The position numbers and the translations under genes are program-made. Under the pieces are notes generated by a model that was not told where the DNA came from, ran no database searches, and saw only the letters and a list, made by a program, of their open reading frames with translations. From Kribbella sindirgiensis (GTDB lineage Bacteria > Actinomycetota > Actinomycetes > Propionibacteriales > Kribbellaceae): a stretch of DNA of 64,000 bases. Of the stretch, positions 1 through 64,000 are shown in pieces. The stretch covers positions 372,001 to 436,000 of the forward strand of contig NZ_SJKA01000002.1 in assembly GCF_004331435.1 (NCBI RefSeq), read 5' to 3'. The stretch's first letter is position 1; each line of letters opens with the position of its first letter.

Positions 1-195
1 GTAGCTCAGCCCCGCATCAAGCTCCGGATAAACCTTGTACCGCAGCCGATCCCCCGCCGCGACGACCCGATCCCCGCCAGGCAACGGCACCACCTGCCGC
101 CCACCCGACGTCCCGGAGTACCGAGTCCCGTCCACGCCGCTGAACCCCGCCCGAGAACTAGTAGCCCCACCAGGCCCGCCACCACGCACAATCAT
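1..195 (-). CDS. N-terminal part of a GH92-like (alpha-mannosidase type) protein, cut by window edge
   Basis: The first 65 codons of a minus-strand gene that runs off the left edge of the window. An in-frame TAG lies just upstream, so the start must be the ATG at 195 or the adjacent GTG at 198. The segment with LRYKVYPELDAGLSY resembles the sandwich domain that opens glycoside hydrolase family 92 proteins, where a pattern like 'L-Y-hydrophobic-P-E...LSY' comes before the 'TYVAVDL' strand. No signal peptide is visible, although most actinobacterial GH92 enzymes are secreted, so it could be a cytoplasmic relative or an N-terminally truncated copy. It lies 54 bp downstream of the epimerase gene on the same strand. 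The family call is tentative because only the N-terminus is visible. Confidence 0.45.
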   Translation of the reverse strand, partial: MIVRGGGPGGATSSRAGFSGVDGTRYSGTSGGRQVVPLPGGDRVVAAGDRLRYKVYPELDAGLSY

Positions 196-249
196 CACGC
201 CGCAATCCTACGAAGCATCGCTGGGCCGTGCGCCGGGTTGTCCACAACC

Positions 250-1143
250 TCAGTGAGGTGGGTCCGGCGGGATGTTTCCGGCTTGGATCCAGGTCACGTA
301 GTCGTGGGCGATCGCCTTGTCGGGGCGGAGGTGGAGGCCGGCGTGGAGGGCTCGGGTGTTGTCCAGGTGGAAGGTGCCGTCGTTGGTGCCGTCGTGGGGG
401 AGGTGGAAGCGGTCTACCTCGGGGGACCAGTTGATGGGGTGGGGGTTGGGTACGGCGGCGCGCCAGGCGGTGGCCAGGTCCGCCATCGTCTGCGTGGGGC
501 CTACCGCGTTGAAAGGGCCCGGGATGCGCTTGGTGGTGAGGTGGAGGAGGAAGGCTGCCAGATCGCGGGCGTCGATGTACTGGATGGGCTGGTCGGGGCG
601 GGCGGCGCATTCCATCGGGAGGTCGTGGGCCAGCGCCCAGCCCCAGTTGCCGAAGTCGGGGTTGTACGGGCCGACGACGAAACCGGAGCGTACGGCGGCG
701 GTGCGGTCACCGAAGGTGGCGGTGAGCAACGACTCGTTGCGGACCTTCGACGGCCCGTAGAGGTCCATCGTGAAATGGTCCTCGGGGGCACCGGCCGGCC
801 AGAGCAGCAACGGCGCGGACTCCGTCATACCGGGCGTGGTCTTGCTGGCGTACACGGCGATCGAGGACATGTACGTGTAGTGGCCACAGCGGTCGCGGAG
901 TACGGACGCGCTGAGCGCGACGTCCCGGACCAGGAAGCCGGACATGTCGATCACGCCGTCCCACTCGCCCGCGGCGAGCGCGTCGGGCGCGGCGCGGTCG
1001 CCGGCGATCCGGCGTACGGAAGGGAAGAGGCCGGGGTTCGTCTGCCCGCGGTTGAACAGCGTCACCTCATGACCGTCCGCGAGCGCGGCCTCGACCACGT
1101 GCCGCCCGAGATTCTTGGTGCCGCCGAGGACGAGCAGCTTCAT
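250..1143 (-). CDS. NAD-dependent epimerase/reductase family protein (SDR fold)
   Basis: A 297-residue extended short-chain dehydrogenase/reductase, probably an NAD(P)-dependent sugar epimerase or isoflavone-reductase-like enzyme. The N-terminus MKLLVLGGTKNLG carries a variant of the Rossmann GxxGxxG loop (GGTKNLG). A YGPSK element near the middle is the usual YxxxK catalytic pair, and YMSSIAVY supplies the SS before it. The ATG at 1143 overlaps the upstream phosphotransferase stop codon (ATGA), indicating translational coupling. The open frame continues upstream, but there it only shadows the phosphotransferase, so the start was placed at the Rossmann motif. The substrate cannot be read from the sequence. 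Confidence 0.85.
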   Translation of the reverse strand: MKLLVLGGTKNLGRHVVEAALADGHEVTLFNRGQTNPGLFPSVRRIAGDRAAPDALAAGEWDGVIDMSGFLVRDVALSASVLRDRCGHYTYMSSIAVYASKTTPGMTESAPLLLWPAGAPEDHFTMDLYGPSKVRNESLLTATFGDRTAAVRSGFVVGPYNPDFGNWGWALAHDLPMECAARPDQPIQYIDARDLAAFLLHLTTKRIPGPFNAVGPTQTMADLATAWRAAVPNPHPINWSPEVDRFHLPHDGTNDGTFHLDNTRALHAGLHLRPDKAIAHDYVTWIQAGNIPPDPPH

Positions 1144-1970
1144 GCCAGGGCTCCGACGACGTCCTCGAGTTCGGTGAGCAGGCCGTCGATCCAGTGCACG
1201 GAGTCCGGGATCGTCCGCAGGCCCTCCTCGACCACGAACGTCAACGCCAGCAGGTAGAAGCAGCCGCCGCCCACCAGGAGCTGACGCTCCACCAAGGCGG
1301 GGTCGGCTCCGGCGGCGTCGACGTACCGCCGCACGATCGGCGCGCGGTCGTGGCCGAGGGCAACGGCATCGCGGATCAGGGTGTAGAGGTCGCTCAGATG
1401 CGGCGCCAGGTACGCGCCCGGCCAGTCGACCGCGGTCCACCGCCGGCCGTCGGTGACCAGGTTCTTCGGCACGAAGTCGCCGTGGACGACGGCCGTCGGA
1501 GCCTCCCGGTGCACCCCGGCCAGCGCTTCGGTGAGCGGGCCGAGATCGAAGTCGATCCGCCCGATCCGATCCGCCAGCTCCTTCACCCGCTCCGGCGGGA
1601 ACTCGCTCGGCCCGCCGACCGGCTGTTTCCGGATCGCCGCGAGCAGCTCGGCGGCCGCAAGGAATCCTTCGGCGCTCGGCTCCTGCTCCAGCGTCACCCG
1701 GCCCACGTCGGCCAGCACGAGCACGCCGTCGACGCCGTACAGCAGGTCCGGCGCCGGCAGTTCGAACGGTACGACGAAGCGCTCGTAAGCACTCGCCTCG
1801 CCGGACTGCCCGTCGGTCCCCCGCTTCACGATCACGCTGCGCAACCCGTACGACAACCGCCGTACCTCCGACGACCCCCACTGCCGCAACAGCTCCGAGT
1901 GCACCGCGTCCTCCCCTGGTGCCGCCAACTCCTCCAGCACCACAGCACGCGGAACCCAGCCAGGAAGCAT
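1140..1970 (-). CDS. Phosphotransferase family protein (APH/choline-kinase fold)
   Basis: A 276-residue member of the aminoglycoside phosphotransferase superfamily, which transfers phosphate from ATP to a small hydroxylated substrate in the cytoplasm. The catalytic loop is visible as VVHGDFVPKNLV (HGDxxxxN), followed by the metal-binding segment AVDWPGAY in place of the usual IDWE. An upstream Lys in SVIVKRG fits the ATP-binding lysine. The ATG at 1970 gives a normal-length protein; further upstream the frame crosses the divergent dapD gene. The gene overlaps the epimerase by four bases and is divergent from dapD. Antibiotic modification is possible but unproven, since many actinobacterial family members act on metabolites. 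Confidence 0.82.
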   Translation of the reverse strand: MLPGWVPRAVVLEELAAPGEDAVHSELLRQWGSSEVRRLSYGLRSVIVKRGTDGQSGEASAYERFVVPFELPAPDLLYGVDGVLVLADVGRVTLEQEPSAEGFLAAAELLAAIRKQPVGGPSEFPPERVKELADRIGRIDFDLGPLTEALAGVHREAPTAVVHGDFVPKNLVTDGRRWTAVDWPGAYLAPHLSDLYTLIRDAVALGHDRAPIVRRYVDAAGADPALVERQLLVGGGCFYLLALTFVVEEGLRTIPDSVHWIDGLLTELEDVVGALA

Positions 1971-2024
1971 CCGAAAAGTAGACCACAGGGCCGTCCCCGA
2001 GCGCCGCCGAATTAGGGTAGGCCC

Positions 2025-2963
2025 ATGACCGAGAACGCCACGCACGCCTGGGGCTTCGGCCTCGCGACCGTTACGACCGCTGGGGACGTCCTGGATGTCT
2101 GGTATCCGGCGCCCGAGCTCGGGACGCAGCCCGCGGACTCGAAGGCTCCGGCCGAACTGGTAGCGGCGGAGGGCAAGGACGACCTCCGGCAGGTACGGCG
2201 TGAGGTCGTGACGACCGAGATCGCGCTGGACGCGGCCCCGGACGGTACGGCGGACGCGTATCTCCGGCTGCACCTCCTGAGCCACCGCCTGGTCCGCCCG
2301 CACGGCGTGAACCTGGCCGGCATCTTCGGCGCCCTCCCGAACAACGCGTGGACGTCGCTCGGCCCGGTCCCGGTCGAGGAGATCGAGAACGTGCGGTTGC
2401 GGGCGCGCGCGGCGGGTCAGCACCTGAGCGTCACGAGCGTGGACAAGTTCCCGCGGATGACGGACTACGTCGTACCGTCCGGGGTCCGGATCGGCGACGC
2501 GGACCGCGTTCGGCTCGGCGCGCACCTCGCCGAAGGAACGACGGTGATGCACGAGGGTTTCGTGAACTTCAACGCCGGCACGCTCGGCACGTCGATGGTC
2601 GAGGGCCGGATCGTCGCCGGTGTCGTGGTCGACGACGGCAGCGACATCGGCGCGGGCGCGTCCATCATGGGCACCCTGTCCGGCGGCGGCAAGCAGGTCG
2701 TCTCGATCGGCAAGCGCTGCCTGCTCGGCGCGAACGGCGGTACCGGGATCTCGCTCGGCGACGACTGCGTGGTCGAGGCGGGCCTGTACGTGACCGCCGG
2801 CACCAAGGTCACCCTCCCGGACGGCAGCGTGGTCAAGGCCCGCGACCTGTCCGGACAGCCCGGGCTGCTCTTCATCCGCAACTCGGTGACCGGCGCGGTG
2901 GAGGCCCGCCCGCGCAAGGGCGAAGGCATCACGCTCAACGAGGCTCTGCACGCCAACGCCTGA
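2025..2963 (+). CDS. dapD: 2,3,4,5-tetrahydropyridine-2,6-dicarboxylate N-succinyltransferase
   Basis: DapD of the actinobacterial type, 312 residues. It transfers succinyl from succinyl-CoA to tetrahydrodipicolinate in the lysine/meso-diaminopimelate pathway, which feeds peptidoglycan synthesis. The C-terminal half is a left-handed beta-helix of hexapeptide repeats (for example [20 protein letters not shown] and the run around [17 protein letters not shown]), typical of trimeric acyltransferases. A -10 box TAGGGT at 2013-2018 stands exactly six bases before the ATG, so the transcript is probably leaderless; no Shine-Dalgarno sequence is visible. It is divergent from the phosphotransferase gene, with 54 bp between them. 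No other lysine gene is adjacent except the ferredoxin gene about 1.1 kb away, which is often near dapC in relatives. Confidence 0.95.
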
Positions 2964-3063
2964 TCGTCCGAAAGTATGAATTCGCCAACCGACGTGAGGC
3001 TCGGCACGTCAACCCGTTCGTGAGGCAGGAACCTGTCACCCGCCCTCGGACGTTGGGAGCGGT

Positions 3064-4041
3064 ATGCCGATAAAGCGTGGTGCCCTCGTGGCCGTCGGGG
3101 GCATTGGCGTGCTCAGCCTGGCGGTCGGGGTCGGCATCGCCTGGCTCGGCGGGAAGCACGTCGGCAACCTCCTGCCGCCGACCGAGGAATGCTCGGCGTC
3201 CGTGAACGGGCAGACGGTCGTGGTCGACTTCGAGCAGGCCGAGTCGGCAGCGATCATCGCGGGCGTCGCCGTACGGCGCGGTCTGCCGGCCCGCGCGGCG
3301 ACGATCGCGCTCGCCACGGCCTACCAGGAATCCGGCCTGCGCAACCTGGCGCACGGCGACCGGGACTCGCTCGGGCTGTTCCAGCAGCGGCCGTCACAGG
3401 GCTGGGGTACGGCGGCGCAGGTGCAGGACCCGCACTACGCGGCCGGCAAGTTCTACGACGCGCTCGTGAAGATCAAGAACTACCAGAAGCTCGCCATCAC
3501 GGTCGCGGCCGACAAGGTGCAGCGCAGCGCGTTCCCGAACGCGTACGCCGACCACGAGGCGGACGCCCGCGTGCTCGCGTCAGCGCTGACAGGGCAGTCG
3601 AAGAGCGTGTTCAGTTGCACCGTGAACACGGACGCGGTGCCGCAGGAGGTCATGGGGCGCAACGGGCTGACGCCGCGTGCCGACGCCGTACGGAAGGACC
3701 TGCTCCGGACGTTCGGGAGTGTGTCGACCGGTGGGTACGCCGCGGGCGGAGTGAGGACCGGGCACATGGAGGGATCGGCGCACTACGACGGGCGGGCGGT
3801 CGACGTGTTCGTGCGCCCGATCTCGGCGGCGAACACCACCAAGGGCTGGGCGATGGCGCAGTACCTGGTCGCGCGGGCGGATCTGCTGAAGATCAAGACG
3901 GTCATCTTCAGCGACAAGATCTGGACCGCCGGCGGCCGGTCGGACTCGGGCTGGCGGGACTACACCCCACCCGAACGCTCCGGAGACCCCAAGATCCTCC
4001 GCCACCTCGACCACGTCCACGTCGACGTCCTGGAGCAATAA
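3064..4041 (+). CDS. Membrane-anchored protein with lysozyme-like and M15-like domains
   Basis: A 325-residue exported protein. Residues 5-28 form one hydrophobic helix (signal anchor or uncleaved signal). The middle part, with YQESGLRN and GLFQQRPSQGWG, is typical of actinobacterial transglycosylase/lysozyme-like modules. The C-terminal third (GHMEGSAHYDGRAVDVF and HLDHVHVD) resembles the ARB-07466-like C-terminal domain, related to D-Ala-D-Ala carboxypeptidase-like folds with paired His/Asp. Database entries of this type are often mislabelled 'heavy metal transporter'. Start: ATG at 3064 with GGAG about 5 bases upstream. A strong hairpin follows directly after the stop codon. A role in cell-wall remodelling is inferred from the domains. 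Confidence 0.75.
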   Translation: MPIKRGALVAVGGIGVLSLAVGVGIAWLGGKHVGNLLPPTEECSASVNGQTVVVDFEQAESAAIIAGVAVRRGLPARAATIALATAYQESGLRNLAHGDRDSLGLFQQRPSQGWGTAAQVQDPHYAAGKFYDALVKIKNYQKLAITVAADKVQRSAFPNAYADHEADARVLASALTGQSKSVFSCTVNTDAVPQEVMGRNGLTPRADAVRKDLLRTFGSVSTGGYAAGGVRTGHMEGSAHYDGRAVDVFVRPISAANTTKGWAMAQYLVARADLLKIKTVIFSDKIWTAGGRSDSGWRDYTPPERSGDPKILRHLDHVHVDVLEQ

Positions 4042-4095
4042 ACACAACGTCCGAAGAAACGTGCGCTCGAGGCCACGTTCCTTCGGACGTTGTGT
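4042..4095. terminator. Bidirectional terminator hairpin
   Basis: A 22-bp inverted repeat (arms 4042-4063 and 4074-4095, one mismatch, 10-base loop) between the stop codons of two convergent genes. The arms read ACACAACGTCCGAAG... and its complement. There is no long T tract, which is normal for high-GC actinobacteria. Confidence 0.85.
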
Positions 4096-4105
4096 GATGA
4101 ATGAG

Positions 4106-4432
4106 TTACTCGTCGTGTTCCTGCGGGGGCAGGGCGGCGATGAACGGGTGGTCCTTGTCGATCTTGCCCATCTTGGACGCACCGCCGGGCGAGCCGAGGT
4201 CGTTGAAGAAGTCGACGTTCGCGGTGTAGTAGTCCTTCCACTGCTCCGGAGTGTCGTCCTCGTAGTAGATCGCCTCCACCGGGCAGACCGGCTCGCAGGC
4301 TCCGCAGTCGACGCATTCGTCGGGGTGGATGTACAGCATCCGGTTGCCCTCGTAGATGCAGTCGACGGGGCACTCCTCGACACAGGCGAGGTCCTTCAGG
4401 TCAACACACGGCTGCGCGATGACGTAGGTCAC
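4106..4432 (-). CDS. fdxA: 7Fe ferredoxin, FdxA type
   Basis: A 108-residue ferredoxin carrying one [3Fe-4S] and one [4Fe-4S] cluster, a soluble one-electron carrier for oxidoreductases. Cysteines at residues 9, 17, 21 and 25 and the set C40-x2-C43-x2-C46-x3-C50 match the 7Fe family; TYVIAQPCVD at the start is diagnostic. The GTG at 4432 was chosen because a strong GGAGGAG stands about seven bases before it and the protein then begins exactly as in relatives; the open frame extends eight codons further but has no ribosome site. It is divergent from the GNAT gene. Its partner enzymes are not in the window apart from the P450 at 33 kb, which might use such a ferredoxin (speculative). Confidence 0.95.
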   Translation of the reverse strand: MTYVIAQPCVDLKDLACVEECPVDCIYEGNRMLYIHPDECVDCGACEPVCPVEAIYYEDDTPEQWKDYYTANVDFFNDLGSPGGASKMGKIDKDHPFIAALPPQEHDE

Positions 4433-4530
4433 TGCTACTCCTCCTATGGCAGGCAAGCGCAGCGGGGACTGGGGTGCTGCGATGCGGTGGTGCTCGGTGT
4501 CTCTAGTATCACGGTAGTACGTTGACCACT

Positions 4531-5481
4531 GTGCCAGGAGTCCGGATCGTGTCAGGCCTGGGTGCCCGTGATATCGGCCACCGTGTCGTCGTCCGGCACC
4601 GGATTCCAGGCGGTCTGACCGACCTCATCGGCGTTCTGCAGTCGTGGACCCCCGCACTGGCCATTGTCCGCCACGCGGATGGCTCGGTCCATGAAATCCC
4701 GGCAGCCGATGTGACCGCCGCCAAGACGATCCCAGAGATGCCGCTCCGCCCGGTGGACGTCGACCAGCTCTTCCTCACGACCGCACTGGGCCGCCCAGCC
4801 GTCGAGACGGCGTACGTCGGCCACTGGTTGCTCCGAGCATCCTCCGGCTGGACGGGCCGCGGGAACTCGCTCCTCCCGGCCGGAGACCCTGGTATGCCGG
4901 TCCCCGACGCCCTCCACCAGGCAAGCACCTTCTACCGGGAGCGCCACCTTCCTCCACAGGCTCTGATCCGCGTAGGCAGCCCCGAAGACCAGGAGATTCG
5001 CGCTTGCGGCTGGGTGGACGCCCGCCCGGACCAGTCCGACGTACTGGTCATGCACACCACGCTGGACCACGTGAACGCGCTTCCCGGATACGACGTACAG
5101 CTCGACGAGGCACCGAATGACGCATGGTACGCCGCCGCTTTCCAGGGCCCGGTACCGGAGGTAGCCCCGAAGGTGCTCGAAGGAGCGCCCAAGGCGGTGT
5201 TCGCATCGGTGACTCTCGACGGGGTCGTGGCGGCTGTCGGACGTGGCTCCATGACCGGGCACTGGCTCGGGGTGGATGCGATCCGCGTGGCTGACGACTA
5301 CCGCCGCCAGGGCCTCGGTACGGCGATTGTGCAGGCGCTGGCGCGCTGGGCGGGACCGCACGGCGGCCGCCGTACCTATCTGGAGGTCCTCGTCGAGAAC
5401 ACCGGCGCGATGGCGACGTACACCCGTCTCGGCTACCGCGAGGCCTACCGCTACCGCTACCTGACCAGCCACCCCCGCTAG
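4531..5481 (+). CDS. GNAT family N-acetyltransferase, cg3035/Rv0428c type
   Basis: A 316-residue two-part protein. The first 60 residues form a small beta-rich domain (HRVVVRHRIPGGLTD) seen in the Rv0428c/cg3035 family. The C-terminal 100 residues are a GNAT acetyltransferase fold with the acetyl-CoA loop RRQGLGTAIV (R/Q-x-x-G-x-G/A) and the closing YTRLGY strand. It probably acetylates an amine using acetyl-CoA; the substrate is unknown. The start is either GTG 4531 or TTG 4522. I prefer GTG because relatives begin shortly before the VVVRHR motif. TAGTAT (4504-4509) and TAGTAC (4515-4520) are possible -10 boxes and no ribosome site is visible. Divergent from fdxA. Confidence 0.85.
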   Translation: MPGVRIVSGLGARDIGHRVVVRHRIPGGLTDLIGVLQSWTPALAIVRHADGSVHEIPAADVTAAKTIPEMPLRPVDVDQLFLTTALGRPAVETAYVGHWLLRASSGWTGRGNSLLPAGDPGMPVPDALHQASTFYRERHLPPQALIRVGSPEDQEIRACGWVDARPDQSDVLVMHTTLDHVNALPGYDVQLDEAPNDAWYAAAFQGPVPEVAPKVLEGAPKAVFASVTLDGVVAAVGRGSMTGHWLGVDAIRVADDYRRQGLGTAIVQALARWAGPHGGRRTYLEVLVENTGAMATYTRLGYREAYRYRYLTSHPR

Positions 5482-5492
5482 GCTCCGGTGGC

Positions 5493-5930
5493 ATGGCGGA
5501 TCATGTGGTCGAGCGGCCGGAGTACCCGGGGGACTTCGAGGGCACGGTGCGGGTGGAGTACACGCCGCACCCGGACGACGGGGTCGCGGATCCCGGTGAG
5601 ATCGTCTGGACCTGGGTGCCGTTCGAGGAGGACTTCAGCCGCGGCAAGGACCGCCCGGTGCTGGTCGTCGGCTGGGACGAGCCGTACCTGCTGGCGCTGA
5701 TCCTCACCAGCAAGGACCACGACCGCGACGCCGCCGACGAGGCGCGCTGGGGCCGGGTCTGGCTGGACATCGGCAGCGGCTCCTGGGACAAGGAGCAGCG
5801 TCCCAGCGAGGTCCGCCTCGACCGCGTCCTCCGCATCGACCCACACCACGTCCGCCGCGAAGGCGCCGCGATCGCAGAACCGGTCTTCACCCAGGTCGCC
5901 GCCGGCCTACACACCCTCAACCGCAACTGA
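5493..5930 (+). CDS. PemK/MazF-like protein, no visible antitoxin
   Basis: A 145-residue protein with the core WTWVPFEED...GKDRPVLVVG, a form of the PemK/MazF strand pair that begins with the 'G-K-x-R-P-v-l-V' motif. In MazF toxins this fold cleaves RNA. The gene starts 11 bp after the GNAT stop and ends 4 bp before the convergent vanW-like gene. No small antitoxin frame lies next to it on either strand. Actinobacteria have many such solitary PemK-like proteins, so a toxin role is not established here. A long, acidic N-terminal extension (about 35 residues) is unusual for a plain MazF. Confidence 0.65.
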   Translation: MADHVVERPEYPGDFEGTVRVEYTPHPDDGVADPGEIVWTWVPFEEDFSRGKDRPVLVVGWDEPYLLALILTSKDHDRDAADEARWGRVWLDIGSGSWDKEQRPSEVRLDRVLRIDPHHVRREGAAIAEPVFTQVAAGLHTLNRN

Positions 5931-5934
5931 CAGA

Positions 5935-7719
5935 TCAGCTCGGTGGACGGGTTGTCGTTGTGGTGACGCCTGGTTTTCGGCCGGGTGGGGTTGAGATGCC
6001 GCCCGGTGGCGGGGTCACGGTGGTGCCTGGCTTCGGCCCGCAGCGGATGTCGTTGGCCGCGTTGTACTTCGTGGTGAACGACTCGGTCTTCACCCGGACG
6101 CCGTTCTTCGCGAAGTACCGGTAGATGGTGATGTCGAAGCCCGCGGTCGGCGCCTGCGGCTCGCACTTCGCGGCCGTGTTGTACTCGATGCTCGGCTGCC
6201 GAAAGTTCGTCTTCTCCGACTGCCCGGCGGTGACGTCGACGAACTTGGTGCCCCAGATGATCACCCGGATACTGCCCTTGCTGCCCGGCGTCGACGCCTT
6301 GAAGATCGTCTGCACCAGCAGGCCGTGCCCGGAGTCGTTCAGGAACTTCAGGTCCACGTTCGGCCAGGCCACGGTCGCTTCCCGCCCGACCGGGTAGCGG
6401 CTGATGTAGACGCTGTGCGCCTTGTGCGCGACGATCTTCAGCCCGGCGAAGAACGCCGCGTTGAACGTCGTGGTCGCCGACTGCGAGACACCGCCGCCGA
6501 AGTCCTTCTCGAACTTGCCGCCGCTGATGATGTACCCCTCGGCGAACCCGTTCTCCTTGGTCCGCTCGCCGACGATCTTGTTCAGGCTGAACTCTTCGTT
6601 CGGCTTCAGCAGCGTCCCGTTGATCTTGGCCGCGGCCGTCCCGATGTTGGTGTTGCGGTACGGCGCGTGCGGGAACTCGGTCTTGAAGTCGCCGATGTTC
6701 TGCGTGATCCCGAGCGCGGTCGCCTGCGCGGTGGTGAACTTCGCCGGAGTCGCCGTCAGCGGTACGGCGGCGCGCCGCTCACCGGTCGGCTTCGGCAGGA
6801 TCGCGAGGATCGCCGCCCCGACCTTCGCCCGGTCGACGACCATCCCGTTGACCGCCGGGACGACCTTCGGACCGGCCCCGACGATCTGCACCGTCGCGTC
6901 CTTCGGCAGTGTCTCCAGCGCCTTGAACCGCTGCACGAACAGCGGCTCCAGCAGCTTGGTGTTCAGCGCCGGGATGACCTTCCCCTCCTGCACGCTGACC
7001 GCCAGCGCCGGCGCGAGCTCGGCCGGCTCCAGCTCGACCGACTTCGACCCGACGGTCAGCCGGATCGGGCCCGACATCGCGGGCTCGGCGAACTCCTTGA
7101 GCGCCTTGTCGATCGCCTCGGAGGCGGCCTGCGGCTTGGTGACATCGGCCGGCAGTTCCTTCGGGGTCCCGTCCGACGGGTACGCCGCGAGCACCGCGTC
7201 GACCGCCTTCGCGGTGTCCAGCTGCAGGCCGTCGGCCGGGTCGTGCTTCACCGGCTGCGTGCCCTTGAAGGTGATCGTGCCCTCGGTGGCCTTGCGGTTC
7301 ACCTGGCCGGCCAGCTTGTCGACGGCCGCCTTCAGCTTCGCGTCGTCCTTGGTCACGACCGGCTCGACCGCGTCCCCGCCGCTCAGCGCGTGCCAGATCC
7401 GGCCGGGGGCCAGGCTGCGGCCCGCGCCCGCGGCGGCGACGGTCTTGTCCACGTCCACGGACAGCCCGGCGTCCGCCGGCTGGACCTGGAACTTGGAGTC
7501 GCCGGCCTTCAGCGCGATCGGCGCGGCCACGCGGTCCTTGAGGCCCGCGGTCAGCTTGGTCTTCGCGTCGGCCTCGGACAGGCCGCCGATCGGGATGCCG
7601 AGCACGGTCGTGTCCGTCGGGATCTTGGCTCCGGCGAACGCGAACGCCGCGCCGTACCCCACGACGACAACACCGAGCCCCGCGGCGGCGATGATCCCCG
7701 CGAGCTGCTTTCTCCCCAC
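5935..7719 (-). CDS. VanW family protein with peptidoglycan-binding-like repeats
   Basis: A 594-residue exported protein. Residues 5-30 are a signal/anchor helix after MGRKQ. Two copies of a YoaR-like putative peptidoglycan-binding domain (PGBD-4 type; LGIPIGGLSEADAKTKL is the first) precede the VanW domain, recognised by NIGTAAAKINGTLLKPNEEF and GGGVSQSATTTFNAAFFAG. A Pro/Thr-rich tail ends the protein. VanW occurs beside vancomycin-resistance genes but also widely elsewhere, and its biochemical role is unknown. No van genes are present here. The gene follows the flavin reductase on the same strand, separated by a terminator-like hairpin, so it is probably transcribed alone. Confidence 0.9.
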   Translation of the reverse strand: MGRKQLAGIIAAAGLGVVVVGYGAAFAFAGAKIPTDTTVLGIPIGGLSEADAKTKLTAGLKDRVAAPIALKAGDSKFQVQPADAGLSVDVDKTVAAAGAGRSLAPGRIWHALSGGDAVEPVVTKDDAKLKAAVDKLAGQVNRKATEGTITFKGTQPVKHDPADGLQLDTAKAVDAVLAAYPSDGTPKELPADVTKPQAASEAIDKALKEFAEPAMSGPIRLTVGSKSVELEPAELAPALAVSVQEGKVIPALNTKLLEPLFVQRFKALETLPKDATVQIVGAGPKVVPAVNGMVVDRAKVGAAILAILPKPTGERRAAVPLTATPAKFTTAQATALGITQNIGDFKTEFPHAPYRNTNIGTAAAKINGTLLKPNEEFSLNKIVGERTKENGFAEGYIISGGKFEKDFGGGVSQSATTTFNAAFFAGLKIVAHKAHSVYISRYPVGREATVAWPNVDLKFLNDSGHGLLVQTIFKASTPGSKGSIRVIIWGTKFVDVTAGQSEKTNFRQPSIEYNTAAKCEPQAPTAGFDITIYRYFAKNGVRVKTESFTTKYNAANDIRCGPKPGTTVTPPPGGISTPPGRKPGVTTTTTRPPS

Positions 7720-7777
7720 CGGACAGAGTCCTCCCGCTCGAGCGCTTGGTCAGGGCACAAGCGCACATCCTACGGGA

Positions 7778-7812
7778 CGGGGCAGGCCCCACCGACCGTC
7801 GGGGCCGCCCCG
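7778..7812 (-). terminator. GC-rich hairpin after the flavin reductase gene
   Basis: Inverted repeat CGGGGCAGGCCCC / GGGGCCGCCCCG with a 10-base loop, 21 bp past the flavin reductase stop codon on the minus strand. One bulged base. Probable intrinsic terminator. Confidence 0.6.
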
Positions 7813-7832
7813 CGATGCCCCGGCAGTAACAA

Positions 7833-8351
7833 TCAGTTTCCGGGCAGTTCCCGGTAGTGACTGGAATGGTAGATCAGTGCGCTCGGGTCGCGTGCATCGC
7901 CCGTCCCGAGGCTCAGCACCTCACCCACCACGATCGTGTGGTCGCCCCCGTCGTACGTCGCCCAGGTCCGGCACTCGAGCCACGACAGGGCGCCGTCGAC
8001 GGTCGGGCACCCGGTTTTCGGGCCGGCCGTCGTACCGATGCCGTCGAACTGGCTGTACAGATCCCGCCCGGACCGCGCGAACCGCTCCGCGATCGCCTTC
8101 TGCGCCCCGGAGAGCACCGACACGGCCCAGTAACCGCAGTCCAGGACGGCGGAGTGCATCCGGACGCCCTTGTCGACGCAGACCAGCACCAGCGGCGGAT
8201 CGAGCGACACCGACGTGAACGCGTTGGCGGTCATCGCGTGCGCGACGCCGTCCTGCAGCGTGCTCATGATCGTGATCCCCGACGCGAACTGGCCGAGCGC
8301 AGCGCGGAACTCCGCAGGCGGGACGTTCCCACTCGACTCGGTTGAGGACAC
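7833..8351 (-). CDS. Flavin reductase family protein
   Basis: A 172-residue protein of the flavin-reductase-like domain family, which binds FMN/FAD and uses NAD(P)H to supply reduced flavin to a partner monooxygenase. The core is seen in FASGITIMST, the flavin-contacting MTANAFTSVSLDPPLV and a C-terminal HTIVVGEV strand. Start: GTG at 8351. A TAACCT -10 box is placed exactly six bases upstream, suggesting a leaderless message. The intergenic gap to mshB (same strand, upstream) is only 61 bp. No monooxygenase partner gene is adjacent, so its physiological partner is unknown. Confidence 0.85.
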   Translation of the reverse strand: MSSTESSGNVPPAEFRAALGQFASGITIMSTLQDGVAHAMTANAFTSVSLDPPLVLVCVDKGVRMHSAVLDCGYWAVSVLSGAQKAIAERFARSGRDLYSQFDGIGTTAGPKTGCPTVDGALSWLECRTWATYDGGDHTIVVGEVLSLGTGDARDPSALIYHSSHYRELPGN

Positions 8352-8412
8352 CTCAGCAGGTTATGCCCGCCGACAGGTTGATGCCTCAACCGAGCGTGTG
8401 GGAACGGTCACC

Positions 8413-9324
8413 TCACAGACCGGCGAACAGGTCGTGTTCCAGGCCGTCCGGGCCGGGGGCCGGGGTGCCCTTGACCAGGCGGTACGGCTCGGAGGCCCAG
8501 ATCTGGTTGCCGTTGTTGTTGGACAGCGCGAAGAACGGTCCGTCGACAGTGATCTGGGTGGCGTGCGCCTTCATCGCGTTCATCTTGCGGTCGATGAACT
8601 CCTCGCCCTCGATCACACAGTCGATCAGCCGGTCCGGCGTGATCATCGGCGGCATCGGGCCGTCCGGGTCCATCCCCTCGAAGGTGGTGGTGTCCCCGGA
8701 GTCGCGGAGCGCCCGGAGCTGCTCGCGCATCCGGGACTCGGCCATCGCGGTCCAGTAGATCTTCGGGATGTCCCAGGCCGGTCCGAGGTCCTCCCGGTAC
8801 GACCGGGCGGCGGCCAGCGCGGCGGCGTACGTCGCGACGCGGTGCGCCTTGATGTGATCGGGGTGGCCGTAGTTGCCCCACTCGTCGTAGGTCACCAGGA
8901 CCTGCGGGCGGAGCTCGCGGATCACCGGGACCAGATCGTTCGCCGCGGCGACCAGGTCCGCCTGCCAGAAGCTGTCCTTGCGGGTCTGCGGCGGGACGTC
9001 CGCGTTGCCCTCGTCGTTGTAGATCATCCCGGTGTCGCGGTACTTCCCCGCGCCGCCCAGGAACCGGTGGTCGGTGACACCGAGCTCGGCCATCGCGTTC
9101 GCGAGTTCACCGATCCGGTGCTCGCCGAGGCCGTCGTCCTGGTCGGCGGCCAGGTGGGCCAGGTCGGGGACGAGGACCTCTCCCTCCTCGCCGAGGGTGC
9201 AGGTGATCAGGGTGACGTGGGCGCCCTCGGCGACGTAGCGCGCCATCGTCACACCGTTGTTGATGGTTTCGTCGTCCGGGTGGGCGTGCACCAGCAGCAG
9301 CCGGCGCTCAGCAAGCTCAACCAT
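8413..9324 (-). CDS. mshB: N-acetyl-GlcN-inositol deacetylase (mycothiol biosynthesis)
   Basis: MshB, 303 residues, a zinc-dependent LmbE-family deacetylase. It removes acetyl from 1-D-myo-inosityl-2-acetamido-2-deoxy-alpha-D-glucopyranoside, the second committed step toward mycothiol. Zinc ligands are visible: HAHPDDET (H15 and D18) and H157 in NYGHPDH. The length and the C-terminal part (TQITVDGPFFALSNN) fit MshB better than the paralogue Mca. A TAGGCT -10 box ends six bases before the ATG, so the mRNA is probably leaderless. The flavin reductase gene follows on the same strand. Confidence 0.92.
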   Translation of the reverse strand: MVELAERRLLLVHAHPDDETINNGVTMARYVAEGAHVTLITCTLGEEGEVLVPDLAHLAADQDDGLGEHRIGELANAMAELGVTDHRFLGGAGKYRDTGMIYNDEGNADVPPQTRKDSFWQADLVAAANDLVPVIRELRPQVLVTYDEWGNYGHPDHIKAHRVATYAAALAAARSYREDLGPAWDIPKIYWTAMAESRMREQLRALRDSGDTTTFEGMDPDGPMPPMITPDRLIDCVIEGEEFIDRKMNAMKAHATQITVDGPFFALSNNNGNQIWASEPYRLVKGTPAPGPDGLEHDLFAGL

Positions 9325-9369
9325 GCCGAAAGCCTACGTCGCCCTCCGGACAGTTCTCCCGGCAGCGGG

Positions 9370-9666
9370 TCAGCCGAAGCGGCGGACCAGCAGGCAGCCG
9401 GCCTGGAACCGCGACTTGGCGCCGAGACCGGCGATCAGCGCACTGATCTCCGAACGCACGGTGCGTAGCGACAGTCCGAGGTCGCGGGCGATCGCGGCGT
9501 CCTTCGCGCCGGTCGACATCATCCGGCCGATCGTCACCTGGCGACTGGTCAGCTCGTTGACCGCGGCGGGCGTCCGCCGGTGCGATCCGAGCTCGTAGAC
9601 CTCGCAGACGATCTGCGGTGCAACGTCCTCGAGTCGCACCGCTGGAACTGCCGGATACACCGACAT
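9370..9666 (-). CDS. Small LuxR-type helix-turn-helix protein
   Basis: A 98-residue protein that is nearly all a LuxR/GerE DNA-binding domain: ELTSRQVTIGRMMSTGAKDA followed by IARDLGLSLRTVRSEISAL. There is no receiver or ligand-binding domain, so it is an orphan effector of unknown input. The start at 9666 has a good ribosome site (GGGGAGGAG) and fits. Two direct repeats of ACCCATACA lie 70-90 bp upstream. A CRRC-free C-terminus (SRFQAGCLLVRRFG) departs from typical LuxR ends. It is followed by mshB on the same strand, but mshB appears to have its own promoter. Confidence 0.8.
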   Translation of the reverse strand: MSVYPAVPAVRLEDVAPQIVCEVYELGSHRRTPAAVNELTSRQVTIGRMMSTGAKDAAIARDLGLSLRTVRSEISALIAGLGAKSRFQAGCLLVRRFG

Positions 9667-9732
9667 GCCTCACTCCTCCCCAAGAGTTCAGCAAGGATTC
9701 TCGTCTCCGGGCCCGGCCGCCTGCCAGGTACA

Positions 9733-9754
9733 ACCCATACAAATCACCCATACA
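9733..9754. promoter_or_regulatory. Direct repeat upstream of the LuxR-type gene
   Basis: Two perfect copies of ACCCATACA (9733-9741 and 9746-9754), start-to-start distance 13 bp, lie between the ABC-operon terminator and the LuxR-type gene. Spacing and position fit a binding site for an activator or repressor, possibly the protein itself; this is inference. Confidence 0.45.
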
Positions 9755-9774
9755 GTTGCTGTGTGTGAACAAGC

Positions 9775-9808
9775 GAGAAGGGCAGCACCCGGAGGCACTG
9801 CCCTTCTC
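9775..9808 (-). terminator. Terminator of the peptide ABC transporter operon
   Basis: Perfect 11-bp inverted repeat GAGAAGGGCAG / CTGCCCTTCTC with a 12-base loop, 15 bp past the binding-protein stop codon on the minus strand. Confidence 0.85.
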
Positions 9809-9823
9809 AGAAGTGTGCTGGGA

Positions 9824-11521
9824 TCAGCTCACTTTCTTCACACCGATCTGCGTCAGGTCGGGGAAGCCACCGGTGTTCGGGTCGGTGACCACGTTGTCGA
9901 GGTTCGAGCCCACGACGTAGACGTTGAGGTCCTGAACGGTCGGCACCAGCGGCGCCGTCTTCATGATCTCGACGTACAGGTCGGACAGACCGGTCTCGAT
10001 CTTCGACTTGTCGGACTCCTTGGCCAGCTCGGCCATCTTGTCCCAGCCGGCCTGGCTGCGCGCGTAGTTGTTCTGCGCGGCCTTGCCCGGGGCGGTCGTG
10101 TCCGGTCCGAAGACCGACGGCACGATCGTCGTCAGGCTCGCCCAGTCGTAGCACCAGCCGGCGGTGATCAGGTCGGTCGCCGACGAGTCCTGCTGCTGGG
10201 TCGAGTAGTAGTTGTCACCCGGGATCTTCTGGATCTCGACGTTGACCCCGATCGCCTTCCAGGACGCCTGAGCGGCCTCGGCGGCCTTCACGGCCAGACC
10301 GGAGTCCGCCGTACCCAGGACGAGCTTCTCGCCCTTGTAGCCGGCCTCGGTCAGCAGCTGCTTGGCCTTCGCCTGGTCGCCCTCCGGCGGAACGTTGAAC
10401 GTCTCCTCTTTCTTGTAGCCCTCCATGTCCTGCGGGATGATCGAGTCGACCACCGCAGAGAGCCGCTCGCCACCGCGGCCGTCGCGGTAGCTCGTCCGGT
10501 CCAGGCCGACGTACAGCGCCTCGCGCAGCTTCTGGTTCTTCAGCAACGGCTTCTGCTGGTTGAACGCGATGTAGCGGCGGCAGATGTCGGTGCCCTCGAC
10601 GATGCGGTCCTTGACGCCGGCCCCGTTCGTCTTGGCGATGTTCTCCGGCTGCACACCGGTGAAGCTCAGCGAGCTCTGGTCCGCCGCGCCGTTCGCGATC
10701 AGCCGCTGGTCGACGGTCGCCTCGGCGTCACCGAACTTGAAGATGAACTTGTCCGGCCGGGCGTCGCGCAGCGGGTCGGTCTTCTGGTCCCAGTTGGTGT
10801 TGCGGACCAGCACCAGCTGCTTCTTCCGCGTGTACGACTCGATCTTGTACGGGCCGCTGGCGACCGGGCGGCTGTCGTACTGCGTCTTGGTGTCCTTGGC
10901 CTTCGGAACCGGCGAGAAGACCTTCATGCTCGCCGTACCGTCGAACGAGGCGACCGGGCGGTTCAGCTTGAAGACGATCGTCTTCTCGTCCGGGACCTCG
11001 ATGGCGGTGCAGCCCTTGCCACCGTTGTTGTCAGCGACGTACGGGCCCTTGTAGCCCTTGCAGTCGAGGTACTCGTGCGCGTACGGCGCACCCTCGGCCA
11101 TGTCCGCGGCGAACGACCGCTCGGCGTTGTACTTGATGTCGGCGGCAACGATCGGCGTGCCGTCCTCGTACTTCAGTCCGTCCTTCAGCTTGAAGGTCCA
11201 GGTCTTGAAGTCCGGGGTGGCCTCGTAACTCTCCGCGAGGTCCTTCTCGAGGATGATCTTCTTCGCCTTGGCGTCGTACCGGTAGTCCGTCAGCGTCCGG
11301 GTGATCAGCTTGCCGATCATCTGGGAGTCGGTGACGAAGTTCCGCGCCGGGTCGAGGTGTTCGACGTCGGTGACCGAGTAGACGGTGACGGTGCCCCCCT
11401 TGGCACCGGCCGAAGCCTGCCCGCTCGGCGTCTCGCTGTTCCCCCCGCCGCAGGCAACCGCGGTCAGGCTCAGAACCAACCCTGCGGCGATGGCCGCTCC
11501 GGGTCGTTTGAGGTGATCCAT
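9824..11521 (-). CDS. Peptide ABC transporter substrate-binding lipoprotein (SBP family 5)
   Basis: A 565-residue extracytoplasmic binding protein for oligopeptides or dipeptides. The N-terminus has a lipoprotein signal with lipobox TAVAC (Cys24). The body carries family-5 features such as FKLKDGLKYEDGTPIVAADI and SGPYKIESYTRKKQLVLVRN. The ATG at 11521 was preferred over an upstream one because it directly precedes the KRPG-hydrophobic signal; AAGGAAGG is nearby as ribosome site. It is the last gene of the transporter operon, separated from the ATPase gene by a 189-bp gap that may hold its own promoter, which would allow the high excess of binding protein usual for such systems. Confidence 0.93.
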   Translation of the reverse strand: MDHLKRPGAAIAAGLVLSLTAVACGGGNSETPSGQASAGAKGGTVTVYSVTDVEHLDPARNFVTDSQMIGKLITRTLTDYRYDAKAKKIILEKDLAESYEATPDFKTWTFKLKDGLKYEDGTPIVAADIKYNAERSFAADMAEGAPYAHEYLDCKGYKGPYVADNNGGKGCTAIEVPDEKTIVFKLNRPVASFDGTASMKVFSPVPKAKDTKTQYDSRPVASGPYKIESYTRKKQLVLVRNTNWDQKTDPLRDARPDKFIFKFGDAEATVDQRLIANGAADQSSLSFTGVQPENIAKTNGAGVKDRIVEGTDICRRYIAFNQQKPLLKNQKLREALYVGLDRTSYRDGRGGERLSAVVDSIIPQDMEGYKKEETFNVPPEGDQAKAKQLLTEAGYKGEKLVLGTADSGLAVKAAEAAQASWKAIGVNVEIQKIPGDNYYSTQQQDSSATDLITAGWCYDWASLTTIVPSVFGPDTTAPGKAAQNNYARSQAGWDKMAELAKESDKSKIETGLSDLYVEIMKTAPLVPTVQDLNVYVVGSNLDNVVTDPNTGGFPDLTQIGVKKVS

Positions 11522-11710
11522 GGCCAGTGATTTCCTTCCTTGTGTTGACACTTGTCGCCGGGTCACGGCGGCATGGAGAAACTGATCTACGTCATGTGGC
11601 GGTCATCAACTCACGTGTTCACAAACCTGCGCAATGGAGTGTGGGCCGCTTGACCGGATCGTGATCCCTTCAATGCCGTCGCTACACCGGACGAACACTC
11701 TGTGTAGTAG

Positions 11711-12754
<1,044 letters not shown>

Positions 12755-12770
12755 CAGCACTCCCCCGCCA

Positions 12771-13841
12771 TCAGAGACTCGGCTTGATCTGCTCGGTGAA
12801 CAGCTGTTTGCGCTGCTCGGAGTTGATGTGGCACCGCACCCGATGCTGTTCCTGGCCGATCTGCAGCAGTTCCGGCAGCTCGGTGGCGCAATTCGCCCCC
12901 TCGACGTGCTCCTGGTAGTCACAGCGCGGCTGGAACGGGCAGCCCTTGGGCAGGTTGATCAGCGACGGCGGAGTACCCCGGATCGACTTGAGCCGCCCGT
13001 CGCCGGAGCGGTTCACCCGCGGGATCGAGCCCAGCAGACCCCAGGTGTACGGCATCTCCGGCCGGTAGAAGATGTCCCGGACGTTGCCCGACTCGACGAC
13101 GCGGCCGCCGTACATCACGACCACGTTCTCGGTCATCTTGGCGACCACACCGAGATCGTGCGTGATCAGGATGATCGCGGAGTTGAACTCCTTCTGCAGA
13201 TCCTTCATCAGGTCCAGGATCTGGGCCTGGACGGTGACGTCGAGGGCCGTGGTCGGCTCGTCGGCGATCAGCAGCGCGGGGTCGCACATCAGCGCCATCG
13301 CGATCATCGCGCGCTGCCGCATACCGCCGGAGAACTGGTGCGGGTAGTCGAAGAACCGCTTGTCCGGCGACGGGATGCCGACCCGGTCGAGCAGCTCGAC
13401 CGCGCGCTTCTTGGCCACCGCCTTCGGCGCGTTGTTGTGTACCAGGAACGCCTCGGTGAGCTGGTCACCGACGCGGTAGAACGGATGCATCGCCGACAGC
13501 GGGTCCTGGAAGATCATCGCGACCTGCTGACCCCGCAGGGCCCGCATCTCGGGCACGGACATCGACACCAGCTCGGCGCCGTCCAGCCAGATCTCGCCGC
13601 TCACCTTCGCCTTGCTGCCCTTGTGCAGGCCCATGATGGCCAGGCTGGACACGCTCTTGCCGGAGCCGGACTCGCCGACGATACCGAGCGTCTTGCCCCG
13701 CTCGAGGGTGAAGTTCAGGCCGTTGACGGCCTTCACCAGCCCGTCGTCGGTCGGGAAGTGCACCTGCAGGTCCTTGACCTCGAGGAACGGCTTTCCGGCA
13801 CGGGTGTCCGCCGGCGGCGCACTGGTCACGGATTCGGTCAT
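12771..13841 (-). CDS. Oligopeptide/dipeptide ABC transporter ATP-binding protein (OppD/DppD type)
   Basis: A 356-residue ATPase with Walker A GESGSGKSV, Q-loop IFQDPLSAMHPF, signature FSGGMRQR, Walker B LLIADEPTTALD and H-loop ITHDLG. The C-terminal oligopeptide-transporter segment includes CPFQPRCDY and a later Cys, matching the cluster-binding extension. Paired with the next ATPase gene, it energises peptide uptake at the inner face of the membrane. It begins 14 bp after the first permease stop codon, inside one operon. Confidence 0.94.
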   Translation of the reverse strand: MTESVTSAPPADTRAGKPFLEVKDLQVHFPTDDGLVKAVNGLNFTLERGKTLGIVGESGSGKSVSSLAIMGLHKGSKAKVSGEIWLDGAELVSMSVPEMRALRGQQVAMIFQDPLSAMHPFYRVGDQLTEAFLVHNNAPKAVAKKRAVELLDRVGIPSPDKRFFDYPHQFSGGMRQRAMIAMALMCDPALLIADEPTTALDVTVQAQILDLMKDLQKEFNSAIILITHDLGVVAKMTENVVVMYGGRVVESGNVRDIFYRPEMPYTWGLLGSIPRVNRSGDGRLKSIRGTPPSLINLPKGCPFQPRCDYQEHVEGANCATELPELLQIGQEQHRVRCHINSEQRKQLFTEQIKPSL

Positions 13842-13855
13842 CTCACCTCACCTGA

Positions 13856-14860
13856 TCAGGACAGCCGCACGCGCGGGTCGATAACGGCGTACAGGACGTC
13901 GACGACGATGTTCGCGAGCACCACGAAGATCGCCGCGAACAGCACCACGCCCATGATCGCGGGCAGGTCGTTGCTGAGCACGGAGTCGATGGAGAACTTG
14001 CCGAGGCCGGTGATGCTGAAGATCTGTTCGGTGATCACCGCGCCGCCGAGCAGGCCGCCGACGTCCAGGCCGAAGATGGTCACGATCGGGGTCAGCGCGG
14101 ACCGCAGCCCGTGCTTGAAGACCACGGTCCGCTCGCCCAGGCCCTTCGCCCGGGCCGTCCGGATGTAGTCCTCGTTCATGGTGTCGATCATGTTGGCCCT
14201 GGTGATCCGCGTGTAGAGCGCCGCGAACACCAGCGCGAGCGTGATCCACGGCAGGATGTAGAACTGCAGCCACTTCACCGGACCGACCGTGAACAAGGCC
14301 GCGTTCGCCGTGTCCGGGAACGGGATCCACTTCAGCTTCACGATGAACAAGAACAGCAGCAGGTAGCCGAACACGATCGTCGGGAACGACACCCCGAACA
14401 GCGCCAGGCCGACGCTGAACTTGTCGATGAACTTGCCCTTACGGAGCGCGGCGATCAGGCCGAGCATCACGCCGGACAACAACCAGAGGACCGCGGCCCC
14501 GAGAGCCAGCCACAGCGTCGCCGGGAACGCGTCCTTGATCGAGTTCCAGACCGGGATGCCGTTCTGGTACGACTCACCGAAGCACGGCCACGCGCAGTTG
14601 CGCTCGTTGCCCTCGGATCCGATCGTCCGCCCGCCCGGGCTCACCAGTCCCTGCATGTACTGGCCGTACTGCACGACCAGCGGCTTGTCGAAGCCGTACG
14701 TCGCGTTGACCTGCGCGACCGTCTCCGCATTGCAGTTCCTGCCGCAGATCAGCAACGCGGGATTCGCCGGCGTGGCCCAGAACAGGAAGAACGTGATCGC
14801 GCTGATCACCAGCAGTACGAACACCGCCTGGATCAGGCGGCGGATGAGATAGCGGCCCAC
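13856..14860 (-). CDS. ABC transporter permease (OppB/DppB type)
   Basis: A 334-residue inner-membrane permease with about six transmembrane helices. It starts with the family's typical MGRYLIRRLIQAVFVLLVIS and contains the EAA-type coupling loop around DYIRTARAKGLGERTVVFKH. A long loop between helices 1 and 2 (about residues 35-105) carries four cysteines (ICGRNC, NCAWPC), which is unusual and may form disulphides outside the membrane. The gap to the second permease gene is 3 bp, so both are co-translated. Confidence 0.94.
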   Translation of the reverse strand: MGRYLIRRLIQAVFVLLVISAITFFLFWATPANPALLICGRNCNAETVAQVNATYGFDKPLVVQYGQYMQGLVSPGGRTIGSEGNERNCAWPCFGESYQNGIPVWNSIKDAFPATLWLALGAAVLWLLSGVMLGLIAALRKGKFIDKFSVGLALFGVSFPTIVFGYLLLFLFIVKLKWIPFPDTANAALFTVGPVKWLQFYILPWITLALVFAALYTRITRANMIDTMNEDYIRTARAKGLGERTVVFKHGLRSALTPIVTIFGLDVGGLLGGAVITEQIFSITGLGKFSIDSVLSNDLPAIMGVVLFAAIFVVLANIVVDVLYAVIDPRVRLS

Positions 14861-14863
14861 CGG

Positions 14864-15910
14864 TCAGCTCCTTCCCGCACGCGGATCGAGGGCGTCCCGG
14901 ACGGAATCGCCGAGCAGGTTGAACGCGAGCACGGTGATGAACAGCGCCGTGCCCGGGAAGAACAGGTACAACGGATTGCTCTCGATCCAGGCCGACGCGT
15001 CGGCGATCATCCGGCCCCACGAAGCGGTCGGCTCCTTGATACCGACACCCAGGAAGGACAGCGCGGCCTCCGCGGTGATGTTCGTCGGGAGCAGCAGCGT
15101 CGTGTAGACCAGCAGCGTCGGCAACAGGTTCGGCAGGACCTGCCGGAACAGCACGTAGTTCGGCCCGGCGCCGAGTGATCTCGCCGCCTCCACGAACTCG
15201 CGCTCACGCAACGAAAGCGTTTGACCACGGACGATGCGCGCGAGGTAGGCCCAGCCGAAGAAGCCGAGGACGAACATCAGCACGCCCATCCTGAGCTTGT
15301 TGTCGTCGGGTATGCCCAACAGGTCCTGGCCGCGCGACGCGACTACCGGTGTCAGAGCCATCACGAACAGCAGCGACGGGAAGCTCAGCATGATGTCCAT
15401 CAGCCGGCTGAGCAGCGTGTCGACCCAGCCGCCGAAGTACCCGGACACCATGCCGATCACGGTGCCGAGCACGACCGCGATGATCGTTCCGCCGAGCGCC
15501 ACGAGCAGCGAGACCCGCGTGCCGTAGACGAGCCGCGAGAAGACGTCGCGGCCGTTCTGCGGCTCGACGCCGAGCCAGTGCTCGGAGCTCGTGCCGCTGC
15601 CCCACAACCCGCCGATCGGGATACCGCCGTCGCGGGTGTTCAGCAACGGATCGCCGTTCGCGTTCAGCTTGTTGAACTGATCGGGCGGGAACCCGTTCAG
15701 CTTCACGATCAGCGGCGCGAACAGCGCCACCAGAATGATCAGCAGAATCACGATCGCACTGGCGATCGCGATCTTGTCGCGCCGCAGCCGTGCCCACGCG
15801 ATCTCCCCCGGCGAGCGGCCCTCGATCTCCTTCGCTTCGGCAGTCTCGACCAGAGCATCTGTCGGCAGTCCCTCATCGGGAGACTGCGTCTCCGATACCC
15901 CCAGCGTCAT
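14864..15910 (-). CDS. ABC transporter permease (OppC/DppC type)
   Basis: A 348-residue permease, first gene of the peptide-transport operon. A 50-residue cytoplasmic N-terminus precedes six predicted helices. The coupling loop is FVEAARSLGAGPNYVLFRQV, and VLAFNLLGDSVRDALDPR near the end is a hallmark of this family. A ribosome site GGACGGG lies about ten bases before the ATG at 15910. The 147-bp region upstream, shared with no divergent gene, should hold the operon promoter; I cannot name a specific regulator. Confidence 0.94.
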   Translation of the reverse strand: MTLGVSETQSPDEGLPTDALVETAEAKEIEGRSPGEIAWARLRRDKIAIASAIVILLIILVALFAPLIVKLNGFPPDQFNKLNANGDPLLNTRDGGIPIGGLWGSGTSSEHWLGVEPQNGRDVFSRLVYGTRVSLLVALGGTIIAVVLGTVIGMVSGYFGGWVDTLLSRLMDIMLSFPSLLFVMALTPVVASRGQDLLGIPDDNKLRMGVLMFVLGFFGWAYLARIVRGQTLSLREREFVEAARSLGAGPNYVLFRQVLPNLLPTLLVYTTLLLPTNITAEAALSFLGVGIKEPTASWGRMIADASAWIESNPLYLFFPGTALFITVLAFNLLGDSVRDALDPRAGRS

Positions 15911-16057
15911 CGCCTGTCACCCGTCCTTCATGGTGATGCACCCCGCACCTTTTGACCCGGGCTCGCCGGGTTGCCGGGAACCCTACGTATCTCGCAGTGT
16001 GGACGCCATGGGAAGCCGACGCTAGTCACCGAATCGTGACCGGTGTGACTTCCGCCA

Positions 16058-16426
16058 CTACCGGCGAGTTCGCAGTGCCTTGACGAATGGACGATCGGGT
16101 ACCAGCCAGTCACTCTCGTCGAGATCCTCGGGCGCGAACCACCGCAGCTCCGCGTGCTCCCGCAGCACCGGGTCGCCGGCGACGATCACGGCCCGGTAAA
16201 CGTGCAGCCGGTAGGCCTCCGAGATGTCCACGCCAGGACCCAGCGACTCACCGACCTTGATCTCCAGGTCCAGCTCCTCGCGGAGCTCCCGGACGGCCGC
16301 CTGTTCGTCGGTCTCCCCCGGCTCGACCTTCCCGCCCGGGAACTCCCAGCCGCCGTCCGGCCCGGGCCGGTACGCCGCCAGCACCAGGCCGTCCCGCACC
16401 ACCGCAACACCCACCACGATCCGCAT
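16058..16426 (-). CDS. Nudix hydrolase (MutT-like)
   Basis: A 122-residue (deoxy)nucleoside triphosphate pyrophosphohydrolase, probably 8-oxo-dGTP diphosphatase. The full Nudix box spans residues 32-54, beginning GKVEPGETDEQAAVRELREE, with all glutamates needed for Mg binding. The length is that of MutT proteins. The start at 16426 (ATG) was chosen because MRIVVGVAVVRDG is the standard first strand; upstream codons shadow the divergent gene. CAGAGT sits seven bases upstream and may be a -10 box of a leaderless message. Confidence 0.9.
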   Translation of the reverse strand: MRIVVGVAVVRDGLVLAAYRPGPDGGWEFPGGKVEPGETDEQAAVRELREELDLEIKVGESLGPGVDISEAYRLHVYRAVIVAGDPVLREHAELRWFAPEDLDESDWLVPDRPFVKALRTRR

Positions 16427-16475
16427 TGTCGCGACTCTGCCAGAAACTGCCGCCCGCGTCCGGCATGATGCGGGG

Positions 16476-17102
16476 ATGCCGTTGCAGAACAGGGTTCTGC
16501 CCACCCAGGAGATCGTCGCCGACCCCGGTCGCGGCCTGCTGATGGGCAACCGCGGCAGCCTGCACGGCGCCGATCGCCGCCTGGGAACGACCCGTTGGCG
16601 GTCGAAGGCGTGGATCTGCTGTGTCCTCGACTGGAAAGGGATCCGCCGCGATCCGATGCCGCCGGGACGCTGGACCGCACTGTTCTTCTTCGACGAAGCG
16701 GTCGCGCTCGCCGCCGGCCATCGACCCTGTCATTACTGCCGGCGCAGGGATTTCCTGCTGTACGCCGGTGCGTGGGCGAGCGCACAGGGTCTCGCCGAGC
16801 GACCACGAGCCGCCGCGATGGACGCCGTACTGCACAGCCAGCGGGTCGAATCGCGGAGCCGGCGGCAACGGACGACGATCCAGGACCTCTCCGACCTGCC
16901 CGACGGGGCGATGGTGCGGTTCGACGGTTCACCCGCGCTGGTGCTCGGTCAGCAGCTGCTGCCCTGGTCGTGGGAGGGGTACGGCGAGCCGCGGCGACCA
17001 CCTGGGCTGGAACAGGTCGAGACCCTCACACCACCCGCGAATCTTCTTGCGCTGCAGGCCGGATTCGCTCCATTACTCCACCCGTCCGCAGGTCGCAACT
17101 GA
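16476..17102 (+). CDS. Conserved protein of unknown function with a CxxC motif
   Basis: A 208-residue cytoplasmic protein whose N-terminus (MPLQNRVLPTQEI, then LLMGNRGSLHG) I associate with an uncharacterised actinobacterial family. A CHYCRRRDF element near residue 87 is the only metal- or redox-like site. No membrane segment or signal is present. It is divergent from the Nudix gene, with 49 bp between start codons. CATGAT ends six bases before the ATG, a weak -10 candidate for a leaderless transcript. Function not assigned. Confidence 0.75.
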   Translation: MPLQNRVLPTQEIVADPGRGLLMGNRGSLHGADRRLGTTRWRSKAWICCVLDWKGIRRDPMPPGRWTALFFFDEAVALAAGHRPCHYCRRRDFLLYAGAWASAQGLAERPRAAAMDAVLHSQRVESRSRRQRTTIQDLSDLPDGAMVRFDGSPALVLGQQLLPWSWEGYGEPRRPPGLEQVETLTPPANLLALQAGFAPLLHPSAGRN

Positions 17103-17209
17103 GGTAACCCTAACTGGAAACACGCCGTACCGAGGGGTCTTCCGTTGGGCGCTCGGCAGGGGCAAAGTGTGCCCATACTGACAGCTACAAAACCATTACT
17201 GGAGTCGGC

Positions 17210-17512
17210 ATGGGTGAGGGCAACAACAGCCCAGGCAACATCGCCGCGGTCGTCCGCGCGCTCGAAGGGTTACACGCTGCCGTCGGCAAACTCAGTCAGG
17301 AGTACGGTGACACCCTCGGCATCCGCCGCCTGGTGTCCGACGTGGCCCGGCTGAGCGACGATCTCGCGGAGCTCGGCCCGCCCGACCCCAGGCACAGGCC
17401 CGGACCCGTTCCGGAGGAACTCGAGGAGATTCCCGACGTGGAGTATGACGCGTCCATGTGGACCGACGCGGAACACGAAGGCTTCGGCGCGCCTGACAGG
17501 CACGCTCCCTGA
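17210..17512 (+). CDS. Small acidic protein of unknown function, first gene of the sdh operon
   Basis: A 100-residue protein, N-terminal half helical (VVRALEGLHAAVGKLSQEYG), C-terminal half acidic and Pro-rich (VPEELEEIPDVEYD). No known domain recognised. Its TGA overlaps the ATG of the succinate dehydrogenase membrane subunit (TGATG), so both are co-translated. GGAG stands about seven bases before the start, and TACTGA at about 17177 may be the -10 box of the operon. Its coupling to sdh suggests an accessory or regulatory role, which is inference. Confidence 0.65.
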   Translation: MGEGNNSPGNIAAVVRALEGLHAAVGKLSQEYGDTLGIRRLVSDVARLSDDLAELGPPDPRHRPGPVPEELEEIPDVEYDASMWTDAEHEGFGAPDRHAP

Positions 17513-18312
17513 TGGCAACGGGGGTAGAAGCGCCGGGCCGCGCACAAGTAGGCCTCAAGACTGCAAGAACGGATCGATGGTGGCTCGCGCCGTTGCGTAT
17601 CGGCGTGATCCTGGGCTTCTTCATCGTCTACGCGACGATCCGGATCTTCATGAACAAGTGGTACTGGGTCGACGCGTACCACTACCTCACGCCGCTGTAC
17701 TCGCCGTGTGTGACCAGCAGCTGTGTCGAGGGTTCCAGCCATCTCGGCACCTGGTTCGGCGACTTCCCGCGGTTCCTGCCGTTCAGCCTGATCACGTTCG
17801 TGATCCTGGCCGGCTTCCGCGGCACCTGCTACTACTACCGCAAGGCGGGGTACCGCTCGCTGTTCTTCGCGCCGGCCGCCTGCGCGGTGCCCGAGCCGCA
17901 CAAGAACTACACCGGTGAGCGGAAGTTCCCGCTGGTCGCGCTGAACCTGCACCGCTACTTCTTCTACGGCGCGCTGATCTTCGGTGTGCTGAACATCTAC
18001 GACGGCGTCCAGGCCTTCCACGGCGACGGCGGTGGGTTCGGGATCGGTCTCGGCACGGTGATCATCTGGATCAACCTGGTGATGCTGTGGCTGTACACGC
18101 TGTCCTGCCACGCCTGCCGGCACATCGTCGGCGGCCGGCTGAAGAACTTCTCCAAGCACCCGATGCGCTACCGGTACTGGACCTTCGTGTCCAAGCTGAA
18201 CCCGAAGCACGGCACCTTCGCGATGACGTCGCTGTTCACCGTGATCCTGACCGACTTCTACATCATGGCGGTCTCCGCCGGGTGGTTCTCCGACCTGCGC
18301 ATCATCAACTGA
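17512..18312 (+). CDS. sdhC: Succinate dehydrogenase membrane subunit (Sdh1-type SdhC)
   Basis: A 266-residue membrane anchor with about five transmembrane helices, the single membrane subunit of an actinobacterial Sdh1-type succinate dehydrogenase. It passes electrons from the iron-sulphur subunit to menaquinone. The sequence is unusually rich in Cys and His for an anchor: C66, C71, C106, C124, C199, C202 (SCHACRH) with H147, H200 and H204. The mycobacterial Sdh1 complex has been described with a membrane-embedded Rieske-type [2Fe-2S] cluster in this subunit, and these residues are candidates for the ligands. No separate SdhD is encoded. The start overlaps the upstream gene; sdhA follows after 18 bp. 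Confidence 0.88.
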   Translation: MATGVEAPGRAQVGLKTARTDRWWLAPLRIGVILGFFIVYATIRIFMNKWYWVDAYHYLTPLYSPCVTSSCVEGSSHLGTWFGDFPRFLPFSLITFVILAGFRGTCYYYRKAGYRSLFFAPAACAVPEPHKNYTGERKFPLVALNLHRYFFYGALIFGVLNIYDGVQAFHGDGGGFGIGLGTVIIWINLVMLWLYTLSCHACRHIVGGRLKNFSKHPMRYRYWTFVSKLNPKHGTFAMTSLFTVILTDFYIMAVSAGWFSDLRIIN

Positions 18313-18330
18313 TACGGATCTGAAGACTCC

Positions 18331-20208
18331 ATGACTGAGCTGGAACGACACTCGTACGACGTCGTCGTGATCGGGGCCGGCGGCGCCGGCCTGCGGGCGG
18401 CGATCGAGGCCCGCGAGCAGGGCAAGAAGACCGCGATCATCTGCAAGTCCCTGTTCGGCAAGGCCCACACCGTGATGGCCGAGGGCGGCTGCGCGGCGGC
18501 GATGGGCAACGCGAACTCCAACGACAACTGGCAGGTCCACTACCGCGACACGATGCGCGGCGGGAAGTTCCTGAACAACTGGCGGATGGCCGAACTGCAC
18601 GCGCAGGAAGCCCCCGACCGGGTCTGGGAGCTGGAGACGTACGGCGCGCTCTTCGACCGCACGCCCGACGGCCGGATCAGCCAGCGCAACTTCGGCGGGC
18701 ACACGTACCCGCGGCTCGCGCACGTCGGTGACCGCACCGGCCTGGAGCTGATCCGCACCCTGCAGCAGAAGATCGTCTCGCTGCAGCAGGAGGACTTCGA
18801 GGCGACCGGCGACTACGAGGCGAACCTCAAGGTGTACGCCGAGTGCACGATCACCGAGCTGATGAAGGACGGCGACGCGATCTCCGGCGCCTTCGGGTAC
18901 TGGCGTGAGTCCGGTCGCTTCATCCTCTTCGACGCGCCGGCCGTCGTACTGGCGACCGGTGGGGTAGGCAAGTCCTTCAAGGTCACCTCGAACTCCTGGG
19001 AGTACACCGGTGACGGGCACGCGCTGGCGATGCGGGCCGGCGCGACCCTGATCAACATGGAGTTCATCCAGTTCCACCCGACCGGCATGGTCTGGCCGCC
19101 GTCGGTGAAGGGGATCCTGGTCACGGAGTCGGTCCGCGGCGACGGCGGCGTACTGAAGAACTCCGAGGGCAAGCGGTTCATGTTCGAGTACGTGCCGGAC
19201 GTGTTCCGGGCGCAGTACGCCGAGACAGAGGACGAGGCGGACCGCTGGTACAAGGATCCGGACAACAACCGGCGCCCACCGGAGCTGCTGCCGCGCGACG
19301 AGGTCGCCCGCGCGATCAACTCCGAGGTGAAGGCCGGTCGCGGTACGCCGCACGGTGGCGTGTTCCTGGACGTGTCGTCGCGGCTCCCGGCCGAGGAGAT
19401 CACCCGGCGGCTGCCGTCGATGCACCACCAGTTCAAGGAGCTGGCGGACGTCGACATCACCGCGGAGCCGATGGAGGTCGGTCCGACCTGCCACTACGTG
19501 ATGGGTGGCGTCGAGGTCGACCCGGACACCGCGTCGTCCGTCGTACCGGGCCTGTTCGCCGCGGGTGAGGTCGCCGGCGGCATGCACGGCTCGAACCGGC
19601 TGGGCGGCAACTCGCTGTCCGACCTGCTGGTCTTCGGGCGGCGCGCCGGCATGGGCGCGGCGACGTACGTCGATCAGCTGCAGGAGCGGCCGAAGATCGA
19701 CGACGCCGACGTCGACGCGGCGGCCGCGGACGCGCTCGCGCCGTTCGAGCTCGAGGGCGGCGAGAACCCGTACACGATCCACCAGGAACTGCAGCAGTCG
19801 ATGAACGACCTGGTCGGCATCATCCGCAAGGAAGAAGAGATGGAGCAGGCGCTCGGCCGGCTGTCCGAGTTCCGCAGCCGGATCGCGAAGATGACGGTGG
19901 AGGGTCACCGGCAGTTCAACCCGGGCTGGCACCTCGCGCTCGACCTGCGCAACATGCTGACCGTCTCGGAGTGTGTGGCCGGGGCCGCGCTGATGCGGCA
20001 GGAGTCGCGCGGTGGGCACACGCGGGACGACTTCCCGACGATGGACCCCGAGTGGCGCAAGAAGCTGCTGGTGTGCGCGCTCGACGCGGACGGCGTCGTC
20101 AACGTCACCGAGGAGCAGCAGATCCCGATGCGCGAGGACCTGCTGGAGCTGTTCGAAGTCGACGAGCTGAAGAAGTACCTGACGGATGAGGAGCTGCCGG
20201 CCAAATGA
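18331..20208 (+). CDS. sdhA: Succinate dehydrogenase flavoprotein subunit
   Basis: A 625-residue FAD-binding catalytic subunit oxidising succinate to fumarate. The Rossmann dinucleotide site is VVVIGAGGAGLRAAIEA. The FAD-linking histidine lies in the FGKAHTVMAEGG region. The substrate-site segments GMHGSNRLGGNSLSDLLVFG and HPTGMVWPP are present. The stop codon overlaps the sdhB ATG (ATGA), indicating translational coupling. The length is at the upper end of the family, consistent with the Sdh1 type. Confidence 0.96.
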   Translation: MTELERHSYDVVVIGAGGAGLRAAIEAREQGKKTAIICKSLFGKAHTVMAEGGCAAAMGNANSNDNWQVHYRDTMRGGKFLNNWRMAELHAQEAPDRVWELETYGALFDRTPDGRISQRNFGGHTYPRLAHVGDRTGLELIRTLQQKIVSLQQEDFEATGDYEANLKVYAECTITELMKDGDAISGAFGYWRESGRFILFDAPAVVLATGGVGKSFKVTSNSWEYTGDGHALAMRAGATLINMEFIQFHPTGMVWPPSVKGILVTESVRGDGGVLKNSEGKRFMFEYVPDVFRAQYAETEDEADRWYKDPDNNRRPPELLPRDEVARAINSEVKAGRGTPHGGVFLDVSSRLPAEEITRRLPSMHHQFKELADVDITAEPMEVGPTCHYVMGGVEVDPDTASSVVPGLFAAGEVAGGMHGSNRLGGNSLSDLLVFGRRAGMGAATYVDQLQERPKIDDADVDAAAADALAPFELEGGENPYTIHQELQQSMNDLVGIIRKEEEMEQALGRLSEFRSRIAKMTVEGHRQFNPGWHLALDLRNMLTVSECVAGAALMRQESRGGHTRDDFPTMDPEWRKKLLVCALDADGVVNVTEEQQIPMREDLLELFEVDELKKYLTDEELPAK

Positions 20209-20957
20209 GTTACAAGGGCAAATTCCGCGTCTGGCGCGGGGACTCCGAGGGCGGGGAGCTCAAGGACTACGAGGTCGAGGTGAACGAGGGCGAGGTCGTC
20301 CTCGACGTGATCCACCGGCTGCAGGCCACGCAGACGCCCGACATGGCGGTCCGGTGGAACTGCAAGGCCGGCAAGTGCGGCTCGTGCAGCGCCGAGATCA
20401 ACGGTATGCCGAAGCTGATGTGCATGTGCCGGATGAACACGTTCGCCGAGGACGAGGTCGTCACGGTCACGCCGATGCGCACGTTCCCGGTGATCCGCGA
20501 CCTGGTCACCGACGTGTCGTTCAACTACCAGAAGGCGCGCGAGGTGCCGGCCTTCAAGCCGCCGGCGGACCTGAAGCCGGGCGAGTACCGGATGCAGCAG
20601 GTCGACGTCGAGCGCTCGCAGGAGTTCCGCAAGTGCATCGAGTGCTTCCTGTGCCAGGACACCTGCCACGTGATCCGTGACCACGAGGAGAACAAGGAGT
20701 CGTTCTCCGGTCCGCGGTTCCTGATGCGCGTCGCCGAGCTGGACATGCACCCGCTCGACGCCGCCGACCGGCAGCACGCCGCGCAGGAGCAGCACGGCCT
20801 GGGCTTCTGCAACATCACCAAGTGCTGCACCGAGGTGTGCCCCGAGCACATCAAGATCACCGACAACGCCCTGATCCCGATGAAGGAACGCGTCGTCGAC
20901 CGCAAGTACGACCCCCTGGTCTGGCTCGGCAACAAAATCCGCCGCCGCCCCGCCTGA
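20205..20957 (+). CDS. sdhB: Succinate dehydrogenase iron-sulphur subunit
   Basis: A 250-residue subunit relaying electrons from FAD to the membrane part. The [2Fe-2S] binding segment is CKAGKCGSCSAEINGMPKLMC, split here as CKAGKCGSC and the later Cys. The C-terminal CIECFLCQDTC and CCTEVCPEHIK carry ligands for the [4Fe-4S] and [3Fe-4S] clusters. It is the last gene of the sdh operon, followed within 25 bp by a strong hairpin. Confidence 0.96.
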   Translation: MSYKGKFRVWRGDSEGGELKDYEVEVNEGEVVLDVIHRLQATQTPDMAVRWNCKAGKCGSCSAEINGMPKLMCMCRMNTFAEDEVVTVTPMRTFPVIRDLVTDVSFNYQKAREVPAFKPPADLKPGEYRMQQVDVERSQEFRKCIECFLCQDTCHVIRDHEENKESFSGPRFLMRVAELDMHPLDAADRQHAAQEQHGLGFCNITKCCTEVCPEHIKITDNALIPMKERVVDRKYDPLVWLGNKIRRRPA

Positions 20958-20979
20958 CCCCACCGCAAACGCAGTACCC

Positions 20980-21012
20980 GAGAGCCCCTGGCCCCACCGG
21001 CCCGGGGCTCTC
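20980..21012 (+). terminator. Terminator of the sdh operon
   Basis: Perfect 9-bp inverted repeat GAGAGCCCC / GGGGCTCTC, extended by partly pairing TGG...CCGG bases in the loop. It lies 22 bp after the sdhB stop and directly abuts the palindromic repeat element that follows. Confidence 0.8.
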
Positions 21013-21125
21013 CCATTTGCCTGGCTGACCCACGAATTTGCCTGGTTGACCCATCAAATGCGGGGTTCCTGACCCGTGTGCAGGGTGCAGAACCCCCAAC
21101 TTCGTGGGTCAGCCAGGGAAATGGG
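21012..21125. repeat. Palindromic repeat element, copy A
   Basis: Outer arms 21012-21036 and 21101-21125 are a 25-bp inverted repeat with one mismatch. Inside are two tandem 21-bp units (21015-21035 and 21036-21056, starting ATTTGCCTGG), a 47-bp core (21056-21102) with conserved ends AAATGCGGGGTTCC and CAGAACCCCCAA, and one inverted 21-bp unit (21102-21122). The core folds as GGGGTTC...GAACCCC with an inner ACCC/GGGT pairing. The same core and units recur at 60389-60490. It lies between the sdh terminator and the UbiB-like gene. Confidence 0.8.
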
Positions 21126-21193
21126 GGTGGGGGATGGGTCACCCGCGTGTGGGGGAGTTGCCGGGGGTGGTCGGGTGTCTAGGGTTCGGGGCT

Positions 21194-23170
21194 ATGGACG
21201 TTGTGGTGTTGCGGCTGGTGAATCTGGTCCTGTTCATGATGATCTTCGTGCCGATCTCGCAGCGGTTGCTCGGGGTGCGGTTCGGGTTCGGGCGGCTCGC
21301 GGTCGGTGCGCTGATCACGCTGAGCGTGTCCGGGCCGCTGGCGATCGCGATGATCGGTACGCCGCCGTGGACCGGATCGAGCGGCGCCGCGATCGCGTTC
21401 ATGGCGCTGATCGCGCTCTGCTCGATGCTCGCGGGTCTGGTGTTCCTGGTGCTGGCGGAGGCGCTGGTACCGACCGGGTCGTTGCCGCGGGCCCGTGATC
21501 TGCGGCGGGACCTGAGCGGGCGGATCGCGCGCACCCGGCGGTACCTGCAGATTCTGCGGATCGCGATCAAGCACGGCCTCGGCCCGTATCTGCGCGGCCG
21601 CCGCCGTCCCGGCCGAGAGAACGCCGCAGGCCAGGCCGAGCTGGCCAGGTCGCTGCGGCTCGCACTCGACGAGGCGGGTGTCACGTTCGTCAAGCTCGGC
21701 CAGGTGCTCTCGACCCGCAGCGACATCATCCCGGCGGCGGTCGCCGACGAGCTCAGCCGCCTGCAGGACCAGGTCACCGCCGCGCCCTGGCCGGAGATCG
21801 AGCAGGTCCTCACCGAGGAGCTCGGCGGCCCCCTGGACCAGCTGTACGCCGCCTTCGACCCCGAGCCACTCGCCGCGGCCTCGGTAGCCCAGGTCTACAC
21901 CGCCCGCCTACACACCTCCGACGATGTGGTGGTGAAGGTGCAGCGGCCCGGGATTGCGGGGGTGGTGGATCGGGATCTCGACATCGTACGGCGGCTTGCG
22001 CGGCTACTGGAGCGGAACACCGACTGGGGACGTGGGATGGGCGTGCGGGCGCTCGCGGACGGGTTCGCGGACGCGATGCGCGAGGAGCTCGACTTCACCG
22101 TAGAAGCCGGCAACATGACCACGGTCGCCGCCGGCCATTCCGTTGCTGCGAGCAATGATCTCGTCGTACCGCGGCTGTATCCGGAGCGCTCGACCCGCCG
22201 CGTCCTCACCATGCAACGGCTCGACGGCATCGGTCTCGGCAACGCCGGCCAGGCGATCGCCGACCGCGGCCTCGACCCGGCCCGCCTCGGTCGCGCGCTG
22301 TTCGAGTGCCTGCTCGGCCAGGTGGCGATCGACGGGGTGTTCCATGCCGACCCGCACCCGGGCAACTTCCTGCTGCTGACCGACGGCCGGATCGGCATGC
22401 TCGACCTGGGCTCGGTCGGACGCCTCGACCCGGCCACCCGCGAGGCCCTGCAACGATTCCTGCTCGCCATCGACCACGGCGACCCGGTCTCGGCCACCGA
22501 CGCCCTGCTGGAGATCGTCTATCGCCCGGACGTCATCGACGAACGCGCGCTGGAGCGCTCCGTCGGCCAGTTCATGACCCGGCACCTCGCGGCCGGTGTG
22601 ACGCTCGGCCCGGCGATGTTCAACGACCTGTTCAAGATCATCACGTCGCACGAACTCGGCGTACCGCCCGAGGTCGCCGCCGTGTTCCGCGCACTCGCCA
22701 CGATCGAAGGGACGATCTCCCGGATCTCCCCCAGCTTCGACCTGGTCGCGGCGTCGCGGCAGTTCGCCGGCGCTCACGTCACCGACCGGCTCGCGCCCGA
22801 CGCGCTCCGCCGTACGGCGACCGAGGAGCTCGCCACGCTGCTCCCGATGTTGCGCCGGCTGCCGCGCCGCATCGACCGGATCGCGGCCGCGGCGGAGAGC
22901 GGCCGGCTCGGCGTGAACGTTCGGCTGTTCGCCGACGAACGCGACCGGCGGCACTTCACCGGCCTGCTCCACCAGGCGCTGCTAGCAGTGCTAGGTGCGA
23001 CCGCGGGCATCATGGCCGTCCTGCTGCTCGGTACGCCGGGCGGTCCGAAGGTCACCGACTCGATGACGTTGTTCCAGCTGCTCGGCTACAACCTGCTGGT
23101 GATCTGCGCGGTGCTCGTCCTCCGCGTCCTGGTGCTGATCTTCCGGCTGCCCGGAACCCGCTCGCCTTGA
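21194..23170 (+). CDS. ABC1/UbiB-family atypical kinase, membrane-bound
   Basis: A 658-residue protein. Three or four hydrophobic N-terminal helices (residues 1-90) precede the ABC1/UbiB domain, and two more helices close the C-terminus. Hallmarks are the KxGQ motif in VTFVKLGQVLSTRSD, the Ala-rich loop EPLAAASVAQVY replacing the kinase P-loop, the ATP lysine in VVKVQRPG, and the catalytic/metal segments HADPHPGNF and MLDLGSVG. UbiB-type proteins support isoprenoid lipid or quinone metabolism; in a menaquinone-using actinobacterium the client is unknown. The ATG at 21194 was chosen because translation further upstream runs into the repeat element. Extra N-terminal helices are unusual for UbiB. 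Confidence 0.88.
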   Translation: MDVVVLRLVNLVLFMMIFVPISQRLLGVRFGFGRLAVGALITLSVSGPLAIAMIGTPPWTGSSGAAIAFMALIALCSMLAGLVFLVLAEALVPTGSLPRARDLRRDLSGRIARTRRYLQILRIAIKHGLGPYLRGRRRPGRENAAGQAELARSLRLALDEAGVTFVKLGQVLSTRSDIIPAAVADELSRLQDQVTAAPWPEIEQVLTEELGGPLDQLYAAFDPEPLAAASVAQVYTARLHTSDDVVVKVQRPGIAGVVDRDLDIVRRLARLLERNTDWGRGMGVRALADGFADAMREELDFTVEAGNMTTVAAGHSVAASNDLVVPRLYPERSTRRVLTMQRLDGIGLGNAGQAIADRGLDPARLGRALFECLLGQVAIDGVFHADPHPGNFLLLTDGRIGMLDLGSVGRLDPATREALQRFLLAIDHGDPVSATDALLEIVYRPDVIDERALERSVGQFMTRHLAAGVTLGPAMFNDLFKIITSHELGVPPEVAAVFRALATIEGTISRISPSFDLVAASRQFAGAHVTDRLAPDALRRTATEELATLLPMLRRLPRRIDRIAAAAESGRLGVNVRLFADERDRRHFTGLLHQALLAVLGATAGIMAVLLLGTPGGPKVTDSMTLFQLLGYNLLVICAVLVLRVLVLIFRLPGTRSP

Positions 23171-23204
23171 CTTCAACCTAACTTGAACTTCGACGATAAC
23201 GGGC

Positions 23205-24596
23205 ATGACGACGACCGCCGCCGCTGAGGCCCGCCCGAAGCTGTTCACCGGACAGCACCTGCCACTGGTGCTCGGGGTGATCGGCCTCGTCACGCTCGGC
23301 GCGTTCGAGAACCGCGCGGTCGGTACGGCACTGCCCACGATGGTCCGCGAGTTCGACGCGCTCGGCAGCTTCGGTCTCGCGAACGCGGCGCCGAACGCGA
23401 GCTACCTGATCTCGCTCGCGATCGCCGGCCTCTGGTCGGACCGCCGCGGCCCGATCCCGACGTTGCGCGCGGGCGCGATCTCGTTCACCCTCGCGCAGCT
23501 TCTGGTCGGTACGGCGACCGCGATGCCGATGGTGATCGCGGGACGGCTGCTCAGCGGCCTGGCCGAGGGGCTGCTCGACGTGTCGTTGATGGTGCTCGTC
23601 GCCCGCGCGCTGCCCGCCGTACTGCGGCCGCGGATGTTCTCGTTGTTCGCCGCGATGTGGATCCTGCCCTCGGTCCTCGGGCCGGTACTGACGGGTGTGG
23701 TGACGGAGCAGTTCGGCTGGCGCTGGGTCTTCCTCGGCGCGCTCGTACTGCTGGTCCCGAGCTGGCTGCTGCTCCGCCCGGCGATGCGTCAATCCGCCGA
23801 CGCCCCGGCGCCGGAGCGCACCGCCGAGGACGCGGCCGAGCTCCAAGCCTGGCGCGCCGCACTCCCCTGGGCCCTCGCTGCATCCGTCGCGCTGTTCTCC
23901 ATGACGCTGGCCGGTGACCACCTGGAAGCGCACCCGATCCTCGGCGGTACGGCGGTTCTCGTGGCGCTAGCGGTGCTAGGACGGGCCGCGGTACGCGTGA
24001 TGCCTGCCGGAACGTTCACCGCCCGACGCGGTTTCCCTGCGGTGGTCGCCGTCCGCGGGCTCGGCGGGGCCGCGTTCGCCGGAGTCGGCGCGTACCTCCC
24101 GCTCCTGCTCACCCTGCAGCACAACTTCAGCCCGTCGCGAGCCGGCGTGACGCTGTCGATCACTGGCGTCTGTTGGGCGTTCGGATCGTGGCTGCAGGGT
24201 CGCGAGCACGGGATCGAGCGCGTCGTCGTACTGCGGACCGGGCTGGCGTTCATGACGCTCGGGCTGGCGGTGACGTCACTGCTCGCGTGGACGCACGCGA
24301 CCACCTGGATCGGCCTGATCGGCTGGGGCTTCGCGGGTATCGGCATGGGGCTCAGTTCCTCGAGCCTGTCGGTGCTCACACTGGACCTGTCCGACCAGAG
24401 CAACTCCGGCCGCAACACGAGCGCCGGTCAGATGGCCGCGACGATGAGCATCGCCACGGGGCTGGCGATCAGCGGCACCCTGCTGGCGTTCAATGCCGAC
24501 GACCCGCAGCCGTGGGTCTTCGGCGTGATCGTCACCGCGGGATCGGTACTGGCGCTTCTCGGATTCCTCGCGGCGCCGCGGGCCCGGCGCTCCTAG
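23205..24596 (+). CDS. MFS transporter (drug-efflux type)
   Basis: A 463-residue major-facilitator transporter with about 14 hydrophobic segments. The loop between helices 2 and 3 (GLWSDRRGPIPTLRAG) is the MFS motif A variant, and RLLSGLAEGLLDVSLMVLVA matches the helix-4 region of DHA2-type drug exporters. It probably exports a hydrophobic compound by proton antiport; the substrate is unknown. It starts 34 bp after the UbiB-like gene and may be co-transcribed. A CTTGAC/GATAAC pair sits in the gap and could be its own weak promoter. Confidence 0.85.
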   Translation: MTTTAAAEARPKLFTGQHLPLVLGVIGLVTLGAFENRAVGTALPTMVREFDALGSFGLANAAPNASYLISLAIAGLWSDRRGPIPTLRAGAISFTLAQLLVGTATAMPMVIAGRLLSGLAEGLLDVSLMVLVARALPAVLRPRMFSLFAAMWILPSVLGPVLTGVVTEQFGWRWVFLGALVLLVPSWLLLRPAMRQSADAPAPERTAEDAAELQAWRAALPWALAASVALFSMTLAGDHLEAHPILGGTAVLVALAVLGRAAVRVMPAGTFTARRGFPAVVAVRGLGGAAFAGVGAYLPLLLTLQHNFSPSRAGVTLSITGVCWAFGSWLQGREHGIERVVVLRTGLAFMTLGLAVTSLLAWTHATTWIGLIGWGFAGIGMGLSSSSLSVLTLDLSDQSNSGRNTSAGQMAATMSIATGLAISGTLLAFNADDPQPWVFGVIVTAGSVLALLGFLAAPRARRS

Positions 24597-24665
24597 CCAC
24601 CTTTCGACGCTGATCGAAACTGCGCACAGCGACCCTTCTCCGGTCAGAAATCTCCACCTCACGCC

Positions 24666-24705
24666 TTGACGCACCTTCCCGCCCGTTTTACGGTGGGGAC
24701 CGTAA
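24666..24705 (+). promoter_or_regulatory. Promoter with operator palindrome for the DUF4091 gene
   Basis: A -35 TTGACG (24666-24671) and -10 TACGGT (24689-24694) are separated by 17 bp. A perfect inverted repeat TTACGGT-GGGG-ACCGTAA (24688-24705) covers the -10 box and the likely start point, the typical place for a repressor site. The repressor is not encoded next to it. Confidence 0.7.
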
Positions 24706-24726
24706 TTCCGGCGGGAGGAGCGGCTC

Positions 24727-27201
24727 GTGAGGAAGACCGGCTTGTTGCTGATGGCAATCACCTTGGTGGTGGGCGGCCTCCAGGCGGGCGCGGCGCAGGC
24801 CGCCGCACCCGCCGGAGTGTTCCAGGATTTCGAGACCGACGCGGATCTGCAGGGCGCGACCGTCACGTTGCCGCAGGTCGACCGGATCGAGCGCTCGGCC
24901 GACCCCACGCACGGCGACTCGGGCCTGAAGTTCACCGTTGGCCCGTCCAACACACCGGGAGCCAGTGCGTCGTCCGGCATCAACCTGTACGCCGGAACGC
25001 CGAGCCTCCCGGTGTCGGACTGGTCCGGCCACACCGTGCTGGGCTTCGACTTCTTCACCGAGCAGGACTACACGACGGTCGGCCGGATCACCGTCCGGGA
25101 CCAGTCGAACAAGGCGTGGGGTATGGACTACCCGATCCGCGCCCGCGACTGGACGCCGATCACGCTGCGGATGAGCACGATCGCGGCCGCCGGTGTCGAC
25201 ATCACCCGGATCGCCTACCTCAGCTTCTCGATGCCGCGGGCCAAGACGCCGGTCATCGGTCACTACGACGCGTTCCGGCTCGTCGACAGCTACCCGTACG
25301 ACCAAACGCCGTACGGCGACAAGGCTGCCGCCCAACTGTTGCGACTGGTCGACTTCAACGGCGTGCTGACGAAGCTTGCGGAGCAGATCGAGGGACTCGA
25401 CCGGTCGCTCGGGCACGAGCCCGCGGACGAGCGGCTCAAGGCTCAGGTGCGGGCAGCGGAGGCACAGTGCGCCGAGCTGCGCCAGAAGCTGGGCCCGATG
25501 ACGTACGCGCAGTACCAGCCGTTCAATGCGGGCGTCACCGCGTTGCAGCGAACCGTGCCGAGGTTGGCGAACACCATCCAGGCGCGAGCACACGACCGCC
25601 GCGCCGACTTCGGTGTCGAGTCCGCCGACTCGATGGCGCTGGTGTACCCGAAGGACCTGCCGTTCACCTCGACCGGTACGGCGCCGACGGTGTCGCTGAC
25701 CCGTGGCGAGTACGAGAACGTGCAGGCCGTCGTACTGCCGTTCGCCGAGCCGCTGACCGGCGTACAGGCCCGCGTGACGTCCGTGTCCGGCAAGGGCGCA
25801 CTGCAGGCCACGGTCGCTCCCGTCGGCTCGCTGAACGTGACGCCGACGAACGTGTACCACCGGCCCACGTACGCCGGTTGGACGCCGGACCCGATCCGTG
25901 ACGACCTGACGTCGGTCGACGTACCCGCGGACACGTTCCAGCCGTACTGGATCCGGCTGAAGGCGGCGGCGACGGCCGCCCCTGGCACGTACCACGTGAC
26001 GGTCGCGTTCTCCGCGGCCGGCAAGCGGACCCGGACCATGACCGTGGCCGCCAAGGTCTGGCCCGTGGCGGCACCCGACGCACCGAAGCTCAACACCACG
26101 TTCCAGTTCACGCCCGCGATCGTGAACGACATCTACGGGATCACCGACCCGGCGGCGCAGGAGGCGACCAAGCACCAGTACTGGTCCTTCCTGCACGACT
26201 ACAAGATCGAGCCGGACCAGCTCTACACCTGCGCGTGCATCCCCTCGAACGCGAACCCGGTGATCGTGCCGACCCCGGTCGAGGACGTGCTGTACATCCG
26301 CGACCACTACGGACTGCGGGACTTCAACGCGTTCTACCTGTGGGCCGGTCTGCTCAACCCGTCCAAGCCGGAGACCTGGCAGGCGCAGATCGACACGTGG
26401 ATCGCCCAGTTGCGGACCGCGATGGACAGCTACCGCGCCGCCGGTGTCGACAAATATGCATATGTGTACGGCTTCGACGAGGCGAACGGTCCGCTGCTGC
26501 AAGCGGCGAAGCAGACCTTCGCCGCGGTGAAGGAGGCGTTCCCGGACCTGCCGATCCTCACGACGCTGCGGGACAACTCGATGGGCGTCGACACCGGACT
26601 CGCCGGCCTCGTCGACGTCTGGGTGCCGCAGCAGGATCTGTACAACCAGCAAGTCGCCGAGCGGACCCGTGCCCGCGGCGACCAGGCCTGGTGGTACCCG
26701 GACATCGCTACCGGCTCACCGCTGCCGAACTGGTTCAACGGCTACCCGCCGATCGACGCCCGGACGTTGGTCGGGCCAATGTCCTACAAAGCCGGTGTGG
26801 AAGGCATTTTGTACTACGCGACCAACCGCTGGCTCCGATCCGACCACGCCAACCAGTTGCTGGTGAACGACGGCATCCTGTCCGCGTGGAGGGCGGCGAC
26901 GTTCAACGGTACGGCGGGCGACGGGTCGATGTTCTACCCGGGACCGAACGGCCCGATGGCGTCGATCCGGCTGGAGAACTTCCGCGACGGGATGGAGGAC
27001 TACAACCTCCTGTGGCAGTTGCAGCACGACGTACAGAGCAACCCGCAGCTGCCCGCGCCGCTGAAGGCACACGCCGCCAAACTGCTCGCGGCGGACGCCG
27101 TGGTGACCGACCAGCGCACGTTCACCGAGGATCCCGCGCGCTACCGCGCCTGGCGCACCGACGTCATCGCCACCCTCACTGCCGTCAGGGGTCTAGAGTG
27201 A
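24727..27201 (+). CDS. Secreted DUF4091 (GH123-like) putative glycoside hydrolase
   Basis: An 824-residue exported protein. Residues 1-28 are a Sec signal peptide ending near AQAAAP. Residues 30-190 form a beta-sandwich carbohydrate-binding-like region (FQDFETDADLQG, SGHTVLGFDFF). A helical linker (about 195-290) with two Cys-flanked coils follows, then a second sandwich (300-450) and a catalytic-like TIM-barrel half with the DUF4091 domain (about 480-780; YAYVYGFDEANG, GILYYATNRW, RLENFRDGMEDYNLLW). The DE pair in GFDEANG is the likely acid/base site in related GH123 N-acetylgalactosaminidases. Start: GTG at 24727 preceded by GGAGGAG. It has its own operator-controlled promoter. Substrate unknown. 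Confidence 0.82.
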   Translation: MRKTGLLLMAITLVVGGLQAGAAQAAAPAGVFQDFETDADLQGATVTLPQVDRIERSADPTHGDSGLKFTVGPSNTPGASASSGINLYAGTPSLPVSDWSGHTVLGFDFFTEQDYTTVGRITVRDQSNKAWGMDYPIRARDWTPITLRMSTIAAAGVDITRIAYLSFSMPRAKTPVIGHYDAFRLVDSYPYDQTPYGDKAAAQLLRLVDFNGVLTKLAEQIEGLDRSLGHEPADERLKAQVRAAEAQCAELRQKLGPMTYAQYQPFNAGVTALQRTVPRLANTIQARAHDRRADFGVESADSMALVYPKDLPFTSTGTAPTVSLTRGEYENVQAVVLPFAEPLTGVQARVTSVSGKGALQATVAPVGSLNVTPTNVYHRPTYAGWTPDPIRDDLTSVDVPADTFQPYWIRLKAAATAAPGTYHVTVAFSAAGKRTRTMTVAAKVWPVAAPDAPKLNTTFQFTPAIVNDIYGITDPAAQEATKHQYWSFLHDYKIEPDQLYTCACIPSNANPVIVPTPVEDVLYIRDHYGLRDFNAFYLWAGLLNPSKPETWQAQIDTWIAQLRTAMDSYRAAGVDKYAYVYGFDEANGPLLQAAKQTFAAVKEAFPDLPILTTLRDNSMGVDTGLAGLVDVWVPQQDLYNQQVAERTRARGDQAWWYPDIATGSPLPNWFNGYPPIDARTLVGPMSYKAGVEGILYYATNRWLRSDHANQLLVNDGILSAWRAATFNGTAGDGSMFYPGPNGPMASIRLENFRDGMEDYNLLWQLQHDVQSNPQLPAPLKAHAAKLLAADAVVTDQRTFTEDPARYRAWRTDVIATLTAVRGLE

Positions 27202-27205
27202 GCGC

Positions 27206-27493
27206 ATGAGTGAGCTCCTGACCGACGACCAGATCGACCTCGCGTTGCGCGACCATCTCCCGGAGTGGAAGGTCGTGGACAACGAACTGGTGCGCAGCGT
27301 CAAGAGGGACACGTTCCTGGACGGCATCCGGCTGGTGGCGACCGTCGGGCAGCTCGCGGAGTCGATGAACCACCACCCGGACATGGACATCCGCTACACC
27401 ACGATCACGTTCCGGGTCAGCAGCCACGAGGCCGGCGGGATCACCGACGACGACCTCGTGCTCGCGCAGCACATCGACACCGCCGCGGGATAA
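27206..27493 (+). CDS. 4a-hydroxytetrahydrobiopterin dehydratase (pterin carbinolamine dehydratase)
   Basis: A 95-residue pterin-4a-carbinolamine dehydratase. It dehydrates 4a-hydroxy-tetrahydropterin produced by aromatic amino-acid hydroxylases. The active-site motif is AESMNHHPDMDI with the two histidines, and the C-terminal SHEAGGITDDDLVLAQHID matches the THDxGGLTxxDxxLA pattern. The ATG lies four bases after the DUF4091 stop, yet a TAGAGT -10 box inside the end of that gene stands exactly six bases before the ATG, so it may have its own leaderless transcript. No amino-acid hydroxylase is adjacent. Confidence 0.9.
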   Translation: MSELLTDDQIDLALRDHLPEWKVVDNELVRSVKRDTFLDGIRLVATVGQLAESMNHHPDMDIRYTTITFRVSSHEAGGITDDDLVLAQHIDTAAG

Positions 27494-27579
27494 GCACCGG
27501 CTGACCTGTTCTCGTCATGGCGCTTGTCGGCCACGGCAAGCGCTGGTCCGGTGTGCCCGGAATCCCTTACATCTAAGGG

Positions 27580-28638
27580 ATGACCGTCGTCGGAACTGCC
27601 CTGACCGTCCTGATCGCGCTGACTCCTCCGTACGCCGGTGCCGCGGACCCCGGCTGGTTCTGGAACCGCCCGCACTGCGACACCGTGTACGGCGACGGCT
27701 CGGTGACGATCACCGAATCCGACGGCGCGACCCTCGCGCCGACGACCGGCAAGCTGCGCGCCGTCACGTACGCGAAGGTCGCCGCGCTGCAGGAGCCGAA
27801 CACGCTCGTCAGCATCGGCCGGCAGGCGATCCAGCGCTCGAGTGACGCCGGTTGCAGCTGGCAGTTGCTCGACAAGACACCGGACGACCTGAGCACGTAC
27901 GACGTACAGCCCGGGCCGGGCGATGCGGCGTACATCTACAGCGTCAACGACCAGCCCATCCATCGCGTGCGCGGCTCGCAGGTCAGCACGGTCCTCGGCC
28001 CGGTCGCGGGTGGTGGGCTGGCTGCGTTGCACGCACAGCCCGGACGGCTGCGGGTCGTGGCCGGCGACGGGCAGCTGTACGACTCCTCGAACGACGGCGT
28101 GACCTGGCAGCGGGTCGGCGTACCGCCTGCTCGTGATCTCTTCCTGTACGACGCCGTGGTGGATCCGAGGAACCCGGATCATGTCGTGGCCGGTGTGATG
28201 TCGGACGGCGTGTACGTGACGTTCGACGGCGGGCGGAGCTGGACCCGGTCGCGGCCGGTGGAACGGGTGAACGCGTTCAGCCTGGCGATGTCACCGGCCG
28301 ATCCGTCGAAGGTCTGGATGGAGGGGTACGACCGGGATCGGTCGACCCGGTTCATCTGGGAGTCGACCGACGGCGGCCAGAAGTTCCGCGAGGTCCTGGA
28401 CCAGAGCCGCGCCGACCTCATCAACGGCAACAAGATGTGGGCCTCACCGGTGGACCCCGACCTCCTCTACTTCAGCTACGGCACCTCCTTCGCCAACTTC
28501 GGCGCCGACCTGTACCGCTTCGTCCCCTCGACAGGCGCCCTCACGAAGAACCACAACACCTTCGACGGCATCCCGTCGCTGGCCTTCAACCCCGCCAACC
28601 CCAAGATCCTGTACCTGGGCCTGGCCGAGGAGCGGTGA
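27580..28638 (+). CDS. Secreted beta-propeller protein with Asp-box repeats
   Basis: A 352-residue exported protein: residues 1-21 are a short signal peptide (ending YAGAAD). At least four Asp-box (BNR-like) motifs of pattern S-x-D-x-G-x-x-W occur: SSDAGCSWQ, SNDGVTWQR, TFDGGRSWTR and STDGGQKFRE, spaced 50-90 residues. Such repeats build sialidase-like or sortilin-like propellers. No catalytic Arg triad of sialidases was recognised, so it is probably a binding or scaffold protein. TACATC stands six bases before the ATG, consistent with a leaderless mRNA. It is convergent with the VOC gene. Confidence 0.75.
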   Translation: MTVVGTALTVLIALTPPYAGAADPGWFWNRPHCDTVYGDGSVTITESDGATLAPTTGKLRAVTYAKVAALQEPNTLVSIGRQAIQRSSDAGCSWQLLDKTPDDLSTYDVQPGPGDAAYIYSVNDQPIHRVRGSQVSTVLGPVAGGGLAALHAQPGRLRVVAGDGQLYDSSNDGVTWQRVGVPPARDLFLYDAVVDPRNPDHVVAGVMSDGVYVTFDGGRSWTRSRPVERVNAFSLAMSPADPSKVWMEGYDRDRSTRFIWESTDGGQKFREVLDQSRADLINGNKMWASPVDPDLLYFSYGTSFANFGADLYRFVPSTGALTKNHNTFDGIPSLAFNPANPKILYLGLAEER

Positions 28639-28756
28639 GGTGGGGGCGGACCTGCGCCACTCACCAACCCTCGCCCAAGGGCCCTCCGAGGACAGGGCTG
28701 AGCCTGGACCGCGCGAACTGCCGGAGGTTGGTGAGTGGTGGAGGTCCGCGCCTCAC
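28635..28756. terminator. Long bidirectional hairpin between convergent genes
   Basis: Arms 28635-28670 and 28725-28756 pair imperfectly; the inner 13 bp, CCACTCACCAACC (28657-28669) and its complement (28726-28738), pair perfectly. The outer bases overlap both stop codons. Probably terminates both genes. Confidence 0.7.
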
Positions 28757-29100
28757 GCCTGACGTAACCCGACGAGTACTCCCTCGGTGTCGCGGAGGTA
28801 GCTCAGTCTGCCGACACCGGGGAGGTCCTGGATCTCGCCGATCGGAGTGCCGCCTGCCGCGCGGGCGCCCTCCAGCGTCGCTTGGAGGTCGTCGACCTCG
28901 ATCCAGGCGATGGTCGGTTGCGACTGGTACCGGCTGCTCATGATCGCTCCGTCGATCCCCTCCCCCGGCCCGGTCGCCGCGAGCAGGTATCCGTCGGGGA
29001 CCGGCGCCGGCGTCACCTCCCAGGCGAACACCTCACGGTAGAACTTCGCGGCCCGATCGTGGTCCTCGGCAACTATCTCGACATGAACTATGCGTCCCAT
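28753..29100 (-). CDS. VOC family protein (glyoxalase/bleomycin-resistance fold)
   Basis: A 115-residue single-domain VOC protein. MGRIVHVEIVAEDHDRAAKF is a typical first beta-alpha unit with a metal-ligand His, and IAWIEVDDLQATLEGARAAG begins the second module. The last strand ends GVLVGLRQ, where a Glu ligand is expected (DTEGVLVGL). The function may be an isomerase, dioxygenase or binding protein; it cannot be told from the sequence. The ATG at 29100 has GAGGAT about six bases upstream. It lies 10 bp after the AraC regulator gene on the same strand, so the two are probably co-transcribed. Confidence 0.85.
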   Translation of the reverse strand: MGRIVHVEIVAEDHDRAAKFYREVFAWEVTPAPVPDGYLLAATGPGEGIDGAIMSSRYQSQPTIAWIEVDDLQATLEGARAAGGTPIGEIQDLPGVGRLSYLRDTEGVLVGLRQA

Positions 29101-29110
29101 CCCCAGATCC

Positions 29111-29911
29111 TCACTCGCCGCGCGTGGAGTCGTCTTGGACGGATCTTCCATGCATCAGCGCGGCGATGCCGTTCTGTACGGCGAGGAAGGTCGTCGCACT
29201 GACGCCGGTGTAACGCTTGAAGTCGCGCGCCGCGTGCGCCTGGTCGTAGTACCCGTGCAACGCCGACAGGGTCGCGGCAGCGTCGGCGGGACCACCGAGC
29301 AGCCCGCCGACGAAGTGGTAGTACCGGATGATCTCGGCGTACCGCTTCGGCCCGATGCCGATGCTCCGCCGGAACAGCCGATACAAGGTGCTGTACGACG
29401 TACCGCACCGCCGCACCACCTCAGCCACGGCCACCTGGCCCCCCAGCTCGTCGATCGCGCGCACTGCCTCGATCACGACCGGCGGAGCGACCGTCGTCGT
29501 CAACCGAACCGCGAGGAAGCCTGCCAGCCGCTCGGCACGCTTCGCGCCGAACGGCACCGCCCGCAACTCCGTCACCAACCCGGCCACCGCATCCGCGCCG
29601 GCCCAGTCCCCCAGCGGCTGCACCTCGTCCACCAACGCGGTGAGACCGAACGACGCGAGCCCCCACGGCGTGAACTCGACGCCGGCGTAACTCGACGTAC
29701 CTACCTGTCCGAGCACCTGCGGCCGGGTCATCACCCCGAACACCGAGGCCGCATTCGGCCACTCGACCTGAGTCACCGGATCATGCCGAGTCCCCGGCTC
29801 GCCGAGTGCCACGGCCAGCCCCGGCCGTCCGTTGGGAATCAGGATCTCCTGCCGCAACCGCGGCAACGGCGCCGATTCGACCAGCCAGACGTGGTCAACG
29901 ACGTCCCGCAA
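29111..29911 (-). CDS. AraC family transcriptional regulator
   Basis: A 266-residue regulator. The N-terminal 150 residues are of the DUF6597 type (HVWLVES, ILIPNGRPGLAVALG). The C-terminal AraC domain has two helix-turn-helix motifs, the first around VAVAEVVRRCGTSYSTLYRL and the second around GYYDQAHAARDFKRYTGVSA. The only start in this frame is TTG 29911; an in-frame TAA is nine codons upstream and the residues between (including SPPERL) look native to the family, so the true start may be a non-canonical codon upstream. The VOC gene 10 bp downstream is the likely target. Confidence 0.82.
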   Translation of the reverse strand: MRDVVDHVWLVESAPLPRLRQEILIPNGRPGLAVALGEPGTRHDPVTQVEWPNAASVFGVMTRPQVLGQVGTSSYAGVEFTPWGLASFGLTALVDEVQPLGDWAGADAVAGLVTELRAVPFGAKRAERLAGFLAVRLTTTVAPPVVIEAVRAIDELGGQVAVAEVVRRCGTSYSTLYRLFRRSIGIGPKRYAEIIRYYHFVGGLLGGPADAAATLSALHGYYDQAHAARDFKRYTGVSATTFLAVQNGIAALMHGRSVQDDSTRGE

Positions 29912-29993
29912 CCGCTCAGGAGGAGAGAACCGCTGTTAGCTCACGCCTGAGATCGTAAGTCCCTGGCTCGTTTGCATCAGTTACCGTTGATGA

Positions 29994-30818
29994 GTGACGA
30001 GTGTTGAGGAATATCGCCTGCTCGGGTTCGCCGATGCCGACCGGGACGCGGCCGAGGCGTTCGAGCCGGATCAGACGGCGGTGAAGGAGCTCGCGGACCA
30101 GATCCGCGGCGCGATCGGGAAGCTCGGCCGGGAGCCGGAGTTCACGATGCCGGAGGACCCGCGGAACTCGGTCCAGGCGTTCCTGGACACCGTGCCGGAC
30201 ATCCGCCGGTTCCACACAGAGCGAGGTATTCCGGACAAGATCAGCTGGGCGACGCTGGCCGATCTGGGTCAGCAGCTCAAGGTGAGTCGTCGTACGCACG
30301 GTGAGTACAGCCTGGAGACGCACTGGTGGCTGACGAACTTCTGGGTCGGCAACATCTACTGGCTCGGGCGCCTGCAGTACATGCTGCACCAGGTGCCCGA
30401 GGACAAGCCGGTCCCGGGCACCGAGCCGGGTGAGTGGATCATCGGCGTGCACATCCCGGAGACCGGTCCGCTGACCCCCGAGCTGGTCGACGACAGCATC
30501 CAGCAGGCCCGCGAGTTCTTCCCGCGGTACTTCCCGGAGTACCCGGTGCGGACGGCGAACCTGTGGTCCTGGCTGCTCGACCCGTACCTGCTCGACAACC
30601 TCCCGCAGGACTCGAACATGGTGAAGTTCGGCCGCCGCTTCACGCCGTACGGGACACCGAACGACAGCCAGGACAGCGCGATCTTCTTCACGTTCCGCAC
30701 CCACGGCCTGGAGCATCTCGACGAGCTCCCGCAGGACACGAGCCTGCAGCGACTCGTCGTCGGCCGGATCAAGGACGGCGGCACCTGGCAGAGCGCGTAC
30801 GGCTACACCAAGCTATGA
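29994..30818 (+). CDS. Two-domain acyltransferase (NAT_N plus GNAT-like C-terminal domain)
   Basis: A 274-residue protein matching the actinobacterial 'acyltransferase domain-containing' family: an N-terminal helical domain (residues 1-130) and a C-terminal GNAT-like domain (about 140-270) with GEWIIGVHIPETGPLTPELV and RRFTPYG. It may transfer an acyl group, but the substrate is unknown. The GTG at 29994 is used; an ATG four bases upstream is out of frame and stops at once. TACCGT ends exactly six bases before the GTG, a good -10 box for leaderless transcription. The 3' end overlaps the convergent deacetylase gene by 6 bp. Confidence 0.75.
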   Translation: MTSVEEYRLLGFADADRDAAEAFEPDQTAVKELADQIRGAIGKLGREPEFTMPEDPRNSVQAFLDTVPDIRRFHTERGIPDKISWATLADLGQQLKVSRRTHGEYSLETHWWLTNFWVGNIYWLGRLQYMLHQVPEDKPVPGTEPGEWIIGVHIPETGPLTPELVDDSIQQAREFFPRYFPEYPVRTANLWSWLLDPYLLDNLPQDSNMVKFGRRFTPYGTPNDSQDSAIFFTFRTHGLEHLDELPQDTSLQRLVVGRIKDGGTWQSAYGYTKL

Positions 30819-31985
30819 CGGCTGCCGCGGACCACGCGGTACGCCGTACTTCGCCAGCCAGCTTGCCAGCTCCATGTTGGACACGCACCGTACGTCGGCC
30901 TGCGTGCACGTCTCCGTGACGAAGGCGGCGAGCGCGTCGGAGTACACGCTGTTGTTCCAGCGGTTGAAGTGGTTGCCGAGGAACAACGGCGGATTGCCAC
31001 TCGCCCGTGATTTCGCCAAGGCCGCCCGGTAGGTCGCGAGGACCTGTGCCTTGAGCGCCGGAGCCTGGGCGATCGGCGCCTTGCGCGCCTGCGTCTGCGC
31101 GAACCACAGGTTGTAGTCCATCGTCAGCGTCTTCTTCGCGGTACCGGCCAGCGTCACTGATTCCAGCGGGAAGTTCCACAGCCCGTCGGCCTTCTTCGGC
31201 CAGGCGATGTACCCGGGCGCGGAGGCGTCGTACAGCATGCCGCGCTGCGCCATCGCGAGCCGGTACGCGGGGCGGTCGCCTTCCAGGCAAGGTGTCCGCA
31301 TGCCCTTCACGGTCGCCGGATCGAACGGCGGCTCGACGGTCTTGCCGGCTGCGAGTGACGGGCCGGTGCGCACCATCCGGTCGAACGCGCCCAGTTCGGC
31401 GGTCCACTGGGCGGTCGTCCAGCGGCCGATGCCGGTCGCGCCGCAGAAGTGCCCGTTGGCGTGCGTGCCGATCTCGTGGCCCTCGGCGATCGCCTCCCGC
31501 AGTACCTTCGTCCGGCCGAGAATGTCGGCCGGGTCGCCCCAGCCGATGTCGGAGGCGCCGGGCTTTTTGTACGGCGGTTTGTAGTCGGTGCGCCGATCGC
31601 CCGGGTACAGGTACGGGCCGGAGAGGAAGAATGTCATTCGCGCGTTGACCTGTCGCGCCACGGCCCGCCAGCGGGCCCAGAGCATGAGATCGCCGGCGCC
31701 GTCGAAGGAGACGACGACGAACAGCGGCGGTTTGCCGCTGGGCAGTCGTCCCGGGAAGGACCGCAGTACCGGAGCTGCTGCCGGGAGCTTTCCTGGCGGA
31801 GACGTCGAAGGAGGCGTCGACGCTGTGGTGCTGGGTTTGGGCGTCGGCGCAACGGTGGGCTTCGCCGTGGTGGGTTTGGAAGCAGAGGGGCTGGGAGCGC
31901 CTTCGAGGGGTACGTCGGCGCATCCGGCCAGCACCGCCGCGATCACCACCACAGCGGCCGCGAGGTTCGCCCCAGGCCTCACCAC
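30813..31985 (-). CDS. Secreted polysaccharide deacetylase-like lipoprotein
   Basis: A 390-residue exported protein. VRPGANLAAAVVVIAAVLAGC is a lipoprotein signal with lipobox LAGC. A Pro/Ser/Thr-rich linker (about 30-65) follows. The catalytic part resembles NodB/CE4 deacetylases: VVVSFDGAGD (motif 1, only one Asp before G), HEIGTHANGHF (His pair of motif 2) and the later PLFLGNHFNRW. It would act on cell-wall or exopolysaccharide sugars, but the changed motif 1 makes activity uncertain. The start GTG 31985 is preferred; a longer reading from GTG 32030 would place rare codons and a hairpin inside the gene. Confidence 0.72.
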   Translation of the reverse strand: MVRPGANLAAAVVVIAAVLAGCADVPLEGAPSPSASKPTTAKPTVAPTPKPSTTASTPPSTSPPGKLPAAAPVLRSFPGRLPSGKPPLFVVVSFDGAGDLMLWARWRAVARQVNARMTFFLSGPYLYPGDRRTDYKPPYKKPGASDIGWGDPADILGRTKVLREAIAEGHEIGTHANGHFCGATGIGRWTTAQWTAELGAFDRMVRTGPSLAAGKTVEPPFDPATVKGMRTPCLEGDRPAYRLAMAQRGMLYDASAPGYIAWPKKADGLWNFPLESVTLAGTAKKTLTMDYNLWFAQTQARKAPIAQAPALKAQVLATYRAALAKSRASGNPPLFLGNHFNRWNNSVYSDALAAFVTETCTQADVRCVSNMELASWLAKYGVPRGPRQPS

Positions 31986-32027
31986 GGATCTACTGACGCA
32001 CGAACGCCGGGACAGGTTGGCCCGGGA

Positions 32028-32053
32028 CACGCCCCGGCGTGGAAACCGGGGCG
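32028..32053 (-). terminator. Hairpin after the DedA-type gene
   Basis: Inverted repeat CGCCCCGG / CCGGGGCG (8 bp, loop CGTGGAAA) just past the stop codon of the DedA-type gene. Short but GC-rich; it also argues that the next gene starts downstream of it. Confidence 0.5.
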
Positions 32054-32060
32054 GGGATCG

Positions 32061-32711
32061 TTAAGCGCCTGTGACCTTCATCGCGCGGCGCTTGACCACG
32101 ATCCGGCGGGACGTCTCGACGACGAGACCGATCACCGCGGCCAGGCTCAGGCTGAACGCGAGCCCCTTCAGCTGGTCGTGCGCGAACGCGTCACCGCCGA
32201 GGTACCCGAGCAGGGCGACGTACGTGTAGGCGATCGTCACGCCGGCGAAGGTGAAGACGATGAACTTCTTGAACGAGTACCGCGTCGCGCCCGCCGTCAG
32301 CGTCGCGACCATCCGGGCGCCCGGGACGTAGCGGACCGTCATCAGGATCAGCCCGCCCCGCGAGTGCAGCGCGGCCGAGACCTTCTCGTACAGCTGCTGG
32401 CGGCGCTCCTGGCGCTTCATCCAGCGGTGCAGCGCCGGTCCGGAGCCGCGGCCCAGGAAGTAGCAGACGGACTCGCCGATGACCGAGCCGGCCATCGCGA
32501 CCGCGATGACAAGCGGCAGGTTCTGGTGGCCGGCGGCCGCGGCCATACCGGCCGTGATCACCATGCCCTCGCTGGGCACCACCGGGAACACCGCGTCGAT
32601 CAGGGCCGCGGCGAACAGGATGAGCAGCAGCCAGTGCGAGGCCATCGCAAGGCCGAGCAGGTGTCGCGCGACCTCTATCAGCTCCGTCACCTGGCCAAGG
32701 ATGCCATTCAT
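32061..32711 (-). CDS. DedA family membrane protein
   Basis: A 216-residue inner-membrane protein with five or six helices. The DedA/VTT signature is seen in DAVFPVVPSEGMVI, AMAGSVIGESVCYFLGRG and the re-entrant RYVPGARMVATLTAGATRYS, where the conserved Arg and Gly lie. DedA proteins are thought to move phospholipids or undecaprenyl phosphate across the membrane and affect envelope stress. The ATG at 32711 (MNGILGQ) is preferred to TTG 32717. A separate hairpin follows the gene, so it is not clearly in one operon with the deacetylase. Confidence 0.87.
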   Translation of the reverse strand: MNGILGQVTELIEVARHLLGLAMASHWLLLILFAAALIDAVFPVVPSEGMVITAGMAAAAGHQNLPLVIAVAMAGSVIGESVCYFLGRGSGPALHRWMKRQERRQQLYEKVSAALHSRGGLILMTVRYVPGARMVATLTAGATRYSFKKFIVFTFAGVTIAYTYVALLGYLGGDAFAHDQLKGLAFSLSLAAVIGLVVETSRRIVVKRRAMKVTGA

Positions 32712-32788
32712 CGTCAAGAGAGCCGCAATCCCACCGCTGTGATTCAGGCCTGGTTCACCCGATGTTCAGCCGATGCCACTGGCTGAGG

Positions 32789-33970
32789 TCAGAGCAGCAC
32801 AGGGAGTTCGCGGATCGCGTTCATCAGCAGGCTCGGGTGCCGCGGCGGATCCTGCTCGGGCACGGCGAGCCGCAGCCGCGGGAACCGCTCGAACAGCAGA
32901 CCGAGCGCGATCCGGCCCTCGAGCCGCGCGAGCGGGGCGCCGAGGCAGTGGTGGATGCCGTGCCCGAACGCGAGGTGCGCGGTGTCGGTCCGGGTGATGT
33001 CGAGCTCGTCCGCCCGCTCGACCTTCCGTACGTCGCGGTTCGCCGGGAGCAGCGCGAACACGATCACCTCACCGGCCTCGATCCGGGTCCCGGCGATGTC
33101 GATCGGGGCGGCGGCGACGTACGGGATCGCGGCCTGCAGCGGACCGTCGTACCGAAGGAGTTCCTCGACGGCCGTGGGCAGCCGCTCCGGCTCGTTCTTC
33201 AGCAGCTCGAGCTGGTCGGGATGCCGAAGCAGAGCGTGTACTCCGTTGGTGATCAGGCTGACCGTCGTCTCGTGGCCGGCCGCGAGGAGCAGGAAGACCA
33301 TCGAGGTCAGCTCGTCCTCGCTGAGATGGTCGCTGCCGTCGCGGGTCGCGATCAGGGCGGACAACAGGTCGTCGGTCGGCGCCTGCTGCTTCTGCACGAT
33401 CAGCCCGTGGACGAAGGCGAGCATCGCGGTCGTCGCCTCGACGTACTCCTCGGCGGTGTACACGGCGGCGTTCACGAACACCGACGACCAGCGGCGGAAG
33501 TCGTCGCGCCGGACGGCCGGAATGCCGATCAGCTCGCAGATGACGGTGATCGGCAGCGGGTAGCTGTACGCGTTCACGAGGTCGACCGGCTCGTCCGCGG
33601 TAGCCATCTCGTCGAGCAGGCCGGTGGCGATCTCCCGGATCCTCGGCTCGAGCGCCTCGATCCGGCGCCGGGTGAACGCGGCCGTCACCAGTTTGCGCAG
33701 CCGGGTGTGGTCCGGCGGGTTCGCGCCCAGCATGTGCTGCTCGGTGCGCGCGATCAGGTCGTCCATGACGCTGTCGCGGTGCGGCCCGTCGAGAGGCGAG
33801 CGCACCACGTCGGGATGGGCGAGCAGCTCGCGCGTCTCGGCGTACCCGGTGACGAGCTGGACCGGTACGCCGGTGAACAGGGTCAGGCGCTGCACCGGGC
33901 CGGTGGACGCGAGGTCCTCGAACCCCCAGTGGCGGGCGATTCCGCTGACTTCGGTGAACGGCTGCCTCAT
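32789..33970 (-). CDS. Cytochrome P450
   Basis: A 393-residue soluble P450 monooxygenase. The I-helix oxygen-activation motif is AGHETT (residues 231-236), the K-helix ExxR is E270-L-L-R273, and the heme-binding loop is FGHGIHHCLG with thiolate Cys342. Size and sequence resemble CYP105/CYP107-like actinobacterial enzymes; the substrate is unknown and no ferredoxin or reductase gene is adjacent. TAGGCT ends exactly six bases before the ATG (leaderless). It is divergent from an ArsR regulator whose operator lies in the 60-bp shared region, so regulation by that protein is likely. Confidence 0.95.
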   Translation of the reverse strand: MRQPFTEVSGIARHWGFEDLASTGPVQRLTLFTGVPVQLVTGYAETRELLAHPDVVRSPLDGPHRDSVMDDLIARTEQHMLGANPPDHTRLRKLVTAAFTRRRIEALEPRIREIATGLLDEMATADEPVDLVNAYSYPLPITVICELIGIPAVRRDDFRRWSSVFVNAAVYTAEEYVEATTAMLAFVHGLIVQKQQAPTDDLLSALIATRDGSDHLSEDELTSMVFLLLAAGHETTVSLITNGVHALLRHPDQLELLKNEPERLPTAVEELLRYDGPLQAAIPYVAAAPIDIAGTRIEAGEVIVFALLPANRDVRKVERADELDITRTDTAHLAFGHGIHHCLGAPLARLEGRIALGLLFERFPRLRLAVPEQDPPRHPSLLMNAIRELPVLL

Positions 33971-33993
33971 GCGGCCAGCCTATGTCCGTCCCC

Positions 33994-34021
33994 TTGACAG
34001 AACAGTTCACCATTTGGTGAA
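33994..34021. promoter_or_regulatory. ArsR promoter with operator palindrome
   Basis: TTGACA (33994-33999) is a perfect -35. The inverted repeat TTCACCA-TT-TGGTGAA (34006-34021) lies downstream in the spacer/-10 zone, the classical position for an autoregulating ArsR repressor. It is also about 40 bp from the divergent P450 start, so it may control both. Confidence 0.75.
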
Positions 34022-34030
34022 GTATTGCGG

Positions 34031-34348
34031 GTGCTGAGTACGACGTTCGGAGCGCTCGCGGACCCGACCCGGCTGGCCGTCGTCGGCCGGCTGAGCCGGG
34101 GTGACGCGACGATGGGCGAGCTGGCCGAGCCGCACCGGATCACGCCACCGGCGATGACCAAGCACGTCACGGTGCTGGTCGACGCCGGGCTGGTGAGCCG
34201 GCGGCGGGTCGGCCGTACCGTCGTGTGCTCGCTCCGGCCGGAGGCGTTCTCCGAGGTGGAGCAGTGGCTCGGCGACCTCACGGCGTACTGGAACGGCACC
34301 GTGGACCGGTTGGAAGAACTCCTGCGAGGGGACGGCGATGGACACTGA
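34031..34348 (+). CDS. ArsR family helix-turn-helix regulator
   Basis: A 105-residue winged-helix repressor of the ArsR type: FGALADPTRLAVVGRLSRGD, then the recognition region ITPPAMTKHVTVLVDAGLVS. No Cys is present, so it does not sense metals in the classical way; this subgroup is usually paired with SRPBCC proteins. The GTG 34031 start is preferred to a TTG two codons upstream. The 3' end overlaps the SRPBCC gene by 11 bp. It probably represses itself and the divergent P450. Confidence 0.88.
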   Translation: MLSTTFGALADPTRLAVVGRLSRGDATMGELAEPHRITPPAMTKHVTVLVDAGLVSRRRVGRTVVCSLRPEAFSEVEQWLGDLTAYWNGTVDRLEELLRGDGDGH

Positions 34349-34778
34349 GATCCGGATCGAAAGGGTGCTTCCGGCAACTATCGGACGGGTGTACGACGCC
34401 TGGACGCGGGCCGACCTCCTGGTCCAGTGGTACTGCCCGAACCCGAAACTCGACCTGAAGGTGCAGGCTGACGTCCGCACCGGTGGTTCGTACGTCGTGG
34501 AGATGGGGCCGTACGTGGTGCGCGGGACCTACCTCGAGGTCGAGCCGCCGCGCCGGCTGGTGTTCAGCTGGAAGTGGGACGGCACCGACGACGAGCCGAC
34601 CCGCGTCGAGGTCGAACTGTCCGAGGTCCCCGACGGCACCCGCATGCTGCTCAGCCACACCGGCTTCGCGACCGCCGAGGACGCCGCGAACCACCGTCAG
34701 GGCTGGGAACCGGAGGTCCTGCGACTGGCCGAGCTGCTCACCGTTCGACAGCCCGACCCCGCAACCGATCGAGGCTGA
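34338..34778 (+). CDS. SRPBCC / AHSA1-type domain protein
   Basis: A 146-residue START/Bet v1-like protein of the activator-of-Hsp90 ATPase homologue (AHSA1) type. It opens with IERVLPATIGRVYDAWTRAD and has VFSWKWDGTDDEPTRVEVEL in the middle, typical of the 'helix-grip' ligand-binding fold. It binds a hydrophobic ligand in relatives and may be the effector partner of the upstream ArsR protein. A second ArsR-SRPBCC pair lies at 49.5 kb. Translationally coupled to the ArsR gene. Confidence 0.87.
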   Translation: MDTEIRIERVLPATIGRVYDAWTRADLLVQWYCPNPKLDLKVQADVRTGGSYVVEMGPYVVRGTYLEVEPPRRLVFSWKWDGTDDEPTRVEVELSEVPDGTRMLLSHTGFATAEDAANHRQGWEPEVLRLAELLTVRQPDPATDRG

Positions 34779-34822
34779 GAACGAGGGCGACCGGTCCGTG
34801 AGCAGTCGGGGAACGCGGACCG

Positions 34823-34871
34823 CCAGGCCATCACAAGTGCGCTCGCGCGGGTGCCGATTGTGATGGCCTGG
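34823..34871. terminator. Bidirectional terminator hairpin
   Basis: Perfect 14-bp inverted repeat CCAGGCCATCACAA / TTGTGATGGCCTGG with a 21-base loop, between the SRPBCC gene and the UTRA remnant, which converge here. Confidence 0.8.
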
Positions 34872-34880
34872 AGATCCGGG

Positions 34881-35141
34881 CTACGGGCGGAGGGTGGCGC
34901 GGAAGCCGACGCGGTCGCCGCGGTAGAGAGAGCGGACGACCTCGATGGGCTCACCGGCGGTGTCGCGGCTGTTGCGGCGCAGGAGGAGCATCGGCAGCGA
35001 CTGAGTGGCCTTCAGGAGCTCGGCCTCGCGCGGGGTCGCGATCACCGGATCCCCCTCGGCGACCTTGAACTGCTCCGCGAGGTCGGCGTCGGCGGCCACC
35101 TCGTCGAACGCGACCACCTCACGCCCCGGCGGCTCACTCAC
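34881..35141 (-). pseudogene. Remnant of a GntR-family regulator (C-terminal half of UTRA domain)
   Basis: An 86-codon frame whose product matches only the end of a UTRA ligand-binding domain: FDEVAADADLAEQFKVAEGD, then LLLRRNSRDTAGEPIEVVRS and LYRGDRVGF, the standard closing strands. The N-terminal GntR helix-turn-helix and the first half of UTRA are missing. Upstream lies a terminator and the DUF5302 gene, so no rest of the gene is present. It is best read as a decayed gene; a free-standing sensor domain is possible but unlikely. Confidence 0.75.
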
Positions 35142-35157
35142 AGTGCCGACAATAGTC

Positions 35158-35183
35158 GAGCCCCGGGCGGCAACCCGGGGCTC
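35158..35183 (-). terminator. Terminator of the DUF5302 gene
   Basis: Perfect 10-bp inverted repeat GAGCCCCGGG / CCCGGGGCTC with a six-base loop, 30 bp past the DUF5302 stop codon. Confidence 0.85.
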
Positions 35184-35213
35184 ATGCGGATGGATGGAAC
35201 AGTTTGGCGGAAC

Positions 35214-35390
35214 TCAGCTGCCGGACTTGCGCCGGAACTGGCGCTTCTGCTTGTCGTTGTGCGCGTCGCCGACGCCCTGCCCCCGCACTCCGGATCCCGG
35301 ATGCGAGTGCTTCCCGGCGTTCTTCTTCTCGAGCGCTTCCCGAAACTTCTTCTGCAGATCGTCCGCCGGCTCGCTGGACTTGTCGCTCAT
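35214..35390 (-). CDS. DUF5302 family small protein
   Basis: A 58-residue, highly charged protein: MSDKSSEPADDLQKKFREAL at the start, then a Gly/His-rich loop (KHSHPGSGVRGQG) and the end KRQFRRKSGS. This pattern (helical K/E start ending in REAL, and a C-terminal FRRKSG) matches the actinobacterial DUF5302 family, of unknown function. A good ribosome site, AAGGAG, precedes the ATG at 35390 by about five bases, and a clean terminator follows. Third-codon GC is high. It is easily overlooked because of its size. Confidence 0.8.
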   Translation of the reverse strand: MSDKSSEPADDLQKKFREALEKKNAGKHSHPGSGVRGQGVGDAHNDKQKRQFRRKSGS

Positions 35391-35537
35391 ACCGTCTCCT
35401 TCACAAACCGTAGGCGTACCGACCCCACGCTAACCGAGGGTGAGTACTACCCGCGAGTGGATTCCAGCTCGCGGAAATTCCCGCCGGCGGGTCAGGCGCA
35501 GCTGTAGGTTCGGAGTACGTCGAGGGAGGGACAAGGA

Positions 35538-36188
35538 ATGCTGGTCAGCAACGAGGCACTGCTCGGGATCGCCCTGGTCGAGCTGGGTCTGGTGATCGTG
35601 CCGGGACCGAACATGATCTACCTGATCTCCCGCTCGATCGCCCAGGGCCGCCGCGCGGGCCTGATCTCGCTGGCCGGTGTCGGCCTCGGCTTCCTCACGT
35701 ACTTGCTCGCGGCAAGCGCCGGCCTCGCGACCCTCTTCGCACTGGTCCCCGAGATCTACGTCGCACTGAAGCTGGCCGGCGCGGCGTACCTGCTCTGGCT
35801 CGCCTGGCAGGCGTTCCGCCCCGGTGGTACGTCGGTGTTCGCCACCCAGGAACTCGAGCCGGACCGCCCGCGCAAACTGTTCGGCATGGGCCTGCTCACC
35901 TGCCTGCTGAACCCGAAGATCGCGATCCTCTACATCTCGCTGCTCCCCCAGTTCCTGGATCCGTCCCGCGGTCATGTCGGTCTGCAGAGCATGATCCTCG
36001 GGCTCACCCAGCTCACGGTCGGCGTGGCCATGAACGCCGTCTTCGTGATCACCGCCGGCTCGGTCGCCGTATTCCTGGCCCGCCGCCCGACCTGGATGCG
36101 CATCCACCGCTACCTCACCGGCACCGCCCTCGCGGTCTTCGCGATCCGCCTGGCCACCGACCGCGCCCGCCCTCTCGCCACCCACTGA
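35538..36188 (+). CDS. LysE/RhtB family exporter
   Basis: A 216-residue membrane protein with about six helices, of the amino-acid exporter superfamily LysE/RhtB. VPGPNMIYLISRSIAQGRRA holds the conserved PGP motif, and NPKIAILYISLLPQFLDP is the typical loop before helix 5. It exports amino acids or derivatives; the substrate is unknown. The ATG at 35538 has GAGGGA upstream. It is followed 34 bp later by an unknown gene on the same strand. Confidence 0.9.
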   Translation: MLVSNEALLGIALVELGLVIVPGPNMIYLISRSIAQGRRAGLISLAGVGLGFLTYLLAASAGLATLFALVPEIYVALKLAGAAYLLWLAWQAFRPGGTSVFATQELEPDRPRKLFGMGLLTCLLNPKIAILYISLLPQFLDPSRGHVGLQSMILGLTQLTVGVAMNAVFVITAGSVAVFLARRPTWMRIHRYLTGTALAVFAIRLATDRARPLATH

Positions 36189-36222
36189 GAACTGTCCGAC
36201 CCGCCGACTAACCTCGTCCGGG

Positions 36223-36897
36223 ATGAACGATTTCGTTGCCTCGTCCCTCGATCGGCTCGTCACGGCCTGGAGCACCGGCCCGGTCGCCGACCTCGTCCGC
36301 GACCGCGGCCTCCCCGCAATCACTCGCGAGTACCTGCTCGACACGTTCGCCTGGCAACGCGCCGAGGACGCCACCCGTGCGCTGACCGAGCACTTCGCCG
36401 CGGCCCGCTTCGCCGACGAGGTCGAGTACGGCGTACTCCTCGTCCCGGACCCCGCGCTGCTCGACACCCGCGGCCCGTTGCCGGACGAGGTCCGCCCAAC
36501 GCCGTCGCCCGATGTGTTCGACGAGCGCCTGCCGGCCGGGGTCGTGCTGCCCGGCGATCGTCCGTGGCAGCTCGTGGCGACCGTCATCGGGTCGTACGGC
36601 CCGTCGCTCGGCAGCTACAACGACGTGATCGCCGCGGACGACTTCGTCGTGGACGGGCAGGACACCCGGCAATGGATGACCCGTCAGGTCTGGGGCGCTC
36701 GCGTCTTGCAATGTGGGGAGACGCCGCCGGACTGCGAGGACAACGAGCGGTGGACCTTCACGCTGTTCCCCGGCGAGGCTCTGGTCGACGGGCAGGCCGA
36801 GTCCGGGACTGTCCTGAAGGGCAAGGTCCGGTTCCGGCTGGGCAAACCGGACCGTGGGATCGGATCCGCTCGGGTCGCCCCTGCAGTCCTGGTCTAA
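36223..36897 (+). CDS. Hypothetical protein
   Basis: A 224-residue soluble protein, no recognised domain. N-terminal helices (SLDRLVTAWSTGPVADLVRD) are followed by mixed strands; two Cys (QCGETPPDC) lie near residue 168. The codon use is high-GC and typical of neighbours, so it looks like a real gene. TAACCT eight bases before the ATG could be a -10 box giving a two-base leader. It is followed by the phosphotransferase gene, with 44 bp between. Confidence 0.6.
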   Translation: MNDFVASSLDRLVTAWSTGPVADLVRDRGLPAITREYLLDTFAWQRAEDATRALTEHFAAARFADEVEYGVLLVPDPALLDTRGPLPDEVRPTPSPDVFDERLPAGVVLPGDRPWQLVATVIGSYGPSLGSYNDVIAADDFVVDGQDTRQWMTRQVWGARVLQCGETPPDCEDNERWTFTLFPGEALVDGQAESGTVLKGKVRFRLGKPDRGIGSARVAPAVLV

Positions 36898-36941
36898 ATC
36901 GTGTGCGGCTGTCGTGCCGCTCCCGGATACTTCGGGGCGTG

Positions 36942-37829
36942 ATGCACGAAGGGCAGTTGGAGGTAACGGTCGAGCTCGTCGAAGGGCTCGTCAAGGATCA
37001 GTTCCCGGACTGGAGTGCGCTCGCGGTGCGTCCCGTACCGTCGCACGGGACTGTCAACGCGGTGTTCCGGATCGGCGACGAACTGGCCGCCCGGTTCCCG
37101 ATCCAGCCCGGTGACGCGGCGGAGGTGCAGCGGGAACTCGAGGACGAGGCCGATGCGGCGCGGCGGTTGCGCGCGATGTCGCCGTACCCGACTCCTGCGC
37201 CGGTCGCGATCGGTACGCCGGGCGCTGGTTATCCACTGCCGTGGGCGGTGCAGACCTGGGTCGACGGCACCATCGCGTACGACGCCGATGTCGCCGGGTC
37301 AACCGTCTTCGCCGAGGATCTCGCGCGTTTCGTGCTCGCCTTGCGGGCGCAGCCGACCGACGGACGCGTCTTCACCAGTCCTGGGCGTGGCGGGCTGCTG
37401 ACCTCGCAGGACGAGTGGGTCGCGGACTGCCTGGAGCGCAGTCGCGGGATGATCGACGTCGACGCCCTGACCCGGTTGTGGGCCGACCTGCGGACGACGC
37501 CGCGCACCGAACCGGACGGGTGGACGCATCGCGATCTGATGCCCGGCAATCTGCTCGCCCAGGACGGCCGGCTGGCCGGCGTGATCGACGTCGGCATGTT
37601 CACGGTCTCGGACCCGGCGATGGACCTGCAGCCCGCGTGGAACCTCTTCGACCCCACCGCCCGCGAGGCCTTCCGCGCCGCGCTCGGCAGCGACGACGCC
37701 GACTGGCGCCGCGGCATGGGCTGGGCGTTCGCCCAGGCCGTCGGCTGCCTCTGGTACTACGTCGAAACCAACCCGGTCATGTCCCGCACCGCCCACCACA
37801 CCCTGACCGCGCTGCTCAAAGCCGCCTAG
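36942..37829 (+). CDS. Aminoglycoside phosphotransferase family protein
   Basis: A 295-residue APH-fold kinase. HGTVNAVFRIGDELAARFP supplies the N-lobe strand with Arg in place of the usual ATP Lys, as in the 'YcbJ-like' APH subgroup. The catalytic loop WTHRDLMPGNLL has HRDxxxxN rather than HGD, and GVIDVGMF is the metal-binding element. Similar actinobacterial proteins are annotated as streptomycin 6-kinase-like, but the substrate is not known. The adjacent GTG (36939) is an alternative start. The 3' end overlaps the convergent methyltransferase gene by 14 bp. Confidence 0.83.
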   Translation: MHEGQLEVTVELVEGLVKDQFPDWSALAVRPVPSHGTVNAVFRIGDELAARFPIQPGDAAEVQRELEDEADAARRLRAMSPYPTPAPVAIGTPGAGYPLPWAVQTWVDGTIAYDADVAGSTVFAEDLARFVLALRAQPTDGRVFTSPGRGGLLTSQDEWVADCLERSRGMIDVDALTRLWADLRTTPRTEPDGWTHRDLMPGNLLAQDGRLAGVIDVGMFTVSDPAMDLQPAWNLFDPTAREAFRAALGSDDADWRRGMGWAFAQAVGCLWYYVETNPVMSRTAHHTLTALLKAA

Positions 37830-38550
37830 CAATAAAGACGAACTCCTTGCCGGGGCGGTCCGGCGCGTCCCGTACGTCGTCGACCGCGAACCCGGCCGCG
37901 GTGAGCGACTGCTCGAGCTCATCACGTTCCCGGAACCGCAGCGTCGAGTCCGAGGTGAGTACGGCGCCGTCGGACGAGAACACGTACGTACCGCGGAACG
38001 ACACGAACGGCAGCTCGACCGAGAGCAGCTCACCCCAGGTCTCCACCGTCCCGCCGTCCGGGACCGGCGCCACCTGGTACGTGTTCTCCCGCGTCCACTT
38101 CCCCCATTCCTCCCACACCCGCGCCGCGGGATCCCGCGTCTCGAACACGAAACGCCCGTCCGTGGCCAACGCCGCATGCACGCCGCGCAGCGTCGCGTCC
38201 CACTCCTCATCGGTCAGGAATACCTGCGCCACGTTCCCCGTCATCACCGCGAGATCCGCCTCGAGCGCCGGCAACGTCGTCGCGTCCCCGTGGATCCAGC
38301 GCACCCGGTCCGCAAACTCCTTGCCCCGAGCAACCTCCAGCGAAGCATCCGCCGGATCGACACCGATGACGTCCACTCCGTCTCTCGCCAGCAGACAAGC
38401 CAGCACCCCGGTCCCACAGCCCACATCCACCACCCGCCGCGCGGCGAACTCACCCACCATCGCCACGTAATGCTCCAGATCCACCCGATCCGGCTCAAAC
38501 CCGTCATAAACCGCAGCCAACCGCCCGACCCCGAACTTGGCATCAACCAT
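37816..38550 (-). CDS. Class I SAM-dependent methyltransferase
   Basis: A 244-residue methyltransferase. The SAM site is VVDVGCGTGVLACLLA, with the acidic end of strand 2 (VIGVDPADASLEVA) and GDATTLPALEADLAVM as motif II. The closing strands (RERDELEQSLTAAGFAVDDV) are those of Methyltransf_25/11 families. The substrate is unknown. The start ATG 38550 was used because MVDAKFGVGRLAAVYD is the usual beginning; longer readings enter the divergent intergenic region. Confidence 0.85.
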   Translation of the reverse strand: MVDAKFGVGRLAAVYDGFEPDRVDLEHYVAMVGEFAARRVVDVGCGTGVLACLLARDGVDVIGVDPADASLEVARGKEFADRVRWIHGDATTLPALEADLAVMTGNVAQVFLTDEEWDATLRGVHAALATDGRFVFETRDPAARVWEEWGKWTRENTYQVAPVPDGGTVETWGELLSVELPFVSFRGTYVFSSDGAVLTSDSTLRFRERDELEQSLTAAGFAVDDVRDAPDRPGKEFVFIARRL

Positions 38551-38696
38551 GCCGATCACGCTAGCCCGCCCGCCCGCCACCGAGCGACCGCATTTCCGTA
38601 CCGAACGACGGGACGTAGCCATGTACGCATACCCCGCCGCACGCCGGCCTCGAAAGCGCGAGGCCCACAGCACCGCACCACTCATCGCTCACGTCG

Positions 38697-38740
38697 ACGG
38701 CTGTCATGGGGCGAACGTAGGTTCTAAAGACGACAGCCGT
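38697..38740. promoter_or_regulatory. Inverted repeat upstream of the WYL regulator
   Basis: ACGGCTGTC (38697-38705) and its perfect complement GACAGCCGT (38732-38740), 26 bases apart, lie 30-70 bp before the WYL gene. Possible operator for that regulator. The rest of the 218-bp intergenic region (38551-38768) shows no gene. Confidence 0.45.
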
Positions 38741-38768
38741 TGGCTTGTTTTCTTGAGATAGTCGGAGG

Positions 38769-39700
38769 ATGCGTGCCGAACGGCTCCTCCGACTGTTGCT
38801 GCATCTGCAGACTCGTGGTCAGTCGACGGTTGCGCAGCTGTCCGCCGCACTCGACGTCTCGCCGCGGACGATTCAGCGTGACCTCGACGCGCTGAGCCTT
38901 GCCGGTGTTCCGGTGTACTCGATTCGCGGGCGCGGCGGCGGGTGGACGTTGCTGCCCGACTACCGCAGCCGGCTGACCGGGCTGACGCCGTCGGAGGTCA
39001 TGTCGGTCTTCGTCGGCGCGACCGCCCACGTCCTCGCCGACCTCGGCCTCGACGCCTCCAGCGAACTCGCCGTCACCAAGCTGATCGCATCACTCCCCGA
39101 AAGCACCCGCCGCGAGGCCGAATACGCCCGCCAACGCCTCCTGATCGACCACGCCGGCTGGGACGACCGCCGCGAATCCCCCCGCTGGCTCGACCTGTGC
39201 CGCCAAGCCCTCTGGGAAGAACGCCATCTAGAGATCACGTACGGCGAACCACCGCGCGGCTCGTTTGCGGTTGCGCCGCTCGGGCTCGTGGCGAAGGCGC
39301 GTACCTGGTATCTGGTCGCCGCGCGCACCGACGGCCGTCTCCGCACTACCGCCTGTCCCGCCTGACCTCGGCCGAGCTCACCACCGACATCTTCACCAGA
39401 CCGGCCGACTTCGACCTGGCCGCCTATTGGTCCCAGTCCCAGCGCGAGTTCCAGGCCACGCGCCCGTCCTACCCAATAGTCCTGAAGGTCCGCGACCACG
39501 CCATCCGCCGCTTCCGCCCAACCGCCCCGATACTCCCCACCGAAGACCCGGCCTGGTGGATCGTCCACGCCGACCTCGAAAACCCCGACGAAGCCCAAGC
39601 CGCCGTCCTCGCCCAAGCCGGCGCCGCCCAAGTCATAGCCCCACCCGAACTCGTCACCCTGGTCCGCAACGCCGCCCGCGAAATCGCCAACACCCACTAG
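38769..39700 (+). pseudogene. HTH plus WYL domain regulator, broken by a single-base frameshift
   Basis: Two frames together make one ordinary WYL regulator. The first (38769-39365) has the DeoR-like helix-turn-helix (VAQLSAALDVSPRTIQRDLD) and the WYL core up to TWYLVAARTDGRLR. At about 39344 the frame shifts and stops at 39363-39365, while the next frame continues HYRLSRLTSAEL and the C-terminal WCX part to 39700. Adding one base near CTCCGCACTACC restores a 310-residue protein. GATAGT six bases before the ATG suggests leaderless transcription. Either a recent inactivation or a sequencing error. Confidence 0.8.
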
Positions 39701-39703
39701 CCA

Positions 39704-40477
39704 TCAGGCGCTCGGCTTCGTGAGGATCTCGGGGCCGTCCGGGGTGATGGCGATGGTGTGTTCGGTGTGGGCGGTGCGGCAGCCGGTGACGCTGCGGAGG
39801 GTCCAGCCGTCGTCGTCGGTGACGAGCTCGGCGGTGTCCTGCATGACCCACGGCTCGAGGGCGAGCAGCAGGCCGGGCCGGAGCTGGTAGCCGCGGCCAG
39901 GGCGGCCCATGTTGGAGACGTGCGGGTCCTGGTGCATCGTCGAGCCGATCCCGTGGCCGCCGAACTCCATGTTGATCTGGTACCCCGCGGCGCCGAGCAC
40001 GGTCCCGATCGCTCGCGAGATGTCGCCGACCCGCGCGCCCGGCCGAGCGGCAGCGATCCCCGCGGCGAGCGCACGCTCGGTCGCGTCGATCATCGCGAGA
40101 TCCTCGGGAGCCTTGGTCTCACCCACGATGAAGCTGATCGCAGCGTCGGCGGCGATCCCGCCCAGCGAAACGGCGAGATCAAGCGTCAGCAGGTCACCAT
40201 CAGCGAGCTGGTAATCGGACGGCTTTCCGTGCAGTACGGCGTCGTTGACCGCTGTACAGATGTAGTGCCCGAACGGCCCGCGCCCGAACGACGCCTCGTA
40301 ATCGACGTAGCAGGACTGCCCTCCGGCCTCGGCGATGAGTGCCTTCGTCCACTGGTCGATGTCCAGCAGGTTCGTGCCGACCACGGTGCGGCTCTTCAGC
40401 GACTGCAGAATCCCGCCGACCAGCGCACCGCTCTCTTTCGCCTGCGCCAGCTCACGCGCATCCAGGATCTCGATCAT
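39704..40477 (-). CDS. map: Type I methionine aminopeptidase
   Basis: A 257-residue metalloprotease that removes the initiator methionine from new proteins. The five metal ligands are in place: D100 (LLTLDLAV), D111 (IAADAA), H175 (GGHGIGS), E208 (LALEPW) and E239 (AHTEHTI); H83 is the catalytic site His. It is divergent from an XRE-type regulator. TATAGT on the minus strand (40489-40484) stands exactly six bases before the ATG, so its message should be leaderless. It is probably one of several paralogues; the regulated setting suggests a conditional, not the housekeeping, enzyme. Confidence 0.93.
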   Translation of the reverse strand: MIEILDARELAQAKESGALVGGILQSLKSRTVVGTNLLDIDQWTKALIAEAGGQSCYVDYEASFGRGPFGHYICTAVNDAVLHGKPSDYQLADGDLLTLDLAVSLGGIAADAAISFIVGETKAPEDLAMIDATERALAAGIAAARPGARVGDISRAIGTVLGAAGYQINMEFGGHGIGSTMHQDPHVSNMGRPGRGYQLRPGLLLALEPWVMQDTAELVTDDDGWTLRSVTGCRTAHTEHTIAITPDGPEILTKPSA

Positions 40478-40522
40478 GCAATAACTATACCGGTCTTATT
40501 ATCCCGGTACTATTATCGGGTC
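40478..40522. promoter_or_regulatory. AT-rich divergent promoter with direct repeats (map / XRE regulator)
   Basis: The 45-bp gap carries -10 boxes for both directions: TATAGT (minus, 40489-40484) and TATTAT (plus, 40511-40516), each six bases from its start codon. Two direct repeats, TATTATCCCGG (40497-40507) and TATTATCGGG (40511-40520), 14 bp apart, overlap the plus -10 box and are candidate sites for the XRE protein. The AT content stands out against its surroundings. Confidence 0.75.
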
Positions 40523-40789
40523 ATGGTCAGACTGCCGCTCACCCCCGCAGAGGTCGAGCGCGGCGAACGCCTCGGCGCCCTCCTCCGCCGCGCCCGCGGC
40601 ACCCGCTCGATGCTCCAAACCGCCCTGGACGCCGGCGTCTCCCCCGAAACCCTCCGCAAAATCGAGTCCGGCCGCGTCGCCACTCCGGCCTTCCCGACCA
40701 TCGCAGCCATCGCCGACGTCCTCGGCCTGTCCCTCGACACCCTCTGGTCCGAGGTCAACCAGCCCGCAGCCAAGCGGCTGGTCTCCTGA
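40523..40789 (+). CDS. XRE-type helix-turn-helix regulator
   Basis: An 88-residue DNA-binding protein that is a single lambda-repressor-like domain: RARGTRSMLQTALDAGVSPE and LRKIESGRVATPAFPTIAAI. It has no extra sensing domain. It starts 45 bp from the divergent methionine aminopeptidase gene, and direct repeats in between suggest that it controls itself and map. Leaderless start at ATG 40523. The same pair is, to my knowledge, found together in other actinobacteria, but its purpose is not established. Confidence 0.85.
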   Translation: MVRLPLTPAEVERGERLGALLRRARGTRSMLQTALDAGVSPETLRKIESGRVATPAFPTIAAIADVLGLSLDTLWSEVNQPAAKRLVS

Positions 40790-40792
40790 GCA

Positions 40793-41296
40793 TCAGGCTC
40801 TTTCGACCTTGGTCCTGCGACCCGACACCGCACCGGGCGCTCCGACGATCTCGCGTGCCTCGCGAGCGGACATCGTCACCGGGCTGGGCGACTCGAAGCC
40901 GGCCTCATTCCAGGCCCGATGCCACCGGCTCATCATCAGGCCGTGCCCTCCGCCGGCGGCGATCATCACGACGACGAGGACGATCACCGCGGGCATCACG
41001 ACGCGCCGGGCCGCATCGACCCCGAGCCACCCGAGGACAACGCCGACCACGAAACACGCGAACGCCGCAGCGGTGAGGACGAGGAGCCCGCCGACGAACC
41101 CGCCGATGACCTTCTTGTCCCGAGCGAGCCGATAGTCCAGGGCATCAAGCTCCGCAAGCCCCAGCCGCCTGTTCGTGGTGTAACTTCCGTACAGCTGCTG
41201 ATGCGGCTGGTCGCCCTTCGACCGCTGCCTGATCACGGTGCCGTCCGCGCCGATATGCCACTGAACGGTCCAGGGCTTCTTCTTCGAGCTCACCAC
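40793..41296 (-). CDS. Hypothetical membrane protein
   Basis: A 167-residue protein with two central transmembrane helices (VIGGFVGGLLVLTAAAFACF and the VMPAVIVLVVVMIAAGGG segment). The N-terminal 60 residues are hydrophilic and beta-rich (WTVQWHIGADGTVIRQRSKG). No known domain recognised. The start GTG 41296 is backed by GGAGG seven bases upstream; GTG 41293 is the adjacent alternative. It converges with the XRE gene, with only 3 bp between stop codons. Confidence 0.65.
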   Translation of the reverse strand: MVSSKKKPWTVQWHIGADGTVIRQRSKGDQPHQQLYGSYTTNRRLGLAELDALDYRLARDKKVIGGFVGGLLVLTAAAFACFVVGVVLGWLGVDAARRVVMPAVIVLVVVMIAAGGGHGLMMSRWHRAWNEAGFESPSPVTMSAREAREIVGAPGAVSGRRTKVERA

Positions 41297-41778
41297 GCCT
41301 CGCCCTCCGTCGGGAATCAACCAGACGCTACCCCGTCCCGGGCGACCTGACCGAGGACCTCGACCCGACCGGAATCCGCTTGGGTCTCTGAGGATCGGGC
41401 CGCTTGCTAGGCTCCGCTCGGGCCTCTGACCCACCTGTCGCCATCAGACCATGTCGGTATCGGCTGGCGAATCGACGCATCCATCGATCGGGTGTGAGCG
41501 TGCCTCACCCAGAGCGAACTCCTGCGGCAATGGGCTCCGCCGGCTAAGTGGCCTGCGCTGTAAGAGGGTGTCTGGGAGAGGGAGACAGCTGGTCCGGGGA
41601 GGGTTTTGCCCCCGAAACGGCACAGGATCCTCCCCGGATGCCCATCTCATCGGGTTCCCCTGCGGTACCGGCTTGGTTGGGGTGGGGAGTTCTGCTGGTC
41701 GTTTCAGGTGGGCAGCGCGAACCTGAATTCCACGAGGTCGCCGTCCGTCCGCCCCAACCCCGCCTCTTTTTCTGTTAC
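41297..41778. other. Intergenic region with hairpin and ychF-like tail fragment
   Basis: No complete gene is seen in these 482 bp. A perfect 10-bp inverted repeat TCCGGGGAGG / CCTCCCCGGA (41593-41602 and 41629-41638) could be a terminator or leader structure. At 41704-41760 on the minus strand a short frame reads DGDLVEFRFALPT-stop, closely resembling the end of YchF (DGDVVEFRFNV), a likely decayed duplicate. The base composition is slightly lower in GC around 41440-41560. Confidence 0.6.
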
Positions 41779-42855
41779 TCAGACGTTGAACCTGAACTCG
41801 ACCACGTCGCCGTCCTGCATGACGTAGTCCTTGCCTTCCATGCGGACCTTGCCGGCGGAGCGGGCGGCGTTCAGGGTGCCGGCTTCGATGAGGTCGTCGA
41901 AGGAGACGATTTCGGCCTTGATGAAGCCGCGCTGGAAGTCGGTGTGGATGACGCCGGCGGCCTCGGGGGCGGTGGCGCCGCGTTTGATGGTCCAGGCGCG
42001 GGATTCCTTGGGACCGGCGGTCAGGTAGGTCTGCAGGCCCAGGGTGTCGAACCCGACGCGCGCCAGTACGTCGAGACCGGGCTGCTCGATGCCCATCTCG
42101 GCGAGCATCTCGCGGGCCTCGTCCTCGTCGCCGAGCTCGACCAGTTCGGCCTCGAACTTCGCGTCCAGGAAGATCGCCTCGGCCGGCGCGACCAGGTCCC
42201 GCATCTTCTGCTTGAGGTCCTCGTCGGCGAGTTCGTCGGAGTCGCAGTTGAAGACGTACAGGTACGGCTTCGCGGTCATCAGCATCAGCTCGCGGATCGC
42301 GTCCCGGTCCACGTCGGTGGCAATGATCGGCGTACCGGCCTCGAGGTGCTTCTGCGCCTCCCGGACCGCCTCCAGGACGACGGCGCTCTCCTTCTTCAGC
42401 CGGGCTTCCTTCTCCAGCCGCGGGATCGCCTTCTCGACGGTCTGCAGGTCGGCGAGGATCAGCTCGGTCTGGATCGTGGAGATGTCGTCGGCCGGCGAGA
42501 CCTTGCCGTCGACGTGCGTGACGTCGTCGTCGCGGAACACCCGGGTGACCTGGCAGATCGCGTCCGACTCGCGGATGTGGCTGAGGAACTTGTTGCCCAG
42601 GCCCTCACCCTCCGACGCGCCGCGGACGATGCCGGCGATGTCGACGAACTGGACGGTGGCGGGAATCACCTTCTGCGAGCCGTACAGCTCGGCGAGCTTC
42701 CCCAGCCGCGGGTCCGGGACACCGACCACACCGACGTTCGGCTCGATGGTCGCGAACGGGTAGTTCGCGGCGAGTACGTCGTTCTTGGTCAGCGCGTTGA
42801 ACAGGGTGGACTTGCCCGCGTTCGGGAGCCCGACGATTCCGATGGTGAGTGCCAC
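41779..42855 (-). CDS. ychF: Redox-regulated ATPase YchF (Obg-like)
   Basis: A 358-residue OBG-family P-loop protein that prefers ATP to GTP and binds ribosomes. The P-loop is GLPNAGKS (residues 9-16); switch II is VDIAGIVRGASEGEGLGNKF. A coiled-coil insertion (about 125-200; RLEKEARLKKESAV) and the C-terminal TGS domain (AAGVIHTDFQRGF, YVMQDGDVVEFRF) complete the family architecture. The GTG 42855 start gives the standard MALTIGIVGLPN beginning. TAACCT eight bases upstream may be a -10 box. In mycobacteria it neighbours ispH and xseAB, as it does (more loosely) here. Confidence 0.96.
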   Translation of the reverse strand: MALTIGIVGLPNAGKSTLFNALTKNDVLAANYPFATIEPNVGVVGVPDPRLGKLAELYGSQKVIPATVQFVDIAGIVRGASEGEGLGNKFLSHIRESDAICQVTRVFRDDDVTHVDGKVSPADDISTIQTELILADLQTVEKAIPRLEKEARLKKESAVVLEAVREAQKHLEAGTPIIATDVDRDAIRELMLMTAKPYLYVFNCDSDELADEDLKQKMRDLVAPAEAIFLDAKFEAELVELGDEDEAREMLAEMGIEQPGLDVLARVGFDTLGLQTYLTAGPKESRAWTIKRGATAPEAAGVIHTDFQRGFIKAEIVSFDDLIEAGTLNAARSAGKVRMEGKDYVMQDGDVVEFRFNV

Positions 42856-42897
42856 GGGCGTCAAGGTTACGCGGCGAACACCGAAGTACCCCAATCG

Positions 42898-43419
42898 TCA
42901 GATCAGGAACGCCTCGAGCTCCGCGCCGTACCAGCGGCTGGTGCGGCCGATCGGGCGCATGCCCAGCCGCCCGCAGACGGCCAGCGACGCGACGTTGTCC
43001 GGGCGGACGACCGCATAGATCTGCCCGACCCCGGCGCGGAACCCGTGCTCGATCGCACCCCGCGCCGACTCGGTCGCCAGGCCGCGGCCCCAGGCGTCCG
43101 GATGGAAATGCCACCCGACCTCGACCTCGCCACGGCCTGCGGTACCGTCCGTCGGGTCCGGTAGCGGGGCCAGTAGTACGGTGCCCGCGATCGTCCCGGT
43201 GGCCCGTTCCTCGACGGCCCAGACGCCGTACGGCGCCTCGCGGCTGCGCTCGTTCCACCGCATGATCGCCTTCGTCGCCGCCCCGCGATCGGTCATCACC
43301 CGGGGCTCGGCGCCGAGCCAGCGGGACACCTCCCAGCGACGGTAGATGTCGAAGACGCGGTCGCCGTCCGGGTCCGCCCAGTCCCGCACCACCAGCCGGT
43401 CAGTCTCGAAAACCACCAT
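42898..43419 (-). CDS. GNAT family N-acetyltransferase (RimJ/RimL type)
   Basis: A 173-residue acetyltransferase. FETDRLVVRDW is the typical first strand of the RimJ/RimL group, VEVGWHFHPDAWGRGLATES contains the acetyl-CoA loop (W-G-R-G-L-A), and NVASLAVCGRLGM closes the fold. It may acetylate a protein N-terminus or a small amine; the target is unknown. The ATG at 43419 has GGAGG eight bases upstream, better than the GTG at 43428. It lies 42 bp upstream of ychF on the same strand. Confidence 0.87.
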   Translation of the reverse strand: MVVFETDRLVVRDWADPDGDRVFDIYRRWEVSRWLGAEPRVMTDRGAATKAIMRWNERSREAPYGVWAVEERATGTIAGTVLLAPLPDPTDGTAGRGEVEVGWHFHPDAWGRGLATESARGAIEHGFRAGVGQIYAVVRPDNVASLAVCGRLGMRPIGRTSRWYGAELEAFLI

Positions 43420-43456
43420 GCTCCCCACCTCCCAAGGCTGTTCCTAGATGTCCTAG

Positions 43457-44362
43457 ATGTCCGAACCAGGCCATCGCAAGCAACGTCTCCATCCTGTGAC
43501 CACTTGGACGGATCGGATCGGGATCTCCTCACGCTTCGTGTTCGGATGCCTGCAGTTCCTGCGGTTCGGGTGGCTGGAGGTGGTGTCGTGCCTGTTTCCG
43601 GGGTTCCTGTTCGCGGGCCTGGCGATCTCGAAGTACGTCCACCTCCCGATCGCCCGGTACGACGCCCTGCTGATCTACTGCCTCGGCCTGACGCTGCTGT
43701 TCTGGGTGGTGCGGCTGGAGACCTGGCGTGAGGTCGCGGTGATCTTCGGGTTCCACCTGGTCGGGCTCGGGCTGGAACTGTTCAAGGTCCGGGTCGGTTC
43801 GTGGCAGTACCCGGGCGACGCGGTGACGAAGGTCGCCGGCGTGCCGCTGTTCGCGGGGTTCATGTACGCCGCGGTGGGCAGCTACCTGTGTCAGGCCTGG
43901 CGCCGGTTCGACCTCCGGGTGAGCAACTACCGGCCGGTGCTGACCACGATCTTCGCGGTACTGATCTACGCGAACTTCTTCACGCATCAGTGGATCCCCG
44001 ACCTGCGGATCCCGATCGCGCTCGGTCTGCTCGTCGTGTTGCGTCGTACCTGGGTCTTCTTCACGGTCGGCGTACGGCGCTACCGGATGCCGCTGGCGTT
44101 GTCGTTCGCGCTGATCGGGTTCTTCCTGTGGATCGCGGAGAACTTCGGCACGTTCCTCGACGCCTGGAACTATCCCGACCAGGTGAGTGTGTGGCGGCTC
44201 GTCCATCCGGCGAAGTTCGGCGCGTGGTCGTTGCTGGTGAGTATGAGTTTCGTGCTGGTCGCGAGCGTGAAGTCGCTGGAGGGAAGGCTGTACCACCGCG
44301 GCGGAACCGCAACAGTCGAGACATCACCGCAACACGGCAACGCCAACCAAGCTGACAGGTAA
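43457..44362 (+). CDS. DUF817 family membrane protein
   Basis: A 301-residue integral membrane protein with about eight helices, matching the DUF817 family: FLQFLRFGWLEVVSCLFPGF appears near the start, VRVGSWQYPGDAVTKVAGVP and IAENFGTFLDAWNYPDQ are its conserved loops. Function unknown. The start ATG 43457 is followed by a Lys/Arg/His-rich stretch; GTG 43496 is an alternative. CTAGAT lies seven bases before the ATG and may be a -10 box. The long hairpin at 44384-44563 begins 22 bp after its stop codon. Confidence 0.85.
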   Translation: MSEPGHRKQRLHPVTTWTDRIGISSRFVFGCLQFLRFGWLEVVSCLFPGFLFAGLAISKYVHLPIARYDALLIYCLGLTLLFWVVRLETWREVAVIFGFHLVGLGLELFKVRVGSWQYPGDAVTKVAGVPLFAGFMYAAVGSYLCQAWRRFDLRVSNYRPVLTTIFAVLIYANFFTHQWIPDLRIPIALGLLVVLRRTWVFFTVGVRRYRMPLALSFALIGFFLWIAENFGTFLDAWNYPDQVSVWRLVHPAKFGAWSLLVSMSFVLVASVKSLEGRLYHRGGTATVETSPQHGNANQADR

Positions 44363-44383
44363 GGCGTCTTCTGTGGTGTGAGG

Positions 44384-44563
44384 GCGCCTGGGCTTGTCTG
44401 CCGGTCCCACGCCGTCGCGAGGAGGTGCTCGGTGCGGTGCATCGGCGCGCGGGGGCGAAGGTCTCGATGCGGAGCATCGTGGCCTTTGCACCCGTGCGGC
44501 GAGGTGCCGTGCCGAGTGCCCCGCAGTAGGCGTGGGACCGGCAGACAAGCCCCCAGGGGGCGC
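44384..44563 (+). ncRNA. 180-bp hairpin-forming region, putative structured RNA or leader
   Basis: Nearly the whole segment folds on itself. Outer arms include 24 identical base pairs (GGGCTTGTCTGCCGGTCCCA and on to ACGCC), then further paired blocks down to a GGA loop at 44471-44473. In the inner blocks I compared (17 and 24 positions), 9 of 11 differences between arms are G-U pairs when read as plus-strand RNA but A-C mismatches on the minus strand. This favours a functional plus-strand RNA, either the end of the DUF817 transcript or the leader of the deacetylase gene 32 bp downstream. No known RNA family was recognised. Confidence 0.55.
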
Positions 44564-44595
44564 TGGGGAACCGCCTTAGGTACAAGGGGAAAGTC

Positions 44596-45363
44596 ATGTC
44601 CCGTAAGTTCGCCGCATTCGTCGCGACCGGGGTGGCGCTGGCCGTCGTCGTCGGTTCGTTGCTGGTCCTGGCGCTCGGGCACGAGCGGCAACCGCGACCC
44701 GCCGCCGCGACCACGCAGAGCACGGCAACGCCGGCGCCGACACCTACGGAGACACCGACGCTCAACGCGCCGCCGTCGAAGCCGCGCAAGCCGGCGCCGA
44801 ACCCGACCGCAGAATTTGCCTCCGGCAACAAGAAGGTGCTGTTCCTCAGTTTCGACGACGGGCCGGACCCGTACTGGACGCCGAAGGTCCTGCAGGTCCT
44901 GAAGAAGTACGGCGCCCACGCGACGTTCTTCGAGCTCGGCTCGATGCAGGCCGCGCACCCGGGGCTGCGCGAGCAGGTGCTCGCCGCCGGCCACACGATC
45001 GGCAGCCACTCGATCACGCACCCGCAACTGACCGCGATCTCGGCGGCGAAGCGGCACCACGAGATCTTCGACGGGCCCAAGTCGACCTGCTTCCGCCCGC
45101 CGTACGGCGCCTCGAACCCGAAGGTCCGCGCCGATATCAAGGCGGCCGGCATGGTCCAGGTGCTGTGGGACGTCGACCCGCGCGACTGGGCCCGCCCGGG
45201 GACGAACGCGATCGTGCACAACATCCTCACCCACGCGCACAACCACAACATCATCCTGATGCACGACGGCGGCGGCAACCGGGCCCAGACCGTCGCGGCC
45301 CTGGACAAGGTCCTCCCACTCCTGAAGGCCCAGGGCTACACCTTCCCCGCGATGAACTGCTGA
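44596..45363 (+). CDS. Secreted polysaccharide deacetylase (NodB/CE4)
   Basis: A 255-residue exported enzyme: residues 5-28 are a signal anchor, a Pro/Thr-rich linker runs to about residue 75, and the rest is a complete NodB domain. Motifs: SFDDGPDP (catalytic base and metal Asp), SHSITHPQL (metal His pair), RPPYGA, LWDVDPRDW and ILMHDGGG. It removes acetyl groups from a cell-wall or extracellular N-acetylated polysaccharide. The ATG at 44596 has AAGGGGAAAG upstream. A long hairpin lies just before it and may control it. All catalytic motifs are intact, unlike the deacetylase at 31 kb. Confidence 0.92.
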   Translation: MSRKFAAFVATGVALAVVVGSLLVLALGHERQPRPAAATTQSTATPAPTPTETPTLNAPPSKPRKPAPNPTAEFASGNKKVLFLSFDDGPDPYWTPKVLQVLKKYGAHATFFELGSMQAAHPGLREQVLAAGHTIGSHSITHPQLTAISAAKRHHEIFDGPKSTCFRPPYGASNPKVRADIKAAGMVQVLWDVDPRDWARPGTNAIVHNILTHAHNHNIILMHDGGGNRAQTVAALDKVLPLLKAQGYTFPAMNC

Positions 45364-45394
45364 CGTCGGGGCGCTCGGGGCCGCACACTGAGCC

Positions 45395-46393
45395 ATGGAT
45401 GCTTCCCGGGAGCTGCACCGCCTGACCAGTGGGTACCAGGTATCTCAAGCGGTGCACGTCGCCGCCACGCTCGGCATCAGCGACGTCCTCGCCGAAGGCC
45501 CGAAGAGTCTCGCCCAGCTCGCCGAGTCCACCGGAGCGGACGCAGGGGCGTTGGCGCGCCTGATGCACGCGCTGGCCGCTCTCGGGTTGTACGCCGTCGA
45601 CGACGGGAAGTACACCAATACGGAGCTGGGTACGGCGTTGCGGACCGACGTACCGCGCTCGGTCGCCGGCTGGGCGCGCTTCATCGGCAAGGGCTCCCAC
45701 TGGCAGGCGTACACCGGTCTGGAGGACAGCGTCCGGACAGGTGAGACGGCATTCCCGGCGGTCCACGGCGAGGCAGTGTGGGAGTACCGCGCGAAGCATC
45801 CGGAGGAGCAAGCGGCCTTCGACGCGGCCATGACCTCCCTGTCGGAGACGATGTCCGACGCGGTCGTCGACGCCTACGACTTCAGCCGGTACGGGACGGT
45901 GGTCGATGTCGGCGGCGGGCGTGGCCGCCTGCTGATCGGCATCCTGTCGCGGTACCCATCGGTTCGCGGCGTGCTGTTCGACCAGCCTGACGTGGTCGCG
46001 GGCGCACCCGGCCTGCTGTCCGCGGCGGGCGTGTCGGAGCGTTGTCTCGTGGTCGGCGGCAACTTCTTCGACGCTGTGCCCGAAGGTGACGCGCACCTTC
46101 TCAAGGCGGTGATCCACGACTGGGCGGACGCCGAGTCGATCGAGATCCTCCGCACCTGCCGGAAGTCGATGCCCGCCCACGGCCGTCTCCTGCTGGTGGA
46201 GCAACTGCTGGACGAGTCGCCGGATCCCGTACGTACGGCGTTCTCGGACCTCAACATGCTCGTGATGACCGGCGGCCGCGAGCGGACGACGGACGAGTAC
46301 CGCGCGCTTCTCGCAGCAGCCGGCCTCGACCTCGTCGCCACCGTTCCCACCGCCGGACCGGCGTTCGTCCTCGAGGCGGCGCCCCGGACCTAG
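45395..46393 (+). CDS. O-methyltransferase (acetylserotonin/plant-OMT type)
   Basis: A 332-residue SAM-dependent O-methyltransferase. The N-terminal 100 residues are a winged-helix dimerisation domain (HRLTSGYQVSQAVHVAATLG, LAQLAESTGADAGALARLMH). The SAM site is VVDVGGGRGRLL, the acidic strand end is VLFDQPDVV, and KAVIHDWADAESIEILRTCR carries the catalytic-base His region. Such enzymes methylate phenols in secondary metabolism, but no biosynthetic cluster is adjacent. It starts 31 bp after the deacetylase stop. Confidence 0.9.
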   Translation: MDASRELHRLTSGYQVSQAVHVAATLGISDVLAEGPKSLAQLAESTGADAGALARLMHALAALGLYAVDDGKYTNTELGTALRTDVPRSVAGWARFIGKGSHWQAYTGLEDSVRTGETAFPAVHGEAVWEYRAKHPEEQAAFDAAMTSLSETMSDAVVDAYDFSRYGTVVDVGGGRGRLLIGILSRYPSVRGVLFDQPDVVAGAPGLLSAAGVSERCLVVGGNFFDAVPEGDAHLLKAVIHDWADAESIEILRTCRKSMPAHGRLLLVEQLLDESPDPVRTAFSDLNMLVMTGGRERTTDEYRALLAAAGLDLVATVPTAGPAFVLEAAPRT

Positions 46394-46439
46394 GCGTGGT
46401 TCTCAGAAACTGTCGGTGGGGTTCGGCACTATCTGTGAC

Positions 46440-47609
46440 ATGACCGGTACGACGGTGTTGCTGATCCTGCTCTTCCTCGTGGTGGGGCTGTTGCTGGGGG
46501 CTGTGTTCGGCGTGCTGTGGGTGCGCGGGCGCGACGGTGCCGCGCTGGCGCGGATCACCGCTGAGCGTGACGCGGCCGAGGACCGGGTGGTCGAGTTGAC
46601 GCAGGAGCGGACGAGCGTCGGGCAGCAGATGGGCGGGCAGGCCGTCGTCAAGGAAGCGCTGGATCGCCTGCACGCGCAGCTGAATCAGCTCGAGCAGGGT
46701 CGTGCCGCGTGGCAGAGTCAGCTGCATCAGCAGGTGAACGAGGTGCGGATGAGCGGCGAGGCCTTACGCCGCGAGACGGCCTCGTTGTCGACCGCGTTGC
46801 GCAAGCCGCAGGTGCGCGGACGGTGGGGCGAGCTGCATCTGCGCCGTACCGTCGAGCTCGCCGGGATGGTTGCCCACTGCGACTTCACCGAGCAGACGAC
46901 GACCGTCGCGGAGGACGGCATCCTGCGGCCGGATCTCGTGGTGAGGCTTGCCGAGGGCAAGAATCTGGTCGTCGACTCGAAGGTGCCGCTGGCCGCGTTC
47001 CTCGACGCGAGCGAGTCCGACGACGCGGAGTACCGCGAGGACCGGTTGCGGGCGCACGCCCGGCACCTGCGCACCCACGTCGACCAGTTGGCGGCGAAGG
47101 CGTACTGGACCCGCCTGTCGCCGTCGCCGGAGTTCGTCATCCTCTTCGTGCCGGGTGAGTCGTTCCTGTCGGCCGCGCTCGACATCGAGCCTTCCCTGCT
47201 CGAGTACGCCGCTGAGCGCCGGGTGATCCTCGCGACGCCGACCACGCTGATCGCGACGCTGCGTGCGGCGGCGTACGCGTGGAACCAGTCGGCGTTGACC
47301 GAGTCCGCGCAGCAGGTCTTCGAGCTCGGCCGGGAGCTGTACGAGCGGCTCGGCACGATGGGTGATCATCTCGGCCGCGTCGGGCGCTCGCTCACGTCGG
47401 CGGTGGAGGCCTACAACGGGACGGTCGGGTCGTTCGAGCGGCGGGTGTTCATCACCGCGCGCAAGCTCCGCGACCTGCATGTCACCGAGGCCGAGCTGAC
47501 CGCGATGGAGTCGATCGAAGCGTCCGTGCGTCCACTCACCGCACCCGAGTTCGTCGCGCTGGACGAGTCACCGACCACGAGGCGCTGGCCGCCGTCGCAA
47601 ACCGGCTGA
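46440..47609 (+). CDS. rmuC: DNA recombination protein RmuC
   Basis: A 389-residue RmuC family protein: one N-terminal membrane helix (residues 5-27), a coiled coil (about 35-110; ERDAAEDRVVELTQERTSVG), then the nuclease-like RmuC domain with RGRWGELHLRRTVELAGM and VVDSKVPLAAFLDA, where the D-x-K pair matches PD-(D/E)xK enzymes. RmuC limits recombination at inverted repeats in E. coli. The start ATG 46440 follows a possible -10 box (CTATCT) by five bases. Interestingly, it lies near several long inverted repeats in this window, which may be coincidence. Confidence 0.9.
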   Translation: MTGTTVLLILLFLVVGLLLGAVFGVLWVRGRDGAALARITAERDAAEDRVVELTQERTSVGQQMGGQAVVKEALDRLHAQLNQLEQGRAAWQSQLHQQVNEVRMSGEALRRETASLSTALRKPQVRGRWGELHLRRTVELAGMVAHCDFTEQTTTVAEDGILRPDLVVRLAEGKNLVVDSKVPLAAFLDASESDDAEYREDRLRAHARHLRTHVDQLAAKAYWTRLSPSPEFVILFVPGESFLSAALDIEPSLLEYAAERRVILATPTTLIATLRAAAYAWNQSALTESAQQVFELGRELYERLGTMGDHLGRVGRSLTSAVEAYNGTVGSFERRVFITARKLRDLHVTEAELTAMESIEASVRPLTAPEFVALDESPTTRRWPPSQTG

Positions 47610-47655
47610 GCGTTCCGGAAGGTGATCGTCCGGAACCCTCGCTACTGTCCTTGCC

Positions 47656-48198
47656 ATGAACAACGGACCACTCACCGAGCCGCCGGTCGCCGGACCCGAG
47701 GCCGACACCTTGCTGGGGGCGCTCGAGCGCAATCGGCGTACCTTCGCGTGGAAGTGCGGCGGGCTGGACTCGGCCGGGCTGAACAAGCAGCACCCGCCGT
47801 CGACCGTGACGCTCGGCGGGTTGCTCAAGCACTTGGCGCTGGTCGAGGACGAGTACTTCACCCGCCGGCTCCTCGGCAAGGAGCTCGGAGCGCCATGGGA
47901 CACGGTGGACTGGGATGCCGACCCGGATTGGGAGTGGGGCAGCGCCGCGGACGACTCCCCGGAAGAACTGATGGAGCTGTGGCAGGCGGCGGTCGAGCGT
48001 TCCCGTGCCGCGGTCGCCGAGGTCCTCGCGGTCGGTGGTGTCGACCAACTGGCGCAGTGGAAGGGCCGCGGCGGGAAGTCGCCGAGCCTGCGCTACATCC
48101 TGGTCGACCTGATCGAGGAGTACGCCCGCCACACCGGCCACGCCGACCTGATCCGCGAATCCGTCGACGGCCTCACCGGCGAAGGCGTCCCGCAGTAG
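47656..48198 (+). CDS. DinB family protein (DUF664)
   Basis: A 180-residue four-helix-bundle protein of the DinB/DUF664 type. GGLLKHLALVEDEYFTRRLL and LRYILVDLIEEYARHTGHAD carry the three His expected to bind a metal (H in KHLALVEDE, and the RHTGHAD pair). Some relatives are mycothiol-dependent thiol transferases; with mshB in this genome that role is plausible but unproven. TACTGT lies seven bases before the ATG, suggesting a one-base leader. Confidence 0.87.
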   Translation: MNNGPLTEPPVAGPEADTLLGALERNRRTFAWKCGGLDSAGLNKQHPPSTVTLGGLLKHLALVEDEYFTRRLLGKELGAPWDTVDWDADPDWEWGSAADDSPEELMELWQAAVERSRAAVAEVLAVGGVDQLAQWKGRGGKSPSLRYILVDLIEEYARHTGHADLIRESVDGLTGEGVPQ

Positions 48199-48255
48199 CT
48201 GTCGGAAAGCCGACAGTAGCGAGCTGTTGACAGTCGGTGTCCCCCTCACGCAACG

Positions 48256-48271
48256 ATGAGAGCGCTCTCTC
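48256..48271 (+). promoter_or_regulatory. LacI-type (CebR-like) operator before the GH64 gene
   Basis: The perfect palindrome GAGAGCGCTCTC (48258-48269), flanked by T...T, closely resembles the TGGGAGCGCTCCCA site of LacI-family sugar repressors such as CebR. TTGACA at 48228-48233 is a good -35, with a weak -10 near 48251, so the operator covers the transcription start. It suggests induction by a glucan-derived sugar. Confidence 0.75.
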
Positions 48272-48293
48272 AGGCGGACGTGAGGAGAAAAGA

Positions 48294-49487
48294 ATGCGCT
48301 TCAGAACCAGAGTGCTGGGTGTCATCGCGGCTGCGGTGGCTGTGGCCGGCGTGTTGTCGGCGACCCCGGACCGGCCGGCCGACGCGGCCGTACCGGCGAC
48401 GATTCCGCTGACGATCACCAACAACTCGGGTCGCGGCGACCCGGTCTACATCTACAACCTGGGCACGAACCTGGCCACCGGGCAGCAGGGCTGGGCCGAC
48501 GCCTCGGGGACGTTCCACGCCTGGCCCGCCGGCGGCAACCCGCCGACCCCGGCGCCGGACGCGTCGGTCGCCGGACCTGCCAACGGACAGTCCGTGACGA
48601 TCCAGATGCCGAAATTCTCCGGCCGCGTCTACTTCTCGTACGGCCAGAAGCTCGTCTTCAAGCTCACCACGGGCGGCCTCGTGCAACCCGCCGTACAGAA
48701 CCCGAGCGATCCGAACCGGAACATCCTGTTCCACTGGTCGGAGTACACGCTCAACGACGGCGGTCTGTGGATCAACAGCACGCAGGTCGACATGGTCTCG
48801 GCGCCGTACGCCGTGAGTGTGAAGGCCGGGGACGGATCCACGAAGACCACCGGCCATCTCAAGGCCGGCGGCTACAACGCGATCTACAACGGTCTCCGCA
48901 ACGCCCCCGGCGGGTGGGGCGGCCTGATCCAGACGGCGCCTGACGGGTCGGTCCTTCGCGCGCTCTCCCCGCTGTTCGGCGTCGAGACCGGGGCACTCCC
49001 GGCGAGCGCGATGGACGACTACATCAACCGCGTGTGGTCGAAGTACAGCTCCGAGACCCTGACGGTCACGCCGTTCGGGGACCAGCCGAACACCAAGTAC
49101 TTCGGCAAGGTCGAAGGCGGCGTCATGAACTTCAGGAACAGCTCCGGCGCTGTCGTCACGTCGTTCCAGAAGCCCGACTCGGCCAGCGTGTTCGGTTGCT
49201 TCAAGCTGCTGGACGCGCCGAACGACCAGGTCCGCGGCCCGATCTCCCGGACGCTGTGCGCCGGCTACAACCGCTCCACGCTGCTGACGAACCCGAACCA
49301 GCCGGACCCCAACGACGCGAACTTCTACCAGGACGCGGTCACCAACCACTACTCGAAGATCATCCACGCCCAGATGGCCGACGGCCACGCGTACGGGTTC
49401 GCCTTCGACGACGTCGGCAACCACGAGGCACTCGTCCACGACGGGAACCCGCAGCAGGCCGGACTGATCCTCGATCCGTTCAGCTGA
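48294..49487 (+). CDS. Secreted GH64 beta-1,3-glucanase
   Basis: A 397-residue exported enzyme: residues 1-31 form a Sec signal peptide (ending ADAAVP). The body is a glycoside hydrolase family 64 fold: a thaumatin-like barrel (IPLTITNNSGRGDPVYIYNL, then FSGRVYFSYGQKLVFKL) and the catalytic part WSEYTLNDGGLWINSTQVDM, whose Glu and Asp match the catalytic pair of laminaripentaose-producing glucanases. It cuts beta-1,3-glucan of fungal walls. The ATG at 48294 has GAGGAGAA upstream; the longer frame begins inside the promoter. Controlled by a LacI-type operator; no repressor gene is adjacent. Confidence 0.9.
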   Translation: MRFRTRVLGVIAAAVAVAGVLSATPDRPADAAVPATIPLTITNNSGRGDPVYIYNLGTNLATGQQGWADASGTFHAWPAGGNPPTPAPDASVAGPANGQSVTIQMPKFSGRVYFSYGQKLVFKLTTGGLVQPAVQNPSDPNRNILFHWSEYTLNDGGLWINSTQVDMVSAPYAVSVKAGDGSTKTTGHLKAGGYNAIYNGLRNAPGGWGGLIQTAPDGSVLRALSPLFGVETGALPASAMDDYINRVWSKYSSETLTVTPFGDQPNTKYFGKVEGGVMNFRNSSGAVVTSFQKPDSASVFGCFKLLDAPNDQVRGPISRTLCAGYNRSTLLTNPNQPDPNDANFYQDAVTNHYSKIIHAQMADGHAYGFAFDDVGNHEALVHDGNPQQAGLILDPFS

Positions 49488-49532
49488 GGCCGAGGCTTGA
49501 CTCCTTGCTCGGTTAGTGGCAACTTACCGTTC

Positions 49533-49871
49533 GTGGGAACTTACGGATCACTCGAAGCGGCCGGACCGGTGCTGGACGCACTCGGCGACCCGACGCGCCG
49601 GGCGATCCTCGAGACGCTGCGTACCGGCGGGCCGTGCTCGGTCGGCGTACTGGCCGAGCGCGTGCCCGTCAGCCGGCCCGCGATCTCGCAGCACCTGAAG
49701 GTGCTCGGCGCGGTCGGTCTGGTGCAGCACGAGTCGCGCGGAACCCGGAACATCTACCGGGTCCATCAGGCGGGTCTCGGCGAGCTGCGCAGCTGGCTCG
49801 ACCAGTTCTGGGGCGACGCGTTGCAGGCGTACGCCGACCACGTTCGCCAGACCGAGGAGGAACGGAAATGA
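49533..49871 (+). CDS. ArsR family helix-turn-helix regulator (second pair)
   Basis: A 112-residue winged-helix regulator: LDALGDPTRRAILETLRTGG and RVPVSRPAISQHLKVLGAVG. No metal-binding cysteines. The GTG 49533 start is favoured over a TTG 36 bases upstream. Two direct repeats (AGTGGCAACTTACCG and CGTGGGAACTTACGG, 49515-49546) overlap the start and may be the operator. Its stop overlaps the next ATG (ATGA), a coupled ArsR-SRPBCC unit like that at 34 kb. Confidence 0.88.
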   Translation: MGTYGSLEAAGPVLDALGDPTRRAILETLRTGGPCSVGVLAERVPVSRPAISQHLKVLGAVGLVQHESRGTRNIYRVHQAGLGELRSWLDQFWGDALQAYADHVRQTEEERK

Positions 49872-50317
49872 CTGTGGAACAAGACCTCTCGCCGTTGGTC
49901 AAGACCGTCGTCGTACCGGTCGGGGTCGACCGCGCGTTCGAGGCGTTCACCGCGGAGACGTCGGCGTGGTGGCCGCTGTTCAGCCACTCGGTCGGTGCGG
50001 CGGCGGCGAACGAGGTCCGCCTGGAGGGCGCCGTCGGCGGGCGCATCGTCGAGTACGGCGCCGACGGTGAGATCGCCACCTGGGGCACCCTGTCCGACTG
50101 GGATCCGCCGAAGTCGCTGAGCTTCAGCTGGCACCCCGGCCAGGATCCGTCGGAGGCCGGCCAGGTCACGGTGACGTTCGACGCAACCGACGACGGCACG
50201 CAGGTCCAACTCGTGCACTCCGGCTGGGAGCGCCGCGGCGACGGCGGCCGGGCCCGCCTCAGCTACGACACGGGCTGGGACTACGTGCTGGGCAAGTACG
50301 TCGAACACGCCCGATAG
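49868..50317 (+). CDS. SRPBCC / AHSA1-type domain protein (second pair)
   Basis: A 149-residue START-like protein: VVVPVGVDRAFEAFTAETSA at the start, GTLSDWDPPKSLSFSWHPGQ in the middle and TQVQLVHSGWERRGDGG at the end. It probably binds a small hydrophobic ligand. It is translationally coupled to the ArsR gene and followed 7 bp later by a Rieske oxygenase gene, so the three form an operon and the ligand may be the oxygenase substrate or product (inference). Confidence 0.87.
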   Translation: MTVEQDLSPLVKTVVVPVGVDRAFEAFTAETSAWWPLFSHSVGAAAANEVRLEGAVGGRIVEYGADGEIATWGTLSDWDPPKSLSFSWHPGQDPSEAGQVTVTFDATDDGTQVQLVHSGWERRGDGGRARLSYDTGWDYVLGKYVEHAR

Positions 50318-50324
50318 TTGGTGA

Positions 50325-51440
50325 ATGGCGAATCCTCCTGTTGACGCGCCCGCACTGGAAGCCTCGCTGCGGCCGCATGGTGAATCGGTCATGCTGCCGC
50401 GGGCGGCGTACGTCGATCCGGAGGTGCTCGCCTGGGAACGCCGGCACTTCTTCGCCGGCACCTGGACGTGCCTCGGCCGCGTCGACGAGCTGTCCGACGG
50501 TACGACGTACCGCGAGGTGACCGTCGGCGACATCGCGACGGTCGTCACGTTCGGCGACGTACCGCGGGCGTTCGCGAACACGTGCCGGCATCGCGGTCAC
50601 GAACTGCTCCAGCGGGACGAGACGAGTGACCGGCGGGCCGTGGTGTGCCCGTACCACGGGTGGTCGTACGAGCTCGACGGGTCGGTGAAGGCCGCGCCGC
50701 GGATGGGCGATTCCTTCGACACGTCGCCGTACAGGCTGGTCGAGCTGCCGACCGAGGTGTGGCAGGGCTGGCTGTTCGTCAACGCGACCGGTACGGCGGC
50801 GGCGTTCGAGGACCATCTCGGCGGGATCACCGGCCTCGTCGCGCCGTACGCGCCGGAAACCCTGGTTCTGAAGGCGCGACACGCGTACGACGTGGCGGCG
50901 AACTGGAAGACGATCGTGGAGAACTACCACGAGTGCTACCACTGCCCGCTGATCCATCCCGAGCTGTGCAAGGTGTCACCACCGACCTCGGGCGACAACT
51001 GGAACCTGCCCGGCGCGTGGGTCGGCGGGCTGATGGACCTGCGACCGGACGCCGAGACGATGTCGCTCGACGGCCGGTCGCTCGGAGTCCCGATCGCCGG
51101 CGTCGACCCGCGGCAGGTCAACTACCTCGGCCTGTTCCCGAACCTGCTGATCTCACTGCACCCCGACTACGTGATGACCCATCGCCTCGAGCCGCGCGCA
51201 CCGGGTCTGACCGCGATCGAGTGCTCCTGGTACTTCCGGCCCGAGGTGACGGATCCGTCGTACGCCGTGGAGTTCTGGGACATCACGAACCGCGAGGACT
51301 GGGCCGCCTGCGAGTCGGTCCAGCGCGGCGCGGAGTCCCCGCACTTCCGCCCCGGCCCGCTGGCCCCGGCCGAGGACGCCGTCTACCAATGGGTGACGAT
51401 GCTCGCCCGCGGCTACCTCGGGAAGCCGCTCAGCACCTGA
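50325..51440 (+). CDS. Rieske non-heme iron oxygenase, alpha subunit
   Basis: A 371-residue aromatic-ring-hydroxylating dioxygenase-type protein. The Rieske [2Fe-2S] ligands are C87, H89, C108 and H111 (CRHRGHE and CPYHGW). The mononuclear iron site lies in ENYHECYHCPLIHPE, with H206 and H211 as likely ligands and an Asp nearer the C-terminus. Related enzymes hydroxylate or demethylate quaternary amines and aromatic compounds. No reductase gene is adjacent, so it must borrow electrons. It is the last gene of the ArsR-SRPBCC-oxygenase operon; a repeat-rich element follows 20 bp later. Confidence 0.9.
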   Translation: MANPPVDAPALEASLRPHGESVMLPRAAYVDPEVLAWERRHFFAGTWTCLGRVDELSDGTTYREVTVGDIATVVTFGDVPRAFANTCRHRGHELLQRDETSDRRAVVCPYHGWSYELDGSVKAAPRMGDSFDTSPYRLVELPTEVWQGWLFVNATGTAAAFEDHLGGITGLVAPYAPETLVLKARHAYDVAANWKTIVENYHECYHCPLIHPELCKVSPPTSGDNWNLPGAWVGGLMDLRPDAETMSLDGRSLGVPIAGVDPRQVNYLGLFPNLLISLHPDYVMTHRLEPRAPGLTAIECSWYFRPEVTDPSYAVEFWDITNREDWAACESVQRGAESPHFRPGPLAPAEDAVYQWVTMLARGYLGKPLST

Positions 51441-51459
51441 TCCGGGAACACCCGCCGGT

Positions 51460-52084
51460 GACTGGGCACAGGCAATAGCGGCTCTTGTGACCGATGCGTG
51501 GGCGGCGATCAACCCGGTCCGGGATCAGGGAACAGGCAATGGTGGGTAGGCACCTGGTATTACCTGTCCCCAGTCACCATTGCCTGTTCCCAGTCCCCAG
51601 TGCGTGCTCTCGGTGCGTGTCCTCGGTTGCCGCTATCGGTCGGGTGTATCGAGTCGTGGGTTTCGGCAGTGTCCCTTGACGGTGTGTTGTGTCGTCGGAG
51701 CGGGTGAGCTGTCTTGTTGGGAAGGAAACGGTCGGGCGATCTGCAACGTTGTTTCCCCGCTGTTCGGGATTCGCCCCGGGGTCGGGCAGCAGAGCAGAAC
51801 CACACCTGCCCACCCACGACTTCCCCGGGGCACGACTTACCGGGGGCCGCGGGGCTCCCCGAACTGGTTTGGGGAGCCCTGTGCAGCGACCTGGGTTTGC
51901 CGGGGGGGTGCGGCGGCTCGGCAGGTAGAGCACCGGTGGGACGCCGTACGCGCCGGGCGCGGTCACGCTCAGGTGCACTACCCAGCCCCTCGACACGTCC
52001 TGTCGAGAACGCATACTCCGCCGCCCGGACCGTGCCAACCACCCAGATATCAGTCACAAGAGCCGCAATAGCCTGTTCCCAGTC
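51460..52084. repeat. 625-bp non-coding element with terminal inverted repeats and iterated 16-bp motif
   Basis: The ends, 51460-51491 and 52053-52084, are 32-bp inverted repeats matching at 29 positions. A 16-bp motif close to ACTGGGAACAGGCAAT occurs five times: plus strand at 51461 and 51525, minus strand at 51559-51574, 51579-51594 and 52068-52083. A perfect 17-bp hairpin (51528-51544 with 51575-51591) lies near the left end. Further inside are a 16-bp tandem repeat (CACGACTTCCCCGGGG-like, 51815-51846) and a hairpin GGGGCTCCCC/GGGGAGCCC near 51850-51880. No convincing gene is present. It fills the space between a Rieske oxygenase gene and an NmrA-like gene and may be a MITE-like or protein-binding element. 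Confidence 0.75.
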
Positions 52085-52102
52085 CCCAGCGTCTGTCTCC
52101 AG

Positions 52103-52711
52103 TCAGTACCCCAGCGTGAAGCGGCGGCCGGTGTGGGCCGGCTTCTCCACCTCGTCGATCAGGGCTACTGCGTAGTCCTCGGCGGAGATGTTGGTGCCGA
52201 CCGGCTCGTCGAGGCCGAGGCGGAAGGTGCCGGTGCGCTCGCCCGGGGCGATCACGAAGGCCGGGGAGAGCATGGTCCAGTTCACATCGCTCGCGCGCAG
52301 GTTCTCGAGTGCCTGCGAGACGGTGAGCGACTCGTTCTTGTAGTCGGCCGGGAACTCCGGGCCGTCGACCACCCGGTTGCCGTCGACCACCAGGCTGCCG
52401 GCGCCGCCGACCACGAACAGCCGGGTCGCCGTCCCCCGCACCGCGGCGATCAGGGTGTCGACCGCGTCCAGGTACTCCTGGTGGTCTCCGCCGGTCCGGC
52501 TCGGCCCGATCGCCGCGACCAGTACATCCGAGTCCGCCGCCAGTTCCTTGGCCGCGGCCACGTCGTTCGCGCTCCCCTGCACCGCGCGGACGCCGTCCGG
52601 AAGTTCGCCGCCCGAGCGCGTCACGCCGGTCACCTCGTGCCCGCGGCCCACCGCCTCGGCCGCCACCCGGCTACCGACCATGCCACTCGCGCCGAACACC
52701 GCGATCTTCAT
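52103..52711 (-). CDS. NAD(P)-binding NmrA-like oxidoreductase
   Basis: A 202-residue SDR-related protein with Rossmann site VFGASGMVGSRVAAEA. VLVAAIGPSRTGGDHQEYLD and LFVVGGAGSLVV are typical of YwnB/NmrA-like flavin- or redox-linked proteins; the usual catalytic Tyr-Lys pair is not obvious, suggesting a redox-sensing or reductase role. The ATG at 52711 has AAGGAG six bases upstream. It is divergent from an HxlR regulator, a common pairing in which the regulator controls the oxidoreductase. Confidence 0.87.
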   Translation of the reverse strand: MKIAVFGASGMVGSRVAAEAVGRGHEVTGVTRSGGELPDGVRAVQGSANDVAAAKELAADSDVLVAAIGPSRTGGDHQEYLDAVDTLIAAVRGTATRLFVVGGAGSLVVDGNRVVDGPEFPADYKNESLTVSQALENLRASDVNWTMLSPAFVIAPGERTGTFRLGLDEPVGTNISAEDYAVALIDEVEKPAHTGRRFTLGY

Positions 52712-52788
52712 CTCTGCTCCTTGTCTGTTGACCTGACCTCGACGGTATCCATTGGTAACTGGCTACTTCAACGTGCTATAAGTACCTT
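52712..52788. promoter_or_regulatory. Divergent NmrA-like / HxlR promoter region
   Basis: Contains TGGTAACTGGCTACTT and, inverted, AAGTACCTTGTGGTAACC, giving spaced GTTACC/GGTAAC half-sites usual for HxlR operators. TATAAG (52777-52782) ends six bases before the HxlR GTG. Confidence 0.55.
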
Positions 52789-53148
52789 GTGGTAACCAAA
52801 GGCAACGCGTTCGACCCGAACTGCCCGACCCGCACGATCCTCGACCGGATCGGCGACAAGTGGACGGTGCTCGTCGTCCTGAGCCTGCGCAGCGGCCCGC
52901 TCCGCTTCACCGAGCTCCGCGACCGCATCGGTCAGGTCGCGCCGAAGGTCCTCACCCAGACCCTGCGCCGGATGGAACGCGACGGCCTGATCACCCGGGA
53001 GGTCTACCCGGAGATCCCGCCGAAGGTCGTCTACACCCTGACCCCGATGGGCGCGTCCCTGATCGGACCGATCAGCGTGATCACCGACTGGGCCGAAACC
53101 CACCTCCCCGCGATCACGAAGGCACAGGCGGCGTACGACGGCGTCTGA
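52789..53148 (+). CDS. HxlR family winged-helix regulator
   Basis: A 119-residue HxlR/MarR-like repressor. CPTRTILDRIGDKWTVLVVL is the family signature with the conserved Cys near residue 13, often the thiol sensor in quinone- or aldehyde-responsive members. KVLTQTLRRMERDGLITREV is the recognition helix and wing. GTG 52789 is used; the -10 box six bases upstream suggests a leaderless mRNA. It likely controls the divergent NmrA-like gene in response to electrophiles (inference from the pairing). Confidence 0.88.
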   Translation: MVTKGNAFDPNCPTRTILDRIGDKWTVLVVLSLRSGPLRFTELRDRIGQVAPKVLTQTLRRMERDGLITREVYPEIPPKVVYTLTPMGASLIGPISVITDWAETHLPAITKAQAAYDGV

Positions 53149-53231
53149 AATCGTCCGTTTCCGCGCTCAACCTTTACGCTCCGCTCGGGCATCACAAGTC
53201 TGACCGAGTTGAACGAGATGGGGGGCTGGGG

Positions 53232-53750
53232 ATGGACCCAGGACGCGACCACGAATTCGCAGAGTTCGTGGACGGGAGATTTACCGCACTGCAGCGGTTC
53301 GGCTACCTGCTGACCGGTGAGTGGCATCTGGCCGAGGACCTGGTGCAGACCGCGCTGACCAAGGTGTGGTTCCACCGCAACTCCTTGCGGAGCGGCAACG
53401 CGCTGGAGAGTTACACGCGGACCGTGATGGTGAACACCAGCACGCAGTGGTGGCGGCGGAAGTGGCGCGGCGAGACGCCGACCGAACAGTTGCCCGAGGC
53501 GCCGTCCCACGAGCAGTACGGCTCGGTCGACGACCGGGATCTGTTGCTGCGGGCACTGGCCACACTCCCCCGCCGTACGCGTGCAGCGCTGGTCCTGCGG
53601 TACTTCGAGGACCTGCCGGAGGCCGAGATCGCCCAGATCATGGGCTGCTCGGTCGGCACCGTGAAGTCGAGCGTCTCCCGCGGGCTGGCCAAGCTCCGCG
53701 AGCACCACCTCGTCGCCGCCGTTTCCGCTCCGGCCCAGAAGGAGGGCTGA
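53232..53750 (+). CDS. RNA polymerase sigma-70 factor, SigE family (ECF)
   Basis: A 172-residue extracytoplasmic-function sigma factor of the actinobacterial SigE group. Region 2 spans about residues 10-75 (LQRFGYLLTGEWHLAEDLVQ, ALTKVW) and region 4 about 105-160 (LPRRTRAALVLRYFEDLPEA, then IMGCSVGTVKSSVSRGLAKL). The ATG at 53232 is preceded by a G-rich run but no clear ribosome site. The gene 3 bp downstream encodes a membrane protein that may serve as its anti-sigma partner. Confidence 0.9.
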   Translation: MDPGRDHEFAEFVDGRFTALQRFGYLLTGEWHLAEDLVQTALTKVWFHRNSLRSGNALESYTRTVMVNTSTQWWRRKWRGETPTEQLPEAPSHEQYGSVDDRDLLLRALATLPRRTRAALVLRYFEDLPEAEIAQIMGCSVGTVKSSVSRGLAKLREHHLVAAVSAPAQKEG

Positions 53751-53753
53751 ATC

Positions 53754-54530
53754 ATGACCGACGATCTCAAGCAGCAGTTCGAGCGGCTCGTCGCCGATCC
53801 GCCGCCGCCCAGTACAGTCCCGAGCGAGTCCGTATTCGCGCGAGTCCGTTCGGTACGGCGTCGTCGTACCGCCGGTGCGTTGACCCTGGCCGCCGCCGCG
53901 GTGGTCGCCGTCGCCGTTGCCACGAGCAACCTCACGGACATCGGCAGCAGCCCGCCGGTCACCAACACCCCGAGCGCACCGGTGACGATCGTCACCGGCC
54001 CCCCGACCAGCACACAGTCGACGGTGGCACCGACCACGACCGGAACGACCACGCACGGGACGACGACCGGCACGCCGGGCGCCGGGACCACCCAGGGCAC
54101 CGTGAAGCCGACGGGCACGACGACAACGGGAGCCGGCACCACGAACACGCCACCGCCGGTCCAGCCGATCCAAGTCGGTGTCGTGCTCAAGCCGACCGTC
54201 ACCGGCCGCACCGTCGCGGTGAAGGTGACTGTCTCGGGCACCGTCATCGTGCCCACGGTCGACGGGAAGAACCTGCCCGCCGGCACGTCGTTCCTCAACC
54301 TGTCCGGGGGCACGAACTACTACTGGGGCGATGGCGACCAGGGCGGTTCGGACGGCGGTTCGGCCGGATGCGGTGGTACGACGCGGAAGACCGGTCGCGA
54401 GACGTACTCGATCGAGACGCACACCTACGCGAAGCCGGGCACGTACACGCTGCGCTACGAAGTGCGGTACTGCACCGCCAAGAACAGGGCGTTCACGTTC
54501 ACCAAGACCATCAAGGTGACGGTCAAATAG
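53754..54530 (+). CDS. Membrane protein with Thr-rich stalk and PKD-like domain, possible anti-sigma partner
   Basis: A 258-residue protein: a 40-residue cytoplasmic N-terminus with an Arg-rich end ([10 protein letters not shown]), one membrane helix (about 41-58), a Thr/Gly/Pro-rich extracytoplasmic stalk (about 65-135), and a C-terminal PKD-like beta-sandwich with [10 protein letters not shown] and [16 protein letters not shown]. Two or three cysteines lie in the outer domain. The location right behind a SigE-type sigma gene suggests an anti-sigma or sensing role, but no zinc-binding HxxxCxxC motif is present. The stop overlaps the convergent ispH gene by 8 bp. Confidence 0.7.
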
Positions 54531-55551
54531 TCCAGGCGTGGTCGGAGGTGCCGGTGGTGGGGAGACCGGCTGCCTTCAGGTCGGCGCGGAGGTCGCGGGG
54601 GAGGGCGAAGGTCAGGCTCTCCTCCGCGGTCGTGATCTCCTGGACGTCGCCGTACCCGCGCTCGGCCAGCCGGCGCAGGACGTCGCGGACCAGGACTTCC
54701 GGCACGCTCGCGCCGCTGCTGACGCCGACCGAGTCGACACCGTCCAGCCAGGCGTCGTCGATCTCGTCGGCGTAGTCGACCAGGTAGCCGGCCTTCGCGC
54801 CGTGCTCGACCGCGACCTCGACCAGGCGCACCGAGTTCGACGAGTTCCGGGAGCCGACGACGATCATCAGGTCGGCTTCCGGGGCCAGCTTCTTGACCGC
54901 GGCCTGGCGGTTCTGGGTGGCGTAGCAGATGTCGTCACTCGGCGGGTCCTGCAGGTGCGGGAACCGCTCGCGCAGGCGCCGTACCGTCTCCATCGTCTCG
55001 TCGACCGACAGCGTGGTCTGCGACAGCCAGACGACCTTCTCGGGGTCGCGGACGGTGACGTTCGGTACGTCGTCCGGGCCGTCGACCAGCGTCACGTGCT
55101 TCGGGGCCTCGCCGGAGGTGCCGATGACCTCCTCGTGCCCCTCGTGGCCGATCAGCAGGATGTCGTAGTCGGTCGCGGCGAACCGCTTCGCTTCGTGGTG
55201 CACCTTGGTGACCAGCGGGCAGGTCGCGTCGATGGTCTTCAGCTGCCGCGCGGCCGCCTCCTCGTGCACCACCGGGGCGACGCCGTGCGCGGAGAAGATG
55301 ACGGTCTCGCCCTCGGGCACCTCGTCGGTCTCGTCGACGAAGATCGCACCACGCTTCTGCAGCGTCTCGACGACGTACTTGTTGTGCACGATCTCCTTGC
55401 GCACGTAGACCGGCGGCCCGTACAGGTCGAGCGCCTTCTCCACCGCCACCACGGCCCGGTCCACACCCGCGCAGTACCCACGCGGCGCGGCCAGCAGCAC
55501 ACGCTTCGTCGTCGTACCGATGGCGTCAGGTTGAGGAGTCACGGTGCCCAT
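54523..55551 (-). CDS. ispH: 4-hydroxy-3-methylbut-2-enyl diphosphate reductase
   Basis: IspH (LytB), 342 residues, the last enzyme of the MEP isoprenoid pathway, making IPP and DMAPP. Its [4Fe-4S] cluster is held by C27 ([11 protein letters not shown]), C111 ([12 protein letters not shown]) and C209 ([11 protein letters not shown]); the catalytic Glu lies in the region after FSAHGV. The ATG at 55551 is the first start close to the conserved beginning; the frame continues far upstream only as a shadow of other genes. In actinobacteria it commonly neighbours xseAB and ychF, as here. Confidence 0.97.
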
Positions 55552-55565
55552 CGTACGGGCCGCGT

Positions 55566-55976
55566 TCACACCCGCCGGAGCTGGACCAGATGGCCGATCG
55601 TCAGTCCGAGACCACACAAAGTCAGCGCCAGCCCGGCATTCCCGAAGGATGTCAGGCCCGGATGGTCCGACCCGGTCCCCGGCTTCGTGATCAGCATCAC
55701 GGCGATCAGCACCGTGAAGATCGCGATCACGACCGGTGGGCCGGCTGTGGTCGCGGGCCGCAGGGTCGCCCAGGCGAGCGCGACGACCAGGCCGAACATC
55801 ATCATCAACCCCAGAACCGCCGGGCCCCCGGCCGGTCGTGCGGCCGTCTCCCACAGCGTCCCGTAGGTGCCCTCGAGGATCGGCTGGAACGCGATCACGA
55901 CACAGACCACGGCCAGCGGGCCGTACAGCCGGGCATAGCCGGCCGCGATCCGTTCCTTGGCCACGTGCGGCTCCAC
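55566..55976 (-). CDS. Hypothetical membrane protein upstream of ispH
   Basis: A 136-residue protein with four predicted helices: [54 protein letters not shown] and [18 protein letters not shown]. No known domain recognised. The GTG at 55976 was selected because a strong GAGGAGG stands six bases before it; an upstream ATG at 56009 lacks one. It lies 14 bp before ispH on the same strand and is probably co-transcribed with it. Confidence 0.72.
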
Positions 55977-56120
55977 GTCGTACCTCCTCGTACCGTGCCG
56001 GCGAAACATCCAGCATGACGGCCGAAAGGGTCGAGGGCGGGTGGGTTGCCACGGGCAACGTACGTCGGGGAGCCGTCCGCCCTGTCCGGACGGCTCCTCC
56101 GCGGGAGGTGTACCTGCTGT

Positions 56121-56618
56121 TCAAGAATCGCGTGGAAACGCCTTGTGTGCAAAGGGTTTTCGGACCCACTCCCGCAGTACGGCGAAATGCTGATCGGTCA
56201 GCCCGGCGCGCGCGTCGACCGGAAGGATCAAAGCCTGCGGGAACCGGGCTCGCTCGGACTCCCCCACCTCGTCGTCCACCCACGCGAACGGACGGTCGCC
56301 CACCCAGTCCGCGACGTACGGCGCCTTCCAGGACCCCCGGCGTACCGGCGCGCGATCGGGCCAGAGAATCGTCGGCAGCTCAGGCAGACCGAGCAACGGT
56401 CCGAGCAGGCGGTTGGCGCCGTGCTCCCAACTGCTGGCCCACACCAGGTCGAAACTGTCCGCGAGCGCGTTGAGCTGCACCCCATGCACCGGATTGAGCA
56501 GAACCCGCCAGGTCTTCGCCCCTTCAGTGATCTCGTGCCGCTCGTACCCCGGCGGCACCCCGTCGGCCCGGTGCGGGTTCAGCGGACCGTCGAAATCCAG
56601 CAGGAGGAGTGGACGCAT
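56121..56618 (-). CDS. HAD-like hydrolase domain protein
   Basis: A 165-residue protein of the HAD superfamily, of the group also found in 'Swiss Army knife' RNA-repair proteins. Motif 1 is [12 protein letters not shown] (DxDG); [13 protein letters not shown] carries motif 2 (the S/T), and FAWVDDEVG is motif 4. Such proteins are probable 3'-phosphatases or nucleotide phosphatases. It is divergent from xseA with a 46-bp gap. TAACGT stands exactly six bases before the ATG, so its message should be leaderless. Confidence 0.85.
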
Positions 56619-56664
56619 TACTCAACGTTAGGGAATGTCGGTGCGGGGTCGTAGGGTCTGGGGC

Positions 56665-57879
56665 GTGGCTTTGGAGACCTCGCCGGAAGCGCCTGCGGCC
56701 GTCCGGACGATCGCGAACGGGATCGCGAGCTGGATCAACCAGCTCGGTGCCGTGTGGGTCGAGGGGCAGCTGACGGACGTCTCGATCGGGCGCGGTACGA
56801 CGACGGTCTTCGGGACGCTGCGGGACACCGACGCGGACATCTCGTTGCGGTTCACCTGCAACCGGCGGGTGTTCGAGGCGGTCGACGTCCACGACGGCTC
56901 GCGGGTGCTGGTGCACGCCAAGCCGAACTTCTTCGCCCGCCGCGGCACGCTCGCGCTCGCCGTCAACGAGATCCGCCACGTCGGGATCGGCGAGCTGCTG
57001 GCCCGGATCGAGCGGCTGAAACAGCTGCTCGCCGCCGAAGGCCTGTTCGAGCCGTACCGGAAGCGGAAGCTGCCGTTCCTCCCGCACACGATCGGGCTGA
57101 TCTGCGGACGGGATTCGGCGGCCGAGCGCGACGTACTGGAGAACGCCAAGCGGCGGTGGCCGGCGGTCGCGTTCCGGATCGAGTACGCGTCGGTGCAGGG
57201 GCCGTCGGCGGCCGCTGAGGTGATGACCGCGCTGCGGAAGCTGGACGCTGACGACGCGGTCGAGGTGATCGTGATCGCGCGCGGCGGCGGGTCGCTGGAG
57301 GATCTGCTGCCGTTCTCCGACGAGGGCCTGATCCGGGCGGTGTCGAAGACGGGTACGCCGGTGGTGAGCGCGATCGGGCACGAGCCGGACTCACCGCTGC
57401 TCGACCTGGTCGCGGACCTGCGGGCGTCGACGCCGACCGACGCGGCGAAGCGGATCGTGCCGGACGTGCGCGAGGAACTCGACGGCGTGCGGCAGTTGCG
57501 CGAACGCGGCCTGCGGGCGATCCGGTCCTGGCTGGACCGCGAGACGCACGCGCTGGCGGCGATCCGTTCCCGGCCGGCGCTGGCGGCGCCGGTGTCCGAC
57601 CTGCAGCGACGGTCCGACGAGATCGCGGCCCTGGTCGAGCGCAATCGGCGGACGCTCACCCATCGGCTCGACCGGGCGAGCGACGACATCACGCACCGGT
57701 TGGCGAGCGTACGGGCGTTGTCCCCGAAGGCGACGCTCGAACGCGGGTACTCCGTGCTGCAGTTGGCCGACGGCACCGCCGTACGGGAAGTGGCGCAGGT
57801 GGCGCCGGGTGACCTGCTGCAGGCGCGCGTCAGTGACGGCCGCTTCGCGGTCGAAGTCAAGTCCGAGGAGGACCAGTGA
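56665..57879 (+). CDS. xseA: Exodeoxyribonuclease VII large subunit
   Basis: XseA, 404 residues. With XseB it degrades single-stranded DNA into oligonucleotides in mismatch and damage processing. An N-terminal OB-fold ([20 protein letters not shown]) is followed by the catalytic core ([52 protein letters not shown]), a coiled coil, and a short tail ([15 protein letters not shown]). The GTG 56665 start gives the family's standard MALETSPE beginning; TAGGGT lies seven bases upstream as a -10 box. A longer reading from ATG 56635 is less likely. Overlaps xseB. Confidence 0.96.
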
Positions 57880-58091
57880 GCGGCGACCGACCCGAGATGA
57901 CCTACGAACAGGCCCGCGAGGAGCTTGTCGAGGTCGTCCGCAAACTCGAAGCCGGCGGCACCAGCCTCGAAGAATCCCTCGCCCTGTGGGAACGCGGCGA
58001 AGAACTGGCCGGCACCTGCCAACGCTGGCTGGACGGCGCCCGCGAACGCCTCACCAAAGCCCAGGCCGCCCAGGAAGAGAAGTCCAACTGA
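57876..58091 (+). CDS. xseB: Exodeoxyribonuclease VII small subunit
   Basis: XseB, 71 residues, a helical-hairpin partner of Xse[21 protein letters not shown] then [20 protein letters not shown]. Several copies bind each large subunit. GTG 57876 overlaps the xseA stop codon (GTGA). Its stop is embedded in the likely beginning of the next gene. Confidence 0.95.
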
Positions 58092-58600
58092 TCTCCGAGC
58101 TGACGACTCGGGCAGCTCGGGCCTCGGACCTGTTGGGGGCTGCCGAGGCTCGGGTGGCCAGCTGGCGAGGTGCTTTCACCGGGCTCGTACCGCAGGACTT
58201 TCTGGACGCGATGGACCCCGGCTCGATCGCGGCCTCCTGGGCGGACAGCATCGCCGCCGGACGGTCTCGGATTCACGTAGCCGTCCTCGGCGAGCAGGTG
58301 ATCGGGTACGCCGGTGTCGGGCCGGAGCGTGATGAGTCCGCCCCACCGAACACCGGGGAGCTGTACGCGCTCTTCGTTCACCCCGACCACTGGGGAGCCG
58401 GCGCCGGACGCGCCTTGACAGACGCCGCCTGTGCCGATCTCCGCGACGCCGGATGCATCAATGTCCGTCTTTGGGTGCTCGAGGCAAATATCCGCGCGCG
58501 CCGCTTCTACACGCGCTACGGCTTCACGGAAACACCCGACCGCACCCACTCCTCGCTCGGTGACCTCCCCGAGATCAGGCTGACCGCACCCCTGGCGTGA
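58088..58600 (+). CDS. GNAT family N-acetyltransferase with a non-canonical start
   Basis: A GNAT acetyltransferase of about 170 residues. [20 protein letters not shown] is the usual first part, [20 protein letters not shown] holds the acetyl-CoA loop, and [13 protein letters not shown] the last strand. In this frame no ATG, GTG or TTG lies before the conserved N-terminus. The best candidate is CTG 58088, which overlaps the xseB stop as CTGA with a GGAAGAGAAG ribosome site about eight bases upstream. TTG near 58127 would cut off the first strand. It is translationally coupled to xseB if this reading is correct. Confidence 0.75.
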
Positions 58601-58653
58601 AGGCCGTCACCGGCCAGGCGAGCGACATGATCACGATCAAAGGCAGGTTCTGA

Positions 58654-59280
58654 TCAGGCGGGTAGCAGGCTTGTTGCTACTGCTTGGAGGCCGGTTTTCA
58701 GGCGGGTGAGGTCGTAGCCCTGTTCGCGGAGGGCGTTGTGCAGGTCGGCTGCTAGCGGTGCCAGCAGGACGTGCGCCGTGTAGTCGGCGTCGAGTTCGGG
58801 GCGTGCGGCTTCGATCAGGTGAGACAGGTGGCGGTGCCAGAGGTGGTACGAGCCGATGCGGTAGCGCGCGCCGTCCGACGCGTTCTCGCTGTCCATGAAC
58901 AGCGCGACGTGGCGATCGAGTAGGTCGAGGTACGCGTCGAGGAACGCCATCACCCGGACGACGGGCGGCGCGCCCGGCCCGAGCGGCGGCGGGCCGCTGA
59001 TGATCTTCGCCTGCAGTTCCTGCTCGCGCTCGTCGAGCAGCGCGACCGCCAGGCCGGCGCGATCACCGAACCGGCGGAACACGGTCCCCTTCCCCACGCC
59101 CGCTTCCGCGGCGATCGCGTCCAGCGAGACGTTCTTCACGCCCCGCTCGGTGAACAGCCGCTCCGCGGCCTCCAGAACCCGCAGCCGGTTGCGTCGCGCA
59201 TCAGCCCGTTCCGGCCGCGGCTCCCCCACGACCGGCAGACTCCGTTGTAAAGCGGACCGCGGTCCGGTACTGTCGTTCAT
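58654..59280 (-). CDS. TetR family transcriptional regulator
   Basis: A 208-residue TetR-type repressor. The helix-turn-helix is AAERLFTERGVKNVSLDAIA followed by AGVGKGTVFRRFGDR; the rest is a helical ligand-binding domain (for example HVALFMDSENASDGARYRIG). It is divergent from the FMN reductase-SMR efflux operon, whose 38-bp spacer has a palindromic operator overlapping a possible -10 box TACAGT for tetR. A second operator-like palindrome lies inside its first codons, which may mean the true start is the GTG further in (VVGEPRPERAD). Confidence 0.9.
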   Translation of the reverse strand: MNDSTGPRSALQRSLPVVGEPRPERADARRNRLRVLEAAERLFTERGVKNVSLDAIAAEAGVGKGTVFRRFGDRAGLAVALLDEREQELQAKIISGPPPLGPGAPPVVRVMAFLDAYLDLLDRHVALFMDSENASDGARYRIGSYHLWHRHLSHLIEAARPELDADYTAHVLLAPLAADLHNALREQGYDLTRLKTGLQAVATSLLPA

Positions 59281-59298
59281 AAGACGGACTGTAGTCCG
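59253..59298. promoter_or_regulatory. Two TetR operator palindromes
   Basis: CGGACCGCGGTCCG (59253-59266) and CGGACTGTAGTCCG (59285-59298) are perfect 14-bp palindromes with the shared half-site CGGAC. Their centres are 32 bp apart, about three helical turns. The second lies in the divergent spacer and overlaps the likely -10 of tetR; the first lies within the annotated 5' end of tetR. Cooperative binding by TetR is likely. Confidence 0.8.
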
Positions 59299-59318
59299 CT
59301 AAAGACTCAGGAGGAAGC

Positions 59319-59912
59319 ATGAGCAACGCTCGGATCGCGATCGCCTATCACTCGGGCTACGGTCACACCGCGAAGCAGGCCGAAGCGGTGGCCGCGGGCG
59401 CCGCGTCGGTTCCGGGGACAACGACCGATCTGGTGCCGGTGGACGAACTGACCGAGGAGGTCTGGGAGCGGCTGACCGCTGCCGACGCGATCGTCTTCGG
59501 CGCACCGACGTACATGGGGAGCCCGAGTTGGGTGTTCAAGAAGTTCGCCGAGGAGAGCGTGCGGATCTGGGCGGCCGACCTCGGGTGGCGGGACAAGATC
59601 GCGGCCGGTTTCACGAACTCGAAAGCGATGTCCGGCGACAAGCTGAACAGCCTGGTCGATCTGTCCGTGTTCGCCGCGCAGCACGGGATGATCTGGGTCG
59701 GCCTGGACATCTACCCGGGCTGGGCGGAGAGCACCGCGAGCATCGAGGACCTCAACCGGCTCGGTAGCTGGCTCGGCGCGATGGCGCAGTCCGACGCCGA
59801 CCTGTCCGCGGAGAAGGCGCCGCCGGCCACCGACCTGCGGACCGCGGCCGCGCTCGGCGCGCGGGTCGCGACCGTCACGCACCGGCATCTGCGAGGAGCA
59901 CTGGCGGCCTGA
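59319..59912 (+). CDS. Flavodoxin-like NAD(P)H-dependent FMN reductase (WrbA-like)
   Basis: A 197-residue flavodoxin-fold protein: AIAYHSGYGHTAKQAEAVAA is the FMN phosphate loop, VFGAPTYMGSPSWVFKKFAE the second FMN-contact region. It resembles quinone reductase-type WrbA proteins and probably reduces quinones or nitro compounds, preventing radical formation. The ATG has GGAGG five bases upstream. It is the first gene of a two-gene operon with an SMR efflux protein (TGATG overlap), divergently regulated by TetR. Confidence 0.88.
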   Translation: MSNARIAIAYHSGYGHTAKQAEAVAAGAASVPGTTTDLVPVDELTEEVWERLTAADAIVFGAPTYMGSPSWVFKKFAEESVRIWAADLGWRDKIAAGFTNSKAMSGDKLNSLVDLSVFAAQHGMIWVGLDIYPGWAESTASIEDLNRLGSWLGAMAQSDADLSAEKAPPATDLRTAAALGARVATVTHRHLRGALAA

Positions 59913-60232
59913 TGGCGTGGCTCATCCTGCTGGCCGCGGCGGCGTTCGAGATCGCGTTCGCGCTCAGCCTGAAACCGAGCGAGGGCTTCAGCCGGCTGTG
60001 GCCGACGCTCGGCGTGCTCGTGTTCGGCGTGATCTCGGTCGTCCTGCTCGCGAAGACACTCGATCGGCTCCCGGTCGGTACGGCGTACGCGATCTGGACC
60101 GGGATCGGCTCGGTCGGCGTCGTCACCCTCGGCATCGTCCTGTTCCACGAGCCGATCACCCCCACCCGCCTCGCCTGCATCGCCCTCATCGTCACCGGCG
60201 TCGTCGGCCTCCGCCTGGCCGGCGCCGACTAA
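59912..60232 (+). CDS. Small multidrug resistance (SMR) efflux protein
   Basis: A 106-residue four-helix membrane transporter of the EmrE/QacE/SugE type. The essential membrane glutamate is E13 (AAFEIAFALSLK), and LPVGTAYAIWTGIGSVGVV is the family's helix-3 signature. It pumps cations such as quaternary ammonium or guanidinium in exchange for protons as an antiparallel dimer. No second SMR subunit is adjacent. Its start overlaps the FMN reductase stop, and both respond to the TetR protein. Confidence 0.93.
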   Translation: MAWLILLAAAAFEIAFALSLKPSEGFSRLWPTLGVLVFGVISVVLLAKTLDRLPVGTAYAIWTGIGSVGVVTLGIVLFHEPITPTRLACIALIVTGVVGLRLAGAD

Positions 60233-60235
60233 CCA

Positions 60236-60328
60236 CCCACCCCGCTTGCCCACCCCGCTTGCCCACCCCGCTTGCCCACCCCGCTTGCCCGCCCCGCTTG
60301 CCCGCCCCGCTTGCCCGCACCCCGCCTG
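60236..60328. repeat. 13-bp tandem repeat
   Basis: Four perfect copies of CCCACCCCGCTTG (60236-60287), two of CCCGCCCCGCTTG (60288-60313), and one degenerate copy to 60328. A minisatellite that could vary in copy number between strains. Confidence 0.9.
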
Positions 60329-60388
60329 CCCGCACCCGCTCTCCCCTCCCCCTCGCCGCATCCGCCCACCCACCCACCCGCCTGCATT

Positions 60389-60490
60389 TGGTGGGTCGAC
60401 CAGCGAAATGCGGGGTTCCACACCCTGGTTACCGGTCCAGAACCCCCAATTTGCCTGGCCAACCCAGCAATTTGGCTGGCCTACCCATCA
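60389..60490. repeat. Palindromic repeat element, copy B
   Basis: Same family as 21012-21125. One inverted 21-bp unit (60389-60409), the 47-bp core (60406-60452) with identical end sequences AAATGCGGGGTTCC and CAGAACCCCCAA, and two tandem 21-bp units (60449-60469, 60470-60490; ATTTGCCTGG... and ATTTGGCTGG...). The core length equals that of copy A, while the central 18 bp differ. Relative to the core, the double units sit on the opposite side from copy A. Confidence 0.8.
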
Positions 60491-60578
60491 AACGCGGAGG
60501 CGGGCACGGCGGGGAGCCCGCGGGTCAGGCGGTAAGCGGTGGGCCGCGCAGGTCGGTTGGTGTGTGGTCGGGCCGCCC

Positions 60579-60654
60579 GGGTGGGGTGGTGGCCGGGTGG
60601 GGTGGTGGCCGGGTGGGGTGGTGGCCGGGTGGGGTGGTGGCTGGGTGGGGTGGT
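60579..60654. repeat. 16-bp G-rich tandem repeat
   Basis: Three perfect copies and one single-base variant of GGGTGGGGTGGTGGCC (60579-60642), then a partial copy. Runs of G at regular spacing could fold as a G-quadruplex on the plus strand. Confidence 0.9.
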
Positions 60655-60667
60655 TGTGGAGCGGGGG

Positions 60668-61324
60668 TTAGTTGGGGGCGCGGCGTCGGCGGCGGGCTCG
60701 GGTGGAGAGCGGGAGGGGGTGGGTGTCCAGGGGGAGGTCGTCGGTGGGGGCGGGGCCGCCGGCGAGGAGTTGGTGGTAGGCGGACCAGGTGGTGGCGCGG
60801 GGCGGGATGTTGCCGATGGCATCTACTCGGGTGACGGGGTGGGTGCCTTCGTGGATCGGGTTCCAGAGGTCGGCGTCGCTGCGCAGGCCGCGGAGTTCGC
60901 CGAAGAGCTCGCGGCCGAACCAGCACGGGTAGCTCTCGCCGTCGTCGTACCGGCTGACGCCGATCGGCGTGGAGGCCTCGGCGACGAGCGACCAGACGGT
61001 GGCGGACGTGATCCCGGGCTGATCACCGAGCAGTACGACGATCCCGTCCGCCCGCCGGTCGACCGCGTCCAGCGCCGGCACGATCGACGCACTACCGGTG
61101 TCGGAGTGCGGCGACTCGACCACCCGCACACCGTCGAGGTCGATCCGGTCGTGGACCTGCTCCGACGCGCTGCCGAGCGTCACGACCAGTTGGTCGAACG
61201 AACACTCCCGCGCGCTCTCCAGCGCGGCGCCGAGCAGCGTGCCGCCCTGATAGGCCAGCAACTGCCAGGGAGAACCGAGATGCGGCGAACTGTCCGCGCC
61301 CAGCAAAAGCCCCGTGATGAACAT
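60668..61324 (-). CDS. MobA/MocA-like nucleotidyltransferase
   Basis: A 218-residue NTP-transferase of the MobA-like type, which in relatives attaches CMP or GMP to molybdopterin. MFITGLLLGADSSPHLGSPW is the nucleotide loop (family LLLAAGxSxRxGxxK); here several consensus residues are changed (GADSSPHLGSPW lacks the Arg and Lys), which may reduce activity. ADGIVVLLGDQPGITSATVW is the conserved metal-binding DQP element. The C-terminus ends in an Arg-rich tail. The start ATG 61324 matches the first strand. No molybdenum enzyme genes are adjacent. Confidence 0.8.
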   Translation of the reverse strand: MFITGLLLGADSSPHLGSPWQLLAYQGGTLLGAALESARECSFDQLVVTLGSASEQVHDRIDLDGVRVVESPHSDTGSASIVPALDAVDRRADGIVVLLGDQPGITSATVWSLVAEASTPIGVSRYDDGESYPCWFGRELFGELRGLRSDADLWNPIHEGTHPVTRVDAIGNIPPRATTWSAYHQLLAGGPAPTDDLPLDTHPLPLSTRARRRRRAPN

Positions 61325-61481
61325 TTGCGGGTCAACTCCCCACCCGGGACAGCGCGACCATTCGACGACCCTTCTGCTGGTCCCCGAGCGTACGCAAGCC
61401 GAGCCTCGATCGAACCCTTTGCCATGGGCACGTGTCAACGACCGTCCGGAAAGTGGGCGGAAATGACCGGAAAATGGGCAG

Positions 61482-61499
61482 CCTGCGGCCTACCGCAGG
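61482..61499 (-). terminator. Terminator of the DUF4245 gene
   Basis: Perfect 7-bp inverted repeat CCTGCGG / CCGCAGG with a four-base loop, 13 bp after the DUF4245 stop codon on the minus strand. Confidence 0.65.
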
Positions 61500-61511
61500 T
61501 CAGCACAAATA

Positions 61512-62138
61512 TCAGCGCAGGACCGAAGCGAACGCTTCAAGCGCCGGATATCCGGCATTTCCGGCGACGATCGTCGTCACCCCGGAACCCACCAGGAGCA
61601 AGGCGTTCTCGTTCTTCCGGTCGAGCAGCACCTTGCGTTGCCAGGTCACGCCGCCGACCGACGTCGTACCGTCGTCCGACGTCCGGCCGAGCTTCTCGGC
61701 GACGTATTTCCCGCCGCTGACATTCGACTGCTCGAGGCCGACGTATTTCTTCTCGTTCGTCACGATCCCGAGGTGCCAGGTGATCGGCTCCTGCTGCGGG
61801 GTGCGGAACTCCACGCTGGTCGCGGTCCAGCCGGACGGCATCGGCTCCGGTCCGCGGACCCAGGAGGCGGCCTTGCGGGCATCCTGCAACTGGGCGGTGT
61901 ACTCGACCGCCTTGGGCTCCGCCTCTTTCTTCGGGCGCCACGTGACGGTGATCAGGAACGCGACCACGGCGAGGCAGATCACCAGCGCGAACACCATGTT
62001 CCCGACGGTCTGCGACTTCCGCTTGTCCCGCCGGTACGCCTGCCGGTACTCGTTCGCCTCCGCCTGGATCTGCGCCTTCTCGCGCGCCTTCTCCTGCGCT
62101 GCGGCGTCGTTGGAAGCGCCCTGACCTGTCGAACTCAT
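61512..62138 (-). CDS. DUF4245 domain-containing membrane protein
   Basis: A 208-residue protein: a basic cytoplasmic N-terminus with a coiled segment ([20 protein letters not shown]), one membrane helix (about 46-66; [17 protein letters not shown]), and an extracytoplasmic domain of the DUF4245 family ([30 protein letters not shown]). Function unknown; the family is restricted to Actinobacteria and is a regular neighbour of glpX (Rv1100 beside Rv1099c in M. tuberculosis), as here. GACACT six bases before the ATG may be a -10 box. Divergent from glpX. Confidence 0.87.
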
Positions 62139-62287
62139 ACCGACAGTGTCTCGCGAGGTGCAATCCGCCCGAACAGCGGCCAAGGACGTTGGCTACGATC
62201 CGTTGGCATGAGCGAGCGCAGCGAGCGAACAACAACAGAGCCGACCTTGTCGCTCATGCTGGAGCCGAGCGCCAGCGAGGCGGAAGC

Positions 62288-63322
62288 ATGAGCGACCCGA
62301 CTACGCCACCTGCCCATCTCGAGGTCGACGCGCACGCGCCCGACCGGAACCTGGCGCTCGAACTGGTCCGGGTCACCGAGGCCGCGGCGATGGCGGCGGG
62401 CCGCTGGGTCGGCCGCGGCGACAAGAACGGCGCCGACGGCGCGGCGGTGAACGCGATGCGTACGCTGATCGGCACTGTCGGTATGGACGGTGTCGTGGTG
62501 ATCGGCGAGGGCGAGAAGGACAACGCCCCGATGCTCTACAACGGCGAGCAGGTCGGCTCCGGCGAAGGCCCGGCCTGCGACGTGGCGGTCGACCCGGTCG
62601 ACGGTACGACGCTGGTCGCGAAGGGCATGGCCAACGGCATCGCGGTGATGGCGGTGTCCGCGCGCAACTCGATGTACGACCCGTCCGCGGTCTTCTACAT
62701 GGAGAAGCTCGTCGTCGGACCGGAGGCGGCCGAGGTGGTCGACATCCGGCTCCCGGTCGCCGAGAACATCCGCCGCGTCGCGAAGGCGAAGGGCAGCTCG
62801 GTCGACGACGTCACCGTCGTACTGCTGGACCGTCCGCGGCACGACGAGCTCGCCACCCAGATCCGCGCCACCGGCGCCCGGATCAAGTTCATCTCCGACG
62901 GCGACGTGGCCGGCGCGGTCGAGGCGGCCCGTCCGGACACCGGTCTGGACATGCTGCTCGGTATCGGCGGTACGCCGGAAGGCATCATCGCCGCCTGCGC
63001 GATGAAGTGCCTGGGCGGGAAGATCCAGGGCAAGCTCTGGCCGCGGAACGACGCGGAGCGGCAGCAGGCGCTCGACGCCGGGCACGACCTGGACCAGGTG
63101 CTCGACACCGACGACCTGGTGAGCGGCGACGACTGCTTCTTCGTCGCGACCGGCATCACCGACGGCGAACTGCTCCGCGGGGTCCGCTACGGCCGCTCGA
63201 CCGCCCGTACGCACTCGCTCGTGATGCGCTCGCGCAGCGGCACGATCCGTTCCATCGAAAGCGTCCACCAGCTCGAGAAGCTCCGCGCGTACTCCGCCAT
63301 CGACTTCGAGCACGCCCGATGA
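62288..63322 (+). CDS. glpX: Class II fructose-1,6-bisphosphatase
   Basis: GlpX, 344 residues, hydrolyses fructose-1,6-bisphosphate to fructose-6-phosphate in gluconeogenesis. Metal- and substrate-site motifs are [35 protein letters not shown] and [20 protein letters not shown]. It is the major FBPase of many actinobacteria. The ATG at 62288 overlaps the stop of a 27-codon frame (62208-62291) that may be a leader or chance. Its stop overlaps the downstream kinase start (ATGA). Confidence 0.96.
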
Positions 63323-64000
63323 GCACACCTGTCCTCGTCATCGGCGAGGCTCTCGTGGACATCGTCGGGACCGCTGCCAAGAACCGCAACGGCAACGGCA
63401 AGCCGAAGGCGATCCCCGGCGGGTTCGCCGCGAACGTCGCGGTCGGGCTCGCGCGGATGGGCGTCCCGACCGAGCTGGTGGCCCGCTTCGGCACCGATCC
63501 GTACGGCGACCTGCTCGGCGCGCACCTGTTCGGGAACGGGGTCCAGCTCGCGCCCGGGACGGTGGATCCCGCCGTCCGGACCAGCACCGCGACCGCGACC
63601 CTGGACGCCGACGGGGTGGCGACCTACAAGTTCGACATGACCTGGGACCCGCCGGCGCTGTCGCTGACCCGCGGCTGCCCGGCGATCCACACCGGGTCGA
63701 TCGCGATGATGCTCGAGCCTGGGGCGAGCGCGATTCGTGAGTTCCTGAAGTCGGTCGCGGATCAGCCCGTGACGGTCACGCTCGACCCGAACGCGCGGCC
63801 GGCGATCACCCCCGATCCGGTGCCGGCGTGGGCCGCCGTTCGCGAACTCGCGGCCCTGTCCGACCTGGTGAAGCTGAGCGACGAGGACTGCGAGTTCTTC
63901 CGGCCCGGTGTCTCGCTCGACGACATCGCGGAGGAGCTGCTGACGGCCGAGCGGACGCAGTGCGTGGTGATCACTCGCGGCGGAAGCGGCGCGCTCGGCG
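63319..64000 (+). CDS. PfkB family carbohydrate kinase (fructokinase-like), cut by window edge
   Basis: The first 227 codons of a ribokinase/PfkB-type sugar kinase. The N-terminal [11 protein letters not shown] and the substrate-site motif [20 protein letters not shown] match fructokinases; [11 protein letters not shown] and TRGGSGALG approach the C-terminal catalytic GAGD motif, which lies beyond the window. Translational coupling with glpX suggests a shared role in the fructose-phosphate pool. The substrate (fructose) is inferred from the motif style and neighbour. Confidence 0.9.

Follow-up and report, generated by a model that had tools for sequence, protein, structure and literature searches.

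The window, that is the whole 64,000-nucleotide stretch of Kribbella sindirgiensis DNA that was analysed, carries a type I methionine aminopeptidase (MetAP) gene and a gene for a small XRE-family protein, which diverge from a common gap of 45 bp (Table 1). A sequence-only reading of the same DNA had described this divergent pair and its AT-rich gap, and both were borne out by the coordinates and by the base composition, the G+C content being 38% in a 45-base segment over the gap (40480-40524) and 62-87% in segments clear of it. The 14-bp direct repeat reported in that reading was also recovered (40486-40499 and 40500-40513, 79% identical), with copies of TATTATC at 40497-40503 and 40511-40517. 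The repeat turned out to consist of two overlapping palindromes, which had been missed earlier, and the predicted -10 boxes of both genes lie inside these predicted operator sites, in agreement with the former placing of the repeats over the -10 region.

Table 1. Features of the MetAP/XRE locus in the window and the other type I MetAP genes of the genome.
Feature	Position	Strand or placing	Evidence
Accessory type I methionine aminopeptidase (probable accessory role), 257 aa	39704-40477	-	TIGR00500, PF00557, intact ligands
XRE-family putative repressor, 88 aa	40523-40789	+	HTH_31, HTH_3
Common promoter and predicted operator region, 45 bp	40478-40522	no strand	Sequence, AT-rich
Predicted operator site 1	40481-40502	over predicted MetAP -10 box	Palindrome, matrix score 40.8
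Predicted operator site 2, weaker, overlapping site 1, 14 bp on	40495-40516	over predicted XRE -10 box	Score 28.0
Predicted XRE -10 box TATTAT	40511-40516	+	6 nt before ATG; position kept in 188/192 gaps
Predicted MetAP -10 box TATAGT	40484-40489	-	6 nt before ATG in this strain
Type I MetAP paralogue	C33:184 kb		231 bits; 49% identical to window enzyme
Type I MetAP paralogue	C33:313 kb		265 bits; 39% identical to window enzyme
Type I MetAP paralogue	C50:424 kb		288 bits; 29% identical to window enzyme

The MetAP gene adjoins a WYL-type regulator gene (38769-39700, + strand), which is seemingly split by a frameshift near 39340. The frame 38769-39365 gave HTH_11 and WYL matches, the overlapping frame 38942-39700 contains the C-terminal WCX domain, and the split gene looks like a pseudogene or a sequencing error.

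The window MetAP passed the TIGR00500 model with 206.1 bits (cut-off 171.35) and matched Peptidase_M24 (PF00557) with 119 bits. Its metal ligands D100, D111, H175, E208 and E239, together with H83 and H182, are intact, as previously stated, and each of these residues was present in 226/226 aligned MetAPs; we take their positions to be equivalent to those of the E. coli numbering. The enzyme is predicted to remove methionine from protein N-termini. Eight M24 matches were found in the 8.9-Mb genome and four type I MetAP genes lie over the TIGR00500 cut-off, while a fifth, weaker relative on contig C17 (77 bits) falls below it. The objection that the window might hold the only map gene of the organism thus fails, since three further type I MetAP genes are present. 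The usual place of the main map gene is after secY and adk. As the gene at C33:313 kb sits after two frames that can be read by eye as secY and adk, it probably encodes the main enzyme and the window gene would be an accessory copy. The C33:184-type enzyme occurs in 38 of 38 Kribbella genomes and the window type is also found in 25, according to a reading of the listed rows.

The XRE protein scored over the cut-off for HTH_31 (39.7 vs 27 bits) and for HTH_3 (36.3 bits). Its AlphaFold model (pLDDT 92.5) shows five helices, with residues 1-7 outside any helix, and the protein consists of a helix-turn-helix (HTH) domain with a short tail, preceded by an N-terminal arm Met-Val-Arg-x-Pro-Leu-Thr. 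A ligand domain was found neither by the domain-model search nor in the AlphaFold model. The closest solved relative is 2ofy, a putative XRE regulator of Rhodococcus that starts with MVRVPLT and is 61-66% identical to our protein over 74-81 aligned positions; it was deposited as a putative regulator, and the one paper found for this code concerns folding, as far as its accessible part goes. Among the folds ranking next to 2ofy are those of ClgR, DdrO, SinR and restriction-modification controller proteins. The latter (C proteins) are small HTH autoregulators with a fold like that of the XRE protein (Z 10.0-12.0 among the matches listed), but they share only 10-20% sequence identity with it, and the partner here is a MetAP rather than an endonuclease.

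Other origins of the pair were considered and discarded. A type II toxin-antitoxin system was rejected on the scores of couple_hipB (26.7 vs 71.65 bits) and dnstrm_HI1420 (18.5 vs 53.7), the partner being an intact MetAP, and a defence system was rejected because only weak HTH scores were obtained. At E <= 1e-6 the XRE protein matched none of 50,697 phage records, and at E <= 1e-10 it matched 9 out of a plasmid set of 72,556, these being 255 kb to 3.1 Mb long, so that neither a phage nor a plasmid origin was retained.

The first predicted operator site is a 22-bp palindrome, ATAnnnATACCGGTATnnnTAT, present in the gap with one mismatch as ATAACTATACCGGTCTTATTAT. At up to three mismatches it was unique in the genome, and the reversed-pattern control gave 0. 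Chance palindromes had a mean of 0.01 per window, with one in only 1 of 100 shuffles; a chance palindrome was rejected on the shuffles and the genome-wide uniqueness. When a weight matrix was derived from 192 paired gaps, site 1 obtained the highest score of all of them. In relatives with gaps of 32-33 bp (13 loci), one palindrome occupies most of the gap. A search for the full palindrome with up to two mismatches in 12 other genomes returned a match in G308 only, at its own MetAP/XRE pair, and most paired operators are therefore imperfect copies of the ATAnnnATACCGGTATnnnTAT consensus. The lowest score among paired gaps was -6.5, and a simple motif filter missed 10 of the 193 distinct paired MetAPs; some lineages carry what is predicted to be a diverged operator. 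A palindrome of the GGTAT..ATACC type, often in two copies, was observed mainly in family f7 (L154, L165, L166, L168, L169, L171-L173 and L175-L177), which suggests co-evolution with a changed repressor.

Both genes had been proposed to be leaderless. For the XRE gene this is strongly supported, as 188 of 192 distinct gaps have a TANNNT motif 6-7 nt upstream of the start (8.3 expected after shuffling), and the gene therefore looks leaderless across the family. For the MetAP gene the proposal fits this strain, but only 24 of the 192 gaps agree with it. In four close relatives (L010-L013), whose gaps measure 65 bp, the MetAP leader is longer and has a ribosome-binding-like site, the leader in the window being about 20 bp shorter, and the 45-bp gap is common to the window locus and the relative L015. 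Because few gaps are leaderless on this side and the leader is longer in L010-L013, the predicted leaderless MetAP start looks derived in this strain. A generic sigma-70 scan returned no promoter and no good -35 hexamer was seen, and for this reason the -10 boxes are given as predictions only.

The conservation of the gene pair was confirmed. A divergent MetAP gene was found at 193 of 224 non-redundant XRE loci, the other 31 including three doubtful family members. In an evenly drawn sample of the class, 119 of 296 Actinomycetes genomes had the XRE gene (E <= 1e-13). Of the 126 XRE loci read for this sample, which take in our own locus and the doubtful L180, 97 had a divergent MetAP, 28 showed none in the sequence covered (some 1.5 kb on either side of the XRE gene, in some cases cut by contig ends) and 1 was ambiguous. 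Among named genomes the divergent MetAP was present at 79 of 80 loci (the best 80 of 171 matches). The identity of XRE-linked MetAPs of other genomes to the window enzyme ranges between 41% and 92%. They fall in several groups of a tree of 42 MetAPs, which served to show the spread of the linkage only, as 16 of its 39 inner branches lack resolution and the two remaining paralogues sit on long branches. In Kribbella, nine loci lack the window-type enzyme and have the XRE gene divergent from the C33:184-type MetAP instead; four more such genomes stand outside this count, in one of which the locus is cut at a contig end. Since the XRE gene is paired with diverse MetAPs in several clades, the predicted enzyme activity, and not one particular gene, is the common factor of the pairing. 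One Micromonospora locus (L237) keeps the XRE gene and the operator upstream of position 3001, with no MetAP found in the stretch read, and its divergent neighbour (2250-2678, - strand) reads by eye as a Fur-type regulator.

The same matrix was then applied to MetAP genes unlinked to an XRE gene, which were picked from the match lists, and covered at most 130 bases before each of them. In XRE-bearing genomes, 19 of 21 unlinked MetAPs (18 genomes) scored above 0, against 0 of 27 in genomes without XRE at E <= 1e-13. The difference gave a Mann-Whitney p of 2.3e-9, a value that overstates independence because the compared genomes are related. The compared groups leave out four operator-lacking paralogues of XRE-bearing genomes, namely the adk-side (L006) and the 29%-identical (L002) MetAPs of the present genome and two MetAPs of others (L305, L306). 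The conserved palindrome, as a putative binding site, tracks the XRE gene across genomes. At many XRE loci without an adjacent MetAP, a distant MetAP in the same genome carries the operator.

Within our genome we counted 4 exact copies of the half site ACCGGTATnnnTAT (reversed-pattern control 0). One lies in the gap and another at C33:184171-184184 (L004, L351), 12 nt before the ATG of the second, unlinked type I MetAP, whose operator is half degenerate with a score of 12.3. Among Kribbella genomes with the window-type MetAP, 20 unlinked C33:184-type genes were scored, of which 13 were above and 7 below 0, the scoring having covered 30 of the 38 genomes; these values fit a putative control in trans, with decay of the site where a different enzyme is under a linked switch of its own. 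The two further half sites, one inside an open frame resembling by eye a ROK-type regulator (C32:2468) and one just after a leucyl-tRNA synthetase-like frame, also by eye (C51:463845), would imply a wider regulon, and this was set aside as probable chance. Half sites in genomes G075 and G241 had no MetAP or XRE match within 1.5 kb. In the loci L267-L278, all of one family (f23), the XRE gene is not beside a MetAP and two MetAP types have operator-like sites, including a short CCGGTATGATAATACCGG form beside the start codon.

The conserved pair and the tracking of the regulator by the operator lend good support to the former proposal that the accessory MetAP belongs to a regulated module with a shared predicted operator. 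With high confidence, we consider the locus a dedicated, self-regulating MetAP control module in which XRE acts as a putative repressor in cis and in trans; the protein very probably represses its own gene and accessory MetAP genes in both ways. XRE would be a small homodimeric repressor binding the 22-bp palindromes between the genes. As these overlap both predicted -10 boxes, the bound protein would silence the leaderless XRE gene and the accessory MetAP gene at once. It would also act in trans on unlinked accessory MetAPs that bear the operator, here probably the 49%-identical enzyme at C33:184197. The accessory MetAP would thus be held low and released once the repressor is titrated away, disappears or fails to mature properly. 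What the comparison shows is the conserved pair, the operator with its position over the -10 boxes, and the association of the operator with the XRE gene; the dimer, DNA binding, repression rather than activation and the inducing signal are inferred. A simpler scheme, in which autorepression just keeps the accessory MetAP at a fixed low amount and no special signal is involved, would suit a predicted operator lying over both predicted promoters and a regulator in which no sensor domain was found; we judge it rather unlikely, as a distinct repressor gene has been kept throughout the class, which points to something beyond a weak promoter. The former reading had named conditional processing of N-termini and protection from an inhibitor of the main MetAP as possible roles. 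With its full set of ligands, the accessory enzyme could replace the main MetAP, which would allow the module to protect the cell from a MetAP inhibitor or from metal starvation; no sign of an inhibitor or a metal signal emerged from the comparisons made here, and we regard this role as very unlikely.

As to the signal that would release the predicted repressor, attention was drawn to its N-terminus. All 221 unique family XREs with a placeable start begin with Met (217) or GTG-encoded Val (4) followed by Val2-Arg3, six rows having been dropped first, one of which was a family member without a placeable start; the more distant relative L180 begins with Met-Ala-Arg. Val2 is encoded by GTC, GTG, GTT or GTA and Arg3 uses all six codons, so that selection acts on the protein. 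In a 53-member alignment M1, V2 and R3 were invariant, as were T43, R45, K46, I47 and E48. The start Met/Val-Val-Arg is by its sequence a MetAP-type N-terminus, with Val a slow MetAP substrate. This N-terminus and the lack of a ligand domain suggest that MetAP may mature its own repressor.

Such maturation might itself be the signal. Removal of Met1 would expose a DNA-holding arm; on a fall in MetAP activity, the unprocessed repressor would let go of its operator, allowing the accessory MetAP to rise. The protein-level constraint on Val2-Arg3, an architecture limited to HTH and a short tail, and an arm that is without helix in the model and whose residues 1-4 are apparently absent from the model of chain B of 2ofy (80 residues, range 5-84) are in accordance with this scheme. 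We nevertheless consider it somewhat unlikely. The invariance of Val exceeds what cleavability needs, and Val2-Arg3 may just touch DNA with or without Met1; an arm serving for DNA contact only would give the same Val-Arg invariance. Moreover, XREs without an adjacent MetAP have the same start, the search queries began with Met-Val-Arg, and starts were extrapolated from alignments. A likeness of the arm to that of lambda repressor had served as a lead, and kinship with that protein was discarded: a family profile of 47 sequences did not retrieve lambda repressor up to E = 10, and the 43rd rank of 1lmb in Foldseek indicates a common fold only. Alternatively, the repressor may receive its signal from a ligand or a partner protein, or through its own regulated proteolysis, with the Met-Val-Arg arm acting as a DNA contact only. 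Several of the regulators with the nearest folds listed above are controlled by partners or proteases. XRE, however, is nearly all HTH, and we hold this route to be a reasonable possibility, if short of an even chance.

The proposed control module was compared with known systems. DdrO and capH gave weak matches to the XRE protein. In ImmR/ImmA, DdrO/IrrE and CapH/CapP, a small XRE repressor is genetically tied to a metallopeptidase, and peptidases of the ImmA, IrrE and CapP type are HExxH endopeptidases that cut the repressor. The window MetAP, in contrast, is an M24 aminopeptidase without HExxH and could remove Met1 only.

A closer parallel on the enzyme side is found in Bacillus subtilis, which has a main map gene and an accessory yflG under a regulator; expression of yflG is weak, and absence of the regulator YvoA raises the activity of the yflG promoter about two-fold, according to the accessible part of the report (PMC1266368). 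The same part describes YvoA as a GntR-family protein encoded with N-acetylglucosamine genes and not beside yflG, and it mentions neither a dedicated XRE regulator nor a palindrome that yflG would share with the regulator's own divergent promoter (PMC1266368). Unlike YvoA, our regulator belongs to the XRE family, and no GntR model was among its domain matches. Differential control of an accessory MetAP is thus known from B. subtilis, as far as that source goes, with a different regulator. Among the matches listed in searches of the open-access literature, no description of an XRE-MetAP module was found; the accessible part of a report on a Saccharopolyspora fragment lists both an XRE gene and a MetAP gene and draws no connection between them (PMC7435583). 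We would describe the module as an XRE autoregulator whose client is unusual and conserved.

MetAP generally counts as a housekeeping enzyme, and four type I copies are present here. A dedicated putative repressor and its predicted operator, kept across much of the class, suggest that some MetAP copies are meant for switching. Whether cells monitor the removal of N-terminal methionine could be tested simply by way of the invariant Val-Arg start. If the maturation scheme is true, the repressor would be a sensor by which the cell gauges its capacity for N-terminal processing and produces spare MetAP when this falls short. The module would then keep N-terminal methionine excision in homeostasis across actinobacteria, through a loop in which the enzyme matures its own repressor. 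The module is also of interest for MetAP as a drug target, because inhibition of MetAP could trigger the spare enzyme.
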